Shown here piece by piece: positions 1 to 64,000 of a DNA stretch of 64,000 nucleotides; position 1 is the stretch's first letter; each line of letters starts with the position of its first letter. The notes beneath the pieces were generated by a model. The model was given only the letters and a program-made list of their open reading frames with translations. It made no database searches and was not told the origin of the DNA. This DNA is from Hyunsoonleella aestuarii (GTDB lineage Bacteria > Bacteroidota > Bacteroidia > Flavobacteriales > Flavobacteriaceae). The DNA is taken from NCBI RefSeq assembly GCF_006148925.1, contig NZ_VAWB01000001.1, positions 1,330,001 through 1,394,000 on the forward strand. Reading direction: 5' to 3'. The position numbers and the translations under genes are program-made.

Positions 1-1124
<1,124 letters not shown>

Positions 1125-1156
1125 TTATATGTTTTTGTTATGCTAATTAATTGACT

Positions 1157-1175
1157 GAAAACACGTTCTGTTTTC
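1157..1175 (-). promoter_or_regulatory. Small inverted repeat in the atpD leader
   Basis: GAAAAC and GTTTTC face each other across seven bases, between the putative -7 box and the atpD start codon. It would form a six-pair hairpin in the 5' untranslated RNA. A role in translation or RNA stability is a guess. Confidence 0.3.
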
Positions 1176-1181
1176 GCGCTG

Positions 1182-1189
1182 CAAAGATA
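1182..1189 (-). promoter_or_regulatory. Putative -7 box of the atpD promoter
   Basis: On the minus strand the sequence reads TATCTTTG followed by CAGCG, a match to the Bacteroidota -7 consensus TAnnTTTG, about 60 bases before the atpD ATG. No good -33 TTG lies 17 to 23 bases upstream, so the call rests on the -7 box and its position. Confidence 0.5.
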
Positions 1190-1237
1190 TATTTTTTAAT
1201 TTAAAATAAAAGTTGTTTCTCAAGCTTTTTTATAATA

Positions 1238-1268
1238 AATAAACACCTTCAAACTGAAGGTGTTTATT
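1238..1268 (-). terminator. Intrinsic terminator after the TonB receptor
   Basis: Perfect 13-base arms AATAAACACCTTC and GAAGGTGTTTATT flank a five-base loop, 23 bases past the receptor stop codon. On the minus strand T-rich sequence follows. It separates the receptor from atpD. Confidence 0.8.
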
Positions 1269-1291
1269 AAGTATTATATGTTTAAAATAAA

Positions 1292-4099
1292 TTAATTATT
1301 TATTGTCCATGACACAAAATATTGTGAACCTATAAATGGCGATCCAACAGCACTTTGATATTCTTTTCCTCCTAAATTTGTTCCTCCAATTTTGAAAGTA
1401 GACTTTATTGAAGGTACAGAATAGTTAATTTGAGCATCAACAACTGTTCTTGAAGGTATCATGGTGTTTGCTATTGTTGCTTGCCAGAAATATTCATCAC
1501 TCCAACGTGCATTGATATTAAATCCAAAATCTTTAAATAAGTTAGAATTACCAAGTGATACTTTTACCTTATGCTCAGGAGTGTTAAATCCTGCGCTAAA
1601 ATCTGGATCCGACGCTTGGTCAAAATCTAGTTTAGCATAAGTATAATTTAGTCCAAAGTCAAAATCTTTAGCAATCTTTGTTGATAACCCAATAACACCA
1701 CCATAGGAGCTAACGTCTGCTGAGGAATTTGTGTACACATTGAAAATTTGAACATTTCCAGTTGCTACGTCTCCAACTCCTGATGCATCAGAAACAGAGC
1801 CTGTTTTAGGAGTAACCACAAACTTTTGAGCCGCAAAATTATCATAAGAATTATAATAAGCATTGAAATCAACGGTTAAGAATCCAACTTTACCTCTATA
1901 ACCAATATCAAATGCAGTTACTTTTTCTTGTTCAATTAGAGGTGTTATTCCAGTTCCTTGAACAGCTTCTAAAGGTGTTGTTCCACCACTTGCTGCAAAA
2001 GCTTGTACAGAATTTAAAGTATAAGAATTGAAGTAAGCATCTCTACCTGTCAAATTGGTATTAGGTAGTCTTCTATCTAAATTGTCTGGAGCCGCACCAA
2101 CTAATATGGCTCTGGAAACATCAAATCCTATAAATAAGGCTTGGGTATCTGGATTTCTAAATCCTGTTTGAAAAGAAGCTCTGAAGTTATGATCTCTGTT
2201 TTCTCCTGCTGCATAAACAAAAGAAAGTCGTGGTGAATAACTTGCATCAAAAAACTCATTTTTATCATAGCGAATCGAAGCGGTTACTTTTAACCTATCG
2301 TCCATTAGTTTTTTAATGCCTTGTAAATAAGCACCATATTCATTATAATCGATAGAGCCATCATAATCTGTAAATATACTTCCACCTGAGTTCAATGAAT
2401 ATTGTCTGTATTGTATTCCTAATTGTAAATCTAAAGCATTATTTAATAAGTCTTTAAAATTATAATTTCCATCTACTACATTCATTTTCGATTCATCCAC
2501 AAGTTTAGATCCAGTAGTAACATCAGGATCATTTGTAACTTTATTAAAAAGAGCATTAAATTCAGGAGTGCCTGGTTGTGGTGTAAATAAATCATCAGCA
2601 AAGACTCTTGCTCCTGCATGTATTTGAGTTTGGGTAGCTGGATCGCTAGGGTTTCCGCCACCAGCTAAAATTTGTCCAGCACCTAGGGCGTATGCTCCAG
2701 CATACGCACCAAACCATTCAGTGGCACCAACCCTATTCATGTTGAGTCCTGTAAAACGCATGTCGTAGGAGTTTCCAGCATTTTCGATGGTTGTATAACC
2801 TCTTAAAAAGAAATTATCTCCTCTAAACTCTAATTTATGTTGTTGTAATGCAAAATCTCTAATGGCATATCTATTGGAACCTTGATAAATTGAAGATCCG
2901 GTTCCAAATTTAGAACTCCAAAGCACCTCTGTATTGTCTCCAAAAGGTTTGTAATGTAAAGTAAAATAAGCTTTTAAACTTTCAGCTTTATAATCGGTTA
3001 GATCAGATTCTCTATATCCTGTTCTGGCAACATTAACTGCTGGGACTAACGCACTTGCTCCGGGTGGTAATCTACCTCCGGCTTCCAATTGTTGAGCAAC
3101 TTGATTTAGGTTTAGGCCTAAAACTCCTAGACTCACTTCATCGCCATAAATGTTTAAACCATCATGAGCAGGACTAGACCTAAAAGGATCGATTGTATCG
3201 GCTGTACCTACCGGTCCTAAATTGTATTGGCTGTCGTCTGATGCAAACCAGTCTGTACCTCTTAAGTAAGAAAAGGAAGCTTTTGCTGCAAATTTATCAC
3301 TGAAGGCATGAGCAGCTCTAAAGCCAAAATCATGGAATTGATTATCACCAGCTTCATCTTGTACTGTTAATCCTGTTTTAACGTATGCGCTTATACCTTT
3401 ATGTTTAAAAGGGTCTTTACTTGTCATAAAAAGAATACCATTGAATGCATTAGCTCCATAAAGTGCCGACGATGCTCCAGGTAGTATTTCTACACTATTT
3501 ATATCAAGCTCACTAAGTCCTAATATATTTCCTAAAGCAAAATTTAACCCTGGCAAGGAATTATCCATTCCATCTACCATCTGAACAAATCGTGTATTTG
3601 CAAAAGTTGCAAAACCACGTGTATTTACTGCGTTAAAAGTTAAACTTCCTTTATTAACATCTACGCCCTTCAAATTTTCTAAACTTGAGTAGAAATCGGG
3701 TGAAGTAGCAAGACGAATATCCTTTGTATCAAATCTTTCAATTGTAACAGGAGATTCTCGAACACTTTCTGGGGTTCTTGAAGCTGAAATTACAATTTCA
3801 TCTAAGGATGTACCTTCATTAAGCGTCATACCTACAACTTGGTTGTTAGATATGACTTCAGCAGTAGAAGATTCAAAACCAACACTACTTGCCTGAATAG
3901 AAAATGGTGGGTTTTGGCTATAGGTAAGCGAGAAATTACCATCAAAATCTGTAACTGTACCTGTACTTGTTCCTACAACAATGATATTGGCTCCAGGAAT
4001 AGGTTGACCACTATCATCTTTAACGGAACCAGTAATAGTTGTTTGGGCAAATGTAAGTCCGCAAAAGAAAAACATTAAAATTGGGAGAATTGTCTTCAT
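1292..4099 (-). CDS. TonB-dependent outer membrane receptor with CarboxypepD_reg-like N-terminus
   Basis: A 935-residue outer membrane receptor of the TonB-dependent family, which imports a substrate too large or scarce for porins. Residues 1-19 are a signal peptide ending in FAQ. About 21-105 is a CarboxypepD_reg-like beta-sandwich (TITGSVKDDSGQPIPGANI, then TDFDGNFSL), followed by a plug domain near 115-215 with VEILPGASSALYGANAFNGI, and a 22-strand barrel to the C-terminus. There is no SusD-like lipoprotein beside it and no enzyme that would reveal the ligand, so it is not called SusC. It stands alone between its own terminator and a 331-base upstream gap. The family is secure; the substrate is unknown. 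Confidence 0.93.
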   Translation of the reverse strand: MKTILPILMFFFCGLTFAQTTITGSVKDDSGQPIPGANIIVVGTSTGTVTDFDGNFSLTYSQNPPFSIQASSVGFESSTAEVISNNQVVGMTLNEGTSLDEIVISASRTPESVRESPVTIERFDTKDIRLATSPDFYSSLENLKGVDVNKGSLTFNAVNTRGFATFANTRFVQMVDGMDNSLPGLNFALGNILGLSELDINSVEILPGASSALYGANAFNGILFMTSKDPFKHKGISAYVKTGLTVQDEAGDNQFHDFGFRAAHAFSDKFAAKASFSYLRGTDWFASDDSQYNLGPVGTADTIDPFRSSPAHDGLNIYGDEVSLGVLGLNLNQVAQQLEAGGRLPPGASALVPAVNVARTGYRESDLTDYKAESLKAYFTLHYKPFGDNTEVLWSSKFGTGSSIYQGSNRYAIRDFALQQHKLEFRGDNFFLRGYTTIENAGNSYDMRFTGLNMNRVGATEWFGAYAGAYALGAGQILAGGGNPSDPATQTQIHAGARVFADDLFTPQPGTPEFNALFNKVTNDPDVTTGSKLVDESKMNVVDGNYNFKDLLNNALDLQLGIQYRQYSLNSGGSIFTDYDGSIDYNEYGAYLQGIKKLMDDRLKVTASIRYDKNEFFDASYSPRLSFVYAAGENRDHNFRASFQTGFRNPDTQALFIGFDVSRAILVGAAPDNLDRRLPNTNLTGRDAYFNSYTLNSVQAFAASGGTTPLEAVQGTGITPLIEQEKVTAFDIGYRGKVGFLTVDFNAYYNSYDNFAAQKFVVTPKTGSVSDASGVGDVATGNVQIFNVYTNSSADVSSYGGVIGLSTKIAKDFDFGLNYTYAKLDFDQASDPDFSAGFNTPEHKVKVSLGNSNLFKDFGFNINARWSDEYFWQATIANTMIPSRTVVDAQINYSVPSIKSTFKIGGTNLGGKEYQSAVGSPFIGSQYFVSWTINN

Positions 4100-4430
4100 T
4101 AGAAATTAGTTATGTTAAAATGTTTGAGCAATATATATATAATATACTACACAATTGAAAAAAATCAATAAAAAGTTATGCGTGCATAGTATATTTTAAC
4201 AAAAAACAACTGTATTTTTTGTTAATTCCGCATTTTTAATTTGTTTTTTTGTCAAAATCGAAAAATATCATGTCACAAAATTAAAGAGTCTTAGGTCAAG
4301 AATTATCCGACAATGTCTTCTCAAGATAAATTAGGATATATAACTAAGCGATAGTTAAGTAGCTACTATGCTACTGTAAACAATTAAGACTTTGATGATT
4401 TAAGAGTCAATTACGATTTAGACACGCGCT
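4100..4430. other. 331-base AT-rich intergenic region between the TonB receptor and glmS
   Basis: No convincing gene is seen. It must hold the receptor promoter on the minus strand. A TAATTTTG box (4283 down to 4276) fits the TAnnTTTG consensus but lies about 177 bases before the start and has no -33 TTG at the proper distance. Two short inverted repeats stand out: TATGC-GT-GCATA at 4177-4188, a possible operator, and AGTAGC-N6-GCTACT at 4358-4375, just past glmS and without a T-run, so at best a weak terminator. Confidence 0.4.
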
Positions 4431-6278
4431 TTATTCAACAGTCACAGATTTTGCTAAATTTCTTGGTTGATCTACGTTCTTATCAAGTAATACAGCTATG
4501 TGATATGACAACAATTGGAGTGGAATAGTTGTTAATAGCGGTGATAAAGATTCTAAAGTTTCAGGAACTTCTATTACATGATCTGCTAATTCTTTTACCT
4601 GGGTATCTCCTTTGGTTACAACACCAATAATTTTACCCTTTCTAGATTTTATTTCTTGAATATTACTAACCACCTTTTCATAATGTCCTTTCTTTGTAGC
4701 AATAACAACTATTGGCATATTCTCGTCTATAAGAGCTATTGGACCATGTTTCATTTCGGCTGCAGGGTAACCTTCTGCGTGGATATAAGATATTTCCTTA
4801 AGTTTTAAAGCGCCTTCCAACGCCACTGGGAAATTATAGCCTCGACCTAAATACAAGAAATTACGAACATTTTTATAGATGTCTGAAATCATTCGAATAT
4901 GGGTATCAGATTTTAAGGCTTCCTCAACCTTCCTTGGAACCATTTCTAATTCCAACAAATGTTGTCTAAATTTTGAATCTGAAATGGTGCCCTTGGCCTT
5001 TGCTAAACGTAAGGCTATCAATGTTAAAACAGTTATTTGAGTTGTAAATGCTTTTGTTGATGCCACTCCTATTTCTGGGCCAGCATGTGTATAGGCTCCG
5101 GCATGTGTTTCTCTGGCAATTGAAGATCCAACAACATTACAAACGCCAAAAACAAATGCCCCTTTCGATTTCGCAAGCTTAATAGCGGCAAGAGTATCTG
5201 CCGTTTCACCAGATTGTGAAATGGCTATGACAACATCTTTTTCACTTATAACAGGGTTTCTATATCTAAATTCTGAAGCATATTCTACTTCTACAGGGAT
5301 TCTCGCTAAATCTTCAAAAATATATTCAGCAACTAAACCGGCATGCCATGATGTGCCGCAGGCAACAATTATTATGCGATTAGCATTAAGGAACTTTTTT
5401 AGGTTGTCTTCTACTCCAGACATTTTCACAATTCCTTGTTGACGATTTAAACGACCACGATAAGTATCAGTAATAGCTTTAGGTTGTTCGTAAATTTCTT
5501 TAAGCATGAAGTGTTCGTACCCACCTTTTTCAATTTGCTCCAGACTAATTTGCAGTTCTTGAATATAGGGGTCAACCAAAGAATCATCTTTAATTTTTCT
5601 TATTTTAACATCCTTATTAAGTCGAATAATTGCCATCTCTTCATCTTCTAAATAAATAGCATTTTTGGTGTATTCAAGAAAAGGAGAAGCGTCACTAGCT
5701 ATAAAAAATTCATTTTCTCCAACCCCTATGGCTAATGGACTACCTAAACGAGCAATTACAATCTCATCTGATTGTGTTTTATCAAAAACGGCAATAGCAT
5801 AGGCGCCGATAACCTGATTTAAAGCAATTTGAACTGCTTTACCTAGTTTTACTTGTTCTTTAAGTTTTACATCTTCAATAAGATTAACCAAAACTTCGGT
5901 ATCTGTATCCGATTCAAAAGTATAGCCTCTAGAAATTAATTCTTTCTTTAAGGATTCATAATTTTCAATGATACCATTATGAATAATTACCAGATTTCCA
6001 GAATTTGATGTATGTGGATGTGAATTAATGTCATTTGGAACACCATGAGTGGCCCATCTTGTATGACCAATACCTAAGTTACCATTTGAACTTATTTCAG
6101 ATTCAACACGTTGTTCTAAATCGGCAACTTTCCCTTTGGTTTTTGATACTTTTAGGCTACTTCCATCGTATATGGCTACTCCAGCACTGTCATAACCTCG
6201 ATACTCCAAACGCTTCAACCCTTCTATGATGATGGGATAAGCTTCTCTATTTCCTAGGTATCCAACAATGCCACACAT
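4431..6278 (-). CDS. glmS: Glutamine--fructose-6-phosphate aminotransferase (isomerizing)
   Basis: GlmS makes glucosamine-6-phosphate from fructose-6-phosphate and glutamine, the first step to UDP-GlcNAc for peptidoglycan and lipid A. The 615-residue length is normal. The protein starts MCGIVGYLG, so Cys2 becomes the N-terminal nucleophile of the glutaminase domain after Met removal. The glutaminase half carries GHTRWATHG and HNGIIENY; the isomerase half has two SIS domains with ACGTSWHA, SQSGETADT and EGYPAAEMKHGPIALI, and the C-terminal end KSVTVE. It lies 12 bases after the DUF4270 gene and is the last gene of that operon. No glmS ribozyme-like leader is possible at this spacing. Confidence 0.98.
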   Translation of the reverse strand: MCGIVGYLGNREAYPIIIEGLKRLEYRGYDSAGVAIYDGSSLKVSKTKGKVADLEQRVESEISSNGNLGIGHTRWATHGVPNDINSHPHTSNSGNLVIIHNGIIENYESLKKELISRGYTFESDTDTEVLVNLIEDVKLKEQVKLGKAVQIALNQVIGAYAIAVFDKTQSDEIVIARLGSPLAIGVGENEFFIASDASPFLEYTKNAIYLEDEEMAIIRLNKDVKIRKIKDDSLVDPYIQELQISLEQIEKGGYEHFMLKEIYEQPKAITDTYRGRLNRQQGIVKMSGVEDNLKKFLNANRIIIVACGTSWHAGLVAEYIFEDLARIPVEVEYASEFRYRNPVISEKDVVIAISQSGETADTLAAIKLAKSKGAFVFGVCNVVGSSIARETHAGAYTHAGPEIGVASTKAFTTQITVLTLIALRLAKAKGTISDSKFRQHLLELEMVPRKVEEALKSDTHIRMISDIYKNVRNFLYLGRGYNFPVALEGALKLKEISYIHAEGYPAAEMKHGPIALIDENMPIVVIATKKGHYEKVVSNIQEIKSRKGKIIGVVTKGDTQVKELADHVIEVPETLESLSPLLTTIPLQLLSYHIAVLLDKNVDQPRNLAKSVTVE

Positions 6279-6290
6279 AACGTAATATTT

Positions 6291-7925
6291 CTAGTTATTA
6301 GGTTCGGTATAGAATATTTCTAACTTCATCTGTAAATCTGTCTCAATGTTATCGTTACTGCCCCATAAAACTGTACCTCTTGGAGTTATAATAGTTGCAG
6401 CAGGAATACCTTCAACATCATCAGTAATATTTAAAATGTTAGCGTTAGCTATGTAGTTCACATTATTTGAGACTACTAAACCAAGCTTGGTATTTAAAGA
6501 ATCCCTTAACAAAATGTTCTTAATATGTTCAGTTATTCGAATTTTATAACCCATTCTTTCAACCCCATTCACATTAATTGTGTCTCTCAGACCCAGGTGA
6601 ACGACTTTTGAATTTATAGGTGAAGCAGTGTTTTCAGTTGGGTCAAAAGCGTAATCGATTGTGCTAGTATTATTATTTAAATCATAAACATAAAGTCTAT
6701 CATACTTATGGATTTGGCTATCTGAATTTATGCTTTCGTGGTCTTCAAAAATAGTTAAACGTGCTTCATTAATAAGTTTTAAGGCGTTATCTCCATCAGT
6801 AAACTCATCTTTCAAAGCTTGGAAATCTTCATTTGCAAACAAATCAATTATGGTCATAGAACCTGCAGCTGTGCCTTTTAAGAGCAATTTATTATCTCCT
6901 TGATTATCATCTCCATCAGTTAGAGGTATTCCGTTAAAGCTAAAATCGTTTATAAACGTATTTAATCTGTTTCCTGTAAAGTTGAGAACGAAGGAAGTCT
7001 GAGTTCTACTATCAGTTTCTCCATTGGTATAATAAATAGTAATATTCGCTTCTGTTGAGGCTAAATTTACTAAAATCATACTGCCATCAATAGATGCTGG
7101 CTCTGCTTTAATATATAAACCTCTAAAGTAATTCCTAAAGTTATTGGCGTTACTTAAAACAGGATCATCTTCTTTATCAATTATTAAGGTTTTCCAAAAA
7201 TTGTTATCTAATTTTTCTCTAAAGGAAGGCGTAGATTCTGTTACAGCTTCATCATCACCTGTTCCCGTTTTTGTAATTGTGGCTAGAGCGCTAGGTTTAA
7301 AATCAAGCTTTTCAAATAAGGGACTACCTATTATTTGTTGATCAAAATCTACACTTGTATTATTGCTGAACACAAAATTATGGGTTGGGTTTGTTAGATC
7401 TCTGTCCGCCTTCGAAAAGTAGTTTTGAGGGGAGTTAGGCTCACCTGTTGGATTAAAATCTCTCAATAGATAATCACTTTGATATATTGAAAGTTTAATA
7501 GGCGCCTCTACATTACCATATAATGAATCCAGTCTATATTCTGTACCGTTATTTTCGTCAGTACCTATTGGCGTACTAAAATAGGGGATTCTCATTATTA
7601 CAGAGTCTATTACTGGATTAACACCAAAATCGGGGTCGAAAGATAATGGCGTTAATTGTGTTACAATACTAGCCGTTGTGGTTCCGTAAATTGGGTCTTC
7701 ATAAAAACCTAAAAGATTTGAGTTTAGTCCATTAACTTGAACATTTTCTAATTTCTTATTATAAGCTAAAGGTGTTATATCAAATTTATTGGTACTAAAG
7801 TTCGAGTTTTCTTTTCCAAGAACATCACTGTCTATCGAATTAAATTCTTTGTCGCAAGCTATAAATGTTAAAACTAAAAATGCACCAGCACCAATGAATT
7901 TGAGGGCTTTGAATATCTTCTTCAT
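6291..7925 (-). CDS. DUF4270 family lipoprotein
   Basis: A 544-residue predicted lipoprotein. The N-terminus is a signal peptide with a lipobox (LTFIAC, Cys about residue 25) followed by acidic DKEFNSIDSD. The rest is a beta-rich exported protein of the DUF4270 family, found across Bacteroidota and typically beside glmS and a glycogen-synthase-like gene, as here. Its function is unknown. The operon partners suggest a link to cell envelope sugar supply, but that is inference. It follows the GT5-like gene by 21 bases and precedes glmS by 12, so the three are probably one transcript. Confidence 0.85.
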   Translation of the reverse strand: MKKIFKALKFIGAGAFLVLTFIACDKEFNSIDSDVLGKENSNFSTNKFDITPLAYNKKLENVQVNGLNSNLLGFYEDPIYGTTTASIVTQLTPLSFDPDFGVNPVIDSVIMRIPYFSTPIGTDENNGTEYRLDSLYGNVEAPIKLSIYQSDYLLRDFNPTGEPNSPQNYFSKADRDLTNPTHNFVFSNNTSVDFDQQIIGSPLFEKLDFKPSALATITKTGTGDDEAVTESTPSFREKLDNNFWKTLIIDKEDDPVLSNANNFRNYFRGLYIKAEPASIDGSMILVNLASTEANITIYYTNGETDSRTQTSFVLNFTGNRLNTFINDFSFNGIPLTDGDDNQGDNKLLLKGTAAGSMTIIDLFANEDFQALKDEFTDGDNALKLINEARLTIFEDHESINSDSQIHKYDRLYVYDLNNNTSTIDYAFDPTENTASPINSKVVHLGLRDTINVNGVERMGYKIRITEHIKNILLRDSLNTKLGLVVSNNVNYIANANILNITDDVEGIPAATIITPRGTVLWGSNDNIETDLQMKLEIFYTEPNN

Positions 7926-7946
7926 ATGTCTTAATTAATGAATTGA

Positions 7947-8756
7947 CTAACTTAAAACTTCAGAAGTGAAAAATTCTGTGTAAGCTGGACCAAATTCATC
8001 TTTACTTTTGTAATCTAAAATAGGTTTTTCAGAGTTTTTTATATAATTGTCTAGGTTTTCTGGAATATCCTCTGAACCAACAATTAAAGCATCAGAATAA
8101 TCGATTGCAATCTTCATTAGGTTGTTATAGGTAGGTTCTTCTAGAGATTTAAAAGCTTCTTCGTTAATATTATCAAATTTAATTTTGTTAAACATGTCTT
8201 TGTTTAACGTATCATTAAAACTTTGATTGTATATAGAGGTTACTATTTTACTTTCATTAAATAAAGGTTCATCTTTATAGTATTCTTTTAAGTAAAGGGG
8301 TAATAAAGACGCCAACCATCCATGCACATGAATAATATCTGGAGACCAATTAAGTTTTTTAACCGTTTCAATTACTCCTTTAGCAAAAAAGATAGCACGT
8401 TCATCATTATCCGAAAATAATACGCCATTTTCATCTGTTAAGGTAGCTTTACGCTTAAAATATTCGTCATTATCTATAAAATAAACCTGAATTCGCTCCT
8501 TAGGAATAGAAGCGACCTTAATAATGAGCGGCATATCCAAGTCATTTATTACAAGGTTTATTCCAGAAAGTCTAATAACTTCATGTAATTGATGCCTTCT
8601 TTCATTAATATTTCCATATCTCGGCATAAATATTCTTATCTGACCACCTTGCTGATTTACTAATCTAGGTGCCTCAAACGACATTGAAGAAATTTCGGTT
8701 TCAGGTAAATAAGGTACTACTTCAGATGATACATATAATATCCTCTTATCTTTCAT
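7947..8756 (-). CDS. Glycogen/starch synthase-like protein, N-terminal GT5 lobe only
   Basis: A 269-residue protein that matches only the N-terminal Rossmann lobe of GT5 glycogen synthases (about 480 residues in full enzymes). ILYVSSEVVPYLPETEI corresponds to the GlgA start, IRIFMPRYGNI to the LLPRYG motif, and DIIHVHGWLASLLPLYLK to the conserved HDWHTA region. The ADP-glucose-binding KTGGL motif is replaced by PETEISSM, and the C-terminal lobe with the catalytic E-x7-E is absent. The frame ends cleanly and the gene is the first of an intact operon, so this looks like a stable short form, not decay. Glycogen synthesis by it alone is doubtful. Confidence 0.75.
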   Translation of the reverse strand: MKDKRILYVSSEVVPYLPETEISSMSFEAPRLVNQQGGQIRIFMPRYGNINERRHQLHEVIRLSGINLVINDLDMPLIIKVASIPKERIQVYFIDNDEYFKRKATLTDENGVLFSDNDERAIFFAKGVIETVKKLNWSPDIIHVHGWLASLLPLYLKEYYKDEPLFNESKIVTSIYNQSFNDTLNKDMFNKIKFDNINEEAFKSLEEPTYNNLMKIAIDYSDALIVGSEDIPENLDNYIKNSEKPILDYKSKDEFGPAYTEFFTSEVLS

Positions 8757-8794
8757 ATATAGTTTGCTTTTGAAGATTCAAAATAAAAAACACG

Positions 8795-8802
8795 CAAAAG
8801 TA
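8795..8802 (-). promoter_or_regulatory. Putative -7 box for the GT5-like > DUF4270 > glmS operon
   Basis: On the minus strand the sequence reads TACTTTTG then CG, matching TAnnTTTG, about 40 bases before the ATG. It lies in the divergent region shared with panC. No proper -33 TTG was found. Confidence 0.45.
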
Positions 8803-8833
8803 CAAAAATTTATGCAGATTGGTTGTAAAATCT

Positions 8834-8841
8834 TAAGTTTG
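8834..8841 (+). promoter_or_regulatory. Putative -7 box for panC
   Basis: TAAGTTTG followed by CACGCG matches the Bacteroidota -7 consensus, 24 bases before the panC GTG. TTG triplets upstream are closer than the usual 17 to 23 bases. Confidence 0.45.
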
Positions 8842-8865
8842 CACGCGTTAATTTTTTATTAAAAA

Positions 8866-9717
8866 GTGGAAGTTTACTCAAATAAAAATCAAATAAGTAA
8901 CCTTGTAAATTCTTTAAAACTGAAAGGTTTTACTGTAGGATTGGTCCCTACAATGGGAGCATTGCACGAAGGTCATTTAGCTTTGGTTAGTGAGGGTCTT
9001 GTGAATAATGATAGAGTTATTGTAAGCATATTTGTAAACCCTACTCAATTTGATAATAAAGAAGATTTAAAAAAATATCCAAGGACTTTGGAATCTGATG
9101 TTGCATTACTTCAAACAATCAGCAATGATAGAATTGATGTGTATGCGCCAACTGTTACAGATATTTATGAAGGGGATGTTGATTCCGAAATCTTTGAGTT
9201 CGATGGTTTAGAGTTTGAAATGGAAGGTAAATTTCGCAATGGGCATTTTAATGGTGTTGGTACTATTGTAAAACGACTATTTGAAATTGTAAATCCGGAT
9301 AATGCTTATTTTGGAGAGAAAGATTTTCAACAATTACAAATCGTAAAAAAATTAGTTGAAAAATATCAAATTCCAGTTATGGTAACAGGTTGTAAAATAC
9401 ATCGTGAAGTTAATGGTTTAGCTATGAGTTCTCGTAATACAAGACTTAAGCCAGAGTATGCCAAAGCAGCACCTTTTATCTATAAAACTTTAATAGCTGC
9501 CAAAGTTAAATTTGGCACAAAAAGTGCTAATAAAGTTTCGGAATGGGTTGAAAAACAATTTGCTAATCATAATCTATTAAAATTAGAATATTTTATCATA
9601 GCAGATATTAAAACCCTCAAGCCAATTAAAAGAAAGTCAAAAAAAAGATTAGTTAGAGCCTTTATTGCCGTGTATGCAGACGACATAAGGCTAATTGATA
9701 ATATCGCACTAAATTAA
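8866..9717 (+). CDS. panC: Pantothenate synthetase (pantoate--beta-alanine ligase)
   Basis: PanC joins pantoate and beta-alanine with ATP to make pantothenate, the precursor of coenzyme A. The 283-residue product is full length. Visible marks are [18 protein letters not shown] with the HxGH nucleotide-binding motif, [21 protein letters not shown] and the KMSKS-like MSSRN segment. The start is a GTG: it places the protein at the normal distance before the [10 protein letters not shown] motif and no in-frame ATG fits. panD, which supplies beta-alanine, follows 13 bases downstream, so two consecutive steps are co-located. Confidence 0.98.
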
Positions 9718-9726
9718 TTATCTTTG
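9695..9726 (+). promoter_or_regulatory. Complete Bacteroidota-type promoter for panD inside the end of panC
   Basis: TTG at 9695-9697 and TATCTTTG at 9719-9726 are 21 bases apart, a full match to the TTG-N(17-23)-TAnnTTTG consensus. The panD ATG begins only four bases after the -7 box, so a transcript from here would be nearly leaderless. panD may thus be expressed apart from panC. Confidence 0.6.
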
Positions 9727-9730
9727 CCAC

Positions 9731-10081
9731 ATGCAAATTCAAGTAGTAAAATCAAAGATTCATAGAGTCAAATGTACAGGAGCAGAGCTAAATTACATTG
9801 GTAGTATTACTATCGATGAAGATTTAATGGAAGCCGCAAACATTATACAAGGTGAGAAAGTTCAAATTGTTAATAACGACAATGGAGAACGCCTTGAAAC
9901 GTATTGTATTCCTGGTCCCAGAAACAGTGGGGAAATTACCCTTAATGGAGCAGCAGCAAGAAAAGTTTCTGTTGGAGACACACTTATTCTTATAACGTAT
10001 GCTTTTATGGATATTGAAATAGCAAAAGCATTCAAGCCATCCTTGGTGTTTCCAGATGAAGCAACTAATTTATTAAAGTAG
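9731..10081 (+). CDS. panD: Aspartate 1-decarboxylase (pyruvoyl enzyme proenzyme)
   Basis: PanD decarboxylates L-aspartate to beta-alanine for pantothenate synthesis. It is made as a proenzyme that cleaves itself at Gly24-Ser25, converting Ser25 to the pyruvoyl cofactor; the site is visible in [11 protein letters not shown]. The product is 116 residues, near the usual length. Lys9 (KSKIHR), Tyr22 and the segment [15 protein letters not shown] are conserved family features. It follows panC and is followed after four bases by a membrane protein gene that uses a TTG start. Confidence 0.97.
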
Positions 10082-10085
10082 ATTT

Positions 10086-11054
10086 TTGAAACTAAATATT
10101 AAAAGAATACTAAAAATTTCACTCCCATTGCTATTGGGAGTTTTTTTAGTCTGGTATTCTTTGTCTCAAATTTCTATTGATGAATTACTAGGGTATGTGA
10201 AAAAAGCAGACTATACCTGGATTATTTTGGGTATGTTCTTAGGCCTGTTAAGTCATCTTTCTAGAGCCTATCGGTGGCAATTTCAGTTAGAGCCAATGGG
10301 TTATAAGATTAGAATAGCAAATAGTGTTATGGCTGTATTTGCTACTTATCTCATAAACTATACAATTCCAAGAGCAGGAGAGGTAGCTAGAGCTTCCATT
10401 CTTACAAATTATGAAGATGTTCCTTTTGAAAAAGGTTTCGGGACAATAGTTGCAGAAAGAATAGCCGACATGATTGTCATGATTGGTATTATTAGCGTTA
10501 CGCTTTTTCTACAATTCGATTTTATTTATGGGTTTCTAGTTGAAAAGTTTAATCCAACCAAAATTATAATAGGGTTATTTGGTTTAGTTTTTATCCTGCT
10601 ATTCTTTGCGTTGTTTATAAAAAGTAGTAAGTCTAAAATCGCTCTAAGAATAAAAAATTTTGTAAATGGTTTAATTGAGGGAGCTTTAAGCATTTTTAAG
10701 ATGAAGAAGAAATGGGCATTCATCTTTCATACTTTGTTTATCTGGGGGATGTATGTACTTATGTTTTATGTAACCTCGTTTTCATTAGACGAGATCCAAA
10801 ACATACCCTTTACAGCTATTTTAATAGGTTTCATAGCAGCGAGTTTTAGTATAGCTGCTACAAATGGAGGCATTGGTTCTTATCCAGAGGCCATTGTTTT
10901 AGCATTTTTATTATTTAATATTCCAGAAGACCCAAGTCGTGCTTTCGGTTGGATTATGTGGGCGTCACAAACACTTATGATAATTATTCTTGGAGGTCTA
11001 TCATTAATATACTTGCCAATTTACAATAGAAATAAACAGCCTAGAAAAGTTTAA
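10086..11054 (+). CDS. Lysylphosphatidylglycerol synthase TM-region / flippase-like membrane protein
   Basis: A 322-residue polytopic inner membrane protein of the LPG_synthase_TM (UPF0104, YbhN-like) family. Several hydrophobic segments can be seen from residue 11 on. Family marks are SHLSRAYRWQFQLEPMGYK, the AVFATYLINYTIPRAGEVARA segment and the C-terminal ATNGGIGSYPEAIV. There is no lysyltransferase domain as in full MprF, so lipid lysinylation is not expected. The start is TTG, four bases after panD; no ATG lies near the first membrane segment. Its location in panC-panD-x-esterase-radA order suggests co-transcription. The transported substrate is unknown. Confidence 0.85.
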   Translation: MKLNIKRILKISLPLLLGVFLVWYSLSQISIDELLGYVKKADYTWIILGMFLGLLSHLSRAYRWQFQLEPMGYKIRIANSVMAVFATYLINYTIPRAGEVARASILTNYEDVPFEKGFGTIVAERIADMIVMIGIISVTLFLQFDFIYGFLVEKFNPTKIIIGLFGLVFILLFFALFIKSSKSKIALRIKNFVNGLIEGALSIFKMKKKWAFIFHTLFIWGMYVLMFYVTSFSLDEIQNIPFTAILIGFIAASFSIAATNGGIGSYPEAIVLAFLLFNIPEDPSRAFGWIMWASQTLMIIILGGLSLIYLPIYNRNKQPRKV

Positions 11055-11141
11055 AACCATTTAATAAGGTTTCAAAGCTTTGCTTTTTATCTCTAGGTGA
11101 ATTTATTACCTTGCCATTATTAAATCTCAAATCATCATAAA

Positions 11142-12293
11142 ATGAAAAAATCAATTAGCTTCCTTTTTGTCTTGTTTTGTATTTTGAATGTTGCTTTGGC
11201 TCAGGTTAAATACGAAACTATTGAATCTTTAAAACTAGGAGAAACAAGAGAAATTAAGATACAATTACCTAGAGGTTATAATAGCAATGAGGATAAAAGT
11301 TATCCTATAGTTTTGGCTTTAGATGGGGATTACATGTTCGAAGCTATTGCTGGAAATGTAGATTATTATTCTTATTGGGAAGATATGCCAGAGGCCATTG
11401 TTGTTGGGGTAAATCAGCTTGATAAACGCTATGATGATTGCATGTATTCCGAACAAAATTCGCTGCCAATTGAAAAAGGCGCAGCGTTTTTTGAATTTAT
11501 TGGGATGGAACTCATTCCATATATTGAAAACACCTATCGGACGGTTAATTTTCGAGTTGCCGTTGGGCATGGTGAAACAGCTAACTTTATTAATTATTAT
11601 ATGCTGAAGCCTCAGCCACTATTTCAAGCTTATGTAGTTATAAGCCCGGAATTGGCGCCTAATATGTTAGATTATATCCCAGAACGATTAACTAAATTAG
11701 AAACTAAAACCTTTTATTATTTGGCAATTACAAGTAACGATTCTAAGTCAATTAGAAAAATGACAGAGGCTTTAGATACAAGTATCAAAACAGTTGATAA
11801 TAAAAACGTACTTTATAACTATAATAATTTTGATGGACCATCTCATTATTCGGTTCCAGCTCATGCCATTCCAAAAGCTATTGAAAATATTTTTTATGTG
11901 TTTCAACCAATTTCAAAGAAGGAGTATAAAGAGTCAATCTTAAAATTAGAAGATTCTCCAGTAACCTATTTGCAAGAGAAATATCAAACTATCTACGATT
12001 TGTTTGCTATAGACAAACAAGTTTTAATAAATGATTTTAAAGCGATTGCCGCTGCTATCGAAAAAAATGAAGACTTTCAATATTACGAAGAGCTTGGTAA
12101 AATGGCCAGAAAGCAATACCCTAAAACATTGTTAGGCAATTATTATTTAGCACGTTTTTATGAAGAAACGGGAGAGCCTAAAAAAGCTATGAGAACGTAT
12201 CAGTCTGCTTATATTTTAGATGAGATTGCTGGTTTAACAAAGGACTTAATGCTTGAAAAAGCAGATTTAATTAAGGAAGATTTCGGGTATTAA
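11142..12293 (+). CDS. Exported esterase-fold (alpha/beta hydrolase) protein lacking the nucleophile serine
   Basis: A 383-residue secreted protein: signal peptide to about residue 20 (NVALAQ), then a putative esterase (esterase D/IroE-like) domain beginning at YETIESLKLGETREIKIQLP. It shows the strand PIVLALDGDYMF and the IPYIENTYRT lead-in to the nucleophile elbow. At the elbow the sequence is VGHGETANF: the expected GHSxGG serine is a glycine at residue 144. The C-terminal part (about 330-380, GNYYLARFYEETGEPKKAM) looks like a TPR hairpin. Hydrolase activity is therefore doubtful and a binding or scaffold role is possible. Its stop overlaps the radA start by one base. Confidence 0.75.
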   Translation: MKKSISFLFVLFCILNVALAQVKYETIESLKLGETREIKIQLPRGYNSNEDKSYPIVLALDGDYMFEAIAGNVDYYSYWEDMPEAIVVGVNQLDKRYDDCMYSEQNSLPIEKGAAFFEFIGMELIPYIENTYRTVNFRVAVGHGETANFINYYMLKPQPLFQAYVVISPELAPNMLDYIPERLTKLETKTFYYLAITSNDSKSIRKMTEALDTSIKTVDNKNVLYNYNNFDGPSHYSVPAHAIPKAIENIFYVFQPISKKEYKESILKLEDSPVTYLQEKYQTIYDLFAIDKQVLINDFKAIAAAIEKNEDFQYYEELGKMARKQYPKTLLGNYYLARFYEETGEPKKAMRTYQSAYILDEIAGLTKDLMLEKADLIKEDFGY

Positions 12294-13651
12294 TGGCTAA
12301 AGTAAAAACCTCTTTTTTTTGTCAGAGTTGTGGTAATCAATATGCCAAATGGCAAGGCCAATGTACGGCTTGTAAAGCGTGGAATACGATAGTAGAAGAG
12401 GTTATTCAAAAACCAGAAAAGAGCGATTGGAAGTCGCCAACTTCAACAGTAAAACGAGCCTCTGTTCCTTTAAGGATAAATGAGATTGACACCTCTAAAG
12501 AACCACGTTTAAACACACAAGACACAGAGTTTAATCGTGTTCTAGGCGGCGGTATTGTTCCTGGGTCGTTAACGCTTTTAGGAGGTGAGCCAGGAATTGG
12601 TAAGAGTACATTATTGCTGCAAATAGCTTTAAAATTACCATACAAAACCTTGTATGTTTCTGGTGAGGAAAGTCAGAAACAAATTAAAATGCGAGCAGAG
12701 CGCATTAACCCGGAAAACAACAATTGTTTTATTCTTACTGAGACTAAAACTCAAAATATTTTCAAACAGATTGAGGCATTAGAACCAGATATTGTAATTA
12801 TAGATTCTATTCAAACATTGCATAGCGATTATATTGAATCATCTTCAGGAAGTATTTCACAAATAAAAGAATGTACTACCGAGCTTATAAAATTTGCCAA
12901 AGAAACAGCAACACCAGTATTATTAATTGGTCATATTACCAAAGATGGCAATATTGCCGGACCTAAGATTTTAGAACACATGGTTGATACAGTACTTCAG
13001 TTTGAGGGTGATAGAAATCATGTATTCAGAATTTTAAGAGCTCATAAAAACCGATTTGGCTCTACAAATGAATTGGGAATTTATGAAATGCAAGGATCGG
13101 GACTCAGAGAAGTCTCAAATCCATCAGAGATTCTAATTTCTAAAAAAGACGAAGAACTCTCTGGCAATGCTATTGCAGCAACCTTAGAAGGCATGCGACC
13201 CTTGATGATTGAAGTTCAAGCATTGGTAAGTACAGCAGTTTATGGTACACCACAGCGAAGTGCTACGGGGTTTAATGCTAAACGGCTTAATATGCTTTTA
13301 GCGGTTTTGGAAAAGCGAGCAGGTTTCAAACTAGGTGCAAAGGATGTTTTTTTAAACATTACAGGAGGTATTACTGTTGACGATCCTGCTATTGATTTAG
13401 CAGTAGTAGCAGCCATTTTATCATCAAATGAAGATGAAGCTTTGCAGAGCGATTTTTGCTTTGCTGCTGAGGTGGGCTTATCTGGTGAAATTCGTCCAGT
13501 TCAACGAGTGGAACAACGCATTTTGGAAGCCGAGAAATTAGGTTTTTCCACTATTTTTGTTTCTAAGTACAATACAATTTCGTTAAAGGATACTACAATT
13601 AAAATTCAACTCATTTCTAAAATTGAGGATTTGGTTGAATTTATTGTTTAA
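12293..13651 (+). CDS. radA: DNA repair protein RadA
   Basis: RadA is a RecA-related branch-migration helicase that processes recombination intermediates. The 452-residue product shows the full layout: N-terminal C4 zinc finger (CQSCGNQYAKWQGQCTAC), Walker A GGEPGIGKST, a Walker B-like IVIIDSIQT, the RadA-specific HKNRFGS motif and a C-terminal Lon protease-like domain (ITVDDPAIDLAVVAAIL) that is structural in this family. Start and upstream stop share TAATG, so it is probably translationally coupled to the esterase-fold gene. The assignment is secure. Confidence 0.98.
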   Translation: MAKVKTSFFCQSCGNQYAKWQGQCTACKAWNTIVEEVIQKPEKSDWKSPTSTVKRASVPLRINEIDTSKEPRLNTQDTEFNRVLGGGIVPGSLTLLGGEPGIGKSTLLLQIALKLPYKTLYVSGEESQKQIKMRAERINPENNNCFILTETKTQNIFKQIEALEPDIVIIDSIQTLHSDYIESSSGSISQIKECTTELIKFAKETATPVLLIGHITKDGNIAGPKILEHMVDTVLQFEGDRNHVFRILRAHKNRFGSTNELGIYEMQGSGLREVSNPSEILISKKDEELSGNAIAATLEGMRPLMIEVQALVSTAVYGTPQRSATGFNAKRLNMLLAVLEKRAGFKLGAKDVFLNITGGITVDDPAIDLAVVAAILSSNEDEALQSDFCFAAEVGLSGEIRPVQRVEQRILEAEKLGFSTIFVSKYNTISLKDTTIKIQLISKIEDLVEFIV

Positions 13652-13724
13652 ATTACCATATAAGGAGCGTATCATTTTATCCTAAAATTCCTTAAATTCG
13701 CGAACTTATAAGATTTAAGAGTAA

Positions 13725-16700
13725 ATGAGCGCTAAATTTCCTGAATATAAAGGACTTGACTTGCCAAATGTAGCTAATGACATACTACAATATTGGCAAG
13801 AAAACAACATCTTTGAGAAAAGTGTTTCTACACGAGAAGGTAACGAACCGTACGTGTTTTATGAAGGACCACCATCGGCAAATGGACTTCCAGGAGTACA
13901 TCATGTTTTAGCCCGTGCTATTAAAGATATTTTCCCTCGTTACAAAACCATGAAAGGTTATCAAGTAAAGCGTAAAGCAGGATGGGATACACATGGCTTA
14001 CCTATTGAACTTGGAGTTGAAAAGGAATTAGGCATTACAAAAGAAGATATTGGTAAAACCATTTCAGTTGAAGATTATAATGCAGCCTGTAGAAAAGCAG
14101 TTATGCGTTATACAGATGTGTGGAACGACCTAACAGAAAAAATGGGCTATTGGGTGGATATGGATGACCCATATATTACCTACGAGCCAAAGTATATGGA
14201 AAGTGTTTGGTGGTTGTTAAAACAGATTTACAACAAAAACTTACTTTATAAAGGTTACACCATTCAACCTTATTCGCCAAAAGCAGGAACAGGCTTAAGC
14301 TCTCATGAGCTAAATCAGCCAGGGACATATCAAGATGTTACAGATACTACGGTCGTGGCTCAGTTTAAAGCTTTGGAAAATACATTGCCAGAATTTCTTA
14401 AAAAATTCGATCATTTACATTTTCTTGCTTGGACTACTACACCTTGGACTTTACCTAGTAATACAGCCTTAACTGTCGGGTCTAAAATTGATTATGTTGT
14501 AGTTGCAACTTATAATCAGTATACATTTGAACCTATTCATGTTATTTTAGCCAAAAATTTAGTTGGAAAACAATTCAATGGTAAATATTATCAAACTGAA
14601 GATGTTGCTGAACTTTCGGAATATTCAAAAGAAAACAAAAAGATTCCTTTTTTATTTACTGCGGAGTGTAAGGGAAGTGATTTATTGGGGATTAAATACG
14701 AACAATTATTAAAGTACGCTTTACCATACGATAGTCCCGAAAACGCTTTTAGAGTTATATCTGGAGATTTCGTTACAACTGAAGATGGAACTGGAATCGT
14801 GCATACAGCTCCAACATTTGGTGCAGATGATGCTTTGGTAGCAAAACAGGCTACGCCAGAAGTGCCTCCAATGTTGGTAAAGGATGACTACGGCAACTTA
14901 GTTCCTCTTGTCGATTTGCAAGGCAAGTTTAGACCAGAAATGGCAGAACTTGCGGGTAAATATGTAAAGAATGATTATTACGCCGAGGGAGAAGCTCCAG
15001 AACGCTCTGTAGATGTAGAGCTTGCTATCAAGTTAAAAGAAGAAAACAAAGCCTTTAAGGTTGAAAAATATAAGCACAGCTATCCAAACTGTTGGAGAAC
15101 CGATAAACCAATACTATACTATCCATTAGACTCTTGGTTTATCAAGGTAACTGATGTTAAGAATCGTATGTTCGAATTGAACGAAACCATTAATTGGAAA
15201 CCTAAAGCTACAGGAACTGGTCGTTTTGGAAATTGGTTGGCTAATGCGAACGATTGGAATTTATCGCGTTCACGTTATTGGGGAATCCCATTACCAATTT
15301 GGAGAACTGAAGATGGTAAAGAAGAAATCTGCATTGGTTCTGTTGAAGAACTTAAGGCTGAAATGACAAAAGCTGTTTCAGCTGGTGTTTTAGATAAAGA
15401 TATTTTTGAAGATTTTGAAGTTGGAAACAATTCAGAAGAAAATTATGCGAAGATTGATTTGCACAAAAATATTGTCGACGATATTGTTTTAGTATCTCCA
15501 TCAGGTCAGAAGATGTTCCGCGAAAGCGATTTAATAGATGTCTGGTTCGATTCTGGATCTATGCCTTACGCGCAATGGCATTATCCGTTTGAAAATAATG
15601 ACCTAATTGATAAAGGCACCACTTTTCCAGCGAATTTTATAGCTGAAGGGGTTGACCAAACTCGTGGATGGTTCTATACACTTCATGCTATCGGGACTAT
15701 GGTTTTCGATTCCATTGCCTATAAAAATGTAGTGTCTAATGGATTGGTATTGGATAAGAACGGACAGAAAATGTCTAAGCGTCTAGGAAATGCCGCTGAT
15801 CCTTTTGAAACTCTGTCAACTTATGGCGCCGATGCTACACGTTGGTATATGATTAGCAATGCGAATCCTTGGGACAATTTAAAGTTCGATTTAGAAGGTA
15901 TTGAAGAAGTAAAACGTAAATTCTTTGGAACACTTTATAATACATATTCATTCTTTCAGTTGTATACAAATCTTGATAATTTTACGTATTCTGAAAAGGA
16001 AATTCCATTAAACGAAAGACCAGAAATTGATAGATGGATTCTTTCAGAATTACATACCTTAATACAAAAAGTGGATGCGTTTTACGCAGACTATGAGCCA
16101 ACCCGAGCAGCGCGAGCTATATCAGATTTTACCCAAGATTATTTAAGTAACTGGTATGTACGTTTAAGTAGAAGGAGATTTTGGAAAGGCGATTATCAAG
16201 TTGATAAAATTTCGGCTTATCAAACGCTCTATACTTGCATGTCTGCTATTGCGAAGTTAGGCGCACCAATAGCACCATTCTTTATGGATAGACTTTATTT
16301 AGATTTAAATTCTGTTACGAGTAAAGAAGCTTTTGAAAGTGTACATTTATCAGATTTTCCTGTTTATGATGCATCTTTTGTCGATAAAAGTTTAGAGCGC
16401 AAAATGGAAAGTGCACAGACAATATCATCTCTGGTATTGTCGTTAAGAGCTAAGGAAAAGATTAAGGTGCGACAACCACTGCAGAAAATTATGATTCCGA
16501 TTGATAGTAAACAACAAAAGAAAGAAATTTTAGCAGTTTCAGGATTAATTAAGCACGAAGTGAATATAAAAGAAGTGGAGCTTTTAGAAGATGCTTCAGA
16601 TATTTTGGTAAAGCAAATTAAACCAAATTTTAAGACACTAGGACCTCGATTTGGTAAAGACATGAAACTCATTGCCAATAAAATAAAAGGGTTAACTTCT

Positions 16701-17129
16701 GCGGATATAAAAAAAATAGAGCAAAAGGGTGTTTTAGATGTTGTAATTAATGGAAAAAATATTACTTTAGGGCTTGAAGATGTAGAGATAACATCGCAAG
16801 ATATTGAAGGTTGGTTAGTAGCAAATGAAGGCTCCTTAACAGTAGCATTAGATGTTACCATAACCGAAGAGTTGCGCAAAGAAGGAATCGCAAGGGAATT
16901 AATAAACCGTATTCAAAATTTACGTAAAGATTCTGGTTTCGAAGTCACGGACAGAATTGATGTCATACTTCAAAAAGATGAACAAATAGTTAATGCGGTT
17001 AAAACCAATATTGATTATATTAAAGCGGAAACGTTAACTGAAGAATTAGAAATTAAAGATCAAATAAGCGAAGGTATAGATGTTGCTTTTGATGATGTAA
17101 ATACCAAACTGTTTATTCAAAAACATTAA
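13725..17129 (+). CDS. ileS: Isoleucyl-tRNA synthetase
   Basis: IleS charges tRNA-Ile with isoleucine in the cytoplasm. At 1134 residues it has the long form typical of Bacteroidota. The class I signature HIGH appears as PGVHHVLARA in the segment YEGPPSANGLPGVHHVLARA, and the KMSKS loop as NGQKMSKRLGN. The CP1 editing domain lies between them (AWTTTPWTLPSNTAL, TGIVHTAPTFGADD) and the C-terminal anticodon-binding domain follows (DRWILSELHTLI, NWYVRLSRRRFW). It has an upstream gap of about 70 bases and is followed four bases later by the DksA-like gene. Secure. Confidence 0.98.
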   Translation: MSAKFPEYKGLDLPNVANDILQYWQENNIFEKSVSTREGNEPYVFYEGPPSANGLPGVHHVLARAIKDIFPRYKTMKGYQVKRKAGWDTHGLPIELGVEKELGITKEDIGKTISVEDYNAACRKAVMRYTDVWNDLTEKMGYWVDMDDPYITYEPKYMESVWWLLKQIYNKNLLYKGYTIQPYSPKAGTGLSSHELNQPGTYQDVTDTTVVAQFKALENTLPEFLKKFDHLHFLAWTTTPWTLPSNTALTVGSKIDYVVVATYNQYTFEPIHVILAKNLVGKQFNGKYYQTEDVAELSEYSKENKKIPFLFTAECKGSDLLGIKYEQLLKYALPYDSPENAFRVISGDFVTTEDGTGIVHTAPTFGADDALVAKQATPEVPPMLVKDDYGNLVPLVDLQGKFRPEMAELAGKYVKNDYYAEGEAPERSVDVELAIKLKEENKAFKVEKYKHSYPNCWRTDKPILYYPLDSWFIKVTDVKNRMFELNETINWKPKATGTGRFGNWLANANDWNLSRSRYWGIPLPIWRTEDGKEEICIGSVEELKAEMTKAVSAGVLDKDIFEDFEVGNNSEENYAKIDLHKNIVDDIVLVSPSGQKMFRESDLIDVWFDSGSMPYAQWHYPFENNDLIDKGTTFPANFIAEGVDQTRGWFYTLHAIGTMVFDSIAYKNVVSNGLVLDKNGQKMSKRLGNAADPFETLSTYGADATRWYMISNANPWDNLKFDLEGIEEVKRKFFGTLYNTYSFFQLYTNLDNFTYSEKEIPLNERPEIDRWILSELHTLIQKVDAFYADYEPTRAARAISDFTQDYLSNWYVRLSRRRFWKGDYQVDKISAYQTLYTCMSAIAKLGAPIAPFFMDRLYLDLNSVTSKEAFESVHLSDFPVYDASFVDKSLERKMESAQTISSLVLSLRAKEKIKVRQPLQKIMIPIDSKQQKKEILAVSGLIKHEVNIKEVELLEDASDILVKQIKPNFKTLGPRFGKDMKLIANKIKGLTSADIKKIEQKGVLDVVINGKNITLGLEDVEITSQDIEGWLVANEGSLTVALDVTITEELRKEGIARELINRIQNLRKDSGFEVTDRIDVILQKDEQIVNAVKTNIDYIKAETLTEELEIKDQISEGIDVAFDDVNTKLFIQKH

Positions 17130-17133
17130 AACT

Positions 17134-17508
17134 ATGGGAGAAAGTGTAAGATATTCTGATGCAGATTTAGCTGAATTTAAAACATTAATTCAAGAAAAAA
17201 TAGAAAAGGCTAAGCACGATTTAGAGCTTATTAAAAGTGCCTATATGAACGATCATAACAATGGGACAGAAGATACGTCTCCTACATTTAAAGCTTTTGA
17301 TGAAGGAAGCGCCGTTATGAGCAAGGAATCTAATTCGCAATTGGCAATTAGACAAGAAAAGTTTATTCGCGATTTAAAAAATGCCTTGATTAGAATAGAA
17401 AATAAAACTTATGGTGTATGCCGTGTTACAGGTAAGCTTATTAATAAGAAAAGATTAGAGTTGGTGCCACACGCTACCCTAAGTATTGAAGCAAAAAACA
17501 TGCAATAA
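17134..17508 (+). CDS. TraR/DksA-family regulator-like protein with degenerate zinc finger
   Basis: A 124-residue protein of the DksA/TraR type. The first 90 residues predict a coiled coil (FKTLIQEKIEKAKHDLELIK and later KFIRDLKNALIRIENKTYG). The C-terminal part lines up with the DksA zinc finger, YGVCRVTGKLINKKRLELVP, but only one of the four cysteines remains (Cys96); the other positions hold Thr, Ser and Ala. DksA proteins insert into the RNA polymerase secondary channel and work with ppGpp, but the acidic tip motif is not clear here. Sitting between ileS and lspA on the same strand, it ends in a terminator. Family membership is good; mechanism is unproven. Confidence 0.85.
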   Translation: MGESVRYSDADLAEFKTLIQEKIEKAKHDLELIKSAYMNDHNNGTEDTSPTFKAFDEGSAVMSKESNSQLAIRQEKFIRDLKNALIRIENKTYGVCRVTGKLINKKRLELVPHATLSIEAKNMQ

Positions 17509-17531
17509 CCTTATATTAAATTATATATTTG

Positions 17532-17560
17532 AAACGTCTCTTTTTTTGAGGCGTTTTTTA
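17532..17560 (+). terminator. Intrinsic terminator after the DksA-like gene
   Basis: AAACGTCTC and GAGGCGTTT pair over nine positions with one G-T wobble, around a T-rich loop, followed by a T-run. It lies just before lspA, so lspA may need its own promoter. Confidence 0.65.
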
Positions 17561-17568
17561 TTTTCGAC

Positions 17569-18195
17569 ATGTCTTTAAAAAAATCAATTCTACTTATCGT
17601 TTTTGTATTACTAATTGACCAGATTAGTAAAATATATATCAAGACACATTTTATGCTTCATGATAGTGTTGAGGTATTTAGTTGGTTTAAAATATACTTC
17701 ATTGAGAACGATGGTATGGCATGGGGAACAAAGATTAGCGATTTTGTGTCCTTTATTTCAGACCGTTCGGCTAAAGTGTTTTTAACCCTTTTTAGGGTTG
17801 TGGCTATTTTCGGAATAGGCTATTGGTTATGCACTACAACAAATAAGCAAAGTCCAAAAGTATTGATTCTAGCAATTACTTTAATTTTTGCTGGAGCTTT
17901 AGGCAATATTATCGATTCGGTATTTTATGGTATTTGGTTTGATACTAGTTTTGGACAAGTAGCATCTTTTTTACCGGAAACTGGGGGATATGATAGTTTA
18001 TTACATGGAAAGGTAGTGGATATGCTATATTTTCCATTATTTAAAGGTTATCTGCCAGAATGGTTACCGTTTTATGGTGGAGATTATTTTACGTTTTTTG
18101 AACCGGTCTTTAATGTTGCAGATATGGCAATTAGCACGGGATTTATAATGCTAATTGTTTTTAATAGAAAGGCTTTTCCAAAAAAAGGTTCTTAG
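17569..18195 (+). CDS. lspA: Lipoprotein signal peptidase (signal peptidase II)
   Basis: LspA cleaves the signal peptide from diacylglyceryl prolipoproteins in the inner membrane, so it serves the many lipoproteins encoded in this window. The 208-residue product has four membrane segments and the family motifs IDQISKIYIK, ALGNIIDSVFYG, HGKVVDMLYFP and FNVADMAIS. The expected catalytic aspartates are D151 and D185. It is longer than proteobacterial LspA (about 165 residues), which is common in Bacteroidota because of an extended periplasmic loop. The next gene encodes a predicted lipoprotein phospholipase D. Confidence 0.97.
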   Translation: MSLKKSILLIVFVLLIDQISKIYIKTHFMLHDSVEVFSWFKIYFIENDGMAWGTKISDFVSFISDRSAKVFLTLFRVVAIFGIGYWLCTTTNKQSPKVLILAITLIFAGALGNIIDSVFYGIWFDTSFGQVASFLPETGGYDSLLHGKVVDMLYFPLFKGYLPEWLPFYGGDYFTFFEPVFNVADMAISTGFIMLIVFNRKAFPKKGS

Positions 18196-18295
18196 GAATA
18201 ATTTATTTTTAATTAAATATTTTGCCTATTTAAATTGGTGAGATGTAATTAAAAGTTTTTCTTTAACTAACTTAGAGGGATAATATCCAAGGATT

Positions 18296-19861
18296 ATGAT
18301 GCATCAATTGATTCAAAAAATGATATCCTATGTAAGAATATCACCATTTAAGATCGTAATAATAATACTGTTATTTTCTTCATGTCAAGAAAGCAAAAAA
18401 CTTGATGAAACCTCTGATTTCTGTTCAAAAATACATTCTAATAAAAGTTCTTCTCTGTCTAAAGAACTAGAGGATATGGCTGAATTGATGGAAAGTAAAA
18501 CAGGGGTTTATGTTTTGGAAGATGGAAGTGGCTCTATGGTAGCGCGCGCATGGTTAACAGAGCATGCTGAAAAGACAATTGATATTCAATATTTTATTTT
18601 CTCAACTGATAACGTTGGTCTTATTGCCTGTGATTATTTAATTCGAGCTGCAGATCGTGGAGTTAAAATCAGAATCATTGTTGATGATATTATGGTAGAT
18701 GCTGATGTAGAAGAATTATTGACTTTTAGTTCACATGAGAATATCTCAATTAAAATTTATAATCCAGGAGTTAACTTAGGAAAGAATATTTTCGGTAAAA
18801 TTCAAAAATTTGTGACCGATTTTAGAAACTCTAATCAGAGAATGCACAATAAAACATTTATTGTAGATGGTAAGGTTGTAATAACTGGAGGGCGAAATAT
18901 TGCGAATGAGTATTTTGACTACGATCATGAATATAATTTTAGGGATAGAGATGTTTTACTCTTGGGAAAAGAATCTGAAAATGTAAATAAGTCTTTTAAA
19001 GATTATTGGGAAGACGATTTAAGTGTTGAAGTATCAACTCTTTTAAAGGAACAAATTAAAATAGAATATTCGGAAAATGCTTTTAATAAGCTTCATGAGT
19101 ATGCATGTAATCCAGATAATTTTTGGCCACAAGTAAGGGCAAGAATAGAAAATCTACCAAATACATTTAAAGCAATTAAAGAATCAGGAGAACTAGTTTG
19201 GTTAGATGACGTAACTTTCATTTCCGACGTGCCGGGTAAAAATGATGGTAAAAATGGATTGAACGGTGGTGGTCTTTCAACTAATGCTTTAATTGAACTT
19301 GTGATGAATGCTGAAACATCTATTGAGATTCAAACACCTTATTTGGTTACTTCAAGATTAAGTAGAACCTTATTTAAAGATGCTGTAGATAGAGGAGTTT
19401 CAGTTAGAATACTTACGAATAGTTTAGCGTCTACCGATAACATCGAAGCTTTTAGCGGGTATCAATCAGATCGTGAAGAATTGCTCAAAACTGGAGTTCG
19501 AATTTTTGAGTTTCGACCTGATGCCGCAGAAAGAAAGAAGATAATGACAGGGGAATTACAGGAAACATTAAATCATCAACCTATTTTTGGTCTTCATGCA
19601 AAAACGATGGTTGTAGACAATAAAACCACAGTAATTGGAACGTTTAACTTAGATCCTAGAAGCGCTAATTTAAATACGGAATGTATAGTTATAATAAATT
19701 CGGAAAAAGTTACTAAAGGTGTGTTAGAGGGAATGGAAGAAGAGTTTAAAATTGAAAACTCATGGGAAACTACCTTAGATTATAATCCAGATTCCGAAGT
19801 TAATAACTTTAAAAGGATAAAAACATGGACTCGCAAATTAATACCAAAAAATATCTTATAA
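18296..19861 (+). CDS. Lipid-anchored phospholipase D family protein (ClsC-like)
   Basis: A 521-residue PLD-superfamily protein with two HKD motifs: H184-x-K186-x4-D191 in MHNKTFIVDGKVVITGGRN and H434-x-K436-x4-D441 in HAKTMVVDNKTTVIGTFN. The overall arrangement resembles ClsC/YmdC cardiolipin synthases (GVYVLEDGSGSMVARAWL near residue 70). The N-terminus is hydrophobic and ends LLFSSCQES, a lipobox with Cys30, so it is probably anchored in a membrane. Family members make cardiolipin from phosphatidylglycerol and another phospholipid, but nuclease or phospholipase activity cannot be excluded. Its stop overlaps the convergent folate gene by six bases. Confidence 0.85.
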   Translation: MMHQLIQKMISYVRISPFKIVIIILLFSSCQESKKLDETSDFCSKIHSNKSSSLSKELEDMAELMESKTGVYVLEDGSGSMVARAWLTEHAEKTIDIQYFIFSTDNVGLIACDYLIRAADRGVKIRIIVDDIMVDADVEELLTFSSHENISIKIYNPGVNLGKNIFGKIQKFVTDFRNSNQRMHNKTFIVDGKVVITGGRNIANEYFDYDHEYNFRDRDVLLLGKESENVNKSFKDYWEDDLSVEVSTLLKEQIKIEYSENAFNKLHEYACNPDNFWPQVRARIENLPNTFKAIKESGELVWLDDVTFISDVPGKNDGKNGLNGGGLSTNALIELVMNAETSIEIQTPYLVTSRLSRTLFKDAVDRGVSVRILTNSLASTDNIEAFSGYQSDREELLKTGVRIFEFRPDAAERKKIMTGELQETLNHQPIFGLHAKTMVVDNKTTVIGTFNLDPRSANLNTECIVIINSEKVTKGVLEGMEEEFKIENSWETTLDYNPDSEVNNFKRIKTWTRKLIPKNIL

Positions 19862-20428
19862 TTTATTAAAATGGAATTCTCCTTCGGGAGTAATACAGTA
19901 ATCTAAACGAATATCATCATCAAAAACATCATCAATCTTATCTTCAGCTTCAAAAAAAGACAATCCAATTTTTACCGTTTCTTCTTTACAACTACTTAAA
20001 AATCTATCGTAAAAGCCTTTTCCGTAACCTACCCGATTTCCTAATTTATCATAGGCTAAAAGTGGTACAAAAACAACATCAATTTTATCATTCGAAATTT
20101 CAATACCATCAATAGGTTCTGGGATGTTGTAATGATTCTTTTTGATAACTGTGCTATCGGTTAACAAAAAATGAATCATTCCACCCGTTTTGAAATTACT
20201 TTTTGAAATGATTATATGTTTATCTTTTCCAGATAAAACATTTAAAATGTAATCTGTGTTTACTTCTTTTTGTTCTTCAATAGCGAGGAAAATGTGATAA
20301 TAAGAGTAATTCCATATAGGAAGTTTTAGTAAATGATTTGCAATGGCAATACTAAAATCATCTATTTGACATTCAGAAAGTTCTTGTCGAAGGAGCTTAT
20401 ATTTTTTTCGTAAATCACTTTTATGCAT
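19856..20428 (-). CDS. 5-formyltetrahydrofolate cyclo-ligase
   Basis: This enzyme (also called 5,10-methenyl-THF synthetase) converts 5-formyl-THF to 5,10-methenyl-THF using ATP, returning a folate storage form to the one-carbon pool. The 190-residue product carries the N-terminal LRKKYKLLRQELS helix and the C-terminal signature LGNRVGYGKGFYDRFL. It begins one base after the stop of the AstE/AspA-like gene, so it is the last gene of the rimK operon. The functional link between folate salvage and S6 glutamylation is not obvious. Family assignment is firm; the usual symbols are fau or ygfA. Confidence 0.95.
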   Translation of the reverse strand: MHKSDLRKKYKLLRQELSECQIDDFSIAIANHLLKLPIWNYSYYHIFLAIEEQKEVNTDYILNVLSGKDKHIIISKSNFKTGGMIHFLLTDSTVIKKNHYNIPEPIDGIEISNDKIDVVFVPLLAYDKLGNRVGYGKGFYDRFLSSCKEETVKIGLSFFEAEDKIDDVFDDDIRLDYCITPEGEFHFNKL

Positions 20429-20429
20429 G

Positions 20430-21401
20430 TTAACGAGAAAGCTTTGTTGTTACATGAAAAAGTGCATCACCTTGATATACAATTGGTGCCTCATTTACGT
20501 TAATTATGTAGCCAGAATTATCAGCTCGAACAAAAAAATTAAACTTTCCATAGGGATCGGTAATATTACCAATAATATCGTCCTTTTCTACTTTAGAGCC
20601 AATCTTTGCAACTGCTTTAAACATTCCCGAATATTTTGCTCGTTTCCATTTACTTTCACTAATGAAAACACATTTTTTTTTAGGGTTTGAAACTTTAAAC
20701 TTAGAGTTTAACATGCCTAAATGATTTAAAACACGTTTGGCACCATTAACACCAGAATTTGTTACTAGATCATCTATATGGAAAGATTTGCCGCCTTCAA
20801 AAAGCAATAAAGGGACTCCTTTTTTGGCACAGGTGTTTCTAAAAGATTTATTCAAATTTTTAGAATAAAGAACAAAAGGTGCACCAAATACTTTAGCCAA
20901 TTGTTTTAGTTTTCGCTCTCCATGAATAATCCTTATTTGAGGAGCATTGAATCTTCCAGAACCTCCAGTATGAAAATCCATAATATAGTCGACATGAGGA
21001 ACAATATCTTTAATTAGTTTATAGGCTACTCTACTGGCGAGAGATCCGTTTGAACTTCCAGGAAACACACGATTTAAGTCACGCCCATCAGGGAATTCTC
21101 GTTTTAAATTTATAAACCCAAAAATATTTATAACAGGCATGCAAATTATTGTACCACATTTTGGCCTATTAATACCTTTAGCAATAAGTTGCCTTACAAT
21201 TTCAACACCGTTAACTTCATCACCATGAATTCCAGCTGTAAAAAGCACAGTGGGACCTGGTTTTTTAGAACGCTCAATAATTACAGGAACATTAACAGGA
21301 GTTGAGGTGTGTAGATTAGCTACGTCAAAATTCACTTCTTTACTTTCTCCAGGAGCGATGAGTTCTTTTAGGATAGTTAGTATTTTTTTTTCTGCATTCA
21401 T
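20430..21401 (-). CDS. Succinylglutamate desuccinylase/aspartoacylase family protein
   Basis: A 323-residue zinc hydrolase of the AstE/AspA (M14-like) family. Key residues are in TAGIHGDEVNGVEIVRQL (HxxE zinc ligands), the RDLNRVFPGS segment, DFHTGG with the third ligand His, and LLFEGGKSF with a likely catalytic Glu. The preferred start is the ATG of MNAEKKILTIL, 25 bases after rimK. A longer frame begins at a TTG inside rimK (position 21446) but its extra residues do not resemble the family. It is paired with rimK, so it may act on glutamyl or acylated amino acid substrates, perhaps trimming poly-glutamate tails (inference). Confidence 0.88.
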   Translation of the reverse strand: MNAEKKILTILKELIAPGESKEVNFDVANLHTSTPVNVPVIIERSKKPGPTVLFTAGIHGDEVNGVEIVRQLIAKGINRPKCGTIICMPVINIFGFINLKREFPDGRDLNRVFPGSSNGSLASRVAYKLIKDIVPHVDYIMDFHTGGSGRFNAPQIRIIHGERKLKQLAKVFGAPFVLYSKNLNKSFRNTCAKKGVPLLLFEGGKSFHIDDLVTNSGVNGAKRVLNHLGMLNSKFKVSNPKKKCVFISESKWKRAKYSGMFKAVAKIGSKVEKDDIIGNITDPYGKFNFFVRADNSGYIINVNEAPIVYQGDALFHVTTKLSR

Positions 21402-21426
21402 ATTTCTTATAGCATGATAAAGTAAA

Positions 21427-22302
21427 CTAACGTCTGTTTCTTTCAATGTAGGTAATAATACTTTTGGCTATGTTTTTACCTGTCGCTTTTTCTATACCTT
21501 CTAATCCCGGAGTTGAATTTACTTCGAGAAGCAAAGGACCTCTTGAAGACTCAAGCATGTCTACCCCGCAAACAGGTAACTTTAGGGCTCTAGAAGCTTT
21601 CATGGCTACTTTTATTTCTGCTTCGCTAAGTTTTACTATTTCTGCTGAACCTCCTCTGTGTAAATTAGATCTAAATTCGCCTTCACGCCCCTGTCGTTTC
21701 ATGGCACCTACTACATGTCCATCAACAACCAAAGCCCTTAAATCGGCACCCTTAGCCTCTGCTATATATTCTTGAACCAAAGCTCGGGCTTGTAACCCGT
21801 TAAAGGCTTCCAATACAGATTCGGCAGCATTTTTTGTTTCAGCTAAAACGACACCAAGACCTTGAGTTCCCTCAAGTAGTTTTATTATAACTGGAGTTCC
21901 GCCAACATGAGAAATCACCTCTTCAACATCTCTGGAATAATTGGTAAAAACGGTTTTTGGCATACCAATACCTGCTTTAGAGAGTCTTTGAAAACTACGT
22001 AATTTATCTCGAGATCGAATAATGGCATCGGAAGTAACGGATGTAAAGACATTCATCATTTCAAATTGACGTACCACAGCACACCCAAAAAATGTTACCG
22101 AAGCACCAATTCTTGGGATGATGGCATCAACATAATCCAAATAACGATCCTTATAATAAATGGTAGGTTTTTCTTTTTCAATAATAATATCACATTTTAA
22201 AGGGTCAATAACCTCTATAATGTGGCCTCTATCTTCACCTTCATCTATAAGTCTTCTTGTAGAATATAAATTTTCGTTGCGAGAAAGAATAACGATGTTC
22301 AC
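21427..22302 (-). CDS. rimK: RimK-type ATP-grasp ligase (ribosomal protein S6--L-glutamate ligase)
   Basis: RimK adds glutamates to the C-terminus of ribosomal protein S6. The 291-residue product starts at a GTG ([18 protein letters not shown]) and shows the ATP-grasp marks: [55 protein letters not shown] and [15 protein letters not shown] with the metal-binding Glu and Asn. Length and motifs fit RimK rather than the longer LysX/ArgX enzymes. It heads an operon with the AstE/AspA-like hydrolase and the folate cyclo-ligase, and is divergent from uvrC across about 84 bases. Confidence 0.93.
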
Positions 22303-22372
22303 TAATTACCAATAATTTAACTGCAATATACTAAAAAACCATATCGAATTTTTAACTATGTTACTTTTACTA

Positions 22373-22380
22373 TACCTTTG
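22373..22380 (+). promoter_or_regulatory. Putative -7 box for uvrC
   Basis: TACCTTTG matches TAnnTTTG and lies six bases before the preferred uvrC ATG. A TTG start for uvrC would use the last three bases of this box, which argues that TTG is promoter, not start codon. Confidence 0.5.
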
Positions 22381-22386
22381 GTAAAG

Positions 22387-24180
22387 ATGAGTAAACCTGC
22401 GCTGGACATACAACTTAAAACCCTTCCAAATCAGCCTGGGGTTTATCAATATTTTGATTCAGAAGGGGTTATTTTATATGTTGGAAAAGCAAAAAATTTA
22501 AAGAAAAGAGTAAGCTCGTACTTTACTAAAACCCATGAAAATGGTAAAACAAGAGTTCTTGTTAAAAAGATAGACAGCATTAAGCACATTGTGGTTGAGA
22601 CTGAAACGGATGCTCTTTTACTTGAGAATAACCTCATAAAAAAGCATAAACCCAGGTATAATGTAATGCTTAAAGATGATAAATCTTATCCATGGATTTG
22701 TATCAAAAATGAAAGATTTCCTAGAGTGTTTTCTACACGACGCGTATTTAAAAACGGAGGCGAGTATTTTGGTCCTTATACAAGTGGGAAAACGGTCCAC
22801 ACCTTGTTAGATTTGATTCGAGGTTTATTTAGTTTGAGGACTTGTAATTACGATTTAGCTGAAGAAAAAATAAAAGCAGGGAAATACAAAGTGTGTTTAG
22901 AGTACCATTTAGGAAATTGTAAAGGGGCATGTGAAGGACTGGAGACCGAAGCAGCATACAATGAAAACATTAAAGCCATCAAAGAAATTTTAAAGGGAAA
23001 TTTTAAAGATTCACTTTCTCAATTTAAAGTTCAAATGCAAGATTTAGCAAAATCTATGCAGTTTGAAGAAGCTCAAAAAATAAAGGAAAAAATAGAAATT
23101 TTAGAGAATTACCAAGCTAAATCGACCATTGTTAACCCAAAGATTAGTAATGTGGATGTGTTTTCAATTATGAGCGATGAAAGTTACGGTTATATAAACT
23201 TTTTGCAATTATCTTATGGTTCTATTATTCGTTCTCACACTTTAGAAATTAAGAAGAAATTAGACGAATCCGATCAAGAGTTATTGGAATTGGCAATCAC
23301 AGAAATCCGACAACGCTTTAATTCCAATTCAAAAGAGGTCTATGTGCCTTTTAAAGTTGATTTAGGTGACACCATTAAAGTAACGGTACCCAAACTAGGG
23401 GATAAAAAACACATTTTAGATTTGTCACTGAGGAATGCTAAATATTACCGAATGGAGCGTTTCAAACAAATGAAAATAGTCGATCCAGATAGACATGCTA
23501 ATAGAATTATGGCACAAATGAAATCTGATTTACGACTTAAGGAAGAACCTCGGCATATTGAATGTTTCGATAATTCTAACATACAAGGAACAAACCCTGT
23601 CGCAGCTTGTGTTGTCTTTAAAAGTGGAAAACCAAGTAAAAAAGACTACCGCCATTTTAATATAAAAACGGTTGAAGGACCTGACGATTTTGCCTCAATG
23701 GAAGAGGTCGTATATCGCAGATATAAAAGGTTGCAAGAAGAAGCGCAACCATTACCGCAATTAATCATCATAGATGGGGGTAAGGGTCAGTTGTCATCAG
23801 CATTAAAAAGTTTAGATGCTTTAAATTTAAGGGGTAAAATTGCGATTGTTGGAATTGCAAAACGTTTAGAAGAATTATTTTATCCAGACGATCCAATTCC
23901 ATTATATTTAGATAAAAAAAGTGAGACCCTAAAAATTATTCAGCAACTTCGTAATGAAGCACATCGGTTTGGGATTGAGCATCACAGAAATAAACGCAGC
24001 AGAAGTGCGTTAAATACGGAGCTTGAAACTATATATGGTGTGGGTGAAAAAACGGTTGTTGAATTGTTACGACATTTTAAATCTGCGAAGCGCGTTGCCA
24101 ATGCTAAGTTAGATGAATTAGAAGCTGTAATTGGTGTTGCACGAGCTGAAAAGGTTTATAATTATTATCATGAGAAGTAG
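22387..24180 (+). CDS. uvrC: UvrABC excinuclease subunit C
   Basis: UvrC makes both incisions during nucleotide excision repair. The 597-residue product begins MSKPALDIQLKTLP. It has the N-terminal GIY-YIG nuclease (GVYQYFDSEGVILYVGKAKN), the Cys-rich segment (CLEYHLGNCKGACEG), the UVR domain (SMQFEEAQKIKEKIEIL), the C-terminal RNase H-like nuclease (IECFDNSNIQGTNPVAACVV and LIIIDGGKGQL) and the terminal helix-hairpin-helix (IYGVGEKTVVELL). The ATG was preferred over a TTG nine bases upstream because that TTG is part of the promoter box. Secure. Confidence 0.98.
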   Translation: MSKPALDIQLKTLPNQPGVYQYFDSEGVILYVGKAKNLKKRVSSYFTKTHENGKTRVLVKKIDSIKHIVVETETDALLLENNLIKKHKPRYNVMLKDDKSYPWICIKNERFPRVFSTRRVFKNGGEYFGPYTSGKTVHTLLDLIRGLFSLRTCNYDLAEEKIKAGKYKVCLEYHLGNCKGACEGLETEAAYNENIKAIKEILKGNFKDSLSQFKVQMQDLAKSMQFEEAQKIKEKIEILENYQAKSTIVNPKISNVDVFSIMSDESYGYINFLQLSYGSIIRSHTLEIKKKLDESDQELLELAITEIRQRFNSNSKEVYVPFKVDLGDTIKVTVPKLGDKKHILDLSLRNAKYYRMERFKQMKIVDPDRHANRIMAQMKSDLRLKEEPRHIECFDNSNIQGTNPVAACVVFKSGKPSKKDYRHFNIKTVEGPDDFASMEEVVYRRYKRLQEEAQPLPQLIIIDGGKGQLSSALKSLDALNLRGKIAIVGIAKRLEELFYPDDPIPLYLDKKSETLKIIQQLRNEAHRFGIEHHRNKRSRSALNTELETIYGVGEKTVVELLRHFKSAKRVANAKLDELEAVIGVARAEKVYNYYHEK

Positions 24181-24230
24181 TTTATTGTAGTTGTTGTTAT
24201 AACAAAGAAGCTGCTTCAATAGCATTTTAA

Positions 24231-26507
24231 ATGCAAAAACAAAAGGAATTAATAAAAAACAGATTGAATTTAAAAAGCATCATATTTATCTTAATCCTGC
24301 TCGTTGCTTTTTCCGCACAAGCGCAAAATGAAGCACAAGAAAAAACACCCAAAGTTGGCTTGGTGCTTAGTGGTGGTGGTGCTAAAGGTTTAGCTCATAT
24401 TGGCGTGTTAAAGGTTATGGATAGTTTGGGAGTTAAGGTTGATTATGTTGCCGGAACCAGTATGGGAGCCATAGTTGGAGCCTTATATGCATCTGGGTAT
24501 TCAGGTAAACAATTAGATTCTTTATTTCAAGAAATAGATTTTGATGATATTATAAATGATGATTTACCTAGAGTTTCTAAAGCATTTTCAGAAAGAGATA
24601 ATGATGAGAAATACGCTATAAAATTACCTTTTGATAATTTCAAAATAAAGCTGCCTTCGGCCTTGTCTCGAGGGCATAACACGTATAGTTTACTCTTAAA
24701 ACTAACCTTACACGTTAATGAGATTAATGATTTTAGTAAACTGCCAATTCCATTTTTCTGCATCGCAACCAATGCAGAAACTGGCAAACAAGTAATATTG
24801 GATAAAGGCAATTTAACTCAGTCTATAATGGCAAGTGGGGCGTTACCGTCCTTATTTCAACCTGTAGTTATTGATAAGACGATGCTTATAGATGGAGGAG
24901 TTGTAAATAATTACCCTATTGATGAGTTACGAGCAAAAGGCGTGGATATAATAATTGGTGTGGATGTACAAGACGACTTACTAGATAGAGATGAATTAAC
25001 TTCTGCGCCAGATGTACTTGTCCAAATTAATAACTTCAGAACGATAAAGGATATGAAGTTAAAAGTCCCAAAAACAGATGTTTATATTAAGCCGAATATA
25101 AAAGAATACAATGTGGTTTCATTTAACGAAGGCGAGAAAATTATTGAAGCAGGTAAGCATGCTGCAATGTCAAAATTAAATATTTTAAGGGAATTAGCTT
25201 CTGGTCGAAGAGTTGAAGAAGTGCGATCAACTCTTAAACCACAAAGAATAGATAGTTTAAAAATAAAAAGTATTTCTATTCTTGGAAATAAGAATTATAC
25301 ACGGTCTTATATTAAGGGAAAACTTAGATTTAAAGAAAAAGAAACGATTAGTTACCACGATTTTAGTAAAGGCATAAACAATGTCGTTGCAACAAATAAT
25401 TTTGATTCATTTGAATACCAACTAAGAAACTCTAAGGATAAAGAAGGATACGATCTAGTTGCGAGCATTAAAGAATCAAAAGTTAACACTTTTTTTAAGC
25501 TGGGTATTCATTACGACGATTTATATAAAAGCGCGGCACTCTTAAATCTCACTAAGAAGCGATTGCTTTTTAAAAACGATGTAAGCTCTTTTGATTTTAT
25601 TTTGGGAGATAACGTAAGATATAACTTCGAGTATTTAATTGATAAAGGCTTTTATTGGAGTGTCGGGTTAAAATCTAGGTATAATCAGTTCGATAAAAAC
25701 ATTAGCGCAGAGCTCTTACTAGATGATACTCAAATAACGACTACAGGTCTAAACAAAATTGATGTAAAGCTTCAAGATCAAACCAATCAATTTTATTTGC
25801 AAACTATATTTTTGCGAAACTTTGCGCTTAGTTTTGGGGCAGAACATAAACGACTAAAAATAAATTCTGAAACTTTAGTGGGAAATAATGCCGGTAATAA
25901 GTTTTTGTTTGAGAATACGGATTACTTCAGCTTATTTGGAGATCTTAAATTAGATACTCATGACAATATTTATTTTCCGAAAAATGGATTTAGCTTCCAT
26001 GGAGATTTGCACATGTATTTGTATGCTTCTCATTTCAATGATGATTTTGAGAATTTTTCTATTGCAAAGGCAAATATGGGCTACGCATTTAGTGTTTCAA
26101 GCAAATTGGCTTTTAACTTACAAACAGGAGGCGGTTTTAAAATAGGAGACAAGTCTACTCAAGCCTTAGATTTTGCATTAGGGGGTTATGGCAATAATTT
26201 GATTAATAACTTTATTCCTTTTTTGGGGTACGACTTTATTTCACTCACAGGAAACAGTTTTGTTAAAGCATCGTTCATTGCGGATTACGAAATATTTAAG
26301 AATCATCATATAACAGCTGAGGGTAATTGGGCAAATATAGATGATGATATTTTTGACTCTGGAGAATGGTTTACGCTTCCGGACTATCGTGGATATGCCT
26401 TAGGTTACGGGATAGAAACTTTTTTAGGTCCAATACAGGGTAAGTTTAGTTATTCACCAGAACAGAATCAAAGCACTTGGTTTTTTAATATAGGATTCTG
26501 GTTTTAA
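24231..26507 (+). CDS. Patatin-like phospholipase fused to an Omp85/surface-antigen barrel
   Basis: A 758-residue exported protein. After a signal peptide (to about residue 32, SAQAQ) comes a patatin phospholipase domain: oxyanion loop SGGGAKGLAHIGVL (about 47-60), nucleophile elbow GTSMG with Ser77, and DGG with Asp221. From about residue 340 a POTRA-like region (SIKSISILGNKNYTRSYIKGKL) leads to a C-terminal Omp85-type barrel ending in WFFNIGFWF. This order matches type Vd patatin autotransporters such as PlpD and related Bacteroidota proteins. It could present or release a phospholipase at the surface, or act in outer membrane lipid turnover. Confidence 0.9.
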   Translation: MQKQKELIKNRLNLKSIIFILILLVAFSAQAQNEAQEKTPKVGLVLSGGGAKGLAHIGVLKVMDSLGVKVDYVAGTSMGAIVGALYASGYSGKQLDSLFQEIDFDDIINDDLPRVSKAFSERDNDEKYAIKLPFDNFKIKLPSALSRGHNTYSLLLKLTLHVNEINDFSKLPIPFFCIATNAETGKQVILDKGNLTQSIMASGALPSLFQPVVIDKTMLIDGGVVNNYPIDELRAKGVDIIIGVDVQDDLLDRDELTSAPDVLVQINNFRTIKDMKLKVPKTDVYIKPNIKEYNVVSFNEGEKIIEAGKHAAMSKLNILRELASGRRVEEVRSTLKPQRIDSLKIKSISILGNKNYTRSYIKGKLRFKEKETISYHDFSKGINNVVATNNFDSFEYQLRNSKDKEGYDLVASIKESKVNTFFKLGIHYDDLYKSAALLNLTKKRLLFKNDVSSFDFILGDNVRYNFEYLIDKGFYWSVGLKSRYNQFDKNISAELLLDDTQITTTGLNKIDVKLQDQTNQFYLQTIFLRNFALSFGAEHKRLKINSETLVGNNAGNKFLFENTDYFSLFGDLKLDTHDNIYFPKNGFSFHGDLHMYLYASHFNDDFENFSIAKANMGYAFSVSSKLAFNLQTGGGFKIGDKSTQALDFALGGYGNNLINNFIPFLGYDFISLTGNSFVKASFIADYEIFKNHHITAEGNWANIDDDIFDSGEWFTLPDYRGYALGYGIETFLGPIQGKFSYSPEQNQSTWFFNIGFWF

Positions 26508-26760
26508 TTCTGTTTTTTAAGTCTTAAAAAGGAGAAGTTCTTATATCTCTGTTTTAACCAGGTATTAATATTTTTACGATATTTGTATCGATATGCAACT
26601 TCATTGGAAAGACTTATTATCATTTCTTCACTACCTTATCAAGAGAAATCCTGAATAAGCAGGCATTTTTGTATCTTTAGATACATTGATTTTAGTTAAG
26701 TTGGATCTTTCATTTAAGTGAAAGTTCACTATTTTTTACTAACATTTAATATTAAAACAT
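26508..26760. other. Regulatory-looking intergenic region before hmgA
   Basis: No gene was seen in these 253 bases. Two inverted repeats stand out: TGTATC-TTTA-GATACA (26670-26685) and AGTGAA-AG-TTCACT (26717-26730), the latter ending 30 bases before the hmgA ATG and overlapping a looser repeat CTTTCA..TGAAAG (26707-26724). They are candidate operator sites for hmgA-hppD. No clear TAnnTTTG box was found. Confidence 0.4.
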
Positions 26761-27918
26761 ATGCCTTTTTATCACAAATTAGGGAGCATTCCTCTCAAAC
26801 GCCATATTCAATTTAGAAAGCCAGATGGTAGTTTGTATTACGAGCAATTATTTGGAACAATAGGATTTGATGGCATGTCAACAAATAGTTATCATGAGCA
26901 ACGGCCGACACAGGTAAAAGAAATTAAAAACCAGTATAGTGTTGCGCCAAAAATTGCTAAAGCAAATAATATTAAATCGTATAGATTAAGAGGTTTTCAA
27001 GTAAAGCCTGAAAGCGATTTTTTAGAAAGTCGAAAAACGGTTTTAATCAATAGTGACTGTGCCATAATATTGGCCGCCCCAAAGCAATCTACAAACGATT
27101 ATTTTTATAAGAATACTGATGCCGACGAATTAATCTTTGTTCATAAGGGAACAGGGAAATTAAGAACCATGTTGGGCAATCTCGATTTTAAGTATGGAGA
27201 TTATTTATTAATTCCGCGTGGTATCATTTATAAAATAGATTTTGATACTGAAGACAACAGGCTCTTTATCGTTGAATCTCGCAGACCTATTTACACGCCA
27301 AAACGGTATAGAAACTGGTTTGGGCAACTGCTAGAGCATTCACCTTTCTGCGAACGTGATATTCGTAGACCAGAGGAACTTGAAACCTACAATGAGTCTG
27401 GAGAATTTTTAATTAAAGTAAAAAAGCAAGATGATATCATTGAAATGGTTTATGCCTCTCATCCTTTTGATGTGATTGGTTATGATGGTTTTAACTATCC
27501 ATATGCCTTTTCAATTCACGATTTTGAACCCATAACAGGTCGAATTCATCAACCACCTCCAGTGCATCAAACCTTTGAGACAGATGCTTTTGTAGTTTGT
27601 AGTTTTGTGCCTAGGTTGTATGATTATCACCCGCAATCAATTCCTGCTCCTTATAATCACAGTAATATCGATAGTGATGAGGTTCTGTATTATGTAGATG
27701 GCGATTTTATGAGTCGCAACGATATTGATGCGGGACATATTTCTCTTCATCCAGCCGGTATTCCGCATGGACCACATCCCGGAGCGACTGAGCGCAGTGT
27801 TGGAAAAGTAAAAACAGATGAGTTAGCTGTTATGGTTGATACCTTTAAGCCATTAATGGTAACGGAAGAAGCTATGAAAATAGCCGATGAAGATTATCAT
27901 AAATCATGGTTGGAGTAA
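26761..27918 (+). CDS. hmgA: Homogentisate 1,2-dioxygenase
   Basis: HmgA opens the ring of homogentisate to maleylacetoacetate in tyrosine and phenylalanine breakdown. The 385-residue product has the cupin-type C-terminal iron site region: HQPPPVHQTFETDAFVVCSF, YNHSNIDSDEVLYYVDGDF and HPAGIPHGPHPGATE, rich in His and Glu ligands. The N-terminus PFYHKLGSIPLKRHIQFRKP matches the bacterial form. It is 26 bases before hppD, the preceding pathway enzyme. Maleylacetoacetate isomerase and fumarylacetoacetase are not in this window. Confidence is high. Confidence 0.95.
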   Translation: MPFYHKLGSIPLKRHIQFRKPDGSLYYEQLFGTIGFDGMSTNSYHEQRPTQVKEIKNQYSVAPKIAKANNIKSYRLRGFQVKPESDFLESRKTVLINSDCAIILAAPKQSTNDYFYKNTDADELIFVHKGTGKLRTMLGNLDFKYGDYLLIPRGIIYKIDFDTEDNRLFIVESRRPIYTPKRYRNWFGQLLEHSPFCERDIRRPEELETYNESGEFLIKVKKQDDIIEMVYASHPFDVIGYDGFNYPYAFSIHDFEPITGRIHQPPPVHQTFETDAFVVCSFVPRLYDYHPQSIPAPYNHSNIDSDEVLYYVDGDFMSRNDIDAGHISLHPAGIPHGPHPGATERSVGKVKTDELAVMVDTFKPLMVTEEAMKIADEDYHKSWLE

Positions 27919-27944
27919 TTATTAATGTTTCAAATTAAATTAAA

Positions 27945-29105
27945 ATGTCAAAAGAAATAAAATCAGTAAACTACGGTTTAGAGAAAATATTTGAAGGGGC
28001 TCAAGATTTCTTACCGCTTCTAGGGACAGACTATGTAGAATTCTATGTTGGTAATGCAAAACAATCAGCCCATTTTTATAAAACTGCTTTTGGGTTTCAA
28101 TCTTATGCTTATAAAGGTTTAGAAACAGGTTCTAAAGAATCGGTAAGCTATGTGTTAAAGCAAGACAAGATTAAGTTGGTTTTAACAACGCCTCTTAATA
28201 GTGGTTCTCCGATTAACAATCATATTGTAAAGCATGGCGATGGTGTGAAAGTAATAGCATTATGGGTTGAAGATGCAAGAAATGCTTATGAAGAAACAAT
28301 AAGTCGTGGAGCTAAATCTTATATGGAACCAGTTGTAGAAAAAGACGAGCATGGAGAAGTGGTTCGTGCTGGAATTTACACCTACGGAGAAACAATTCAT
28401 ATGTTTGTAGAACGAAAAAACTACAACGGTACTTTTTTACCTGGTTTTCGTGAATGGAAATCAGATTACAACCCAACTTCTGTAGGTTTAAAATTTATTG
28501 ATCATATGGTTGGCAATGTTGGTTGGGGTCAAATGAATAAGTGGGTCAAATGGTATGAAGATGTTATGGGTTTTGAAAATTTCTTATCCTTTGATGATAA
28601 GCAAATCCATACAGAATATTCTGCGCTTATGAGTAAAGTGATGAGTAATGGAAATGGACGTATAAAATTCCCAATTAATGAGCCAGCTGAAGGTAAAAAA
28701 CGTTCTCAAATTGAGGAATATTTAGATTTTTATGAAGGCGCCGGGGTACAACATATAGCCGTCGCTACTGATGATATTATTAGTACAGTCAGTAGTTTAA
28801 GAGAAAGAGGTGTTGAGTTTTTATCTATTCCGCCAGAGGAGTATTATAAGGCAGTTCCTGGAAGGCTAGAAGAGCATAGTCATGAATTAAGAGAGGATAT
28901 TGAAATACTTAAAAGCTTAGGGATTATGATTGATGCAGATGAGGAAGGTTATTTGCTTCAAATTTTCACAAAACCAGTTGAAGATAGACCGACATTATTC
29001 TTCGAAATCATTCAGCGTATGGGAGCCAGAGGCTTTGGAGCTGGAAATTTTAAAGCGCTTTTTGAATCGATAGAAAGGGAGCAGGCAAATAGAGGAACGC
29101 TATAA
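27945..29105 (+). CDS. hppD: 4-Hydroxyphenylpyruvate dioxygenase
   Basis: HppD converts 4-hydroxyphenylpyruvate to homogentisate, the substrate of the neighbouring HmgA. The 386-residue product has two VOC-fold halves. The likely Fe(II) ligands are His187 (KFIDHMVGNVG), His270 (AGVQHIAVATDDI) and Glu354 (LFFEIIQRMG), each in its conserved context; the C-terminal GFGAGNFKALFE is the family's closing helix. It shares an operon with hmgA and ends at a terminator, so these two genes form a compact tyrosine catabolism unit. Confidence 0.97.
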   Translation: MSKEIKSVNYGLEKIFEGAQDFLPLLGTDYVEFYVGNAKQSAHFYKTAFGFQSYAYKGLETGSKESVSYVLKQDKIKLVLTTPLNSGSPINNHIVKHGDGVKVIALWVEDARNAYEETISRGAKSYMEPVVEKDEHGEVVRAGIYTYGETIHMFVERKNYNGTFLPGFREWKSDYNPTSVGLKFIDHMVGNVGWGQMNKWVKWYEDVMGFENFLSFDDKQIHTEYSALMSKVMSNGNGRIKFPINEPAEGKKRSQIEEYLDFYEGAGVQHIAVATDDIISTVSSLRERGVEFLSIPPEEYYKAVPGRLEEHSHELREDIEILKSLGIMIDADEEGYLLQIFTKPVEDRPTLFFEIIQRMGARGFGAGNFKALFESIEREQANRGTL

Positions 29106-29126
29106 CAAGCTATTAGATTTTTTATG

Positions 29127-29162
29127 AAAACTCTGTCAATTAATTTTGATGGAGTTTTTTTG
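29127..29162 (+). terminator. Probable intrinsic terminator after hppD
   Basis: AAAACTC and GAGTTTT flank a partly paired TGTCAA/TTGATG core and are followed by a T-run. It closes the hmgA-hppD unit. Confidence 0.6.
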
Positions 29163-29251
29163 TTTTAATACTTTTGGAACAGTAATTGTAATTTCTGGAT
29201 TATAACAATAATTTAATATGCGTTAAGTTATATTACAATTACCCAAATACA

Positions 29252-30058
29252 ATGAAAAAAATACTACTTATAGTTTTTATAATAAGTACTTTGCAGCTGA
29301 CTTTTAGTCAGGAGTCAAGTGTATTAAAAGCAAATAATGAATCTGCATTTGGTGTAGGAGAATGGTTTAAATTCAAAATGAGTTATAGCGGATTTTTAAA
29401 AGCAGGAAATGCAACTTTAACTGTTAAAGATTCTAGGATAAATAATAAAGAGGTTTATCATGTAGTAGGCAAGGGATGGACAACTGGAATGATTAAATGG
29501 TTTTTTAAGGTTAAAGATAGATACGAAAGTTATTTTGATAAGCAAACCATAACGCCTTATAGATTCATAAGAAATATTGATGAAGGTGGTCATACAAAAA
29601 ATTTAGAAATAGATTTTGATCAAAAGGCTAATAAGGCCTATGTAAATGATAAAAAGCATAAAACGAAATCGGTTTTTGATACGAAACCGAATATTCAAGA
29701 TATGGTTTCAACTTTTTACTATTTGCGGAACAATTTAGATACTAGTAGTTTAAAGGTGGGTGATGAAGTTATGATTGATATGTTTTTTGATGGTGAGAAT
29801 TATGGCTTTAAATTAAAGTATTTAGGAGAAGAAACTATCAAAACAGATTTTGGTAATATAGAATCTTTAATGTTTCGACCTTATGTAATGGCAGGACGTG
29901 TTTTTAAAGAGGAAGAAAGTTTGACACTTTGGGTTACAAAAGACAAAAATAAAGTACCTTTGCGCATCAAGGCAGATCTCGCTGTAGGGTCGCTTAGAGC
30001 AGATTTAGAAGCCTTTAAAGGTTTAAAACATCCTTTTAGAATAGTTGTAGATAATTAA
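29252..30058 (+). CDS. DUF3108 domain-containing exported protein
   Basis: A 268-residue secreted protein with a signal peptide ending near residue 20 (LQLTFSQ). The body fits DUF3108: GEWFKFKMSYSGFLKAGNATLTV, TTGMIKWFFKVKDRYESYFD and a C-terminal LTLWVTKDKNKVPLRIKADLAVG. Proteins of this family are predicted beta-rich periplasmic or outer membrane associated; no activity is known. It precedes kynA by seven bases, so it is probably co-transcribed with kynA, the M23 gene and pgi, but no functional tie can be read from the sequence. Confidence 0.85.
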   Translation: MKKILLIVFIISTLQLTFSQESSVLKANNESAFGVGEWFKFKMSYSGFLKAGNATLTVKDSRINNKEVYHVVGKGWTTGMIKWFFKVKDRYESYFDKQTITPYRFIRNIDEGGHTKNLEIDFDQKANKAYVNDKKHKTKSVFDTKPNIQDMVSTFYYLRNNLDTSSLKVGDEVMIDMFFDGENYGFKLKYLGEETIKTDFGNIESLMFRPYVMAGRVFKEEESLTLWVTKDKNKVPLRIKADLAVGSLRADLEAFKGLKHPFRIVVDN

Positions 30059-30065
30059 AGGAACT

Positions 30066-30983
30066 TTGGACAAAAAAATAACCAACCAACTCAAAGAAAA
30101 ATACGATCAAATAGGTCAAGATGTTGAAACTCATTTAGAGGGGTTGCTTTATAGTAAACCTATTAATTATTGGGATTATATACAAACCGATGCACTCCTA
30201 AATCTTCAGGTGCCTCGCACTGTACTTCCAGACGAGATGGTGTTTATCATGTACCATCAAATCAATGAATTATTATTTAAGATGATACTTGGTGAAATCC
30301 GTCAAGTTGCTGAGAAAGATAAAGTTGATACGAGGCTTTTTACTTCAAAGTTAATGCGAATTAGCCGTTACTTCGACATGCTTACGTCATCTTTCAATAT
30401 TATGAGAGAGGGCATGGATGTTAATCAATACAATAAGTTTAGGACTACTTTAACACCAGCTAGTGGATTTCAGAGTGCTCAATATAGAAAAATTGAATTC
30501 GCTTCAACAGAATTAATAAATCTTATAGATAAAAGGTTTAGAAATACAATCAATCGAAATTCGTCGTACGAAAATGCATTCGAGCATTTATATTGGCAAG
30601 CAGCTGGGAAAGATTATAAAACAGGAAAGAAAACCTATTTATTAGAAGTGTTTGAAGAAAAATATAAAGAAGAGTTTATCAGGTTTACTCGTTTTTATAA
30701 TAAAAATAATTTATGGACAAAGTTTAAAAGTTTGCCAAAAGAAGCTAGAGATGATAAGGCATTAATTGAAGCTATGAGGCATTACGATTATACGGTAAAC
30801 ATAAAATGGGTCATGGCACACTACAATACTGCTAATCATTATTTAAATATTGGTGGAAAAACAGCCGAAGCCACAGGAGGAAGTGAGTGGGTAAAATACA
30901 TGCATCCTAAATACCAAAAAAGAATATTTTTTCCGGAATTATGGACAAAAGAAGAATTAGAAAATTGGGGAACAAACGTTTAA
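30066..30983 (+). CDS. kynA: Tryptophan 2,3-dioxygenase
   Basis: KynA is a heme enzyme that oxidises tryptophan to N-formylkynurenine, the first step of the kynurenine route. The 305-residue product carries the family segments INYWDYIQTDALLNLQVPR, DEMVFIMYHQINELLFKMIL (distal His), LTPASGFQSAQYRKIEFAS and KWVMAHYNTANHYLNIGGKT with the probable proximal His, followed by TGGSEWVKYM. The start is a TTG seven bases after the upstream stop; it gives the expected N-terminus. Its last 43 bases overlap the M23 gene in another frame. The other kynurenine-path genes are not in the window. Confidence 0.96.
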   Translation: MDKKITNQLKEKYDQIGQDVETHLEGLLYSKPINYWDYIQTDALLNLQVPRTVLPDEMVFIMYHQINELLFKMILGEIRQVAEKDKVDTRLFTSKLMRISRYFDMLTSSFNIMREGMDVNQYNKFRTTLTPASGFQSAQYRKIEFASTELINLIDKRFRNTINRNSSYENAFEHLYWQAAGKDYKTGKKTYLLEVFEEKYKEEFIRFTRFYNKNNLWTKFKSLPKEARDDKALIEAMRHYDYTVNIKWVMAHYNTANHYLNIGGKTAEATGGSEWVKYMHPKYQKRIFFPELWTKEELENWGTNV

Positions 30984-32260
30984 TTTCATTATTAGTTATT
31001 GGAATTTTCTTTATCGCTTGTAAAGAAGATCCTGAGTCCCTAAAAAAAGAAGAAATAGCAGTTATTGAGCCACAAGAAGTTTATGAGTTTGGTTTTAAAC
31101 TAAACGACTTTGTGGTAAAAAGAGATACCGTAAGAAGAGGTGAGAGTTTTGGTGAAATTTTAGAACGTAATAAAATAGGATATCCCAAGATCTTTCATAT
31201 AGCAGAAAAAACAAAGGAAACTTATAATATTGCACGCTTTTTTCAACAAGGGAAACCGTATACAATTTTGTGTTCTAAAGATTCATTAGAATTACCAGAA
31301 ACCTTCATTTATCAACCTAATAAAGAAGAATACGTTGTTATAAATTTTAAAGATTCCATTCACGCCTACACAAGTAGGAAACCTATTAAACACGTTGAAA
31401 AAACAGCTACTGGTATCATAAAAACGAATATTTCGGAAGCACTTGACGAACAAGGCTTAAGTCTAAGATTAGCTTATAAAATGGCTGATGAAATCTATGC
31501 TTGGACTATAGATTTTAGAAGATTGCAAAAAGGCGATCGTTTTAAAGTTATTTATACAGATAAATATATAGACGACACTATTTACGCAGGAGTTCATGAT
31601 ATAAAGGCCGCTTATTTTGAACATAATAAAGAACCGTTTTATGCTTTTGAATTTTTAACAGATTCCACTAAAGGAATTATCGATTATTTTAATGAAGAAG
31701 CCAAGAATTTACGTCGTGCGTTTTTAAAGGCTCCTGTTAAGTTTAGTAGAATATCATCACGTTATAATTTAAGACGCCGTATCGCAGTTTATGGATACAA
31801 GGTTAGACCGCATAAGGGAACCGATTTTGCCGCACCTATTGGAACACCAATTATGGCAACGGCCAATGGTACGGTTACAGAATCAAGAAGAAGAGGAGGA
31901 AACGGTAAGTATGTGAAAATTAGACATAATGCCACTTATGAAACGCAATATTTACACATGAGTAGACGCTTAGTTAATGTAGGAGATTTTGTAAAACAAG
32001 GTGATGTTATAGGAAAGGTAGGTATGACAGGAAATACAGGAGGCCCTCATGTTTGCTATCGTTTTTGGAAAAACGGAAAACAAGTGGATCCGTTTAAACA
32101 AAAATTGCCAGAAGCAAAACCCATTTCAGACTCCTTAAAAGTTAAATACCTAGACTTTATAAAACCTATTAAATATAAATTAGATAATATATTTTTTCAA
32201 CCTGAAATTATTAGCGAAGAAGAAAAAAATCAACCTATTATTTCACAATTAGATACATAA
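30941..32260 (+). CDS. M23-fold peptidase family lipoprotein with altered zinc site
   Basis: A 439-residue protein with a lipobox (FFIAC, Cys27) and a C-terminal LytM/M23 domain, the fold of peptidoglycan endopeptidases and their activators. The first zinc motif HxxxD is intact (H291-KGT-D295). In the second motif the usual HxH reads GPHVCYRFW, so His370 is kept but the last ligand is Cys372. Residues 55-110 resemble a LysM/OapA-like segment (VVKRDTVRRGESFGEILERN). It may be an inactive activator or use Cys as ligand. The ATG start lies inside kynA; a TTG at 30965 would also give a signal peptide. It is followed directly by pgi. Confidence 0.85.
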   Translation: MDKRRIRKLGNKRLISLLVIGIFFIACKEDPESLKKEEIAVIEPQEVYEFGFKLNDFVVKRDTVRRGESFGEILERNKIGYPKIFHIAEKTKETYNIARFFQQGKPYTILCSKDSLELPETFIYQPNKEEYVVINFKDSIHAYTSRKPIKHVEKTATGIIKTNISEALDEQGLSLRLAYKMADEIYAWTIDFRRLQKGDRFKVIYTDKYIDDTIYAGVHDIKAAYFEHNKEPFYAFEFLTDSTKGIIDYFNEEAKNLRRAFLKAPVKFSRISSRYNLRRRIAVYGYKVRPHKGTDFAAPIGTPIMATANGTVTESRRRGGNGKYVKIRHNATYETQYLHMSRRLVNVGDFVKQGDVIGKVGMTGNTGGPHVCYRFWKNGKQVDPFKQKLPEAKPISDSLKVKYLDFIKPIKYKLDNIFFQPEIISEEEKNQPIISQLDT

Positions 32261-33880
32261 ATGTCATTACCAAACATAAATCCAACCGATACTAAAGCTT
32301 GGAAAAATTTAGAAAAGCATTACAATGAATTAGAAACTGTCCACATGAAGAATTTATTTTCAATGGACAAGCAAAGAGCAGATAAGTTTACCATAAAATG
32401 GGACGATTTTTATTTAGACTACTCAAAAAATAGAATAACTGAAGAAACGATGTTACATCTTTTAAAGTTAGCCGAAGAGGTTAAACTAAAAGAGGCAATT
32501 CAAAGTCAGTTTTCTGGAAACATAATTAATCAAACTGAAGGAAGAGCTGTTTTGCATTCAGCATTAAGAGCACCAAAGTCTGCTGTAGTCAATGTAGCAG
32601 GTGAAAATATAATCCCCGAAGTTTATAATGTTAAGAGAAAGATTGAATCTTTTACAAATGATGTCATTGAGGGTAAAAGAGAAGGTTACACTGGAAAGCC
32701 TTTTACTCATGTGGTAAATATAGGAATTGGTGGATCGGATCTGGGACCAGCAATGGTTGTTGACTCACTGCAGTTTTACAAAAATCATTTAACTACTTAT
32801 TTTGTAAGTAATGTTGATGGAGATCATGTTAACGAAGTGATTAAAAAACTAAATCCAGAAACAACACTCTTCGTTGTCGTTTCAAAAACCTTTACCACTC
32901 AGGAAACACTTTCAAATGCTAACACTATAAAAGATTGGTTTCTACAATCAGCATCTAAAGAAGATATTGCTAAACATTTTGTTGCGGTTTCTACTAATTT
33001 AGAAGCGGTAAAAAACTTTGGAATAGACCAGAAGAATATATTTCCCATGTGGGATTGGGTTGGTGGTCGTTTCTCTTTATGGAGTGCAGTTGGGTTAACT
33101 ATTAGTTTAGCAGTGGGTTATAATAATTTTAATAGCCTTTTAAGAGGGGCTAATAAGATGGATGAACATTTTAAAAACACTGATTTTGAAAGTAATATTC
33201 CAGTTGTTTTAGCACTAATTAGCATATGGTACAATAATTTTTTTGGTGCTGAAACCGAAGCTGTAATACCTTATTCGCAATACCTTAATCAATTTGCAAC
33301 CTACTTGCAACAGGGAATTATGGAAAGTAATGGCAAAAGTGTTGATAGAAATGGCAATCAAATAGATTATCAGACAGGAACTATTATTTGGGGAGAACCA
33401 GGAACGAACTCACAACATGCCTTTTTTCAATTAATTCACCAAGGCACGAAATTAATTCCTGCCGATTTTATAGGTTTTGTAAAATCACTACACGGAAACC
33501 AAGACCATCAAGATAAACTAATTTCAAACTTTTTAGCGCAAACCGAAGCGCTTCTCAACGGTAAAACTGAGTCGCAAGTTGTTGACGAAGGTTCTAAAGA
33601 GATTATTGTCCCTTTCAAAATATTTGAAGGCAACAAGCCAACAAATACAATTTTTGTTAATAAATTATCTCCAGAAAGTTTAGGAAAATTAATTGCCATG
33701 TATGAGCATAAAATATTTGTTCAAGGGGTTATCTGGAATATTTTTAGCTATGACCAATTTGGAGTTGAACTAGGGAAGCAATTAGCCAATAAAATTTTAC
33801 AAGAATTTAACAGTGAAACTGTTAATAACCATGACTCATCTACTCAAAATCTATTGAATTATTATAAAGGTTTTATTTAA
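32261..33880 (+). CDS. pgi: Glucose-6-phosphate isomerase
   Basis: Pgi interconverts glucose-6-phosphate and fructose-6-phosphate; the latter is also the GlmS substrate. The 539-residue product shows [45 protein letters not shown] with the SIS sugar-binding loop, and [18 protein letters not shown] with the conserved Glu and His, plus a C-terminal KQLANKIL. It starts immediately after the M23 gene stop and is followed by a strong terminator, so it ends the DUF3108-kynA-M23-pgi group. Secure. Confidence 0.98.
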
Positions 33881-33910
33881 AAACCTAACAATATTGTTGC
33901 GATTTGCAGG

Positions 33911-33946
33911 AAAAGCTGTTAATATGAAAATGTTAACAGCTTTTTT
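33911..33946 (+). terminator. Intrinsic terminator after pgi
   Basis: Perfect 12-base arms AAAAGCTGTTAA and TTAACAGCTTTT around a ten-base loop, followed by a T-run. Confidence 0.85.
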
Positions 33947-33953
33947 AGTTATC

Positions 33954-34014
33954 AACAATTGTTAAATTTATTAACATGTACTTAACGGTAATAAGCCCAA
34001 TATACTTATTTTTG
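33954..34014 (+). promoter_or_regulatory. Putative promoter and operator region for TonB receptor module 1
   Basis: The palindrome AACAATTGTT (33954-33963) partly overlaps a second repeat, GTTAA-N5-TTAAC (33961-33975). A -7 box TATTTTTG (34007-34014) follows, 43 bases before the receptor ATG. The -7 box fits TAnnTTTG; no -33 TTG lies at the usual distance, which could mean an activator or repressor site takes part. Confidence 0.4.
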
Positions 34015-34057
34015 CCTTGACTAATTTCAATTAATTAATTAATTCTTTTCTAATATT

Positions 34058-36631
34058 ATGAAAAAAACTACTCATTTTTTAATGGTAGTTTCAGTGCTAT
34101 TATTTACTGTTACTGCTATGTCTCAAAGTACTATTACAGGTACATTATTAGAGGCCAAAACGAGCATTCCACTTCTTGGAGCTAATGTTATTGAAAAAGG
34201 AACCTCGAATGGGGTCACATCAGATTTTGATGGAAACTTTTCAATTACAACACAAAACTCGACAGGAGAACTCGTAATTACTTATGTAGGTTATACAACC
34301 AAAACTATTGCTTTTACTGGGGACATGACCTTAGGTAGTGTAGAACTTGAATCAAGCCAAGTAGGACTTGATGAAGTTCAGATAATTGCCTCTGTTGCAG
34401 TTGATAGAAAAACACCTGTAGCAGTTTCAACAATTAGATCTGCAGATATTGAGTTAAAATTGGGTACTCAAGAATTTCCAGAAATTTTAAAATCAACACC
34501 TGGTGTTTATGCAACCAAAGCTGGAGGTGGATTTGGAGATGGTAGAATAAACCTTCGTGGATTTAATTCTGAAAATGTAGCAGTCATGATTAATGGAGTT
34601 CCTGTTAATGATATGGAGAATGGTCGAGTATTTTGGTCAAATTGGGCTGGGTTATCTGATGTTACGAGTTCTATGCAAGTTCAAAGAGGACTTGGGGCTT
34701 CTAAGGTCGCTGTGCCTTCTATTGGTGGTACTATTAACATCGTATCTAAAACTACAGATGTTGAAGAAGGAGGTAATGTTTATACAACTTTAGCCAATGA
34801 CGGTTATTTGAAATATGGATTCACATATTCAACTGGGTTAAATGATAAAGGATTTGCTGCAACCATTTCTGGATCTAAAACAGAAGGGGATGGTTATGTT
34901 GATGGTACAGAGTTTACGGGGATATCTTATTTTATAAACCTATCTAAAGAGTTTAATGATCAGCACACATTGTCATTTACAGCTTTTGGAGCAAAACAGC
35001 GCCATGGACAAAGACAGAATAGGCAGTTAATTGAAACATTTAGACAGAGTGAGAGAGGTATAAAATATAATCAAGATTGGGGTTATAAAAATGGTCAAGT
35101 AACACACATTGAGGACAATTTTTATCATAAACCTCAGATTTCATTAAATCATTATTGGACTATAAGTGACAAATCTAGCCTTTCAACTGCAGCATACGTG
35201 TCTTTTGGATCTGGTGGAGGCGGAGGAACCTTAGGGAGTGACTTAGAGGCTACTGGATTTGAAGGTGATGGTCGTTCTAAATTCACAAGTCCTGATTATA
35301 GAATTGGAAATTTTGGCCCTTTAGATTTTGATAGAATTGTAGATGAAAATAAATCGAATGGGGCATTCGGTTCATCTGCAGCATTAAGGGCTTCGAGAAA
35401 TGATCATAACTGGTACGGCGTTTTATCCACATTTAAAACAGATCTTAACGATAATTTAGTTTTATTAGCAGGGTTAGACTTTAGAGACTATAAAGGAATT
35501 CACTTTAGAGAAGTTACCGATTTATTAGGCGGACAGTTTATAATAAATGATGATAATGAAAATAATCCTTTATTTGCTGCACAAGTAGGAGACAAGGTAG
35601 ATTATCATGATGAAGGTTTTGTAGGTTGGTTAGGTGGTTTTGGCCAATTAGAATATTCTAAAGATAAATGGGCAGGATTTGTTTCTTTATCAGTTTCTAA
35701 TACATCTTATAAGAGAAAAGATTATTTCAGCCACGACTTATCTGTTAATCCAGAGCTTTTTGAATCAGACAGATATAATTTCTTTGGATTTGGTGTAAAA
35801 GGAGGTGCAAATTATAATATCGACGATAATCATAATGTATTTGCAAATCTTGGATATTTTGAAAGAGCAGCGTTTTTCGATGCAGTATTCTATAATTTTA
35901 ACAACGAAGATGTCAATCCTGACGCAGAAAACCAAAAGATTACGAGTTATGAAATAGGCTATGGTTTCAGAGGAGAAAAATTATCTGCTAATATAAACTT
36001 ATATAGAACAGCTTGGAGAGATAGAACAGAAACTGAGACTTTCCAATTAAGTCCTGAAGAAGATGGTATTGCGAATATTTTAGGAGTTAATGCAATTCAT
36101 CAAGGTATCGAGTTAGATTTTGTTTATAGACCAACCGATAAATTAAGAATTAATGGTATGGCATCTTTCGGTGATTGGAGATGGGAAAATGATGTACTTG
36201 GAGTACAAATATTTAATGAAGCTCAAGAGGTTGTCGAAACAGTGGATCTTTATATTTCAGACCTTCATGTTTCTGATGCTGCTCAAACGACCTTTGCATT
36301 AGGGATGAATTATAAATTAGGTCCAGAAACAAATATAGTTGTAGATTATAATTATTTTGCCGATATCTATGCAGATTTCGATCCTAGTGATCGAGGTGAA
36401 CCAGGTCCGGACGCTTGGAAAATGCCAGATTATGGTGTTTTTGATGTTGTTATGCGACACGGATTCCAATTTGGACCGTTTGATGCTCAATTAACAGGGC
36501 GAATTAACAACTTATTCAATACAGAATATATTGCAGATGCAGATGATGGCAATGGTTCTTTAGCACAAACAGCTTTAGTATACTATGGCTTTGGTAGAAC
36601 CTTTAGTGTTGGTGCAAAATTTAATTTTTAA
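34058..36631 (+). CDS. TonB-dependent receptor, module 1
   Basis: An 857-residue outer membrane receptor. It has a signal peptide to about residue 23 (AMSQ), a CarboxypepD_reg-like domain (24-108; STITGTLLEAKTSIPLLGANV, TSDFDGNFSI), a plug (GVYATKAGGGFGDGRINLRG, INGVPVNDMENGRVFW, GTINIVSKTTD) and a barrel. It is paralogous to the receptor 3.6 kb downstream: compare NGRVFWSNWAGLSDV with NGRPQWSNWGGLNDV and LNHYWTISDKSSL with LNHYWDLNSKTTL. A lipoprotein gene follows 12 bases later. The imported substrate is unknown. Confidence 0.93.
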   Translation: MKKTTHFLMVVSVLLFTVTAMSQSTITGTLLEAKTSIPLLGANVIEKGTSNGVTSDFDGNFSITTQNSTGELVITYVGYTTKTIAFTGDMTLGSVELESSQVGLDEVQIIASVAVDRKTPVAVSTIRSADIELKLGTQEFPEILKSTPGVYATKAGGGFGDGRINLRGFNSENVAVMINGVPVNDMENGRVFWSNWAGLSDVTSSMQVQRGLGASKVAVPSIGGTINIVSKTTDVEEGGNVYTTLANDGYLKYGFTYSTGLNDKGFAATISGSKTEGDGYVDGTEFTGISYFINLSKEFNDQHTLSFTAFGAKQRHGQRQNRQLIETFRQSERGIKYNQDWGYKNGQVTHIEDNFYHKPQISLNHYWTISDKSSLSTAAYVSFGSGGGGGTLGSDLEATGFEGDGRSKFTSPDYRIGNFGPLDFDRIVDENKSNGAFGSSAALRASRNDHNWYGVLSTFKTDLNDNLVLLAGLDFRDYKGIHFREVTDLLGGQFIINDDNENNPLFAAQVGDKVDYHDEGFVGWLGGFGQLEYSKDKWAGFVSLSVSNTSYKRKDYFSHDLSVNPELFESDRYNFFGFGVKGGANYNIDDNHNVFANLGYFERAAFFDAVFYNFNNEDVNPDAENQKITSYEIGYGFRGEKLSANINLYRTAWRDRTETETFQLSPEEDGIANILGVNAIHQGIELDFVYRPTDKLRINGMASFGDWRWENDVLGVQIFNEAQEVVETVDLYISDLHVSDAAQTTFALGMNYKLGPETNIVVDYNYFADIYADFDPSDRGEPGPDAWKMPDYGVFDVVMRHGFQFGPFDAQLTGRINNLFNTEYIADADDGNGSLAQTALVYYGFGRTFSVGAKFNF

Positions 36632-36643
36632 AAAATATTGAAA

Positions 36644-38509
36644 ATGAAAAGAATACTAATTTTTTTAACAGTTCTAGGAGTTGCCTTTACTGGGTGTAAT
36701 CCTAATGAAGATATTTATAAAGTAATAGATGCTCAAGAAAATGCTATTGCGGGTGAGGCAAGTTATACCTTAACTAGTGAAGACTACGACGAACTAGAGT
36801 TAAACTTTGGTAGCTTTAGCTCTGAAGATGATGCTAAAGCGATGTTACCTTCATTTTTAGATGGCTTATATCCAACATGGGGTAATGGTTCGGCCGTAAC
36901 AGTTGGTTATAAATTATATATAGGTAATGCTGAAGGCGTAAGTGATTACTCTGGTGCTGAAAGTTACTATTTCTCTGAATCAGATTATGCATTAAGTGGT
37001 AGTAACGTGTCAGGTTTTTATCCAGATGTAACTGCTTCAGATTATATAGCTGATATTCTTGAATCTAATGTTATGACTCCCGTGGACGGACAAATAGTAT
37101 TAGCGCGTTATGTTCAATATACAGAGGAGCCAAATGTTTCAATATCTACTAATTACAATTTGGATGATAATTTGGATTATGGTGGTTCTGCTGGAGATTT
37201 AACAAGTGTTAGTGGTGGAGAATGGGAAGCTCATTCAGGCGCTGGCAGCGGTCCAATAGGATATGATATTGCTAGTTTATCAATGACAGACTATCCATCG
37301 TCGGGTATAGGCGGATCTTTAACGGTAGACGGTTCGGGTTCTGAGGATGTAACAAATTGGTTTAGTGAGATTTCATCAGGTAAAGTATATGCAAGTACTT
37401 TGGTGAATTTAAGTGCGGTAAGTACAGGAACATATACTTTCCATATGAGAGATGATGATTTTGCAGTGGGTTATGTTGCAAGGGTTGGAGCAATGGATGA
37501 TGGTTCTGGAAAAGTTTTATTTGGAATTGGAGCAAGCTCAAGTTCTTTAACATATGGAACAACCCCATTTGATTTAAATACTACCTATTTGTTAGTTTCT
37601 TCTTACGATATAGCTACGGGAGTATCAAACTTATATGTTTTATCTACTGCTGAATCAACTGAGCCAATGACACCTGAAGCTACAAATTCTGGGTCTCCAG
37701 GTGCAATTATATCTGGTATTTCGATTCGTCAAGGCAGTGGAGGACCTACCGGCTCATTCGATGGTATTCGTGTTGCAACTTCTTGGAGTGCTATTATGGA
37801 GAACGACGTTGCAGAACTTGTTGAAGGTAATAAAATTAATGTTGAAACATTTTATACATTTGATGGTAGTGAGTGGGAAGCTACTGAAGGAGTTTATTTT
37901 GTTCAAGATTCAGATTTTGATTCAATGGGTGAAGAGTTTGGTCAACCTGGGCGATTTAATAACTTTGGAAGTTCAACACCAGCAGAAGATTATTTGCCAA
38001 CCTTCTTAAGTCTAACTGCTCCTTGGGCTTATGGACAGGAAGAAGATGAGGTAATAATGGTATACGACTATTTTTCTAGTTCTAGTGGTGCGCAGATTCG
38101 TGGAAATCGTTATACCTTTACAAATGGTGCTTGGGAGCCACATTTATCTACAATTGATACATCTTTACAGTTTGGACATGACGGAAATTCTTGGGTACCT
38201 GACAACACGATTAGATATACCTTTACGGGTGCAGATGTTACGTTTATTTCAAATGCCTTTATTGAAATATACCCTGGACCAGCTGACAATGTAGGGTTCT
38301 TTGGTAGCTTCGACAGACGATCTGGAAGTTCTAATTTCTGGAGTGACGAGATGTTGCTAGAAGCTTTTAATGCGCTACTTGAGAGTGGTGGTTTTGTAAC
38401 AGACGAAGAGCAAAAATATGTCCTTACATTCGTTATATACAATGGATCAACAACCAATGAAACCAAAAGCGTTATAAAGCTTAATGGTGAATGGGTTTAT
38501 CAAGAATAA
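36644..38509 (+). CDS. Receptor-linked lipoprotein with an apparent LamG/ConA-like inserted domain
   Basis: A 621-residue predicted lipoprotein: MKRILIFLTVLGVAFTGC with Cys18 and then an acidic stretch. A TTG six bases upstream is an unlikely start. Residues about 25-165 and 395-621 look like parts of one beta-rich domain. Between them (about 180-390) lies a segment typical of concanavalin A/LamG-like folds (GKVYASTLVNLSAVSTGTYT, LNTTYLLVSSYDIATGVSNL), suggesting a carbohydrate- or polymer-binding module set into a host domain. It sits in the same operon as the receptor and probably is its surface partner, but it has no SusD signature. Function is not known. Confidence 0.75.
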   Translation: MKRILIFLTVLGVAFTGCNPNEDIYKVIDAQENAIAGEASYTLTSEDYDELELNFGSFSSEDDAKAMLPSFLDGLYPTWGNGSAVTVGYKLYIGNAEGVSDYSGAESYYFSESDYALSGSNVSGFYPDVTASDYIADILESNVMTPVDGQIVLARYVQYTEEPNVSISTNYNLDDNLDYGGSAGDLTSVSGGEWEAHSGAGSGPIGYDIASLSMTDYPSSGIGGSLTVDGSGSEDVTNWFSEISSGKVYASTLVNLSAVSTGTYTFHMRDDDFAVGYVARVGAMDDGSGKVLFGIGASSSSLTYGTTPFDLNTTYLLVSSYDIATGVSNLYVLSTAESTEPMTPEATNSGSPGAIISGISIRQGSGGPTGSFDGIRVATSWSAIMENDVAELVEGNKINVETFYTFDGSEWEATEGVYFVQDSDFDSMGEEFGQPGRFNNFGSSTPAEDYLPTFLSLTAPWAYGQEEDEVIMVYDYFSSSSGAQIRGNRYTFTNGAWEPHLSTIDTSLQFGHDGNSWVPDNTIRYTFTGADVTFISNAFIEIYPGPADNVGFFGSFDRRSGSSNFWSDEMLLEAFNALLESGGFVTDEEQKYVLTFVIYNGSTTNETKSVIKLNGEWVYQE

Positions 38510-38531
38510 TAATAGTTAAATATTATAAAAT

Positions 38532-38562
38532 AAAAACCGCTTCAATTAGAAGCGGTTTTTTT
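38532..38562 (+). terminator. Intrinsic terminator after the module 1 lipoprotein
   Basis: Perfect 12-base arms AAAAACCGCTTC and GAAGCGGTTTTT with a five-base loop and a T-run. Confidence 0.9.
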
Positions 38563-38576
38563 ATGCATTAAATTAT

Positions 38577-38584
38577 TACATTTG
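38577..38584 (+). promoter_or_regulatory. Putative -7 box for the module 1 membrane protein
   Basis: TACATTTG matches TAnnTTTG and lies 27 bases before the ATG at 38612. A longer frame that begins at the TTG inside this box is therefore unlikely to be real. Confidence 0.45.
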
Positions 38585-38611
38585 TTCAACATAACTAATT
38601 TAATTAAAACA

Positions 38612-39052
38612 ATGTATAGTACAGTTCAAATATTACACTCTTATTGGGCATATTTAGTCTTGTTAATTTTAATATTAGCAGCTGGTAATGCTGTAGTTAA
38701 ATCTATTGGAGGGAAAGAATACGAGGCTAAAGACTTTAGAATTTCATTATTCACCTTAATCGTTTCGCATCTTCAATTACTAATTGGACTGGTTTTGTAT
38801 TTTGTGTCTCCACGTTTAAGTCTGTTTAGTGAGTTAGGGATGGGTGAAATCATGAAAGATTCTGTTAATAGGTTATATCTAGTAGAACACCCATTAATAA
38901 ACATTATAGCTATTGCTTTAATAACTATAGGTTATTCAAAACATAAAAAGAAGTTAACGTCAAAAGCTAAGTTAAAGACTATTGCTATTTTCTATAGTAT
39001 TGCTTTGGTGTTGTTTTTATCGAGAATTCCATGGAGTGCTTGGTTGGGCTAA
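38612..39052 (+). CDS. Four-helix integral membrane protein, module 1
   Basis: A 146-residue membrane protein with four hydrophobic segments (about 12-28, 44-66, 94-108, 121-137). Histidines lie at or near membrane segments: His9 (LHSYW), His53 (VSHLQ) and His93 (EHPL). Such a layout resembles small cytochrome b-type proteins, but heme binding cannot be shown from this. It starts at the ATG of MYSTVQILH. A strong terminator separates it from the lipoprotein gene and a bidirectional one separates it from the convergent EEP gene. Function unknown. Confidence 0.7.
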   Translation: MYSTVQILHSYWAYLVLLILILAAGNAVVKSIGGKEYEAKDFRISLFTLIVSHLQLLIGLVLYFVSPRLSLFSELGMGEIMKDSVNRLYLVEHPLINIIAIALITIGYSKHKKKLTSKAKLKTIAIFYSIALVLFLSRIPWSAWLG

Positions 39053-39053
39053 T

Positions 39054-39087
39054 AAAAAAGGGAGCTAATTAGTTAGCTCCCTTTTTT
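39054..39087. terminator. Bidirectional terminator between convergent genes
   Basis: Perfect 15-base arms AAAAAAGGGAGCTAA and TTAGCTCCCTTTTTT around a four-base loop, T-runs on both strands. It overlaps the stop codon of the EEP gene. Confidence 0.92.
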
Positions 39088-40135
39088 ATTTCGCTTCTCT
39101 TATCACATAGGTGTAAACAGGAAAATGGTCACTAAAGCCATCGGTAAAGGCACTATTTGAAAAACTTCTAAATGGATATCCTTTATATTGCCCTTTTTTA
39201 TTAATCAAATAGTTTTTGTTAAAAATCCCCGCTTTGTAAAAACGAAATGATGAGTAATCTTTTTCAAGTAGAGGTTTCGTTATAAGTATTTGATCAAACA
39301 GACTCCAAGCATCGCGATATGCCGTGGTCCCTAAACCATCTTTAAAGAAGTTTTCATAAGGATTATAAATCCCTTTCAGTCCAACCTTTTTTCTGTTTTT
39401 TTGAGCTTTTAAAACATCCTTAACACTGTTATTGGTTGGGTCATCATTTAAGTCGCCCATAATAAAAACTTTAGCATAGGGGTCTATTACTTGTAACGAA
39501 TCAACTAAACGTTTACTAAGTTTAGCAGCAGCAACACGTTTAGGCCTACTACGAGCCTCGCCACCACTTCTTGAAGGCCAATGGTTGACTATTAAATGTA
39601 TTAAATCACCTTCAAGTTTTCCACTAACTAATAATTGGTCCCTGGTGTAAACACGTTTTCTAGATAAATCGTCATAAATTTTCAATTCATGACTACTCGT
39701 ATTAATTGGAGTGAACAATCGTTTTTGATAAAGTAAGGCGACGTCTATCCCACGAGCATCAGGTGAGTGATAGTGAATAATGCCATAGTCTTTAGAAATC
39801 AAAGAGGGATCATTTACTAGATCTTCAAGAACCTCTCTATTCTCTATTTCAGACACACCTATTATTGCAGGAGTATTGTTTGTAACATCACGACCTATAT
39901 CGGAAATAACTCTTGCCATGTTTTTAACCTTCTTTTTATAAATAATATCACGATCGGCTTTTAACTCCATCATTGGGCTTGCTTCGTCAAACTTTGTGGT
40001 GTCATTTATTGTGTCAAATAAATTTTCTAGGTTGTAGAAAGCTATGGTGTGAATTTTATATTTTTTTTCTTGGGCTTCTACCTTAATTAATAGGCATAAA
40101 AAGCAAAAAAGGAGTAGAGATTTAAATGTCTTCAT
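39086..40135 (-). CDS. Exported endonuclease/exonuclease/phosphatase (EEP) family protein, module 1
   Basis: A 349-residue EEP-superfamily hydrolase with a signal peptide ending near residue 21 (LIKVEAQ). The metal and active-site motifs are intact: TIAFYNLENLFD, GVSEIENREVL with the metal-binding Glu, RGIDVALLY, LIVNHWPSRSGG with the His, IMGDLNDDP and the closing SDHFPVY. Such enzymes cut phosphodiester or phosphomonoester bonds; the substrate could be nucleic acid, nucleotides or phospholipid. It is convergent to the small membrane protein and divergent from receptor 2. Its paralogue in module 2 has no signal peptide. Confidence 0.9.
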   Translation of the reverse strand: MKTFKSLLLFCFLCLLIKVEAQEKKYKIHTIAFYNLENLFDTINDTTKFDEASPMMELKADRDIIYKKKVKNMARVISDIGRDVTNNTPAIIGVSEIENREVLEDLVNDPSLISKDYGIIHYHSPDARGIDVALLYQKRLFTPINTSSHELKIYDDLSRKRVYTRDQLLVSGKLEGDLIHLIVNHWPSRSGGEARSRPKRVAAAKLSKRLVDSLQVIDPYAKVFIMGDLNDDPTNNSVKDVLKAQKNRKKVGLKGIYNPYENFFKDGLGTTAYRDAWSLFDQILITKPLLEKDYSSFRFYKAGIFNKNYLINKKGQYKGYPFRSFSNSAFTDGFSDHFPVYTYVIREAK

Positions 40136-40180
40136 TAAAAGAATATTAATTTATTGTTGTTTTGTGTACAAATCTTGAGC

Positions 40181-40216
40181 CAAAATTATGAATTAACTAG
40201 AAAAAATGTAAATTTG
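40181..40216. promoter_or_regulatory. Divergent -7 boxes between the EEP gene and TonB receptor 2
   Basis: On minus, TAATTTTG (40188 down to 40181) lies about 45 bases before the EEP start. On plus, TAAATTTG (40209-40216) lies before receptor 2. Both match TAnnTTTG. No well placed -33 TTG was found for either. Confidence 0.4.
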
Positions 40217-40260
40217 TTTCCCTTAAATACATGATGAAGGTATTAATTATAAATTCAAGT

Positions 40261-43065
40261 ATGAAGAAAAAATTACTTATTTTTTTATTCGGATTTTTTT
40301 CAATTTTCACAGCATTTTCACAACAAACACTTGTAAAAGGAAGTGTTAAAGAGTCTATTTCTTTAGAGCCTATCGCGGATGTTTTGGTGACTATTGAAGA
40401 AACAGATCAAACAACGCAAACAAATGCTTTTGGGGAGTTTGAATTTACATTAAATATTCCCTTAGGCGAACAAGTTTTAAGAATTTCTAAAATTGGGTAT
40501 GTAACCAGAAGATATCCAATTGTTGTAAATGAAAACCAAACCGTGAACATAACAGATATGATTCTTGAGGTGGACGATTCTTCAGCAGAAGAACTATTTA
40601 CCATCACACTGTCAGATGATCAATTAGACAATGATGAGAGTGGAGCCGATAATATATCCGGTTTGTTGGCATCTTCACTAGATGTGTTTCAACGAACAGC
40701 AGCTTTTGAGTTTAGTTCGTCATTCTTTAGAGTAAGAGGGTTAGATTCCGATAATGGCTCGGTACTTATTAATGGTATAGAAATGAATAAGTTGTTTAAC
40801 GGAAGACCACAGTGGAGTAATTGGGGAGGATTAAATGATGTAGTTCGAAACCAAGAATTAACCGTAGGTCTAACGCCTTCAAGTTATAATTTTGGTGGTA
40901 TTTTAGGCACAACGAACATTAATGTAAGAGCATCTCAAGCGAGACCAGGAGGAAGGATAACCTATTCTTCTTCAAATAGAAGCTACACGAATAGGCTGAT
41001 GGCTACTTATGCATCTGGGTTATTAAAAAATGGCTTTGCTTACACTTTCTCTGTTGCAAGACGATGGGGAAATGAAGGATTCCAAGATGCTACTTTATAC
41101 GATTCTAATTCCTTTTTTGCATCCGTTGAAAAGAAATTTAATGATAATCATAGTTTAAGTTTTACTTCTATTTATGCACCAAATAGACGAGGAAAGTCGT
41201 CACCAAATACACAAGAGATTTTCGATCTTAAGGATATTAGATATAATGAATACTGGGGATGGCAAGATGGGGAAAAACGTAATTCGCGTATAAAGGAAGT
41301 TGAAGAACCAATCGTAATGCTTAATCATTACTGGGATTTAAATAGTAAAACAACTTTAAATACTAATATTGGATATCAGTTTGGGAAAATTGGAAATAGC
41401 CGTTTAAATAATAACGGTACCGATTTAGTTAATGGTTTTCCAGAAGGAGGTGCCTTAAACCCAAGTCCTGCTTATTACCAAAAATTGCCGAGTTATGCGT
41501 TAAGAAATTTTCCAGATGATACTAGCATAGCATTTGGATTACAACAACAGTTTATAAATGACGGACAGATCGATTGGGATGCACTTTATCAAGCCAATAT
41601 CACGAATGCTCAGAACGGTGGAAATGCTATTTATGCATTATACGAGGATAGATCAGATGATAAGCAACTTACGGTTAATACCATATTCAATACCGAATTA
41701 AATGAAAATATTATTCTTAATGCTGCATTAAATTATAAGTCTTTAAAATCAGAAAATTTTGCTGAAATTATTGATTTGTTAGGGGCGACGACCTATTTAG
41801 ATGTGGATGCCTTCGCAACAGATATTGATGAAGCTCAAAACGACTTATTAAACCCTAACCGATTGGTTGGAGAAGGAGATAGATTCGCGTATAATTTTAA
41901 TTTATTTGCAGACATTATTAGCGGATATGCTCAGGCTCAGTTTAAATATAACAAGATAGATTTTTACTTATCTGGGAGCGTTACAAGTACACAATATCAA
42001 AGAGAAGGAATTTACCAAAATGGAGGTTTTCCAGATAATTCAGCTGGTAAAGGAGACAAACTTAGTTTTACTGGTATTGGAGCAAAAGGAGGCTTAACAT
42101 ATAAATTTTCGGGAAAGCATTTGTTTGATTTTAATGCGGGTTATATTACCCGTGCACCATCACTAAGAAACACCTATTCTAATTCTAGGGAGAATCATAA
42201 TGTAGTACCTAATATAACGGAAGAAAAAATAGCATCTGTAGATGCAAGTTATATTTTCCGTTCACCTATAGTTAAGGCTAAACTTACAGGATATTACACC
42301 AAAATTCAAGATGCCAGTGAAATATCTTTCTTTTTTGCAGATGGTATTGGTGGCGATAATACGGCTTTTGTTCAAGAAATATTGCAGGGAATTGATAAAA
42401 GACATATTGGTGGTGAATTAGGAATTGAAGCGCAAGTTACACCTACCATTAAATTAAAAGGTGTTGCTTCTGTTGGTCAATATACTTATGATAATAATCC
42501 AAACTTATTTCTAACAACTGAGGCCGATGATGAGTCAATTGCAGCAGGTTTTGTTGAAGGGTTTAAGGATTTTGGACAAGCTAACTTAAAAGATTATAAA
42601 TTGGCTGCTGGACCTCATAGGGCTTATTCGGTTGGTTTCGAATATCGTGATCCAGATTATTGGTGGGTTGGAGCAACAGCTAATTTTTTCACCAATACAT
42701 ATATTGATGTTAGCCCATTAACCAGATCGGAAAATTTCACCTCAGATTTTGATGGAAATACGTTCAATGATTACGATGAAGACCTTGCTAGGGAATTACT
42801 AAAGCAAGAGCGCTTTGATGATTACATGGTTGTTAATCTTATAGGAGGTAAATCTTGGAAATTAGGAGATAAATACATTAGCATATTTGCAAGTATTAAT
42901 AACCTTTTAGATGAAGTTTATAAAACTGGAGGATTCGAACAAGGCAGAAACGCTAATTTTAGACAATTGCGGGACGATAAAGCACTAGATACTCAAGTAT
43001 TTGGATCTAAATATTGGTATGGAAGGGGAACAACTTATTTTGTTAACGTAAACTTCAGATTTTAA
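40261..43065 (+). CDS. TonB-dependent receptor, module 2
   Basis: A 934-residue outer membrane receptor. The preferred start is the ATG of MKKKLLIFLFGFFSIFTAFS, which gives a clean signal peptide; an ATG 30 bases upstream adds ten residues. A CarboxypepD_reg-like domain (about 22-110; KGSVKESISLEPIADVLVTI, NAFGEFEFTL) precedes a plug (FFRVRGLDSDNGSVLINGIE, GGILGTTNINV) and a barrel ending YFVNVNFRF. It is paralogous to the module 1 receptor. The following DUF5689 lipoprotein is its likely partner. Substrate unknown. Confidence 0.92.
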   Translation: MKKKLLIFLFGFFSIFTAFSQQTLVKGSVKESISLEPIADVLVTIEETDQTTQTNAFGEFEFTLNIPLGEQVLRISKIGYVTRRYPIVVNENQTVNITDMILEVDDSSAEELFTITLSDDQLDNDESGADNISGLLASSLDVFQRTAAFEFSSSFFRVRGLDSDNGSVLINGIEMNKLFNGRPQWSNWGGLNDVVRNQELTVGLTPSSYNFGGILGTTNINVRASQARPGGRITYSSSNRSYTNRLMATYASGLLKNGFAYTFSVARRWGNEGFQDATLYDSNSFFASVEKKFNDNHSLSFTSIYAPNRRGKSSPNTQEIFDLKDIRYNEYWGWQDGEKRNSRIKEVEEPIVMLNHYWDLNSKTTLNTNIGYQFGKIGNSRLNNNGTDLVNGFPEGGALNPSPAYYQKLPSYALRNFPDDTSIAFGLQQQFINDGQIDWDALYQANITNAQNGGNAIYALYEDRSDDKQLTVNTIFNTELNENIILNAALNYKSLKSENFAEIIDLLGATTYLDVDAFATDIDEAQNDLLNPNRLVGEGDRFAYNFNLFADIISGYAQAQFKYNKIDFYLSGSVTSTQYQREGIYQNGGFPDNSAGKGDKLSFTGIGAKGGLTYKFSGKHLFDFNAGYITRAPSLRNTYSNSRENHNVVPNITEEKIASVDASYIFRSPIVKAKLTGYYTKIQDASEISFFFADGIGGDNTAFVQEILQGIDKRHIGGELGIEAQVTPTIKLKGVASVGQYTYDNNPNLFLTTEADDESIAAGFVEGFKDFGQANLKDYKLAAGPHRAYSVGFEYRDPDYWWVGATANFFTNTYIDVSPLTRSENFTSDFDGNTFNDYDEDLARELLKQERFDDYMVVNLIGGKSWKLGDKYISIFASINNLLDEVYKTGGFEQGRNANFRQLRDDKALDTQVFGSKYWYGRGTTYFVNVNFRF

Positions 43066-43125
43066 TAAAGACTAAGAAAACATATGAAATGCTTTGCATT
43101 TCCAAAATCAGAAAAAAACCTAATT

Positions 43126-44601
43126 ATGAATAAAGTGAATAAAATTATAACCTTATTAAGTGTATTTGCGTTTGTGTTCTCAATGGCATCTTGCGTTCAA
43201 GATGACGATTATGATACACCAAATTTAACTATTAATGAGCCAGAGATTGACCCTAATAGTAAAACAACGTTTAAGGCCGTTGTTCAACGTTATGTGTCTG
43301 CGGTTGATGCAAATGAAAATGGCGAACTAGATGATAATGAAAGAGGTGATGACATCGGTATTTTTGAAGCAGACGAGTCGGAATTAATCATAGAAGGTTA
43401 TGTAGTTTCAAGTGATAAAGGGGGAAACTTTTTTGAGGAGTTAATAATTCAAAATTATCCAGACGACAGCAATCCGTCTGAAAACCCACGGCTTGGTTTT
43501 AAAGTAGAACTTAATGTAAGCAGTTTATATAATACTTATGAGTTTGGTCGTAAAGTATATATAAAAATGAATGGTTTAGCAATTGGAGAATCTAATGGCG
43601 TTCTAGTTATAGGGAAACCAGATGGCACTCAAGTTGGTCAAATCCAAGCATTTGAATTTCAAGATTTCATTATGAGAAGTGCTGAGGTAGCGGAGATTAC
43701 TCCAAAGGTAACAGCGATTTCTGAATTAACTGAATTAGATGAAAACACATTTATTCAATTGGATGACGTTCAAATTAACAGAAACCAACTTGATAAGACT
43801 TTCGCAGGAGATGTAAGTGATGAATTTGATGGATTTAGAACCTTAGAAAGTTGCTCAGACAATAGTACGCTAACTTTGCAAACAAGTACTTTTGCCGATT
43901 TTAAATCTTTACCAGTGCCTCAATTAAGAGGTAGTATTAAAGGAATTTATAGTCGTGATTTTAGAGACGATTTTAGTGTGCTTCTAATTAACACAAGAGA
44001 AGATATAAGTTTTGAGAATGAAGAACGATGCGACCCAATTGAGTTAAGTTGTGGATTAGCGTCTGCCCAAGGGACAAACAATTTATTTGCTGATGATTTT
44101 GAATCGCAATCTACAGGATCTCTTATTTCTGGAAATGGGTGGACAAACTATATTGAATCCGGAACCGAAGGTTGGGAAGCGTATTCATCTGGTGGTACTA
44201 ATGCTTCTTTAGGAGTATCGGCAAGAGTAGGTTCTTTCCGTTCCGATGATGCTTCCACTATAGCGTGGTTAATTTCTCCTGCGATTAATTTAGATGCTCA
44301 AGACAACGAGACTTTAGTGTTTCAAACGTCGAATAGTTTCTCTGACGGTAGCGAAATGGAATTATTGTTTTCTAACGATTGGGATGGAACCGAAGAAGGA
44401 ATTTCTGCTGCAACATGGGGTATTTTAACAGACGGTTATATTACGCAAGACTCTGATTTTTTTGGTGCTTGGTTTGATTCTGGAATAGTCGACTTATCAT
44501 GTGCTTCTGGAACTATATATATCGCCTTTAAATATACTGGAAGTGGTGAGGCCGATTTTGATGGTACGTACGAGCTGGATGAGATAAGCATCGATTACTA
44601 A
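43126..44601 (+). CDS. DUF5689 / choice-of-anchor J lipoprotein, module 2
   Basis: A 491-residue predicted lipoprotein. The chosen ATG (MNKVNKIITLL) gives a signal peptide with lipobox SMASC, Cys22, followed by QDDDYD; an upstream ATG would add 14 residues without signal character. Residues about 45-310 match DUF5689, an OB-like domain (IIEGYVVSSDKGGNFFEELI). Near residues 61-72 it holds a textbook EF-hand loop, DANENGELDDNE. The C-terminal part (about 320-491) is a choice-of-anchor J-like beta-sandwich (NLFADDFESQSTGSLISGNG, WLISPAINLD). It lies about 60 bases after its receptor and probably helps bind the ligand at the surface. Confidence 0.85.
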   Translation: MNKVNKIITLLSVFAFVFSMASCVQDDDYDTPNLTINEPEIDPNSKTTFKAVVQRYVSAVDANENGELDDNERGDDIGIFEADESELIIEGYVVSSDKGGNFFEELIIQNYPDDSNPSENPRLGFKVELNVSSLYNTYEFGRKVYIKMNGLAIGESNGVLVIGKPDGTQVGQIQAFEFQDFIMRSAEVAEITPKVTAISELTELDENTFIQLDDVQINRNQLDKTFAGDVSDEFDGFRTLESCSDNSTLTLQTSTFADFKSLPVPQLRGSIKGIYSRDFRDDFSVLLINTREDISFENEERCDPIELSCGLASAQGTNNLFADDFESQSTGSLISGNGWTNYIESGTEGWEAYSSGGTNASLGVSARVGSFRSDDASTIAWLISPAINLDAQDNETLVFQTSNSFSDGSEMELLFSNDWDGTEEGISAATWGILTDGYITQDSDFFGAWFDSGIVDLSCASGTIYIAFKYTGSGEADFDGTYELDEISIDY

Positions 44602-44628
44602 TTGAAAAGTTAAATAAATTCAAATATT

Positions 44629-44653
44629 AAGCCTGCTAATTTAGCAGGCTTTT
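44629..44653 (+). terminator. Intrinsic terminator after the DUF5689 lipoprotein
   Basis: AAGCCTGCTAA and TTAGCAGGCTT are perfect 11-base arms with a minimal loop, followed by T-rich sequence. Confidence 0.8.
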
Positions 44654-44666
44654 ATATTTTTAGACC

Positions 44667-45044
44667 ATGACAGTTTTTGATGAACTTTTTTACACCATTT
44701 TCATTTTTTATAAAAACAGATATAAACAAAAAGCTAGCAGTATTGCTATTGTCTATATCACACTTTTACAAGCAACTTTGCTATTACTTTTAGGCGTATT
44801 TTTTACTGGATTTTTTAGACAAATGAATATGGTAGCCATGTCTGCTACCAAAGCTTGGTTTTTATTTGTGATGGTAATGGTTTTTATTTACTTTAAAAAT
44901 TGGATGCAATATACTGGTAAAAAGCGCATGATGATTAATGCGAAAATGATAAAAAAGAAATCCAAAAGGCATAATATACATATTCTTTGGTTATTACCTA
45001 TTGTAGTTTTAGGGTTAACCTATATTCTGTTTCAAGCTTCATAA
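44667..45044 (+). CDS. Small integral membrane protein, module 2
   Basis: A 125-residue protein with three hydrophobic segments (about 25-49, 60-76, 105-122) and a basic loop KKRMMINAKMIKKKSKRHN. No known motif was recognised. It takes the same place in module 2 as the four-helix protein in module 1, between a terminator and a convergent EEP gene, but the two membrane proteins do not look similar in sequence. Function unknown; that it is a real gene is supported by its position and composition. Confidence 0.65.
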   Translation: MTVFDELFYTIFIFYKNRYKQKASSIAIVYITLLQATLLLLLGVFFTGFFRQMNMVAMSATKAWFLFVMVMVFIYFKNWMQYTGKKRMMINAKMIKKKSKRHNIHILWLLPIVVLGLTYILFQAS

Positions 45045-45086
45045 ATAAAATGACAAAGCTATTTTCAGCGTCATTTAATGCTAAAA

Positions 45087-46055
45087 TCACTTCTTAAAAA
45101 TAGCATAAACAGGGAAGTGATCACTATATCCACCTTTATACTTTTTACCAACATAAGTTCTAAAGGGAGCGCCTTTAAAAGTGCCTTTAAATTGTTTTAA
45201 AAAGTCGACATCAAAAATGTTAGCCTTAAAGAATTCAAATTGTTTTTTTGAACTTTTAAAAAAGTTGGTTGATATTAAAACTTGGTCAAACAAAAACCAT
45301 TGTCTTCTATGTTTTACTGTGCCTCGTGTAAAGGATCGTAATGTTTCGAAAGGATTAAATAAATTATGGTCTTCTATCAATCGTTTTAAGCTTTCATTTT
45401 GAGGGTTGTCATTAAAATCGCCTAAAATCATGATTCTTGCGTTTTCATTATTTATAGTTAAAGAAGAAATAATTTCACTTACCTTCTCAGAAGCCGCTAT
45501 TCGTTTAAACTCTGTCTCCTTTACGCCTTCGCGTCTAGACGACCAATGATTTATTATAAAATATACTTTTTCACCATCTAAATTCCCGCCAACTAATAAA
45601 ATATCCCTTGTGTAATCTGGTATATCATTTTCATCGGTTAAAATAACCGAAAAAGTTTCAGTGTACAGAGGCTCAAAAACTTTTGTATCGTATAACAAGG
45701 CGACATCAATACCACGTTCATCTAAAGAGTCGAAATGAACGTAATCGTAATTACATGTTTCTAAATGTTTAGATTCGAGTAAATTTTTCAAAACTTTTGC
45801 ATTTTCAATTTCAGCTAAACCAACAATTGCTGGATGTTTACCTGTTTCTTGCCTACCAATATTGGAAATAGCAAAACCAATTTTACGCAATTTGTTTTTA
45901 TAACGTTTAGATGTCCATCGTTTAACAGATTCGGGCAAAAAATCACCATCATTAGTAAATTTACCATCTCTTAAATCGAATAAATTTTCAACATTATAAA
46001 ATGCCACTGTTTGCATGTTGTGTCGCTCAGGAATGTCATCAAAAGTTTCTGTCAT
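45087..46055 (-). CDS. EEP family protein without signal peptide, module 2
   Basis: A 322-residue EEP-superfamily hydrolase, clearly paralogous to the exported one in module 1 (TVAFYNVENLFD, GLAEIENAKVL, RGIDVALLY, IINHWSSRREG, ILGDFNDNP, WFLFDQVLI, SDHFPVYAIF). All active-site motifs are present. The N-terminus MTETFDDIPERHN has no signal peptide and a stop codon lies one codon upstream of the ATG, so it is predicted cytoplasmic. A TATTTTTG box lies five bases before the ATG. It may finish intracellularly what the exported enzyme begins (inference). Confidence 0.88.
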   Translation of the reverse strand: MTETFDDIPERHNMQTVAFYNVENLFDLRDGKFTNDGDFLPESVKRWTSKRYKNKLRKIGFAISNIGRQETGKHPAIVGLAEIENAKVLKNLLESKHLETCNYDYVHFDSLDERGIDVALLYDTKVFEPLYTETFSVILTDENDIPDYTRDILLVGGNLDGEKVYFIINHWSSRREGVKETEFKRIAASEKVSEIISSLTINNENARIMILGDFNDNPQNESLKRLIEDHNLFNPFETLRSFTRGTVKHRRQWFLFDQVLISTNFFKSSKKQFEFFKANIFDVDFLKQFKGTFKGAPFRTYVGKKYKGGYSDHFPVYAIFKK

Positions 46056-46059
46056 GACT

Positions 46060-46067
46060 CAAAAATA
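46060..46067 (-). promoter_or_regulatory. Putative -7 box for the module 2 EEP gene
   Basis: On the minus strand the bases read TATTTTTG, matching TAnnTTTG, with the ATG only five bases further on. It faces away from the hflX promoter about 40 bases off. Confidence 0.45.
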
Positions 46068-46105
46068 GGTTTAAAATAATGAAAAAGAAAATGCAATCAA
46101 TTGCG

Positions 46106-46113
46106 TAACTTTG
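46106..46113 (+). promoter_or_regulatory. Putative -7 box for hflX
   Basis: TAACTTTG followed by CGCC and the hflX ATG. It matches TAnnTTTG and implies a nearly leaderless mRNA. No -33 TTG at the standard distance. Confidence 0.5.
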
Positions 46114-46117
46114 CGCC

Positions 46118-47335
46118 ATGATTGAAAAGAAAGATGTAAGCCTTGAGAGAGCTGTTTTAATAGGTATTGTTACCAAAGACCAGGATGAGTCTAAGTTAAA
46201 GGAGTACCTAGATGAGTTAGAGTTTTTAACCTTTACTGCTGGTGGTTATGCTGTAAAACGTTTTACACAGAAAATGGACATGCCCAATCCTAAAACCTTT
46301 ATTGGTTCGGGTAAAATGGAAGATGTTAGGTCTTTTATTGAAGAAAATGATATTGGCACCGCAATTTTTGATGATGAGTTATCTGCTGCTCAAGAGCGTA
46401 ATATTAGTAAAATTCTTAACGTAAAAGTTCTAGATAGAACTAATTTAATACTCGATATTTTTGCACAGCGTGCACAAACCAGCTACGCACGAACACAGGT
46501 AGAATTGGCGCAATGCGAGTATTTGCTGCCTCGTTTAAGAGGTATGTGGACCCACCTTGAAAGACAAAAAGGAGGAATTGGAATGCGTGGACCTGGTGAA
46601 ACGGAAATAGAAACCGATAGACGTATTGTACGTGATAAAATAGCTTTGTTAAAAGATCGTATTAAGAAGATAGATAAGCAAATGGCTGTACAGCGTGGTA
46701 ACCGTGGACAAATGGTACGCGTCGCACTTGTTGGTTACACTAATGTAGGAAAGTCTACTTTAATGAACACCATCAGTAAAAGTGAAGTCTTTGCAGAGAA
46801 TAAATTGTTTGCAACTTTAGACACCACAGTGAGAAAGGTGGTTATTCAAAACCTGCCGTTTTTGTTAAGTGATACCGTTGGTTTTATTAGAAAGTTACCC
46901 ACGCAACTTGTAGATAGTTTTAAAAGCACCTTAGACGAAGTAAGAGAGGCTGATTTGTTGCTCCACGTCGTAGACATTTCACACCCAAATTTCGAAGAGC
47001 ACATCGATTCTGTAAATAAAATTTTAGGTGAAATAAAAAGCAGTGATAAACCAACTATTATGGTTTTTAATAAAATAGACGCCTATCAAGCAGAACCCTT
47101 AGATGAGGATGATTTAGAAACCGAGCGCACCGAAAAACATTACTCTTTAGAGGAATGGAAAAGCACTTGGATGAGTAAAGTAGGGAATAACGCTTTGTTT
47201 ATTTCTGCATTGAATAAGCAAAACCTTGAGGATTTTAAAAAACGGGTTTACGATGAGGTGCGGGAGATTCACATTACCCGTTTCCCGTATAACCATTTCC
47301 TATATCCAGATTATAATTACGAAGACATGGGGTAG
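46118..47335 (+). CDS. hflX: GTPase HflX
   Basis: HflX is a ribosome-binding GTPase that splits stalled or stress-arrested ribosomes. The 405-residue product has the N-terminal HflX domain (NPKTFIGSGKMEDVRSFIEE), a linker with the characteristic GGIGMRGPGETEIETDRR, and the G domain: G1 GYTNVGKST, G2/G3 region with DTVGFIRKLPTQLVDSFKST, and G4 NKID. The length and order are typical. It is divergent from the module 2 EEP gene and convergent with the DUF3078 gene. Secure. Confidence 0.98.
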   Translation: MIEKKDVSLERAVLIGIVTKDQDESKLKEYLDELEFLTFTAGGYAVKRFTQKMDMPNPKTFIGSGKMEDVRSFIEENDIGTAIFDDELSAAQERNISKILNVKVLDRTNLILDIFAQRAQTSYARTQVELAQCEYLLPRLRGMWTHLERQKGGIGMRGPGETEIETDRRIVRDKIALLKDRIKKIDKQMAVQRGNRGQMVRVALVGYTNVGKSTLMNTISKSEVFAENKLFATLDTTVRKVVIQNLPFLLSDTVGFIRKLPTQLVDSFKSTLDEVREADLLLHVVDISHPNFEEHIDSVNKILGEIKSSDKPTIMVFNKIDAYQAEPLDEDDLETERTEKHYSLEEWKSTWMSKVGNNALFISALNKQNLEDFKKRVYDEVREIHITRFPYNHFLYPDYNYEDMG

Positions 47336-47448
47336 TGTTATGGCGTTACCTTTATCCTGAATTTATTTCAATAACATGTCAGGCTATCCGTTAATAGTTT
47401 TGGCTCTATGTAAGCCTCGCCAAAAGCTACCACATCTATCCCTAACGC
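47336..47448. other. Intergenic element downstream of hflX, possibly a dispersed non-coding repeat
   Basis: No open frame of note was seen. The stretch contains GGCGTTACCTTTATCCTGAA at its left, CTATCCGTTAATAG in the middle and CATCTATCCCTAACGC at its right, with TTTTGGC (47398-47404) and GCCAAAA (47419-47425) able to pair. The reader's impression is that similar GTTACC...CTATCCGTT...CTATCCCTAACGC arrangements occur between genes in other Flavobacteriaceae; this was not searched. Confidence 0.35.
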
Positions 47449-47487
47449 AAAAAATGCGCTTCCTTTTTTCAAGGAAGCGCATTTTTT
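47449..47487. terminator. Bidirectional terminator between hflX and the DUF3078 gene
   Basis: Perfect 17-base arms (AAAAAATGCGCTTCCTT and its complement) around a five-base loop, with T-runs on both strands. Confidence 0.93.
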
Positions 47488-47508
47488 AATATTAGTTCTA
47501 ATTGATAT

Positions 47509-48453
47509 TTAGAATTTATAACTTAAACCAACAGTGTAATACGTTTGTAAATCATTATCAATATTATCGAATGTTGGTTCTGTTTGAGCAGGAATAGCTA
47601 AAGGATCAAACTGTCCTAAGGCATAATTTAATGCTTCTTGTTTATTGCTTCGTAAACCAAAATCAAAACCAACACCAATCATTTTCCAAAGCGTATAGCT
47701 AAAAGAGTTGGTCCATGTCCAGTTCGATAAGTCTGAGCTCTTATAACTTTGGAACATAGATAAGTTTGTTTTAAAGTTTATAGCTCCAATTTGTCTGGTA
47801 TAATCAGCCACTATTTTTGCGCCAAGTGACGATTCAAAAACAGTATCTCCACTACTAAATACAAAGTTGTAGTTTAATGGATGAATAACCACTATCAAGT
47901 TTTCAATAGGTGTCCAAGTTGCTCCAACACCGAAATCTAAATAACCTGGGTCATTAAAGTTATCGAGAAGGGTAGTTCTGTATTCCATTAACCCAGAAAT
48001 AGCTAATGTTTTGGTAATATTTCTTCCGTAAAGTGAAGACAAGTTAAATACATCAGTTGTTGGCTTAAAGCTATCGTCGTCAGTAGGGTTATCTTTATCG
48101 TCTAATTTAACCCAATTAAGATTTGTTGTAAGGGCGTTTCGCCAAAAGAATTTCTCTTGGATTAAATTGGCATAACCATTAAAGGTAAAACCAATATTAC
48201 CAGAGGAGTTGTTTGGAGTCCCTTGTGCGTACCAATTGTTAAAGTTAGATAAACTCCCACCTATAGTTCCAAACGCTCCAACACGCCAACCAGGGAGGGC
48301 ATCAATTTGAGCTTGTAAGGCTTTTACTTCGGCTTGTGCAGCATCGGCTTCAGCTTGTTTTTCCGCTTTTTGAGCTTGTAACTCTTCCTTTGATTGCGCG
48401 TTTATTGATATAAGACCAATAAAAAAGACGCATACGAGTAATAATTTTTTCAT
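47509..48453 (-). CDS. DUF3078 domain-containing exported protein
   Basis: A 314-residue exported protein. The ATG start gives the signal peptide MKKLLLVCVFFIGLISINAQ; a TTG 27 bases upstream is unlikely. Residues 21-55 form a short alanine- and glutamine-rich coiled coil (EELQAQKAEKQAEADAAQAE), then a beta-rich domain begins with WRVGAFGTIGGSLSNFNNWY and ends in YYTVGLSYKF, as in outer membrane barrels. DUF3078 proteins are common in Bacteroidota and their function is unknown. It lies downstream of DUF2480 at the end of the suf region. Confidence 0.85.
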   Translation of the reverse strand: MKKLLLVCVFFIGLISINAQSKEELQAQKAEKQAEADAAQAEVKALQAQIDALPGWRVGAFGTIGGSLSNFNNWYAQGTPNNSSGNIGFTFNGYANLIQEKFFWRNALTTNLNWVKLDDKDNPTDDDSFKPTTDVFNLSSLYGRNITKTLAISGLMEYRTTLLDNFNDPGYLDFGVGATWTPIENLIVVIHPLNYNFVFSSGDTVFESSLGAKIVADYTRQIGAINFKTNLSMFQSYKSSDLSNWTWTNSFSYTLWKMIGVGFDFGLRSNKQEALNYALGQFDPLAIPAQTEPTFDNIDNDLQTYYTVGLSYKF

Positions 48454-48523
48454 TTTTCTTTGGGTATAAAATATGTGCAAATATAAGGTTTAGACCTTAT
48501 AATTATAAATTGGTCACAAACAA

Positions 48524-49030
48524 TTATTTCTTCTTGTATAAGGGTACCGAAGAGCAAGCTTCCCCATACATGATGGATTTCGCAAAGGGTTTAAGCTTGT
48601 TGGTAAGCATAATGTAAGCATTTTGTGGTACGGGCTTGTTAGCACAGCCTTTAATAATAATCGGCTTTTCTTTATAAGCTGACAGATTAAGACTATTAAT
48701 AATATCTTGGTAAATGGCAGATTCCAATTCTTCCAAATTACCAGCTATCACACGTTTAGCATATGGTTCCAACTGAATGCTTAGTAACATATAGGCCCAT
48801 CCTGGAATAATTGCATCAGTGCTACATGTTAATGCAACATAAGCACCTTTGTATTGGCTCCAGTCGTATTTCGATACTTGATCCCTAAAGTCTTTTTCAC
48901 GGAGCACAAAACCTTCAAACAACCAATCTTTAATATCGAATAGAACGCGCTTTCCTTCGAGATAAAAGTCTTCCAAGTCAATGGTTACTAATTTGCTTTT
49001 CGCTACGCGATTTATAATTTCATCTGCCAT
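48524..49030 (-). CDS. DUF2480 family protein
   Basis: A 168-residue cytoplasmic protein of the DUF2480 family (ADEIINRVAKSKLVTIDLED, VALTCSTDAIIPGWAYMLL, VIIKGCANKPVPQNAYIMLT-like C-terminal half). Two half-domains with similar pattern, each containing a Cys in a small-residue loop, suggest an internal duplication. The family is found in Bacteroidota next to suf genes; a role in iron-sulfur assembly is plausible from context only. It lies 57 bases after the SufT-like gene. Confidence 0.85.
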   Translation of the reverse strand: MADEIINRVAKSKLVTIDLEDFYLEGKRVLFDIKDWLFEGFVLREKDFRDQVSKYDWSQYKGAYVALTCSTDAIIPGWAYMLLSIQLEPYAKRVIAGNLEELESAIYQDIINSLNLSAYKEKPIIIKGCANKPVPQNAYIMLTNKLKPFAKSIMYGEACSSVPLYKKK

Positions 49031-49087
49031 AGAAATATCGTATTTATCTTTTAGTTGTTAACCAGGTAGAGGGTAACTGAAACTAAA

Positions 49088-49414
49088 TTAAAGCATACCT
49101 AGTTCAAGTTTCGCCTCTTCACTCATCAAATCTTGAGTCCAAGGGGGGTCAAAAGTAATTTCCACTTCAGCGCTCTTTACGTCATTTAGCGACTTTACTT
49201 TTTCTTCAACCTCAAGAGGCAAAGTTTCTGCTACTGGGCAGTTAGGAGTTGTTAATGTCATTAGTATTTTAACATCGTAATCTTCGTTTACAAATACATC
49301 GTAAATAAGACCAAGCTCGTAAATGTCTACAGGTATTTCTGGGTCGTAAATAGTTTTTAAAACATTTACAATTTTTTCTCCTAACTCTGTTGTATCTATT
49401 GTTGTTTCACTCAT
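49088..49414 (-). CDS. SufT/MIP18-type iron-sulfur assembly protein (DUF59)
   Basis: A 108-residue DUF59/MIP18 family protein. Marks are TIYDPEIPVDIYELGLIYDV, the TLTTPNCPVAETLPLEVEEK segment with the conserved Cys, and EITFDPPWTQDLMSEEAK. Proteins of this type (SufT, PaaD-like, CIA2/MIP18) help pass iron-sulfur clusters to target proteins. It stands between sufE and DUF2480 on the same strand, consistent with a maturation role in the SUF system. Confidence 0.93.
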   Translation of the reverse strand: MSETTIDTTELGEKIVNVLKTIYDPEIPVDIYELGLIYDVFVNEDYDVKILMTLTTPNCPVAETLPLEVEEKVKSLNDVKSAEVEITFDPPWTQDLMSEEAKLELGML

Positions 49415-49491
49415 AATATAAATTGTTTGTTGTTAAGTTGTTTGATGTAAAGTCGAGAAGGCTCTAAAAGACTCCACAACAAACGACTAGC

Positions 49492-49920
49492 TTAATTCAA
49501 CTGTGTTTGGTATGCAATGGCATACATTTTTAATTGTTTAACCATACTCACCAATCCGTTTGCACGAGTAGGAGAAAGGTGTTCTTTTAAACCAATTTTA
49601 TCGATAAAACTGGTGTCGGCATCAATAATGTCTTTTGGATGTTGATTTGAAAATACACGAATTAAAATTGCTATGATGCCTTTAGTAATTATGGCATCGC
49701 TATCTGCAGTAAATTCAACTTTATCATCTTTCATTTCGGCATGCACCCAAACCTTACTCTGGCAACCTTTAATAATATTGCTTTCAGTTTTATATTGGTC
49801 GTCAATTAAAGGAAGTTCTTTCCCTAAATCAATCATATATTGATAGCGTTCCTCCCAATCTTCAAACATTGAGAATTCGTCTATTATTTCTTCTTGGATT
49901 TCATCAATACTCACAATCAC
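49492..49920 (-). CDS. sufE: SufE-type sulfur acceptor
   Basis: SufE takes persulfide sulfur from the cysteine desulfurase SufS and hands it to the SufBCD scaffold. The 142-residue product has the family core IQEEIIDEFSMFEDWEERYQ, ELPLIDDQYKTE and the active Cys53 in NIIKGCQSKVWVHAE, then LSPTRANGLVSMV near the end. The start is a GTG. It is separated from sufS by the M43 and META genes and has its own promoter at the end of the META gene. Confidence 0.96.
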   Translation of the reverse strand: MIVSIDEIQEEIIDEFSMFEDWEERYQYMIDLGKELPLIDDQYKTESNIIKGCQSKVWVHAEMKDDKVEFTADSDAIITKGIIAILIRVFSNQHPKDIIDADTSFIDKIGLKEHLSPTRANGLVSMVKQLKMYAIAYQTQLN

Positions 49921-49931
49921 AAATTTTTATG

Positions 49932-49962
49932 CAAAAATACAACATCAAAAGTTGCTATTCAA
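49932..49962 (-). promoter_or_regulatory. Complete Bacteroidota-type promoter for sufE
   Basis: On the minus strand TTG (49962-49960), 20 bases, then TATTTTTG (49939-49932), a full match to TTG-N(17-23)-TAnnTTTG, 11 bases before the sufE GTG. It overlaps the 3' end of the META gene, so sufE-sufT-DUF2480 can be transcribed apart from the upstream genes. Confidence 0.6.
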
Positions 49963-50746
49963 TGTTTTCAGCTATTGATAAGATTTCTTTGACAAGTGAT
50001 GCGATAGCCTCTGGAGGATTACCATCGTCGAACCCTTGTGTCTTATATACGGTTCCATTTTTAGTTATGGTTAATCGTGCCATGGGCGCACCATCAAATT
50101 GATGTTTTTTAGAGGGAGGGTCTAGATTTTCAATATATTTAACTTCAATATTTTCAATAGCACTTACAAGTTTATTCCAGTCTGATTCTGAGCAGTTTTT
50201 TATAATGGCATCTTTTCCTCTTTTACTTGAAACCGATATGTGTTTGTTATCAATTTTGATGTGTTTAAAATAACCTCGGGAACTGGCGCCATATTCAAAG
50301 CTTAACATTGTTTGAATTTCTTTTGTTGCAACAACAAGTAATGTTTTATTCTTAAATAACGAAAAACCGCTTTCTGAGAACAAAATGGTATTGGCATCTT
50401 CAAGTGCTTTTAGCATTTTAGATTCTATGGCATTGGCCGCGTCTTGACATAACATTTTTGTAGATGCCATCGCTCCAAATTTTAACATTTCGTTATCCAG
50501 TAAATAAGAACCATAAAATCTATTACAACCTGAAAAACCTGATGCTTGCTTCGTGTTTTTATCAAATGAAATATTTAAGTTGAATGTCGAAACATCTGCA
50601 TAACTTATTTGTGCAATATTATATAATCCACTTAGTTCTTTCAAGGTTGAATTTTCTGGCTCTAAACTTTGCATAATTTGATAATCTGATGGTCCCCAAC
50701 AACATCGTAATATAATTATACTGAGTGTGCTTAAGATGAATTTCAT
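49955..50746 (-). CDS. META domain-containing lipoprotein
   Basis: A 264-residue protein. The preferred start is the ATG of MKFILSTLSIIILRCCWGPS, a signal peptide with a probable lipobox Cys near 15-16; a longer frame from a TTG would begin inside the upstream terminator. Residues about 45-155 fit the META/HslJ domain (FDKNTKQASGFSGCNRFYGS, MASTKMLCQDAANAIESKML). The C-terminal 100 residues (HISVSSKRGKDAIIKN, PMARLTITKNGTVYKTQGFD) form a second unrecognised domain. META proteins are stress-linked envelope proteins of uncertain function. It lies between the M43 gene and sufE. Confidence 0.8.
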   Translation of the reverse strand: MKFILSTLSIIILRCCWGPSDYQIMQSLEPENSTLKELSGLYNIAQISYADVSTFNLNISFDKNTKQASGFSGCNRFYGSYLLDNEMLKFGAMASTKMLCQDAANAIESKMLKALEDANTILFSESGFSLFKNKTLLVVATKEIQTMLSFEYGASSRGYFKHIKIDNKHISVSSKRGKDAIIKNCSESDWNKLVSAIENIEVKYIENLDPPSKKHQFDGAPMARLTITKNGTVYKTQGFDDGNPPEAIASLVKEILSIAENIE

Positions 50747-50779
50747 GAATATTGTTTTAGTTCGAAATTGAATGTACAA

Positions 50780-50805
50780 AAAAGACGCCAAAGTTGGCGT
50801 CTTTT
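50780..50805 (-). terminator. Intrinsic terminator after the M43 protease gene
   Basis: AAAAGACGCCA and TGGCGTCTTTT are perfect 11-base arms with a four-base loop; on the minus strand a T-run follows. It isolates the M43 gene from the META gene. Confidence 0.88.
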
Positions 50806-50835
50806 AAAATTTATCTAAAAAGGATGTTTAACATA

Positions 50836-51915
50836 TTACCTTTGACCAGTAGCTAGTAGAGCACGCATTCTGTTGCGTTGTCCGTCTGTAAACATGTACA
50901 TGCAGCTATCATTTGTATAATCCATATAATTCATAGTCATATCAGCAGTTTTACAACTAACAGAAGGATATGAAGGGCAGCCGTAATTTGCACCACCTGC
51001 ACTTGGTGTATCTGCAACAAAATCGTCTTGACGACATCTTCCATCACCCCAAATATGTCTTAAATTTAAGTAGTGACCCACTTCATGGGTAGCAGTTCTT
51101 CCCTCATTATATGGTGATGCTGAACCTCCAGGTAGGCTAGAATAAAGTATTACAACACCATCTGTGCTAGAAGGTCCCCCAGGAAACTGAGCATATCCTA
51201 AAATGCCACCACTAATATTACATATCCAAATATTCAAAGTTGTATTTGGACTAGTAGGATCTATTCCTCCTCTTGATGATTTTTTCATATCATCGTTAGT
51301 ACTCCAAGCAGAAATACTAGTTGATTTTCTTGTGATATCTGACGATGCGTTGAATAAAAATTCTATTTCTGTATCAGTTACATCATTTACAAATGTAGAA
51401 CCTGAAGGCAACATGCTTATATTTGAATTATTATTTCTAAAATCGGTATTTAAAACATCTATTTGCGCTTGAATTTGATTATCACTAACATTTTGACTTG
51501 AATTACTGTATAATACATTTACATGAACAGGGATTTTAATGATTCCTAATCCATCATCAATAGGCGCAACATCCACATCATCGCCTCCGTCATTATTTCC
51601 ACCTCCACCATTTCCAGGTTTGTCTGGTTTGCCTTTTGCAGCTAAGAATTTTCGAGTTTGATATTCAATGTCATACATTTTTTTTGCTTGCCCTGGATTC
51701 TCGCTTAGTTGCCTGTTCAAGACATTCATAGTATGACAGGTTTTTAATTTATCCTTTGAATTTGCAGATTTGACAACTGATCCATCATCACCATCAGTGT
51801 AAACATAAAAATCGCTCATATCGATTTCTTGTTCTTGGCTTAAGGTTTTAGAATCATCATCACATGCTGTAAATAAGAAGGCTACAGCAACCATACATAA
51901 GAGTACTTTTTTCAT
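50836..51915 (-). CDS. M43 family zinc metalloprotease, lipoprotein
   Basis: A 359-residue pappalysin/cytophagalysin-type (M43) metalloprotease. It has a lipobox (FLFTAC, Cys18) followed by DDDSK. A Gly/Asn/Asp-rich linker (about 100-115) joins an N-terminal segment to the catalytic domain, which holds the metzincin motif HEVGHYLNLRH (277-287) and a Met-turn in ADMTMNYMDYTND. Conserved Cys pairs flank the site (CRQDD, YGCPSYPSVSC). Family members cut extracellular proteins. It ends at its own terminator and lies within the suf region without an evident tie to iron-sulfur assembly. Confidence 0.92.
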   Translation of the reverse strand: MKKVLLCMVAVAFLFTACDDDSKTLSQEQEIDMSDFYVYTDGDDGSVVKSANSKDKLKTCHTMNVLNRQLSENPGQAKKMYDIEYQTRKFLAAKGKPDKPGNGGGGNNDGGDDVDVAPIDDGLGIIKIPVHVNVLYSNSSQNVSDNQIQAQIDVLNTDFRNNNSNISMLPSGSTFVNDVTDTEIEFLFNASSDITRKSTSISAWSTNDDMKKSSRGGIDPTSPNTTLNIWICNISGGILGYAQFPGGPSSTDGVVILYSSLPGGSASPYNEGRTATHEVGHYLNLRHIWGDGRCRQDDFVADTPSAGGANYGCPSYPSVSCKTADMTMNYMDYTNDSCMYMFTDGQRNRMRALLATGQR

Positions 51916-52020
51916 TTTAAATAATTATTTTGAATTAGTCGCTGTGGAAGATATAATTATTTATGGAAATCAGTACAGAATTAGCAAAATAGTTGTTAAC
52001 TAATCGACAAACCGTCAATA

Positions 52021-52055
52021 TTTGTTATTTAATTAACAATTGTTGCGATAACAAA
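52021..52055. repeat. AT-rich inverted repeat between sufS and the M43 gene
   Basis: TTTGTTAT (52021-52028) and ATAACAAA (52048-52055) are perfect arms; the loop holds the palindrome AACAATTGTT (52035-52044), which also occurs before TonB receptor 1. It lies 23 bases past the sufS stop and may act as a weak terminator or as a binding site near the M43 gene start. Confidence 0.35.
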
Positions 52056-52077
52056 TTAAAAGAAGCCAAAGTATCGT

Positions 52078-53292
52078 TTAAGAAAGCATCATTTTTGCTT
52101 TCTTAACGCCTTCAACTAACAAATCAATTTCTTTTTTTGTGTTGTAGAATGAAAAAGATGCTCTTACCGTACCAGGAATTTTATAGTAATCCATGATAGG
52201 TTGAGCACAATGGTGCCCTGTACGAACGGCAATTCCTAATTTATCTAGAATGGTACCAATATCGTATGGATGAATACCCTCAAGGTTAAAAGATATTACA
52301 GATGTTTTGTTTTTTGAAGTACCATATATTTTTAAGCCTTCAATTTGCAAAAGTTTTTCATTGGCATATTCAAGGAGCTCATTCTCATAAGAAGCAATAG
52401 CTTCAAGACCAATAGCATTCATGTAATCAATGGCTGCGCCAAATACAATACCTCCAGCAATATTTGGGGTCCCAGCTTCAAACTTATGCGGTAAATCCGC
52501 GTAAGTTGTTTTTTCAAAAGTAACTTCGGCAATCATTTCACCTCCACCTTGATATGGAGGAAGTTTTTTAAGCCATTCTTCTTTACCGTATAACATACCA
52601 ACACCTGTTGGACCACACATTTTATGTGCTGAGGCCACATAAAAATCGACATCCAAATCTTGTACATTAGCTTTTATATGAGGGCTAGATTGAGCGCCGT
52701 CTATTAGTACAGCAGCTCCTACTTTATGAGCTTCATCAATGATATACTCAATAGGATTAATAGTTCCCAATGCGTTAGAAACATGATTAACAAAAACAAG
52801 TTTAGTATTGTTTGAAAGAAGCTCATCATATTTGGCCATTACTAATTCGCCGTCCTCATTCATTGGAATAACTTTTAGTATGGCTCCTGTTCGTTCGCAT
52901 AACATTTGCCAAGGCACAATGTTGGAATGATGTTCTAGAGCGGATACTATAATTTCATCATCTTTTTTTATTAACGAGGAAAATCCATGAGCTACTAAAT
53001 TAATACCATGGGTTGTTCCGGATGTGAAAATAATTTCATGTGAAAATTTAGCATTAAAATGACTTTGTATTTTTTGCCTTGCCTGCTCATATAGGTCGGT
53101 TGCTTCTTGACTTAAGGTATGGACACCGCGATGAATATTGGCATTATAATTTGAATAATAATCTACAATGGCATCAATAACTGGTTTAGGAGTTTGGGAT
53201 GTCGCTGCATTATCAAAATACACTAAAGGTTTACCATTTACTGTACGAGATAAAATAGGGAAGTCTTTTCTAATGTTTTCAACGTTGAACAT
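52078..53292 (-). CDS. sufS: SufS-type cysteine desulfurase
   Basis: SufS is a PLP enzyme that removes sulfur from cysteine as a persulfide for iron-sulfur clusters. The 404-residue product has the PLP lysine Lys224 in ASAHKMCGPTGVGMLYG and the active Cys362 in AVRTGHHCAQPIMDYY, with the SufS-type short loop. ALEHHSNIVPWQ and VLIDGAQSSPH are further family segments. It follows sufD by 14 bases, ending the sufB-C-D-S run. Secure. Confidence 0.98.
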   Translation of the reverse strand: MFNVENIRKDFPILSRTVNGKPLVYFDNAATSQTPKPVIDAIVDYYSNYNANIHRGVHTLSQEATDLYEQARQKIQSHFNAKFSHEIIFTSGTTHGINLVAHGFSSLIKKDDEIIVSALEHHSNIVPWQMLCERTGAILKVIPMNEDGELVMAKYDELLSNNTKLVFVNHVSNALGTINPIEYIIDEAHKVGAAVLIDGAQSSPHIKANVQDLDVDFYVASAHKMCGPTGVGMLYGKEEWLKKLPPYQGGGEMIAEVTFEKTTYADLPHKFEAGTPNIAGGIVFGAAIDYMNAIGLEAIASYENELLEYANEKLLQIEGLKIYGTSKNKTSVISFNLEGIHPYDIGTILDKLGIAVRTGHHCAQPIMDYYKIPGTVRASFSFYNTKKEIDLLVEGVKKAKMMLS

Positions 53293-53306
53293 AGGTTCAA
53301 ATAATT

Positions 53307-54620
53307 TTACAAATCGAAACCAAGGTTCACACCTAATTTATTAGCAATAATTTTAGTGATGCGTTGTTTTAATTCTGGTATTTTAACAGAACTCATAACA
53401 TCATTACTAAAAGCATACATTAAAAGTGCTTTAGCTTCCTTTTCTGGAATACCTCTTGAGCGCATGTAGAACATGGCACTTTCGTCTAACTGACCAATGG
53501 TACATCCGTGTGAGCATTTAACATCGTCGGCAAAAATCTCTAATTGCGGCTTGGTATTGATTGTGGCTTTGTCACTTATTAAAATATTATTATTGGACTG
53601 AAACGCATTGGTTTTCTGTGCTTCTTTTTCAACAATAATTTTTCCATTAAAAACACCTGTAGAGTTTTCGCCAAAAATACCTTTATAGTCCTGATGACTT
53701 TCACAATTAGGCTCTATGTGATGCACTAATGTGTTATGATCTACGTGTTGTTTGTTTCCTAAAATAGTTACGCCCTTAAGTATAGAGTCTATACGCTGAC
53801 CTTCTTGGTAAAAATTAAGATTATTGCGAGTCAATTTTCCTCCAAATGCAAATGTATGAACCGAACAAACACTTTCTTGTTTTTGTTTTAGAAAAGTATT
53901 GTCTATTAGAGATGCGTTTGAGTTGTCATTTTGTATTTTGTAGTAATCAACTATAGCACGTTTCTTAGCAAAAATTTCAGTAACACTATTTGTTAATACT
54001 GAGTTATCAGTTAAACTTTGATGACGTTCTATTATTTGAACATGTGAATTCTCTTCAACCACAATTAAGTTTCTAGGCTGAAGCATGGTTGCAGATTCAT
54101 TTCCAGTTGAAAAGTGAATTATTTGGATTGGTTTTTCTACCAATTTATTCTTAGGAATATGAATATAAGCCCCTTCACTTGAAAATGCTGTATTAAGAGC
54201 AGGTAGACTATCTTTTGTTGCCGCTTTGTTAAAATAATGTTCAATTACCAAACGGTATTTGGGTTTAGACAGTGCCGCAGACATAAGGCATACATCCATG
54301 CCATCGTGAGTGGTTTGCGATAGGTGAGAAGAGTATTTGCCATCTATAAATACAATCTTATACGAGTCGATGTCATAAATAAAGTATTTTTTAACATCAC
54401 GGTATTCTATGGCATTTTCTTGCTTTGGAAAAACACTGTAATCTTCTTTAAGAATTTTATTTAAAGATGTATACTTCCATGCTTCTTCCTTTTTGGAAGG
54501 GAAACCTTTTTCTTCAAATGTTTTTATAGCATCAGTTCTAACATCGTGAACATAGGTGTCTATGTCTACCTTATTCTCGAAAACCATAAATGATGATAGT
54601 AACTTCTCTTTTAGTTCCAT
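53307..54620 (-). CDS. sufD: Iron-sulfur assembly protein SufD
   Basis: SufD forms the SufBC2D scaffold complex with SufB and SufC. The 437-residue product shows an N-terminal helical domain (SKKEEAWKYTSLNKILKEDY), the beta-helix core, and the C-terminal region with DDVKCSHGCTIGQLDESAMFYMRSRGI, in which the conserved Cys-His pair of SufBD proteins can be seen. Length and order, directly after sufC, fit SufD rather than SufB. Secure. Confidence 0.97.
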   Translation of the reverse strand: MELKEKLLSSFMVFENKVDIDTYVHDVRTDAIKTFEEKGFPSKKEEAWKYTSLNKILKEDYSVFPKQENAIEYRDVKKYFIYDIDSYKIVFIDGKYSSHLSQTTHDGMDVCLMSAALSKPKYRLVIEHYFNKAATKDSLPALNTAFSSEGAYIHIPKNKLVEKPIQIIHFSTGNESATMLQPRNLIVVEENSHVQIIERHQSLTDNSVLTNSVTEIFAKKRAIVDYYKIQNDNSNASLIDNTFLKQKQESVCSVHTFAFGGKLTRNNLNFYQEGQRIDSILKGVTILGNKQHVDHNTLVHHIEPNCESHQDYKGIFGENSTGVFNGKIIVEKEAQKTNAFQSNNNILISDKATINTKPQLEIFADDVKCSHGCTIGQLDESAMFYMRSRGIPEKEAKALLMYAFSNDVMSSVKIPELKQRITKIIANKLGVNLGFDL

Positions 54621-54630
54621 TTGCTTTTTG

Positions 54631-55383
54631 TTAAGCGTTCACTTCTTCTTTAATCCAATCGTATCCCTTTTCTTCGAGTTCGTGAGCTAATTCCTTGGTG
54701 CCAGATTTTACAATCTTACCATTGTATAAAACATGCACGAAGTCTGGAACAATATGGTCTAATAAACGTTGGTAATGCGTTATCACCACTACGGCGTTAT
54801 CTTTACTTTTTAATTTGTTAACACCATTAGCTACAATGCGCAATGCATCAATATCTAACCCAGAATCTGTTTCGTCAAGAATGGCTAATTTAGGTTCTAA
54901 CATAGCCATTTGGAATATTTCATTTCGCTTTTTCTCTCCTCCAGAAAACCCTTCGTTTAAGGAACGAGATAAAAACTTTCTATCAATTTCTAATAAATCA
55001 GCTTTCTCGCGAATTAGCTTTAGCATATCCTTTGCTGGCATGTCCTCTAGCCCTTGTGCTTTTCGAGATTCGTTAATGGCTGTTTTAATAAAGTTGGTCA
55101 CTGATACTCCCGGAATTTCAATAGGATATTGAAACGATAAAAACACACCCTTGTGGGCACGTTCTTCTGCAGCTAATTCATCAATATCTTCACCATTAAA
55201 TTCGATATTGCCTTTAGTTACTTCGTAATCTTCTTTCCCGGCAACAACAGAGGCCAAAGTACTTTTTCCCGAACCATTAGGACCCATTATAGCATGAACT
55301 TCACCTGGTTTAACTTCGAGGTTAATACCTTTTAAAATGCTTTTATCTTCAACACTTGCGTGTAAATTATTTATTTTTAACAT
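54631..55383 (-). CDS. sufC: Iron-sulfur assembly ATPase SufC
   Basis: SufC is the ABC-type ATPase of the SufBC2D complex. The 250-residue product shows Walker A GPNGSGKSTLA, Q-loop LSFQYPIEIPGVS, signature SGGEKKRNEI, Walker B AILDETDSGLD and the switch His in VVITHYQRLLD, all in the SufC form. It sits between the small lipoprotein gene (nine bases upstream) and sufD. Secure. Confidence 0.98.
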   Translation of the reverse strand: MLKINNLHASVEDKSILKGINLEVKPGEVHAIMGPNGSGKSTLASVVAGKEDYEVTKGNIEFNGEDIDELAAEERAHKGVFLSFQYPIEIPGVSVTNFIKTAINESRKAQGLEDMPAKDMLKLIREKADLLEIDRKFLSRSLNEGFSGGEKKRNEIFQMAMLEPKLAILDETDSGLDIDALRIVANGVNKLKSKDNAVVVITHYQRLLDHIVPDFVHVLYNGKIVKSGTKELAHELEEKGYDWIKEEVNA

Positions 55384-55392
55384 ATTTCTTTT

Positions 55393-55812
55393 TTAGCTTC
55401 CTAGTTTTACAACATCGTTTTCTTCGTCTTTTGGTGGAGAGACCTTCAGAATTTCAATAATTTCAACTTTTTGTTCCCAGAGGATTTGTTCGTCCTTTTT
55501 ATCGGTAATTTTTCCTCGTATTTCAACTTGTACCATATCTGTTGGTACTTTTTTATAGACTTCGGCTTGTTTATTAAGTTCATGCATTTTGTCGGTAACA
55601 AAAACACCATAAATATCAGCATGAGTTTGAAGAACTGCAGCACCATCAAAATAAACAAAATCACCTTTAAGTAATGTTAAGCCATCACTTTGCTTTGCTG
55701 TTTTTTCTGGGCTATCTGCACCAATTAATTCTTCAGTTTTTTCTGTTTTCGCTTCTTTTTTACAGCTAACAATTACTGTTAAACAGAAAAGCAACGTTAC
55801 TAGTTTTTTCAT
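55393..55812 (-). CDS. Small lipoprotein with NlpE C-terminal-like character inside the suf operon
   Basis: A 139-residue predicted lipoprotein: signal peptide with lipobox VIVSC (Cys17), a Lys/Glu/Thr-rich linker (18-45), then a beta-rich domain of about 75 residues. That domain (KGDFVYFDGAAVLQTHADIY, VFVTDKMHELNKQAEVY, VQVEIRGKI) recalls the OB-like C-terminal domain of NlpE, an envelope sensor of copper and surface stress, but without its Cys pair. It is set between sufB and sufC with gaps of only about 10 bases, so it must be co-transcribed. A signal between envelope state and iron-sulfur assembly is possible but unproven. Confidence 0.65.
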   Translation of the reverse strand: MKKLVTLLFCLTVIVSCKKEAKTEKTEELIGADSPEKTAKQSDGLTLLKGDFVYFDGAAVLQTHADIYGVFVTDKMHELNKQAEVYKKVPTDMVQVEIRGKITDKKDEQILWEQKVEIIEILKVSPPKDEENDVVKLGS

Positions 55813-55823
55813 TTTTAATAAAT

Positions 55824-57272
55824 TTAACCTACAGATCCTTCTAAACTTATTTCTAATAATTTTTGAGCCTCAACTGCAAATTCCATGGGTAGTTTATTCA
55901 AAACCTCTTTACTAAAACCATTTACAATTAAAGCAATAGCCTTTTCTGTATCAATACCACGCTGGTTACAATAGAAAATTTGATCTTCACCAATTTTACT
56001 AGTTGTAGCTTCGTGTTCTATTTTAGCCGATTTGTTTTTAGCTTCTATGTATGGGAATGTGTGGGCACCACATTCATTACCCATTAACAAACTATCGCAT
56101 TGCGAAAAGTTACGAGCATTTTCTGCTCTAGAGCTAATTTGAACTAAACCACGATAACTGTTTTGAGATTTCCCCGCAGAAATACCTTTTGAAATAATAG
56201 TTGATTTGGTGTTTTTACCCAAATGAACCATTTTTGTTCCAGTATCTGCCTGCTGATAGTTATTTGTAACTGCAATGGAGTAAAACTCACCAACAGAATT
56301 ATCACCTTTAAGAATACAAGAAGGGTATTTCCATGTCACCGCAGATCCCGTTTCAACTTGTGTCCAAGATATTTTAGCATTGTTTTCACAAAGACCTCTT
56401 TTAGTAACGAAGTTGTATACACCACCTTTACCTTCAGCATTTCCTGGATACCAGTTCTGAACTGTTGAATATTTTATTTCAGCATCATCTAAAGCGATCA
56501 ACTCAACCACTGCTGCGTGTAATTGGTTTTCATCTCTACTAGGCGCAGTACAACCTTCTAGGTAACTTACATAACTGCCTTCATCAGCAATAACTAAAGT
56601 TCTTTCAAATTGTCCAGTCCCTGCTTGGTTAATTCTGAAATATGTCGATAACTCCATAGGACATTTAACTCCCTTAGGGATATAACAAAAAGAGCCATCA
56701 CTAAAAACGGCACTATTTAAGGCGGCATAGAAATTATCCTTTTGCGGAACAACAGTGCCTATGTATTTCTTTACAAGTTCAGGATGCTCTTTAATAGCTT
56801 CCGAAATACTCATAAATATAATACCCTTTTCACCTAAAGTTTTCTTAAATGTTGTTGCAACAGAAACAGAATCTACAACTACATCCATAGCAACACCAGC
56901 TAGTTTTTTCTGCTCGTCTAGTGAAATTCCAAGTTTTTCAAAAGTTGCTAATAATTCTGGATCTACTTCATCTAAACTATCGTATTTAGGCTTGCTATTG
57001 GGTGCTGAATAATATGATATCCCTTGAAAATCGGGTTTTTCGTAATGCACATTTGCCCATTCGGGTTCGATCATGTCTTTCCAAATGCGAAAGGCTTCTA
57101 AGCGCCATTCGGTCATCCATTCTGGCTCTTCTTTCTTTTGGGAAATGGCACGCACAATACCTTCATTTAAACCATTTGGAAATGTGTCAGATTCAATATC
57201 AGTGTAGAAACCGTATTCATATTCTTTGGTCTTCAGCTCTTCCCGTAAATCATCTTCGGTATACTTCGACAT
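55824..57272 (-). CDS. sufB: Iron-sulfur assembly protein SufB
   Basis: SufB is the main scaffold of the SUF system. The 482-residue product begins [20 protein letters not shown]; a longer frame that would start upstream adds 25 residues that do not fit the family and would overlap the intergenic spacer. Marks are [40 protein letters not shown], and the C-terminal [20 protein letters not shown] with Cys and His of the cluster-assembly site. It follows sufA by 13 bases. Secure. Confidence 0.97.
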
Positions 57273-57285
57273 AATGCTTTTTATT

Positions 57286-57615
57286 TTATATTGAAAATGA
57301 TTCGCCGCAACCACAAGTACGGTTGGCGTTTGGGTTATTGAAAACAAAACCTGTTCCGTTTAAGCCTCCAGAATATTCTAATGTTGTTCCAATAAGATAT
57401 AAGAAACTTTTTTTGTCTACAATAATTTTAATCCCATTATCTTCAAAAACTTTATCACCGTCTTGTTGCTCCTTATCAAACTTTAAATCGTAAGACAACC
57501 CAGAACAACCCCCACTTTTAACGCCTACACGAACATAATCTGTGGATGCATTATAGCCATCATCAGTCATTAACTCAACGACTTTTTTTTTAGCTGTTTC
57601 TGAAACTTTTATCAT
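57286..57615 (-). CDS. sufA: A-type iron-sulfur carrier protein (HesB/IscA/SufA)
   Basis: A-type carriers receive clusters from SufBC2D and deliver them to apoproteins. The 109-residue product has the three family cysteines: Cys37 in [12 protein letters not shown] and Cys101/Cys103 in the C-terminal CGCGESF. It heads the suf run with sufB 13 bases downstream. No IscR/SufR-type regulator gene is in the window. The choice between the names sufA and iscA rests on its operon. Confidence 0.93.
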
Positions 57616-57737
57616 AATTCTTAATTAGATTTAATTCATGTGATTACTTTATTTTTAATATTTGTCACATGTAACTTTTCAAAATTGTTGTCGGTAATCA
57701 GCGACAATTTTTATTAAGAAAGTTTCTAAATAGAGGA

Positions 57738-57745
57738 CAAATATA
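57738..57745 (-). promoter_or_regulatory. Possible -7 box of the suf operon
   Basis: On the minus strand TATATTTG matches TAnnTTTG, about 120 bases before sufA. A TTG lies 14 bases upstream, shorter than the usual spacing, so this is a weak call. Confidence 0.35.
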
Positions 57746-57760
57746 CAATATAAGTCCAGC

Positions 57761-57799
57761 AAAACCATATAACCTAACATTATATTAGTATATGGTTTT
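57761..57799 (-). terminator. Hairpin after the MbnH-like gene
   Basis: AAAACCATATA and TATATGGTTTT are perfect 11-base arms, 11 bases past the stop codon of the di-heme protein gene. The T-run after it is only four bases. It separates this operon from the suf operon. Confidence 0.65.
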
Positions 57800-57810
57800 A
57801 TAGTTTTTTA

Positions 57811-58878
57811 TTATGGATTACTAAAAGCTGAATTATTGATAAATTCATAATCAGAAAGTGATAATAGAAAGGATTTTAAATCGGCTTTATCCTGCATTGA
57901 AAGTTGAACGCCTCCTTGATTTACTTTTTTCATTAAAGGATCGATAGTCGATGAGTTTTTTAGGCCTTCACTATAATGATTAATAACCTCTTCCAAAGTT
58001 GCAAATCTTCCATCATGCATATAGGGTGCTGTAAATGCTAAGTTTCTTAGTGATGGTGATTTAAATTTCCCATTGTCTGCAGGATCTCCCGTAACTGCTC
58101 CAAGACCTAAATCGGTAAAGGTTTTATCTAAACCATTATTATGGAATATATTATCTGTCCAAAGTGGATTGCTTTCGCTGCCGTGGCAATGAAAACAATC
58201 GCCACGATTTTCGTCCATAAATACATTAAACCCATTTTGTTCCTCGGGGGTTAATACGGCTTCTCCTAGAAGAAATTTGTCGAATTTAGAATTAGACGAA
58301 ATCAAAGTACGTTGGAACTGGGCTAAGGCTTTGGTGACTTTTACAGAATCAATTTTTGATGTGCCGAAAGCCAAATTAAATAAGTTGGGATATTCTAGAT
58401 GCTGTTGTAATTTTTCTTCAACATCCTGCCAATCACTTGCCATTTCAGTAAGATCGGATACTGGTACAAAGGCTTGATGTTCTAAACTAAAAGTATTGCC
58501 ATCCCAGAAGAATTTTTCGTCGTAATTCCAAGCTAGATTGAATAAAGGCATGGAGTTACGGTTGCCTAAACTTCCATCAATACCATCACTAAATCTATCG
58601 GAATCTGAAAAGGCGTTTTCTGGAGCATGACAGTCGGCACAAGCTTGAGAATTGTTTCCAGACAAAATAGGATCGAAAAACAATTTTTTTCCTAAGGCGA
58701 TGCCTTCTGTGGTTTGAGGGTTATCGTTTGGGATAATTGGATTTAAAATACGCGCTTCAAATAATTGTGGTATTTCTAAAGGACTTGGAGTAGACACATA
58801 GGTTTCTACACTTTCATTTGAACAAGACGTGTATATAAAAGTTAATAGGATAATGATATATGAGTTCCACTTTTTCAA
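57811..58878 (-). CDS. MbnH/MauG-like di-heme cytochrome c peroxidase family lipoprotein
   Basis: A 355-residue exported protein with two c-type heme sites, C80-x2-C83-H84 and C228-x2-C231-H232, and the family segment TAPYMHDGRFATLEEVINHY. A lipobox (FIYTSC, Cys19) predicts lipid anchoring. The start is a TTG two bases after the MbnP-like gene; no other start fits the signal peptide. Members include cytochrome c peroxidases, MauG (tryptophan cross-linking) and MbnH. Direct pairing with an MbnP-like gene favours MbnH, which oxidises a tryptophan of MbnP to kynurenine in Methylosinus. Peroxide detoxification remains an alternative. Confidence 0.9.
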   Translation of the reverse strand: MKKWNSYIIILLTFIYTSCSNESVETYVSTPSPLEIPQLFEARILNPIIPNDNPQTTEGIALGKKLFFDPILSGNNSQACADCHAPENAFSDSDRFSDGIDGSLGNRNSMPLFNLAWNYDEKFFWDGNTFSLEHQAFVPVSDLTEMASDWQDVEEKLQQHLEYPNLFNLAFGTSKIDSVKVTKALAQFQRTLISSNSKFDKFLLGEAVLTPEEQNGFNVFMDENRGDCFHCHGSESNPLWTDNIFHNNGLDKTFTDLGLGAVTGDPADNGKFKSPSLRNLAFTAPYMHDGRFATLEEVINHYSEGLKNSSTIDPLMKKVNQGGVQLSMQDKADLKSFLLSLSDYEFINNSAFSNP

Positions 58879-58880
58879 TG

Positions 58881-59651
58881 TTATTCAATTGAAATTAAAT
58901 TAAACACGTTTTGCCCGTTTTCGAACATCATTATTTGAGCCATTGAATTTGGCATAAGCCCTTGGTTTAATTGATTTAAATCCCACCTGTTTGGGTTTTT
59001 AAACCATTCGGCAATATTCATTTCTATGTTAAACGTAGAATTACCAGAAATATTTACAGATCCTAGATTTACAGTTATAAATGTATTTTGCGGAAAAGTT
59101 GGTCTGTTTCCTGGGTTATCTACGGCTCGTATAGCATGAAAATTATAGCCTTGTTCTGTGTTTGAACTGTTTACAAATTTACCATCTAGTTGCATATAAT
59201 GGTAGCCGCCACCAAGCATCGTTGGGACACTCCATGATATTGAGTTTAAATCTTGATATGCGTTATGAATGTTATCTTCATTTTTAAAGCCAAATATGAA
59301 TGAAACGTTGGTGTAAGTTCCAGCAGGTATAAATGTAATTGGTTCAAATGTTAGGTCTTCGTTATTTGTTACATCGACCAGATTATAACCATTTACTTTT
59401 AAAGTTTCCCCATTTAAACTTGTAAAAGTGATGTCGGAAATTAAATATCTTAAACGCTCAATACTTAAAGTTTCTCCATTAGCATTTGTGAATTTTAAAT
59501 CGTTGAAATCAGAATTAGTTACTGGCGTTCCATCCCAAGTATGTGAAAAGTTGAAGGCCATTTTTGCGTTTGAAATGGTATCATCATTATCCGTGTCGCA
59601 TGAAACGAAAACTGCAAGAATTAACAAGAATATAGATGTTAACTTATTCAT
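58881..59651 (-). CDS. MbnP-like copper-binding lipoprotein
   Basis: A 256-residue lipoprotein (lipobox FVSC, Cys18) of the MbnP family. Family-like segments are MAFNFSHTWDGTPVT, SIERLRYLISDITFTS, GGGYHYMQLDGKFV and FNIEMNIAEWFKNPNRWDL. MbnP of Methylosinus binds copper after a Trp has been converted to kynurenine by MbnH. Here Trp39, Trp140, Trp216 and Trp223 are candidates, and His37, His151, Met153 and His172 possible ligands. The start overlaps the previous gene by eight bases and the MbnH-like gene follows after two, so the pair is translationally close. Confidence 0.85.
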   Translation of the reverse strand: MNKLTSIFLLILAVFVSCDTDNDDTISNAKMAFNFSHTWDGTPVTNSDFNDLKFTNANGETLSIERLRYLISDITFTSLNGETLKVNGYNLVDVTNNEDLTFEPITFIPAGTYTNVSFIFGFKNEDNIHNAYQDLNSISWSVPTMLGGGYHYMQLDGKFVNSSNTEQGYNFHAIRAVDNPGNRPTFPQNTFITVNLGSVNISGNSTFNIEMNIAEWFKNPNRWDLNQLNQGLMPNSMAQIMMFENGQNVFNLISIE

Positions 59652-60978
59652 TTATTGTGATTATTAGTAGGTCTGAAAAGCCTTTATTTTCTGTAATGTC
59701 TTGATTTGAACTACTAGTTTCTCCAATTGCAACATAAGTACCACCGTTCAATTGGGTAACATCATTGGTAAAATCGATTTCAGTACCACCAATTGTTTTT
59801 TGCCATTCTATACTAGCATTTAAATCAATTTTTATAATCCACGCATCATTTTGCCCCTCATTTTCTGTAAGGTTACCATTTGAACTTCTTGAATTACCAC
59901 TTAATATAAAACTGCCATCATGTGTTTTTGAAATAGCACTTCCAGAGTCAAAATTGCTTCCGCCCAGGGATTTATCCCATAACAAATCGCCATTTGGGGT
60001 TATCTTGATTAACCATAAATCAGCAGCGCCATAGTTGTTAGAAACATCTTGATCACTACTGCGTGTATCTCCAATAATTAAATAATTACCGTCGTTCGTA
60101 GTAGTTATACCATAGGCTTTGTCTATTTCAGTGCCACCAAAAGATTTTTCCCAAATGAGGCTTCCAGTTTCTGAAATTTTAATAACCCAGAAATCATAGG
60201 AGCCTTTGTTGTTTGTAATATCTACATCAACACTATCGGACGAACCAACAATTATATAATTATTATCTATTGTCTGAACAACATCATTAGGTGTGTCGGT
60301 AAATGTACCACCATAAAATTTACTCCATTGTTTGTTACCATATGAATCTAATTTAATAGCCCAATAGTCACCTCCAGCATGACCCTTTGATGTAAAATAT
60401 TTACTATTCCCTTCTCCACCAGATGCTGTAACATCTAATTCACCAATCAAAAGATATCCATTATCGTTTGTTTCAATAATTGAAATACCTCTGTCTAAAC
60501 CTGAAAAACCAAATGATTTTTCCCATGAAATATCCCCTGAAGTGTCCAATTTAATTAACCAAAAATCTTGAATTCCAGCATTTGAGGTGACATTTCCATC
60601 ATTACTAAAACTAAATCCAATTAAAGCAAAACCATTATCCGATGTTTGAATAATATCACTAGCTCTGTCATTACTATTTCCTCCATACGTCTTACTCAAT
60701 TGTAATTGGTTGTTTAGGTCAAATTTTAATAACCAGTAGTCAAAAGATTCATCTATTTTATTTTCTATATCCCCATCATTACTTTGGGTATAGCCAATAA
60801 CTGCATAGCCACCATCATTTGTTCTTATAACCTTGTTTCCACTTTCATTTTTAGTACCCCCAAAAGTTTTTATAGAACTTACTTCAAAATTCTGTTCATT
60901 ATTTTCCGAATCATCGGAAGAACAACTTAACAAAAAAGTGCATATACATATTAAGATATATCTTTTTCTCTTTGACAT
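59644..60978 (-). CDS. Seven-repeat beta-propeller lipoprotein
   Basis: A 444-residue predicted lipoprotein (FLLSC, Cys19, then SSDDSENN). It consists of seven repeats of about 57-65 residues, each with the pattern K-x-[FYIL]-GG-(x)n-TNDGGY-x-[VI]-G-x-[ST], an Asn/Asp-rich turn and [DF]-[YFL]-W-[LIV]-IK. Seven such units make a closed seven-bladed propeller probable. No catalytic motif was seen. It lies between the LVIVD-type gene (12 bases upstream) and the MbnP-like gene (eight-base overlap), so it should work in the same place, most likely as a binding protein at the surface. Confidence 0.8.
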   Translation of the reverse strand: MSKRKRYILICICTFLLSCSSDDSENNEQNFEVSSIKTFGGTKNESGNKVIRTNDGGYAVIGYTQSNDGDIENKIDESFDYWLLKFDLNNQLQLSKTYGGNSNDRASDIIQTSDNGFALIGFSFSNDGNVTSNAGIQDFWLIKLDTSGDISWEKSFGFSGLDRGISIIETNDNGYLLIGELDVTASGGEGNSKYFTSKGHAGGDYWAIKLDSYGNKQWSKFYGGTFTDTPNDVVQTIDNNYIIVGSSDSVDVDITNNKGSYDFWVIKISETGSLIWEKSFGGTEIDKAYGITTTNDGNYLIIGDTRSSDQDVSNNYGAADLWLIKITPNGDLLWDKSLGGSNFDSGSAISKTHDGSFILSGNSRSSNGNLTENEGQNDAWIIKIDLNASIEWQKTIGGTEIDFTNDVTQLNGGTYVAIGETSSSNQDITENKGFSDLLIITINE

Positions 60979-60990
60979 AAAAACTTTTTG

Positions 60991-62457
60991 TCAGTTACTT
61001 TTTTTTACAACAAATAAACCGCGATTTATATCGCTAATAATAATATTTCCACTAGGGAAATAAGGGTATACATTCCAAGCACCATCAAAATCGTCTAAAT
61101 CATTTTCTGGGTATGTATCAAAAAATCCAATTTCAGTCATAGAACTAGAGTCTAAATTTGAAATATCAATCATTCTAACTCCAGCTCTATAATTAGCAAG
61201 ATAAAAAGTGGTTTCTTTTATATACCCATTATGGTCTATGGCTGTTGTTGGACCTAAATATTCTAAATGAAGAATGGGATTATCTAAATCTGAAAAATCG
61301 AAAACTAAAGTTCTGGTTTGTTTTCCAGCTCCTTCATCACCTTCATCCCCTGCGATAAAATATCTTTGATTATCTGTAAACCATCCTTGATGGGGTAATA
61401 CAGGATTTGGGTAAGAGATAGTACTAATAGGAATAATATTATTTTTGTCGGTAACATCTAAAATCGTGAATAGGCCAATATAAGCTTGACAACCAATATA
61501 AATTTCTCGTCCAATATAATCCGCATCTGGACCATTGTAATTTATAACCTGAGCATCATGGGAATATTGTGCGGCTGAGTATCCACCTTCATCAATTGGT
61601 GAACTAGTGTTTTGTATATTAATAAAATGAGGCCCGCCACCATAGGTAGTTGCACCAACAGCATATGCATAACCACTATCTTCATTAATAACAATATTAT
61701 GGGCACTTCCAAAACCAGTAAAGCGATTATCACTAGTAAATGTTTCTGGTGGATTGGTTACATTTCTTAAACGAGTTAAGTCAAATAATTGCATGCCATG
61801 GTTTGTAGCTTCACTAACTATGTATGCATAATTATTATAAACCTTAACATCGCGCCAAACAGTACTTGAAGTTGCTGTGGGTAATTTACCTAAATAAATG
61901 GGCTGGCTAGGAATTGTTATGTCTATAAAAGCAGTACCATTATTTAAGCACAATAAAGCATATTCATTTCCGGTCATTGGATCTGTCCAACCCCAAGAGT
62001 CATTTGCAGAACTTGCAGAAACGGTTTCTAAAGAAATACGTGACATTAAATCATAATCGCTACAAGGATAAATGTCGGCAAACCCATCAATACAAGGCGC
62101 TAAAGGTATGTTAGGATCTACATAATCATCATCACATAAATTGCCAATGCCATCGTTGTCATCATCTTCTTGATTTGGATTGGCAATTAGAGTGCAATTA
62201 TCATTAATATCGAAAATGCCATCGTTATCATCATCTTCATCACACAAATCCCCTATCCCATCATTGTCTAAATCTTCTTGATTTGGGTTTGCAATTAAAG
62301 GACAATTATCAGCTGATTCTTCTATGCCGTCATTATCGTTATCTATGATTTGAACTAATTCAACAGGTTCATCATCACAGGATTGAAAATAGATGACTGA
62401 TATGCAGACAAAAGAGAAAATTTTAAGAAGTTTAAATTGTTGTTTATTAGAATTCAT
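60991..62457 (-). CDS. LVIVD-repeat / choice-of-anchor B lipoprotein with thrombospondin type 3 repeats
   Basis: A 488-residue predicted lipoprotein (YFQSC, Cys27, then DDEP). Residues about 37-110 hold two calcium-binding thrombospondin type 3-like repeats (DNDNDGIEESADNC, then LIANPNQED twice). Residues 120-488 match the choice-of-anchor B family with LVIVD-like propeller repeats (NNGTAFIDITIPSQPIYLGK, YNNYAYIVSEATNHGMQLFD, YSHDAQVINYNGPDADYIG). Such proteins are known in marine bacteria, usually as secreted proteins of unknown function. It is the first gene of the four-lipoprotein operon. Confidence 0.88.
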   Translation of the reverse strand: MNSNKQQFKLLKIFSFVCISVIYFQSCDDEPVELVQIIDNDNDGIEESADNCPLIANPNQEDLDNDGIGDLCDEDDDNDGIFDINDNCTLIANPNQEDDDNDGIGNLCDDDYVDPNIPLAPCIDGFADIYPCSDYDLMSRISLETVSASSANDSWGWTDPMTGNEYALLCLNNGTAFIDITIPSQPIYLGKLPTATSSTVWRDVKVYNNYAYIVSEATNHGMQLFDLTRLRNVTNPPETFTSDNRFTGFGSAHNIVINEDSGYAYAVGATTYGGGPHFINIQNTSSPIDEGGYSAAQYSHDAQVINYNGPDADYIGREIYIGCQAYIGLFTILDVTDKNNIIPISTISYPNPVLPHQGWFTDNQRYFIAGDEGDEGAGKQTRTLVFDFSDLDNPILHLEYLGPTTAIDHNGYIKETTFYLANYRAGVRMIDISNLDSSSMTEIGFFDTYPENDLDDFDGAWNVYPYFPSGNIIISDINRGLFVVKKSN

Positions 62458-62641
62458 AGGCTTTTTGCGATTTTTATTTCTTCATCATAGTTCGGTTAAT
62501 AAGGTATTAGCTTTTTTATTTTTAAAACGAGCAATGGGTAAAGTCTATTGTGTATAACAAACTTATTCAATATAATTCAATAATGTAAGAGCGTCTCAAT
62601 TTTAATGTTAAAAATGTATAAATTATTAGAAACAAGCTTCT

Positions 62642-62649
62642 TATTTTTG
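62642..62649 (+). promoter_or_regulatory. Putative -7 box for thiL
   Basis: TATTTTTG followed by CAAA and the thiL ATG; matches TAnnTTTG and implies a nearly leaderless mRNA. No TPP-riboswitch-like leader is possible in the space. Confidence 0.5.
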
Positions 62650-62653
62650 CAAA

Positions 62654-63700
62654 ATGATAGAAGACAAAAATCAACAGCGAACCCCCTTAAGCGAGTTAGG
62701 AGAGTTTGCACTTATCGAGCACTTAACAAAGCAATTTAATATAAAGCATACTTCAACGGTAAAAGGTATTGGTGATGATGCAGCAATTTTAAATTTTGAA
62801 GACAATAAAATAGTAGTGACAACAGATTTACTAATTGAAAATGTGCATTTTGATTTAAGTTATATGCCTTTAAAACATTTAGGGTATAAAGCAATTATGG
62901 TTAACTTGTCCGATGTTTATGCAATGAATGCTACTGCGACACAGATTACAGTTTCTGTAGCGGTTTCTAATAGATTTCCTTTGGAAGCACTTGAAGATCT
63001 ATATGCAGGTATAGAAACAGCAGCGAGTCTTTATAATATTGATTTGATTGGAGGAGACACAACATCGTCAACCACTGGCTTGCTTATCTCCGTTACGGCT
63101 ATTGGTGAGGTAGATGGGAATGATGAGGTTTACAGATCTGGAGCCAAACCAAACGATTTATTGGTAGTTTCAGGAGATTTAGGGGCTGCTTACATGGGGC
63201 TTCAAGTTCTTGAACGTGAAAAAGAAGTTTATAAAGTAAATCCTAATAATCAGCCAGATTTGGAACCGTATACTTATATTATTGAACGCCAACTTAAACC
63301 TGAAGCAAGGAAAGATATTGTAAAATTGTTGAAGGATTTAGAAGTGAAACCTACTTCAATGATTGATATAAGTGATGGGTTGTCTTCTGAAATATTACAT
63401 ATTTGTAGGCAAAGTGAGGTTGGATGTGATTTATATGAGGAAAAGATTCCCTTAGATCCTCAAGTAATTACAGTATGTGAAGAGTTTAATATTGATAGCA
63501 CAACTGTTGCCTTAAATGGTGGAGAAGATTACGAGTTGTTATTTACAATCTCTCCAGAGGACTATCCAAAAATAAAGGCAAACCCCAGTTTGACAGTAAT
63601 TGGTCATATGGTGGATAATAGTATGGGTGTGCATTTGGTGACTCGGGTAGGGTCTAAAATTCCTTTAAAAGCTCAAGGATGGAAAAACTTTACTAGCTAA
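62654..63700 (+). CDS. thiL: Thiamine-monophosphate kinase
   Basis: ThiL phosphorylates thiamine monophosphate to thiamine diphosphate. The 348-residue product has the AIR synthase-like (PurM) fold with GIGDDAAILNFEDNKIVVTTDLL, VNLSDVYAMNATATQIT, DLIGGDTTSS and ISDGLSSEILHIC, and ends with NGGEDYELLFTI. Length and motifs are typical. Other thiamine genes are not adjacent. Its last eight bases overlap the small convergent gene. Secure. Confidence 0.97.
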   Translation: MIEDKNQQRTPLSELGEFALIEHLTKQFNIKHTSTVKGIGDDAAILNFEDNKIVVTTDLLIENVHFDLSYMPLKHLGYKAIMVNLSDVYAMNATATQITVSVAVSNRFPLEALEDLYAGIETAASLYNIDLIGGDTTSSTTGLLISVTAIGEVDGNDEVYRSGAKPNDLLVVSGDLGAAYMGLQVLEREKEVYKVNPNNQPDLEPYTYIIERQLKPEARKDIVKLLKDLEVKPTSMIDISDGLSSEILHICRQSEVGCDLYEEKIPLDPQVITVCEEFNIDSTTVALNGGEDYELLFTISPEDYPKIKANPSLTVIGHMVDNSMGVHLVTRVGSKIPLKAQGWKNFTS

Positions 63701-63917
63701 CTGCTTTTAAAGACTTTCGTCTAATTTTTTTATTATGAATTTTTTCTAAAACAGAATTTATTTCTCTGTATTGAGGGGTAAGCTTGGTAAGATTTCCAGA
63801 CTCATCTGTCGTAAATTGCTCATGGCACTGTTGACACATGAATTCTTTGACATAGTAAGTTACTTTTTTAGTCACTTCAAGATCGTGACCAAAAAATGAA
63901 CAATAAATGTTCTTCAT
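63693..63917 (-). CDS. Small CxxC zinc-ribbon-like protein
   Basis: A 74-residue protein with one CxxC pair (EFMCQQCHEQFTTDESGN), a further Cys at position 6 and nearby His residues, and a basic C-terminal tail (HNKKIRRKSLKAVS). This looks like a small zinc-binding protein; members of similar size are common in Flavobacteriaceae but have no known role. The gene overlaps thiL by eight bases in convergent orientation. That it is coding is supported by the CxxC spacing and clean start. Confidence 0.7.
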   Translation of the reverse strand: MKNIYCSFFGHDLEVTKKVTYYVKEFMCQQCHEQFTTDESGNLTKLTPQYREINSVLEKIHNKKIRRKSLKAVS

Positions 63918-64000
63918 ATTTTATGCTATTAACTAATTATAAGGGAGTTAAAAGTATAAAATATAATTATAATTGCAAAATAAACCGTTAGGCAGCACTT

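Follow-up and report, generated by a model that had tools for sequence, protein, structure and literature searches.

A predicted lipoprotein with an NlpE_C-like OB domain is encoded between sufB and sufC across many Flavobacteriaceae

Suf proteins act in the cytoplasm, NlpE is associated with copper and, to our knowledge, little is known of how bacteria of the Flavobacteriaceae type link the maintenance of their envelope with iron and oxidative stress. In E. coli, NlpE is reported to monitor lipoprotein trafficking, with its N-terminal domain acting as the contact for CpxA and its C-terminal cysteines forming part of its redox sensing (PMC6737893). In Muricauda olearia, momL was reported to be co-transcribed with suf at similar transcript levels; a chelator alone raised sufA, sufD and downstream genes about 2-fold, and indole under iron deficiency/chelation or H2O2 raised suf and momL several-fold (PMC5484670). 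A table of iron-responsive genes in Riemerella names, beside a SufA-family protein, SufB and SufD, an entry annotated “Outer membrane lipoprotein nlpE” with a locus tag located between the sufB and sufD tags (PMC5609570). The heading of that table reads “upregulated by iron” whereas the ratio is given as -Fe/+Fe; we take from it that the entry changes in the same sense as the suf genes. We know of no closer published precedents than the momL insertion and this Riemerella table; in the open-licence PMC literature on suf operons, NlpE and Riemerella, as far as its accessible excerpts extend, we found no description of an OB lipoprotein of the suf operon.

Here we analyze a 64,000-nucleotide stretch of DNA from Hyunsoonleella aestuarii (the window). 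Its minus strand carries, in this order, sufA, sufB, a lipoprotein gene, sufC, sufD, sufS, genes for an M43 protease and a META-domain protein, sufE and a DUF59 gene (Table 1). The lipoprotein gene is separated from sufB by 11 nt and from sufC by 9 nt, confirming the position and the gaps of about 10 bases given in the initial annotation. Pfam finds no Suf domain in its product and, unlike the cytoplasmic Suf machinery, the protein carries the signal of a lipoprotein. A promoter-pattern scan gave no match inside sufB, the lipoprotein gene, sufC or sufD and none upstream of sufA either, so that the scan is uninformative on co-transcription. A gene for a di-haem cytochrome c peroxidase (PF03150; 57811-58878) lies on the same strand, 195 nt upstream of sufA.

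Table 1. Features of the suf cluster and of its lipoprotein gene in the window.
Feature	Position	Strand	Basis and remarks
Lipoprotein gene, one NlpE_C-type OB domain	55393..55812	-	139 aa, ATG start; sequence, homologues, model
Signal peptide, residues 1-16	55765..55812	-	Sequence; Cys17 invariant in alignment
Lipid-attachment cysteine codon (Cys17)	55762..55764	-	Invariance; mature start C-K in 74/86 members
Polar linker, residues 18-43	55684..55761	-	Low pLDDT; faster evolving (omega 0.40 vs 0.18 in OB part)
OB barrel, residues 44-128	55429..55683	-	AlphaFold model and structure comparison
OB barrel elements (residues): b1 46-55, b2 58-63, b3 67-70, helix 74-86, b4 94-103, b5 114-125
sufB	55824..57269	-	Internal ATG at 57269; listed ORF starts TTG at 57347; PF01458
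sufC	54631..55383	-	ABC_tran
sufD	53307..54620	-	PF01458
sufS	52078..53292	-	Aminotran_5
sufA-like Fe-S carrier, first gene of cluster	57286..57615	-	PF01521
M43-type zinc protease with lipoprotein-like signal, sufS-sufE gap	50836..51915	-	PF05572
META-domain protein with second domain, sufS-sufE gap	49955..50791	-	PF03724
sufE	49492..49920	-	PF02657
DUF59 / FeS_assembly_P (SufT-like)	49088..49414	-	PF01883

The predicted signal peptide ends V-S-C at residue 17, and Cys17 is invariant in 67 aligned members of the family. While 22 of 86 members, including that of the window, match the strict lipobox [LVI][ASTVI][GAS]C, a looser pattern captures 85 of them, the exception being L057. The mature N-terminus reads C-K in 74/86 members and C-K-N-[DE] in 40/86. 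A surface-export signal is defined for C. canimorsus, and F. johnsoniae has been proposed to use one of this kind (PMC5080379); motifs of this type (K-(D/E)2, Q-x-(D/E)2 or S-(D/E)2 beside the cysteine) are present in 3 of the 86 members (L045, L058 and L077) and lacking in that of the window, although Hyunsoonleella's own signal may differ. Given this rarity, we infer a protein that probably faces the periplasm, and the outer membrane is predicted to be a likelier site than the inner one. Of the “outer membrane lipoprotein” that had been proposed, the lipoprotein part is supported by the signal and the invariant Cys17, and the outer membrane itself is plausible.

An AlphaFold model (71 sequences: the window protein and related loci) predicts the element order b1-b2-b3-helix-b4-b5 of an OB fold, with a pLDDT of about 97 over residues 51-120. 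Searched against the PDB with Foldseek, it returned E. coli NlpE as all of its top three matches, the best at E 2.2e-3 and none at or below 1e-3. Structural alignment with VIA-align gave a Z score of 9.9 to NlpE 2z4h_A (rmsd 2.5 over 80 residues; NlpE residues 123-209) and of 9.8 to NlpE residues 123-214, the C-terminal OB domain, with the next entry at 6.6.

At the level of sequence, the Pfam model NlpE_C (PF17185) matches 41 of the 67 aligned members at E <= 1, the best at 1.8e-8. In a search of 60 family genomes, 14 match at E <= 0.01, 7 above the curated Pfam cut-off of 22 bits, and in all 14 the match falls where tblastn placed the suf lipoprotein; the relatives L042, L031, L020 and L036 reach 27-30 bits. 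The window's own protein has no PF17185 match at E <= 1, and all five suf lipoproteins of the phylum sample are missed by the model at E <= 0.001. Comparison of the suf-family OB profile with four other NlpE_C proteins in hhalign gave a probability of 42 (E 2.7e-4), and the single window sequence a weak 4.6, whereas the same profile scored E. coli NlpE at E 2, inside the range of shuffled decoys. Used on its own as the query, the window protein retrieved nothing useful from Pfam, NCBIfam or the PDB; in the PDB, the family profile retrieved signal-peptide and other weak matches, and the relative L042 none. DUF4897, the best weak Pfam match of the window protein, was dropped as common to only 4 of the 67 members.

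On the strength of the predicted model, we conclude that the suf lipoprotein and NlpE_C have a common fold. Common descent is probable, resting on relatives and structure; because the window sequence has no PF17185 match and the OB profile scores E. coli NlpE at decoy level, this kinship is remote. The initial annotation had recognized an NlpE-like C-terminal OB domain from the motif G-D-F-V-Y-F-D-G-A-A-V, which is indeed present in the protein, and had made this proposal depend on profile similarity to NlpE_C. Such similarity does exist in the family, and the fold (NlpE being the best solved match) and the relatives above the PF17185 cut-off support the assignment, which the window sequence itself does not reproduce.

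Of 149 Flavobacteriaceae genomes, sampled at almost one per genus, 89 encode a homologue of the window protein according to tblastn. A profile built from 67 members produced 89 full-length matches in the same genomes, all at E <= 6.1e-31, with the next match at 1.1e-6; among those listed, the weaker matches start at the signal peptide. This jump in E-value, together with the signal-peptide-only nature of the weaker matches, indicates that the absences from the other 60 of the 149 genomes, where neither tblastn nor the profile found the lipoprotein, probably go beyond mere divergence. The same profile gave 9 full-length matches in 296 genomes sampled across the order and 5 matches in 296 genomes sampled across the phylum, every one in Flavobacteriaceae; outside this family, no profile score in the order sample was better than 5.9e-5. 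These searches scored the best 28 candidates per genome in the family sample and the best 14 in the order and phylum samples.

From 88 of the 89 matching genomes (G062 was left out) we retrieved 90 loci and kept 86, setting aside two second matches limited to the signal peptide (L084, L085) and two loci with one suf neighbor off the contig (L088, L090); the alignment behind the profile comprises 67 of these 86 proteins. In all 86 loci, which have both flanks on the contig and whose membership was confirmed by the profile, the gene lies between sufB and sufC, and no genome of the family sample has a second full-length copy among the profile matches listed. A second set, made up of the 80 best of 205 relatives found, consists of named loci from genera including Algibacter, Flavivirga, Tamlana, Bizionia, Lacinutrix and Psychroserpens. 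It shows sufB within 250 nt upstream in 80/80 and sufC within 250 nt downstream in 79/80; in the remaining locus, L252, the sufC match begins at residue 65. The survey of suf operons in Flavobacteriaceae on which the initial annotation had staked its proposal therefore reveals a conserved place in the operon.

On an unrooted six-gene tree of 68 genomes, the label for presence of the lipoprotein changes 9 times, at least 6 of these changes being required by supported branches; shuffling the labels gives 22. A weakly supported sufB tree gives 21 changes against 44.9 in shuffles. Since the six-gene tree is unrooted, its changes may be gains or losses; presence appears largely inherited, with several gains or losses that we think are mostly losses. 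The absence from 60/149 genomes and the nine label changes imply that the lipoprotein is dispensable. The median dN/dS of the whole gene is 0.28, with the OB part lower (0.18) and the linker higher (0.40) (Nei-Gojobori, own script; 78 close pairs from 39 sequences, namely 38 of the 80 named loci and the window), and these low values, especially the purifying selection on the OB part, indicate that the protein is used.

What else occupies the sufB-sufC gap bears on how this position should be read. Of the 60 genomes without the OB lipoprotein, the gap was resolved in 56: it is empty in 44 (gap <= 153 nt), and holds a lipoprotein of about 290 aa with a metallo-beta-lactamase (MBL) fold in 8, an S23-like protein in 3 and an unrelated lipoprotein-like protein in 1, the latter two kinds being named by inspection. 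Left unresolved were L162, L190, L191 and L192; in L191, where sufB is cut at the contig start, the gap has a 236-aa ORF. Overall, the OB lipoprotein accounts for 86 of 98 occupied gaps, and a lipoprotein-like protein of any sort for 95.

Of 142 resolved genomes, 11 carry the MBL-fold lipoprotein (PF00753) in this gap. It stands beside the OB lipoprotein at L058:2119-2985, L061:2110-2973 and L027:1921-2772, and occupies the gap without it in L135, L137, L142, L143, L153, L170, L172 and L186; an MBL match in L089 was read as signal-peptide similarity and left uncounted, as the gap there is too short for such a gene. An arrangement like that of momL and suf thus appears to extend beyond one species, the likeness being judged by the MBL fold.

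In another family of the order (f5; 30 genomes, L388-L417), the gap holds acetyltransferase-like, antitoxin/PIN-like, GxxExxY-like, 5-hydroxyisourate-hydrolase-like or AcfC-like proteins (names by inspection) or nothing. These varied occupants indicate a permissive junction, which in f5 looks like an insertion hotspot. In the f5 genome L418, where an AcfC-like gene follows sufB, inspection found no NlpE-like ORF of at least 90 aa within the following 9 kb.

Envelope proteins are likewise encoded in the sufS-sufE gap, as seen in the window (49955-51915) and in L277-L356. There, a META and/or second-domain lipoprotein-like protein, sometimes accompanied by an M43-type protease, is present in 35 of the 39 genomes that have the OB lipoprotein and in 11 of the 29 that lack it (80 genomes examined, 12 of them unresolved). 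On the six-gene tree, six independent pairs on supported branches differ on average the same way in 0.7, the opposite way in 0.7 and not at all in 4.6. We therefore rejected the OB and META lipoproteins as a functional pair, the association being gone once ancestry is counted, though six pairs are too few to argue against a weak link.

We put the probability at about 0.5 that the protein is a stress-timed envelope factor made together with Suf, whose OB barrel binds an envelope partner and which works outside Fe-S assembly. Cys17 and the flexible linker of about 26 residues would tether the protein to a membrane, most likely the outer one, on the periplasm side. Probably translated from the suf message, it would be made as the cell raises Suf, which is expected under iron shortage or peroxide damage to Fe-S proteins; the co-expression that we infer here has been measured in print for another occupant of the gap. 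The indications of such timing are indirect, namely the reported behaviour of momL and the Riemerella entry. The initial annotation had likewise suggested that the protein could tie envelope or metal stress to iron-sulfur assembly or simply share its timing. The lipoprotein may accordingly be seen as the envelope arm of the Suf stress programme, with no part in cytoplasmic Fe-S assembly, a direct share in which is unlikely because the Suf proteins are cytoplasmic. A second envelope protein or a ligand is the probable docking partner of the OB barrel, which, once bound, could stabilize, regulate or report on it under iron or oxidative stress. The place of such a gene inside the suf operon suggests joint induction of cofactor repair and envelope maintenance.

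Alternatively, the gene may be a passenger in a sufB-sufC gap that is permissive to insertions across Flavobacteriales, riding a well-expressed transcript without any link to iron or oxidative stress. Unrelated genes also occur in this gap, so that position alone may mean little: the MBL lipoprotein is found in 8 of the 56 resolved genomes that lack the OB protein and in 3 that have it, S23-like proteins (3) and another lipoprotein-like protein (1) are found as well, and in the 30 f5 genomes the gap holds diverse unrelated genes or nothing. However, within its family the OB lipoprotein outnumbers every other occupant by a wide margin (86/98, with 95/98 lipoprotein-like), and its OB part is under purifying selection (median dN/dS 0.18). 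A passenger would also be expected to move, yet the gene is in the gap in 86/86 loci, with no second full-length copy among the matches listed. We consequently hold this explanation to be somewhat unlikely, while giving it the most weight among the alternatives.

The protein could also act as an NlpE-like transducer, sensing the state of the envelope and passing a signal to a sensor in the inner membrane, which would in turn raise suf or other stress genes. Its OB domain is of the same type as that of NlpE, and it combines a lipid tether with a flexible linker; nevertheless, such a role is improbable, in view of the missing N-terminal NlpE domain (the reported CpxA contact, PMC6737893), the missing counterparts of the E. 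coli C-terminal cysteines (165, 231), the CpxA periplasmic domain found in 0/60 family genomes and the operon itself, among whose genes Pfam identifies no sensor. A last alternative is a periplasmic iron or copper binder that supplies or buffers metal for Suf, in favor of which are the operon context and the association of NlpE with copper. However, the mature-domain positions conserved at the 90% level (the lipid cysteine aside) include no Cys, His or Met, and cysteines besides the lipid cysteine occur in only 5/86 members. We rejected this idea as very improbable because no ligands are conserved.

A bolder and unlikely reading would make the sufB-sufC junction a docking gap that places envelope lipoproteins under the iron and peroxide control of Suf, its commonest occupant being a stripped-down NlpE-type OB lipoprotein in a Cpx-free envelope stress pathway that ties envelope state to Fe-S supply in Bacteroidota. 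A conserved lipoprotein of NlpE_C fold in an Fe-S operon offers a concrete, single-gene entry point to the envelope-stress question. The published momL insertion is also put in context, as the sufB-sufC junction takes exported proteins in many genera.

Compared with E. coli NlpE, the suf lipoprotein shares the OB topology b1b2b3-a-b4b5, the lipid anchor and, in alignment, a like first strand, G-x-[YF]-x-Y-x-[AD]-[DG]-A-A. Whereas NlpE has an N-terminal barrel, the suf lipoprotein is a stand-alone OB domain encoded in the suf operon, and the N-terminal NlpE domain (PF04170) was found neither in it nor in the window's genome. The suf family also lacks the disulfide cysteines of the NlpE C-terminal domain (Cys165 and Cys231): mature cysteines besides the lipid cysteine number none in 81/86 members, one in 4 and two in L080, where they lie at or before the domain start. 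The CpxA periplasmic sensor domain (PF16527) was found in 0/60 family genomes, that of the window included, with a positive E. coli control. We reject membership in the NlpE-Cpx pathway on these three grounds, as the missing N-terminal domain, cysteines and CpxA domain leave no visible route to signal through Cpx. The suf lipoprotein is NlpE_C-like in fold, yet it is no NlpE.

PF04170 itself is present in 49/296 genomes of the order, some Flavobacteriaceae among them, and in the 30 loci examined no suf gene lies within the sequence around it. In three Flavobacteriales loci (L360, L383 and L386), the META protein of the window matches in or beside an ORF with the NlpE N-terminal domain, and so, judging from these three, NlpE-type and META domains appear to keep company at loci beyond suf too.

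Like the suf lipoprotein, the lipoprotein-like proteins L274 and L275 from elsewhere in Bacteroidota are short and have NlpE_C as their sole domain; unlike it, they have two cysteines in the domain region and no suf gene within their locus. In the four non-suf Bacteroidota NlpE_C proteins examined, the first cysteine is shared (an invariant column) and the second lies near the domain end, that of L273 in another column. The genes L274:1414-1779 and L275:1411-1791 start directly after an ORF for a LolC/E-like permease (named by inspection), a suggestive neighborhood given the reported watch of NlpE over lipoprotein trafficking (PMC6737893). At L273:1372-2565, the NlpE_C domain is fused with a mechanosensitive-channel domain (PF00924). 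MomL of Muricauda olearia is the nearest counterpart in genomic position, being reported as likewise exported and encoded between sufB and sufC (PMC5484670), but it is a lactonase of the metallo-beta-lactamase fold, which is unrelated to that of the OB lipoprotein.
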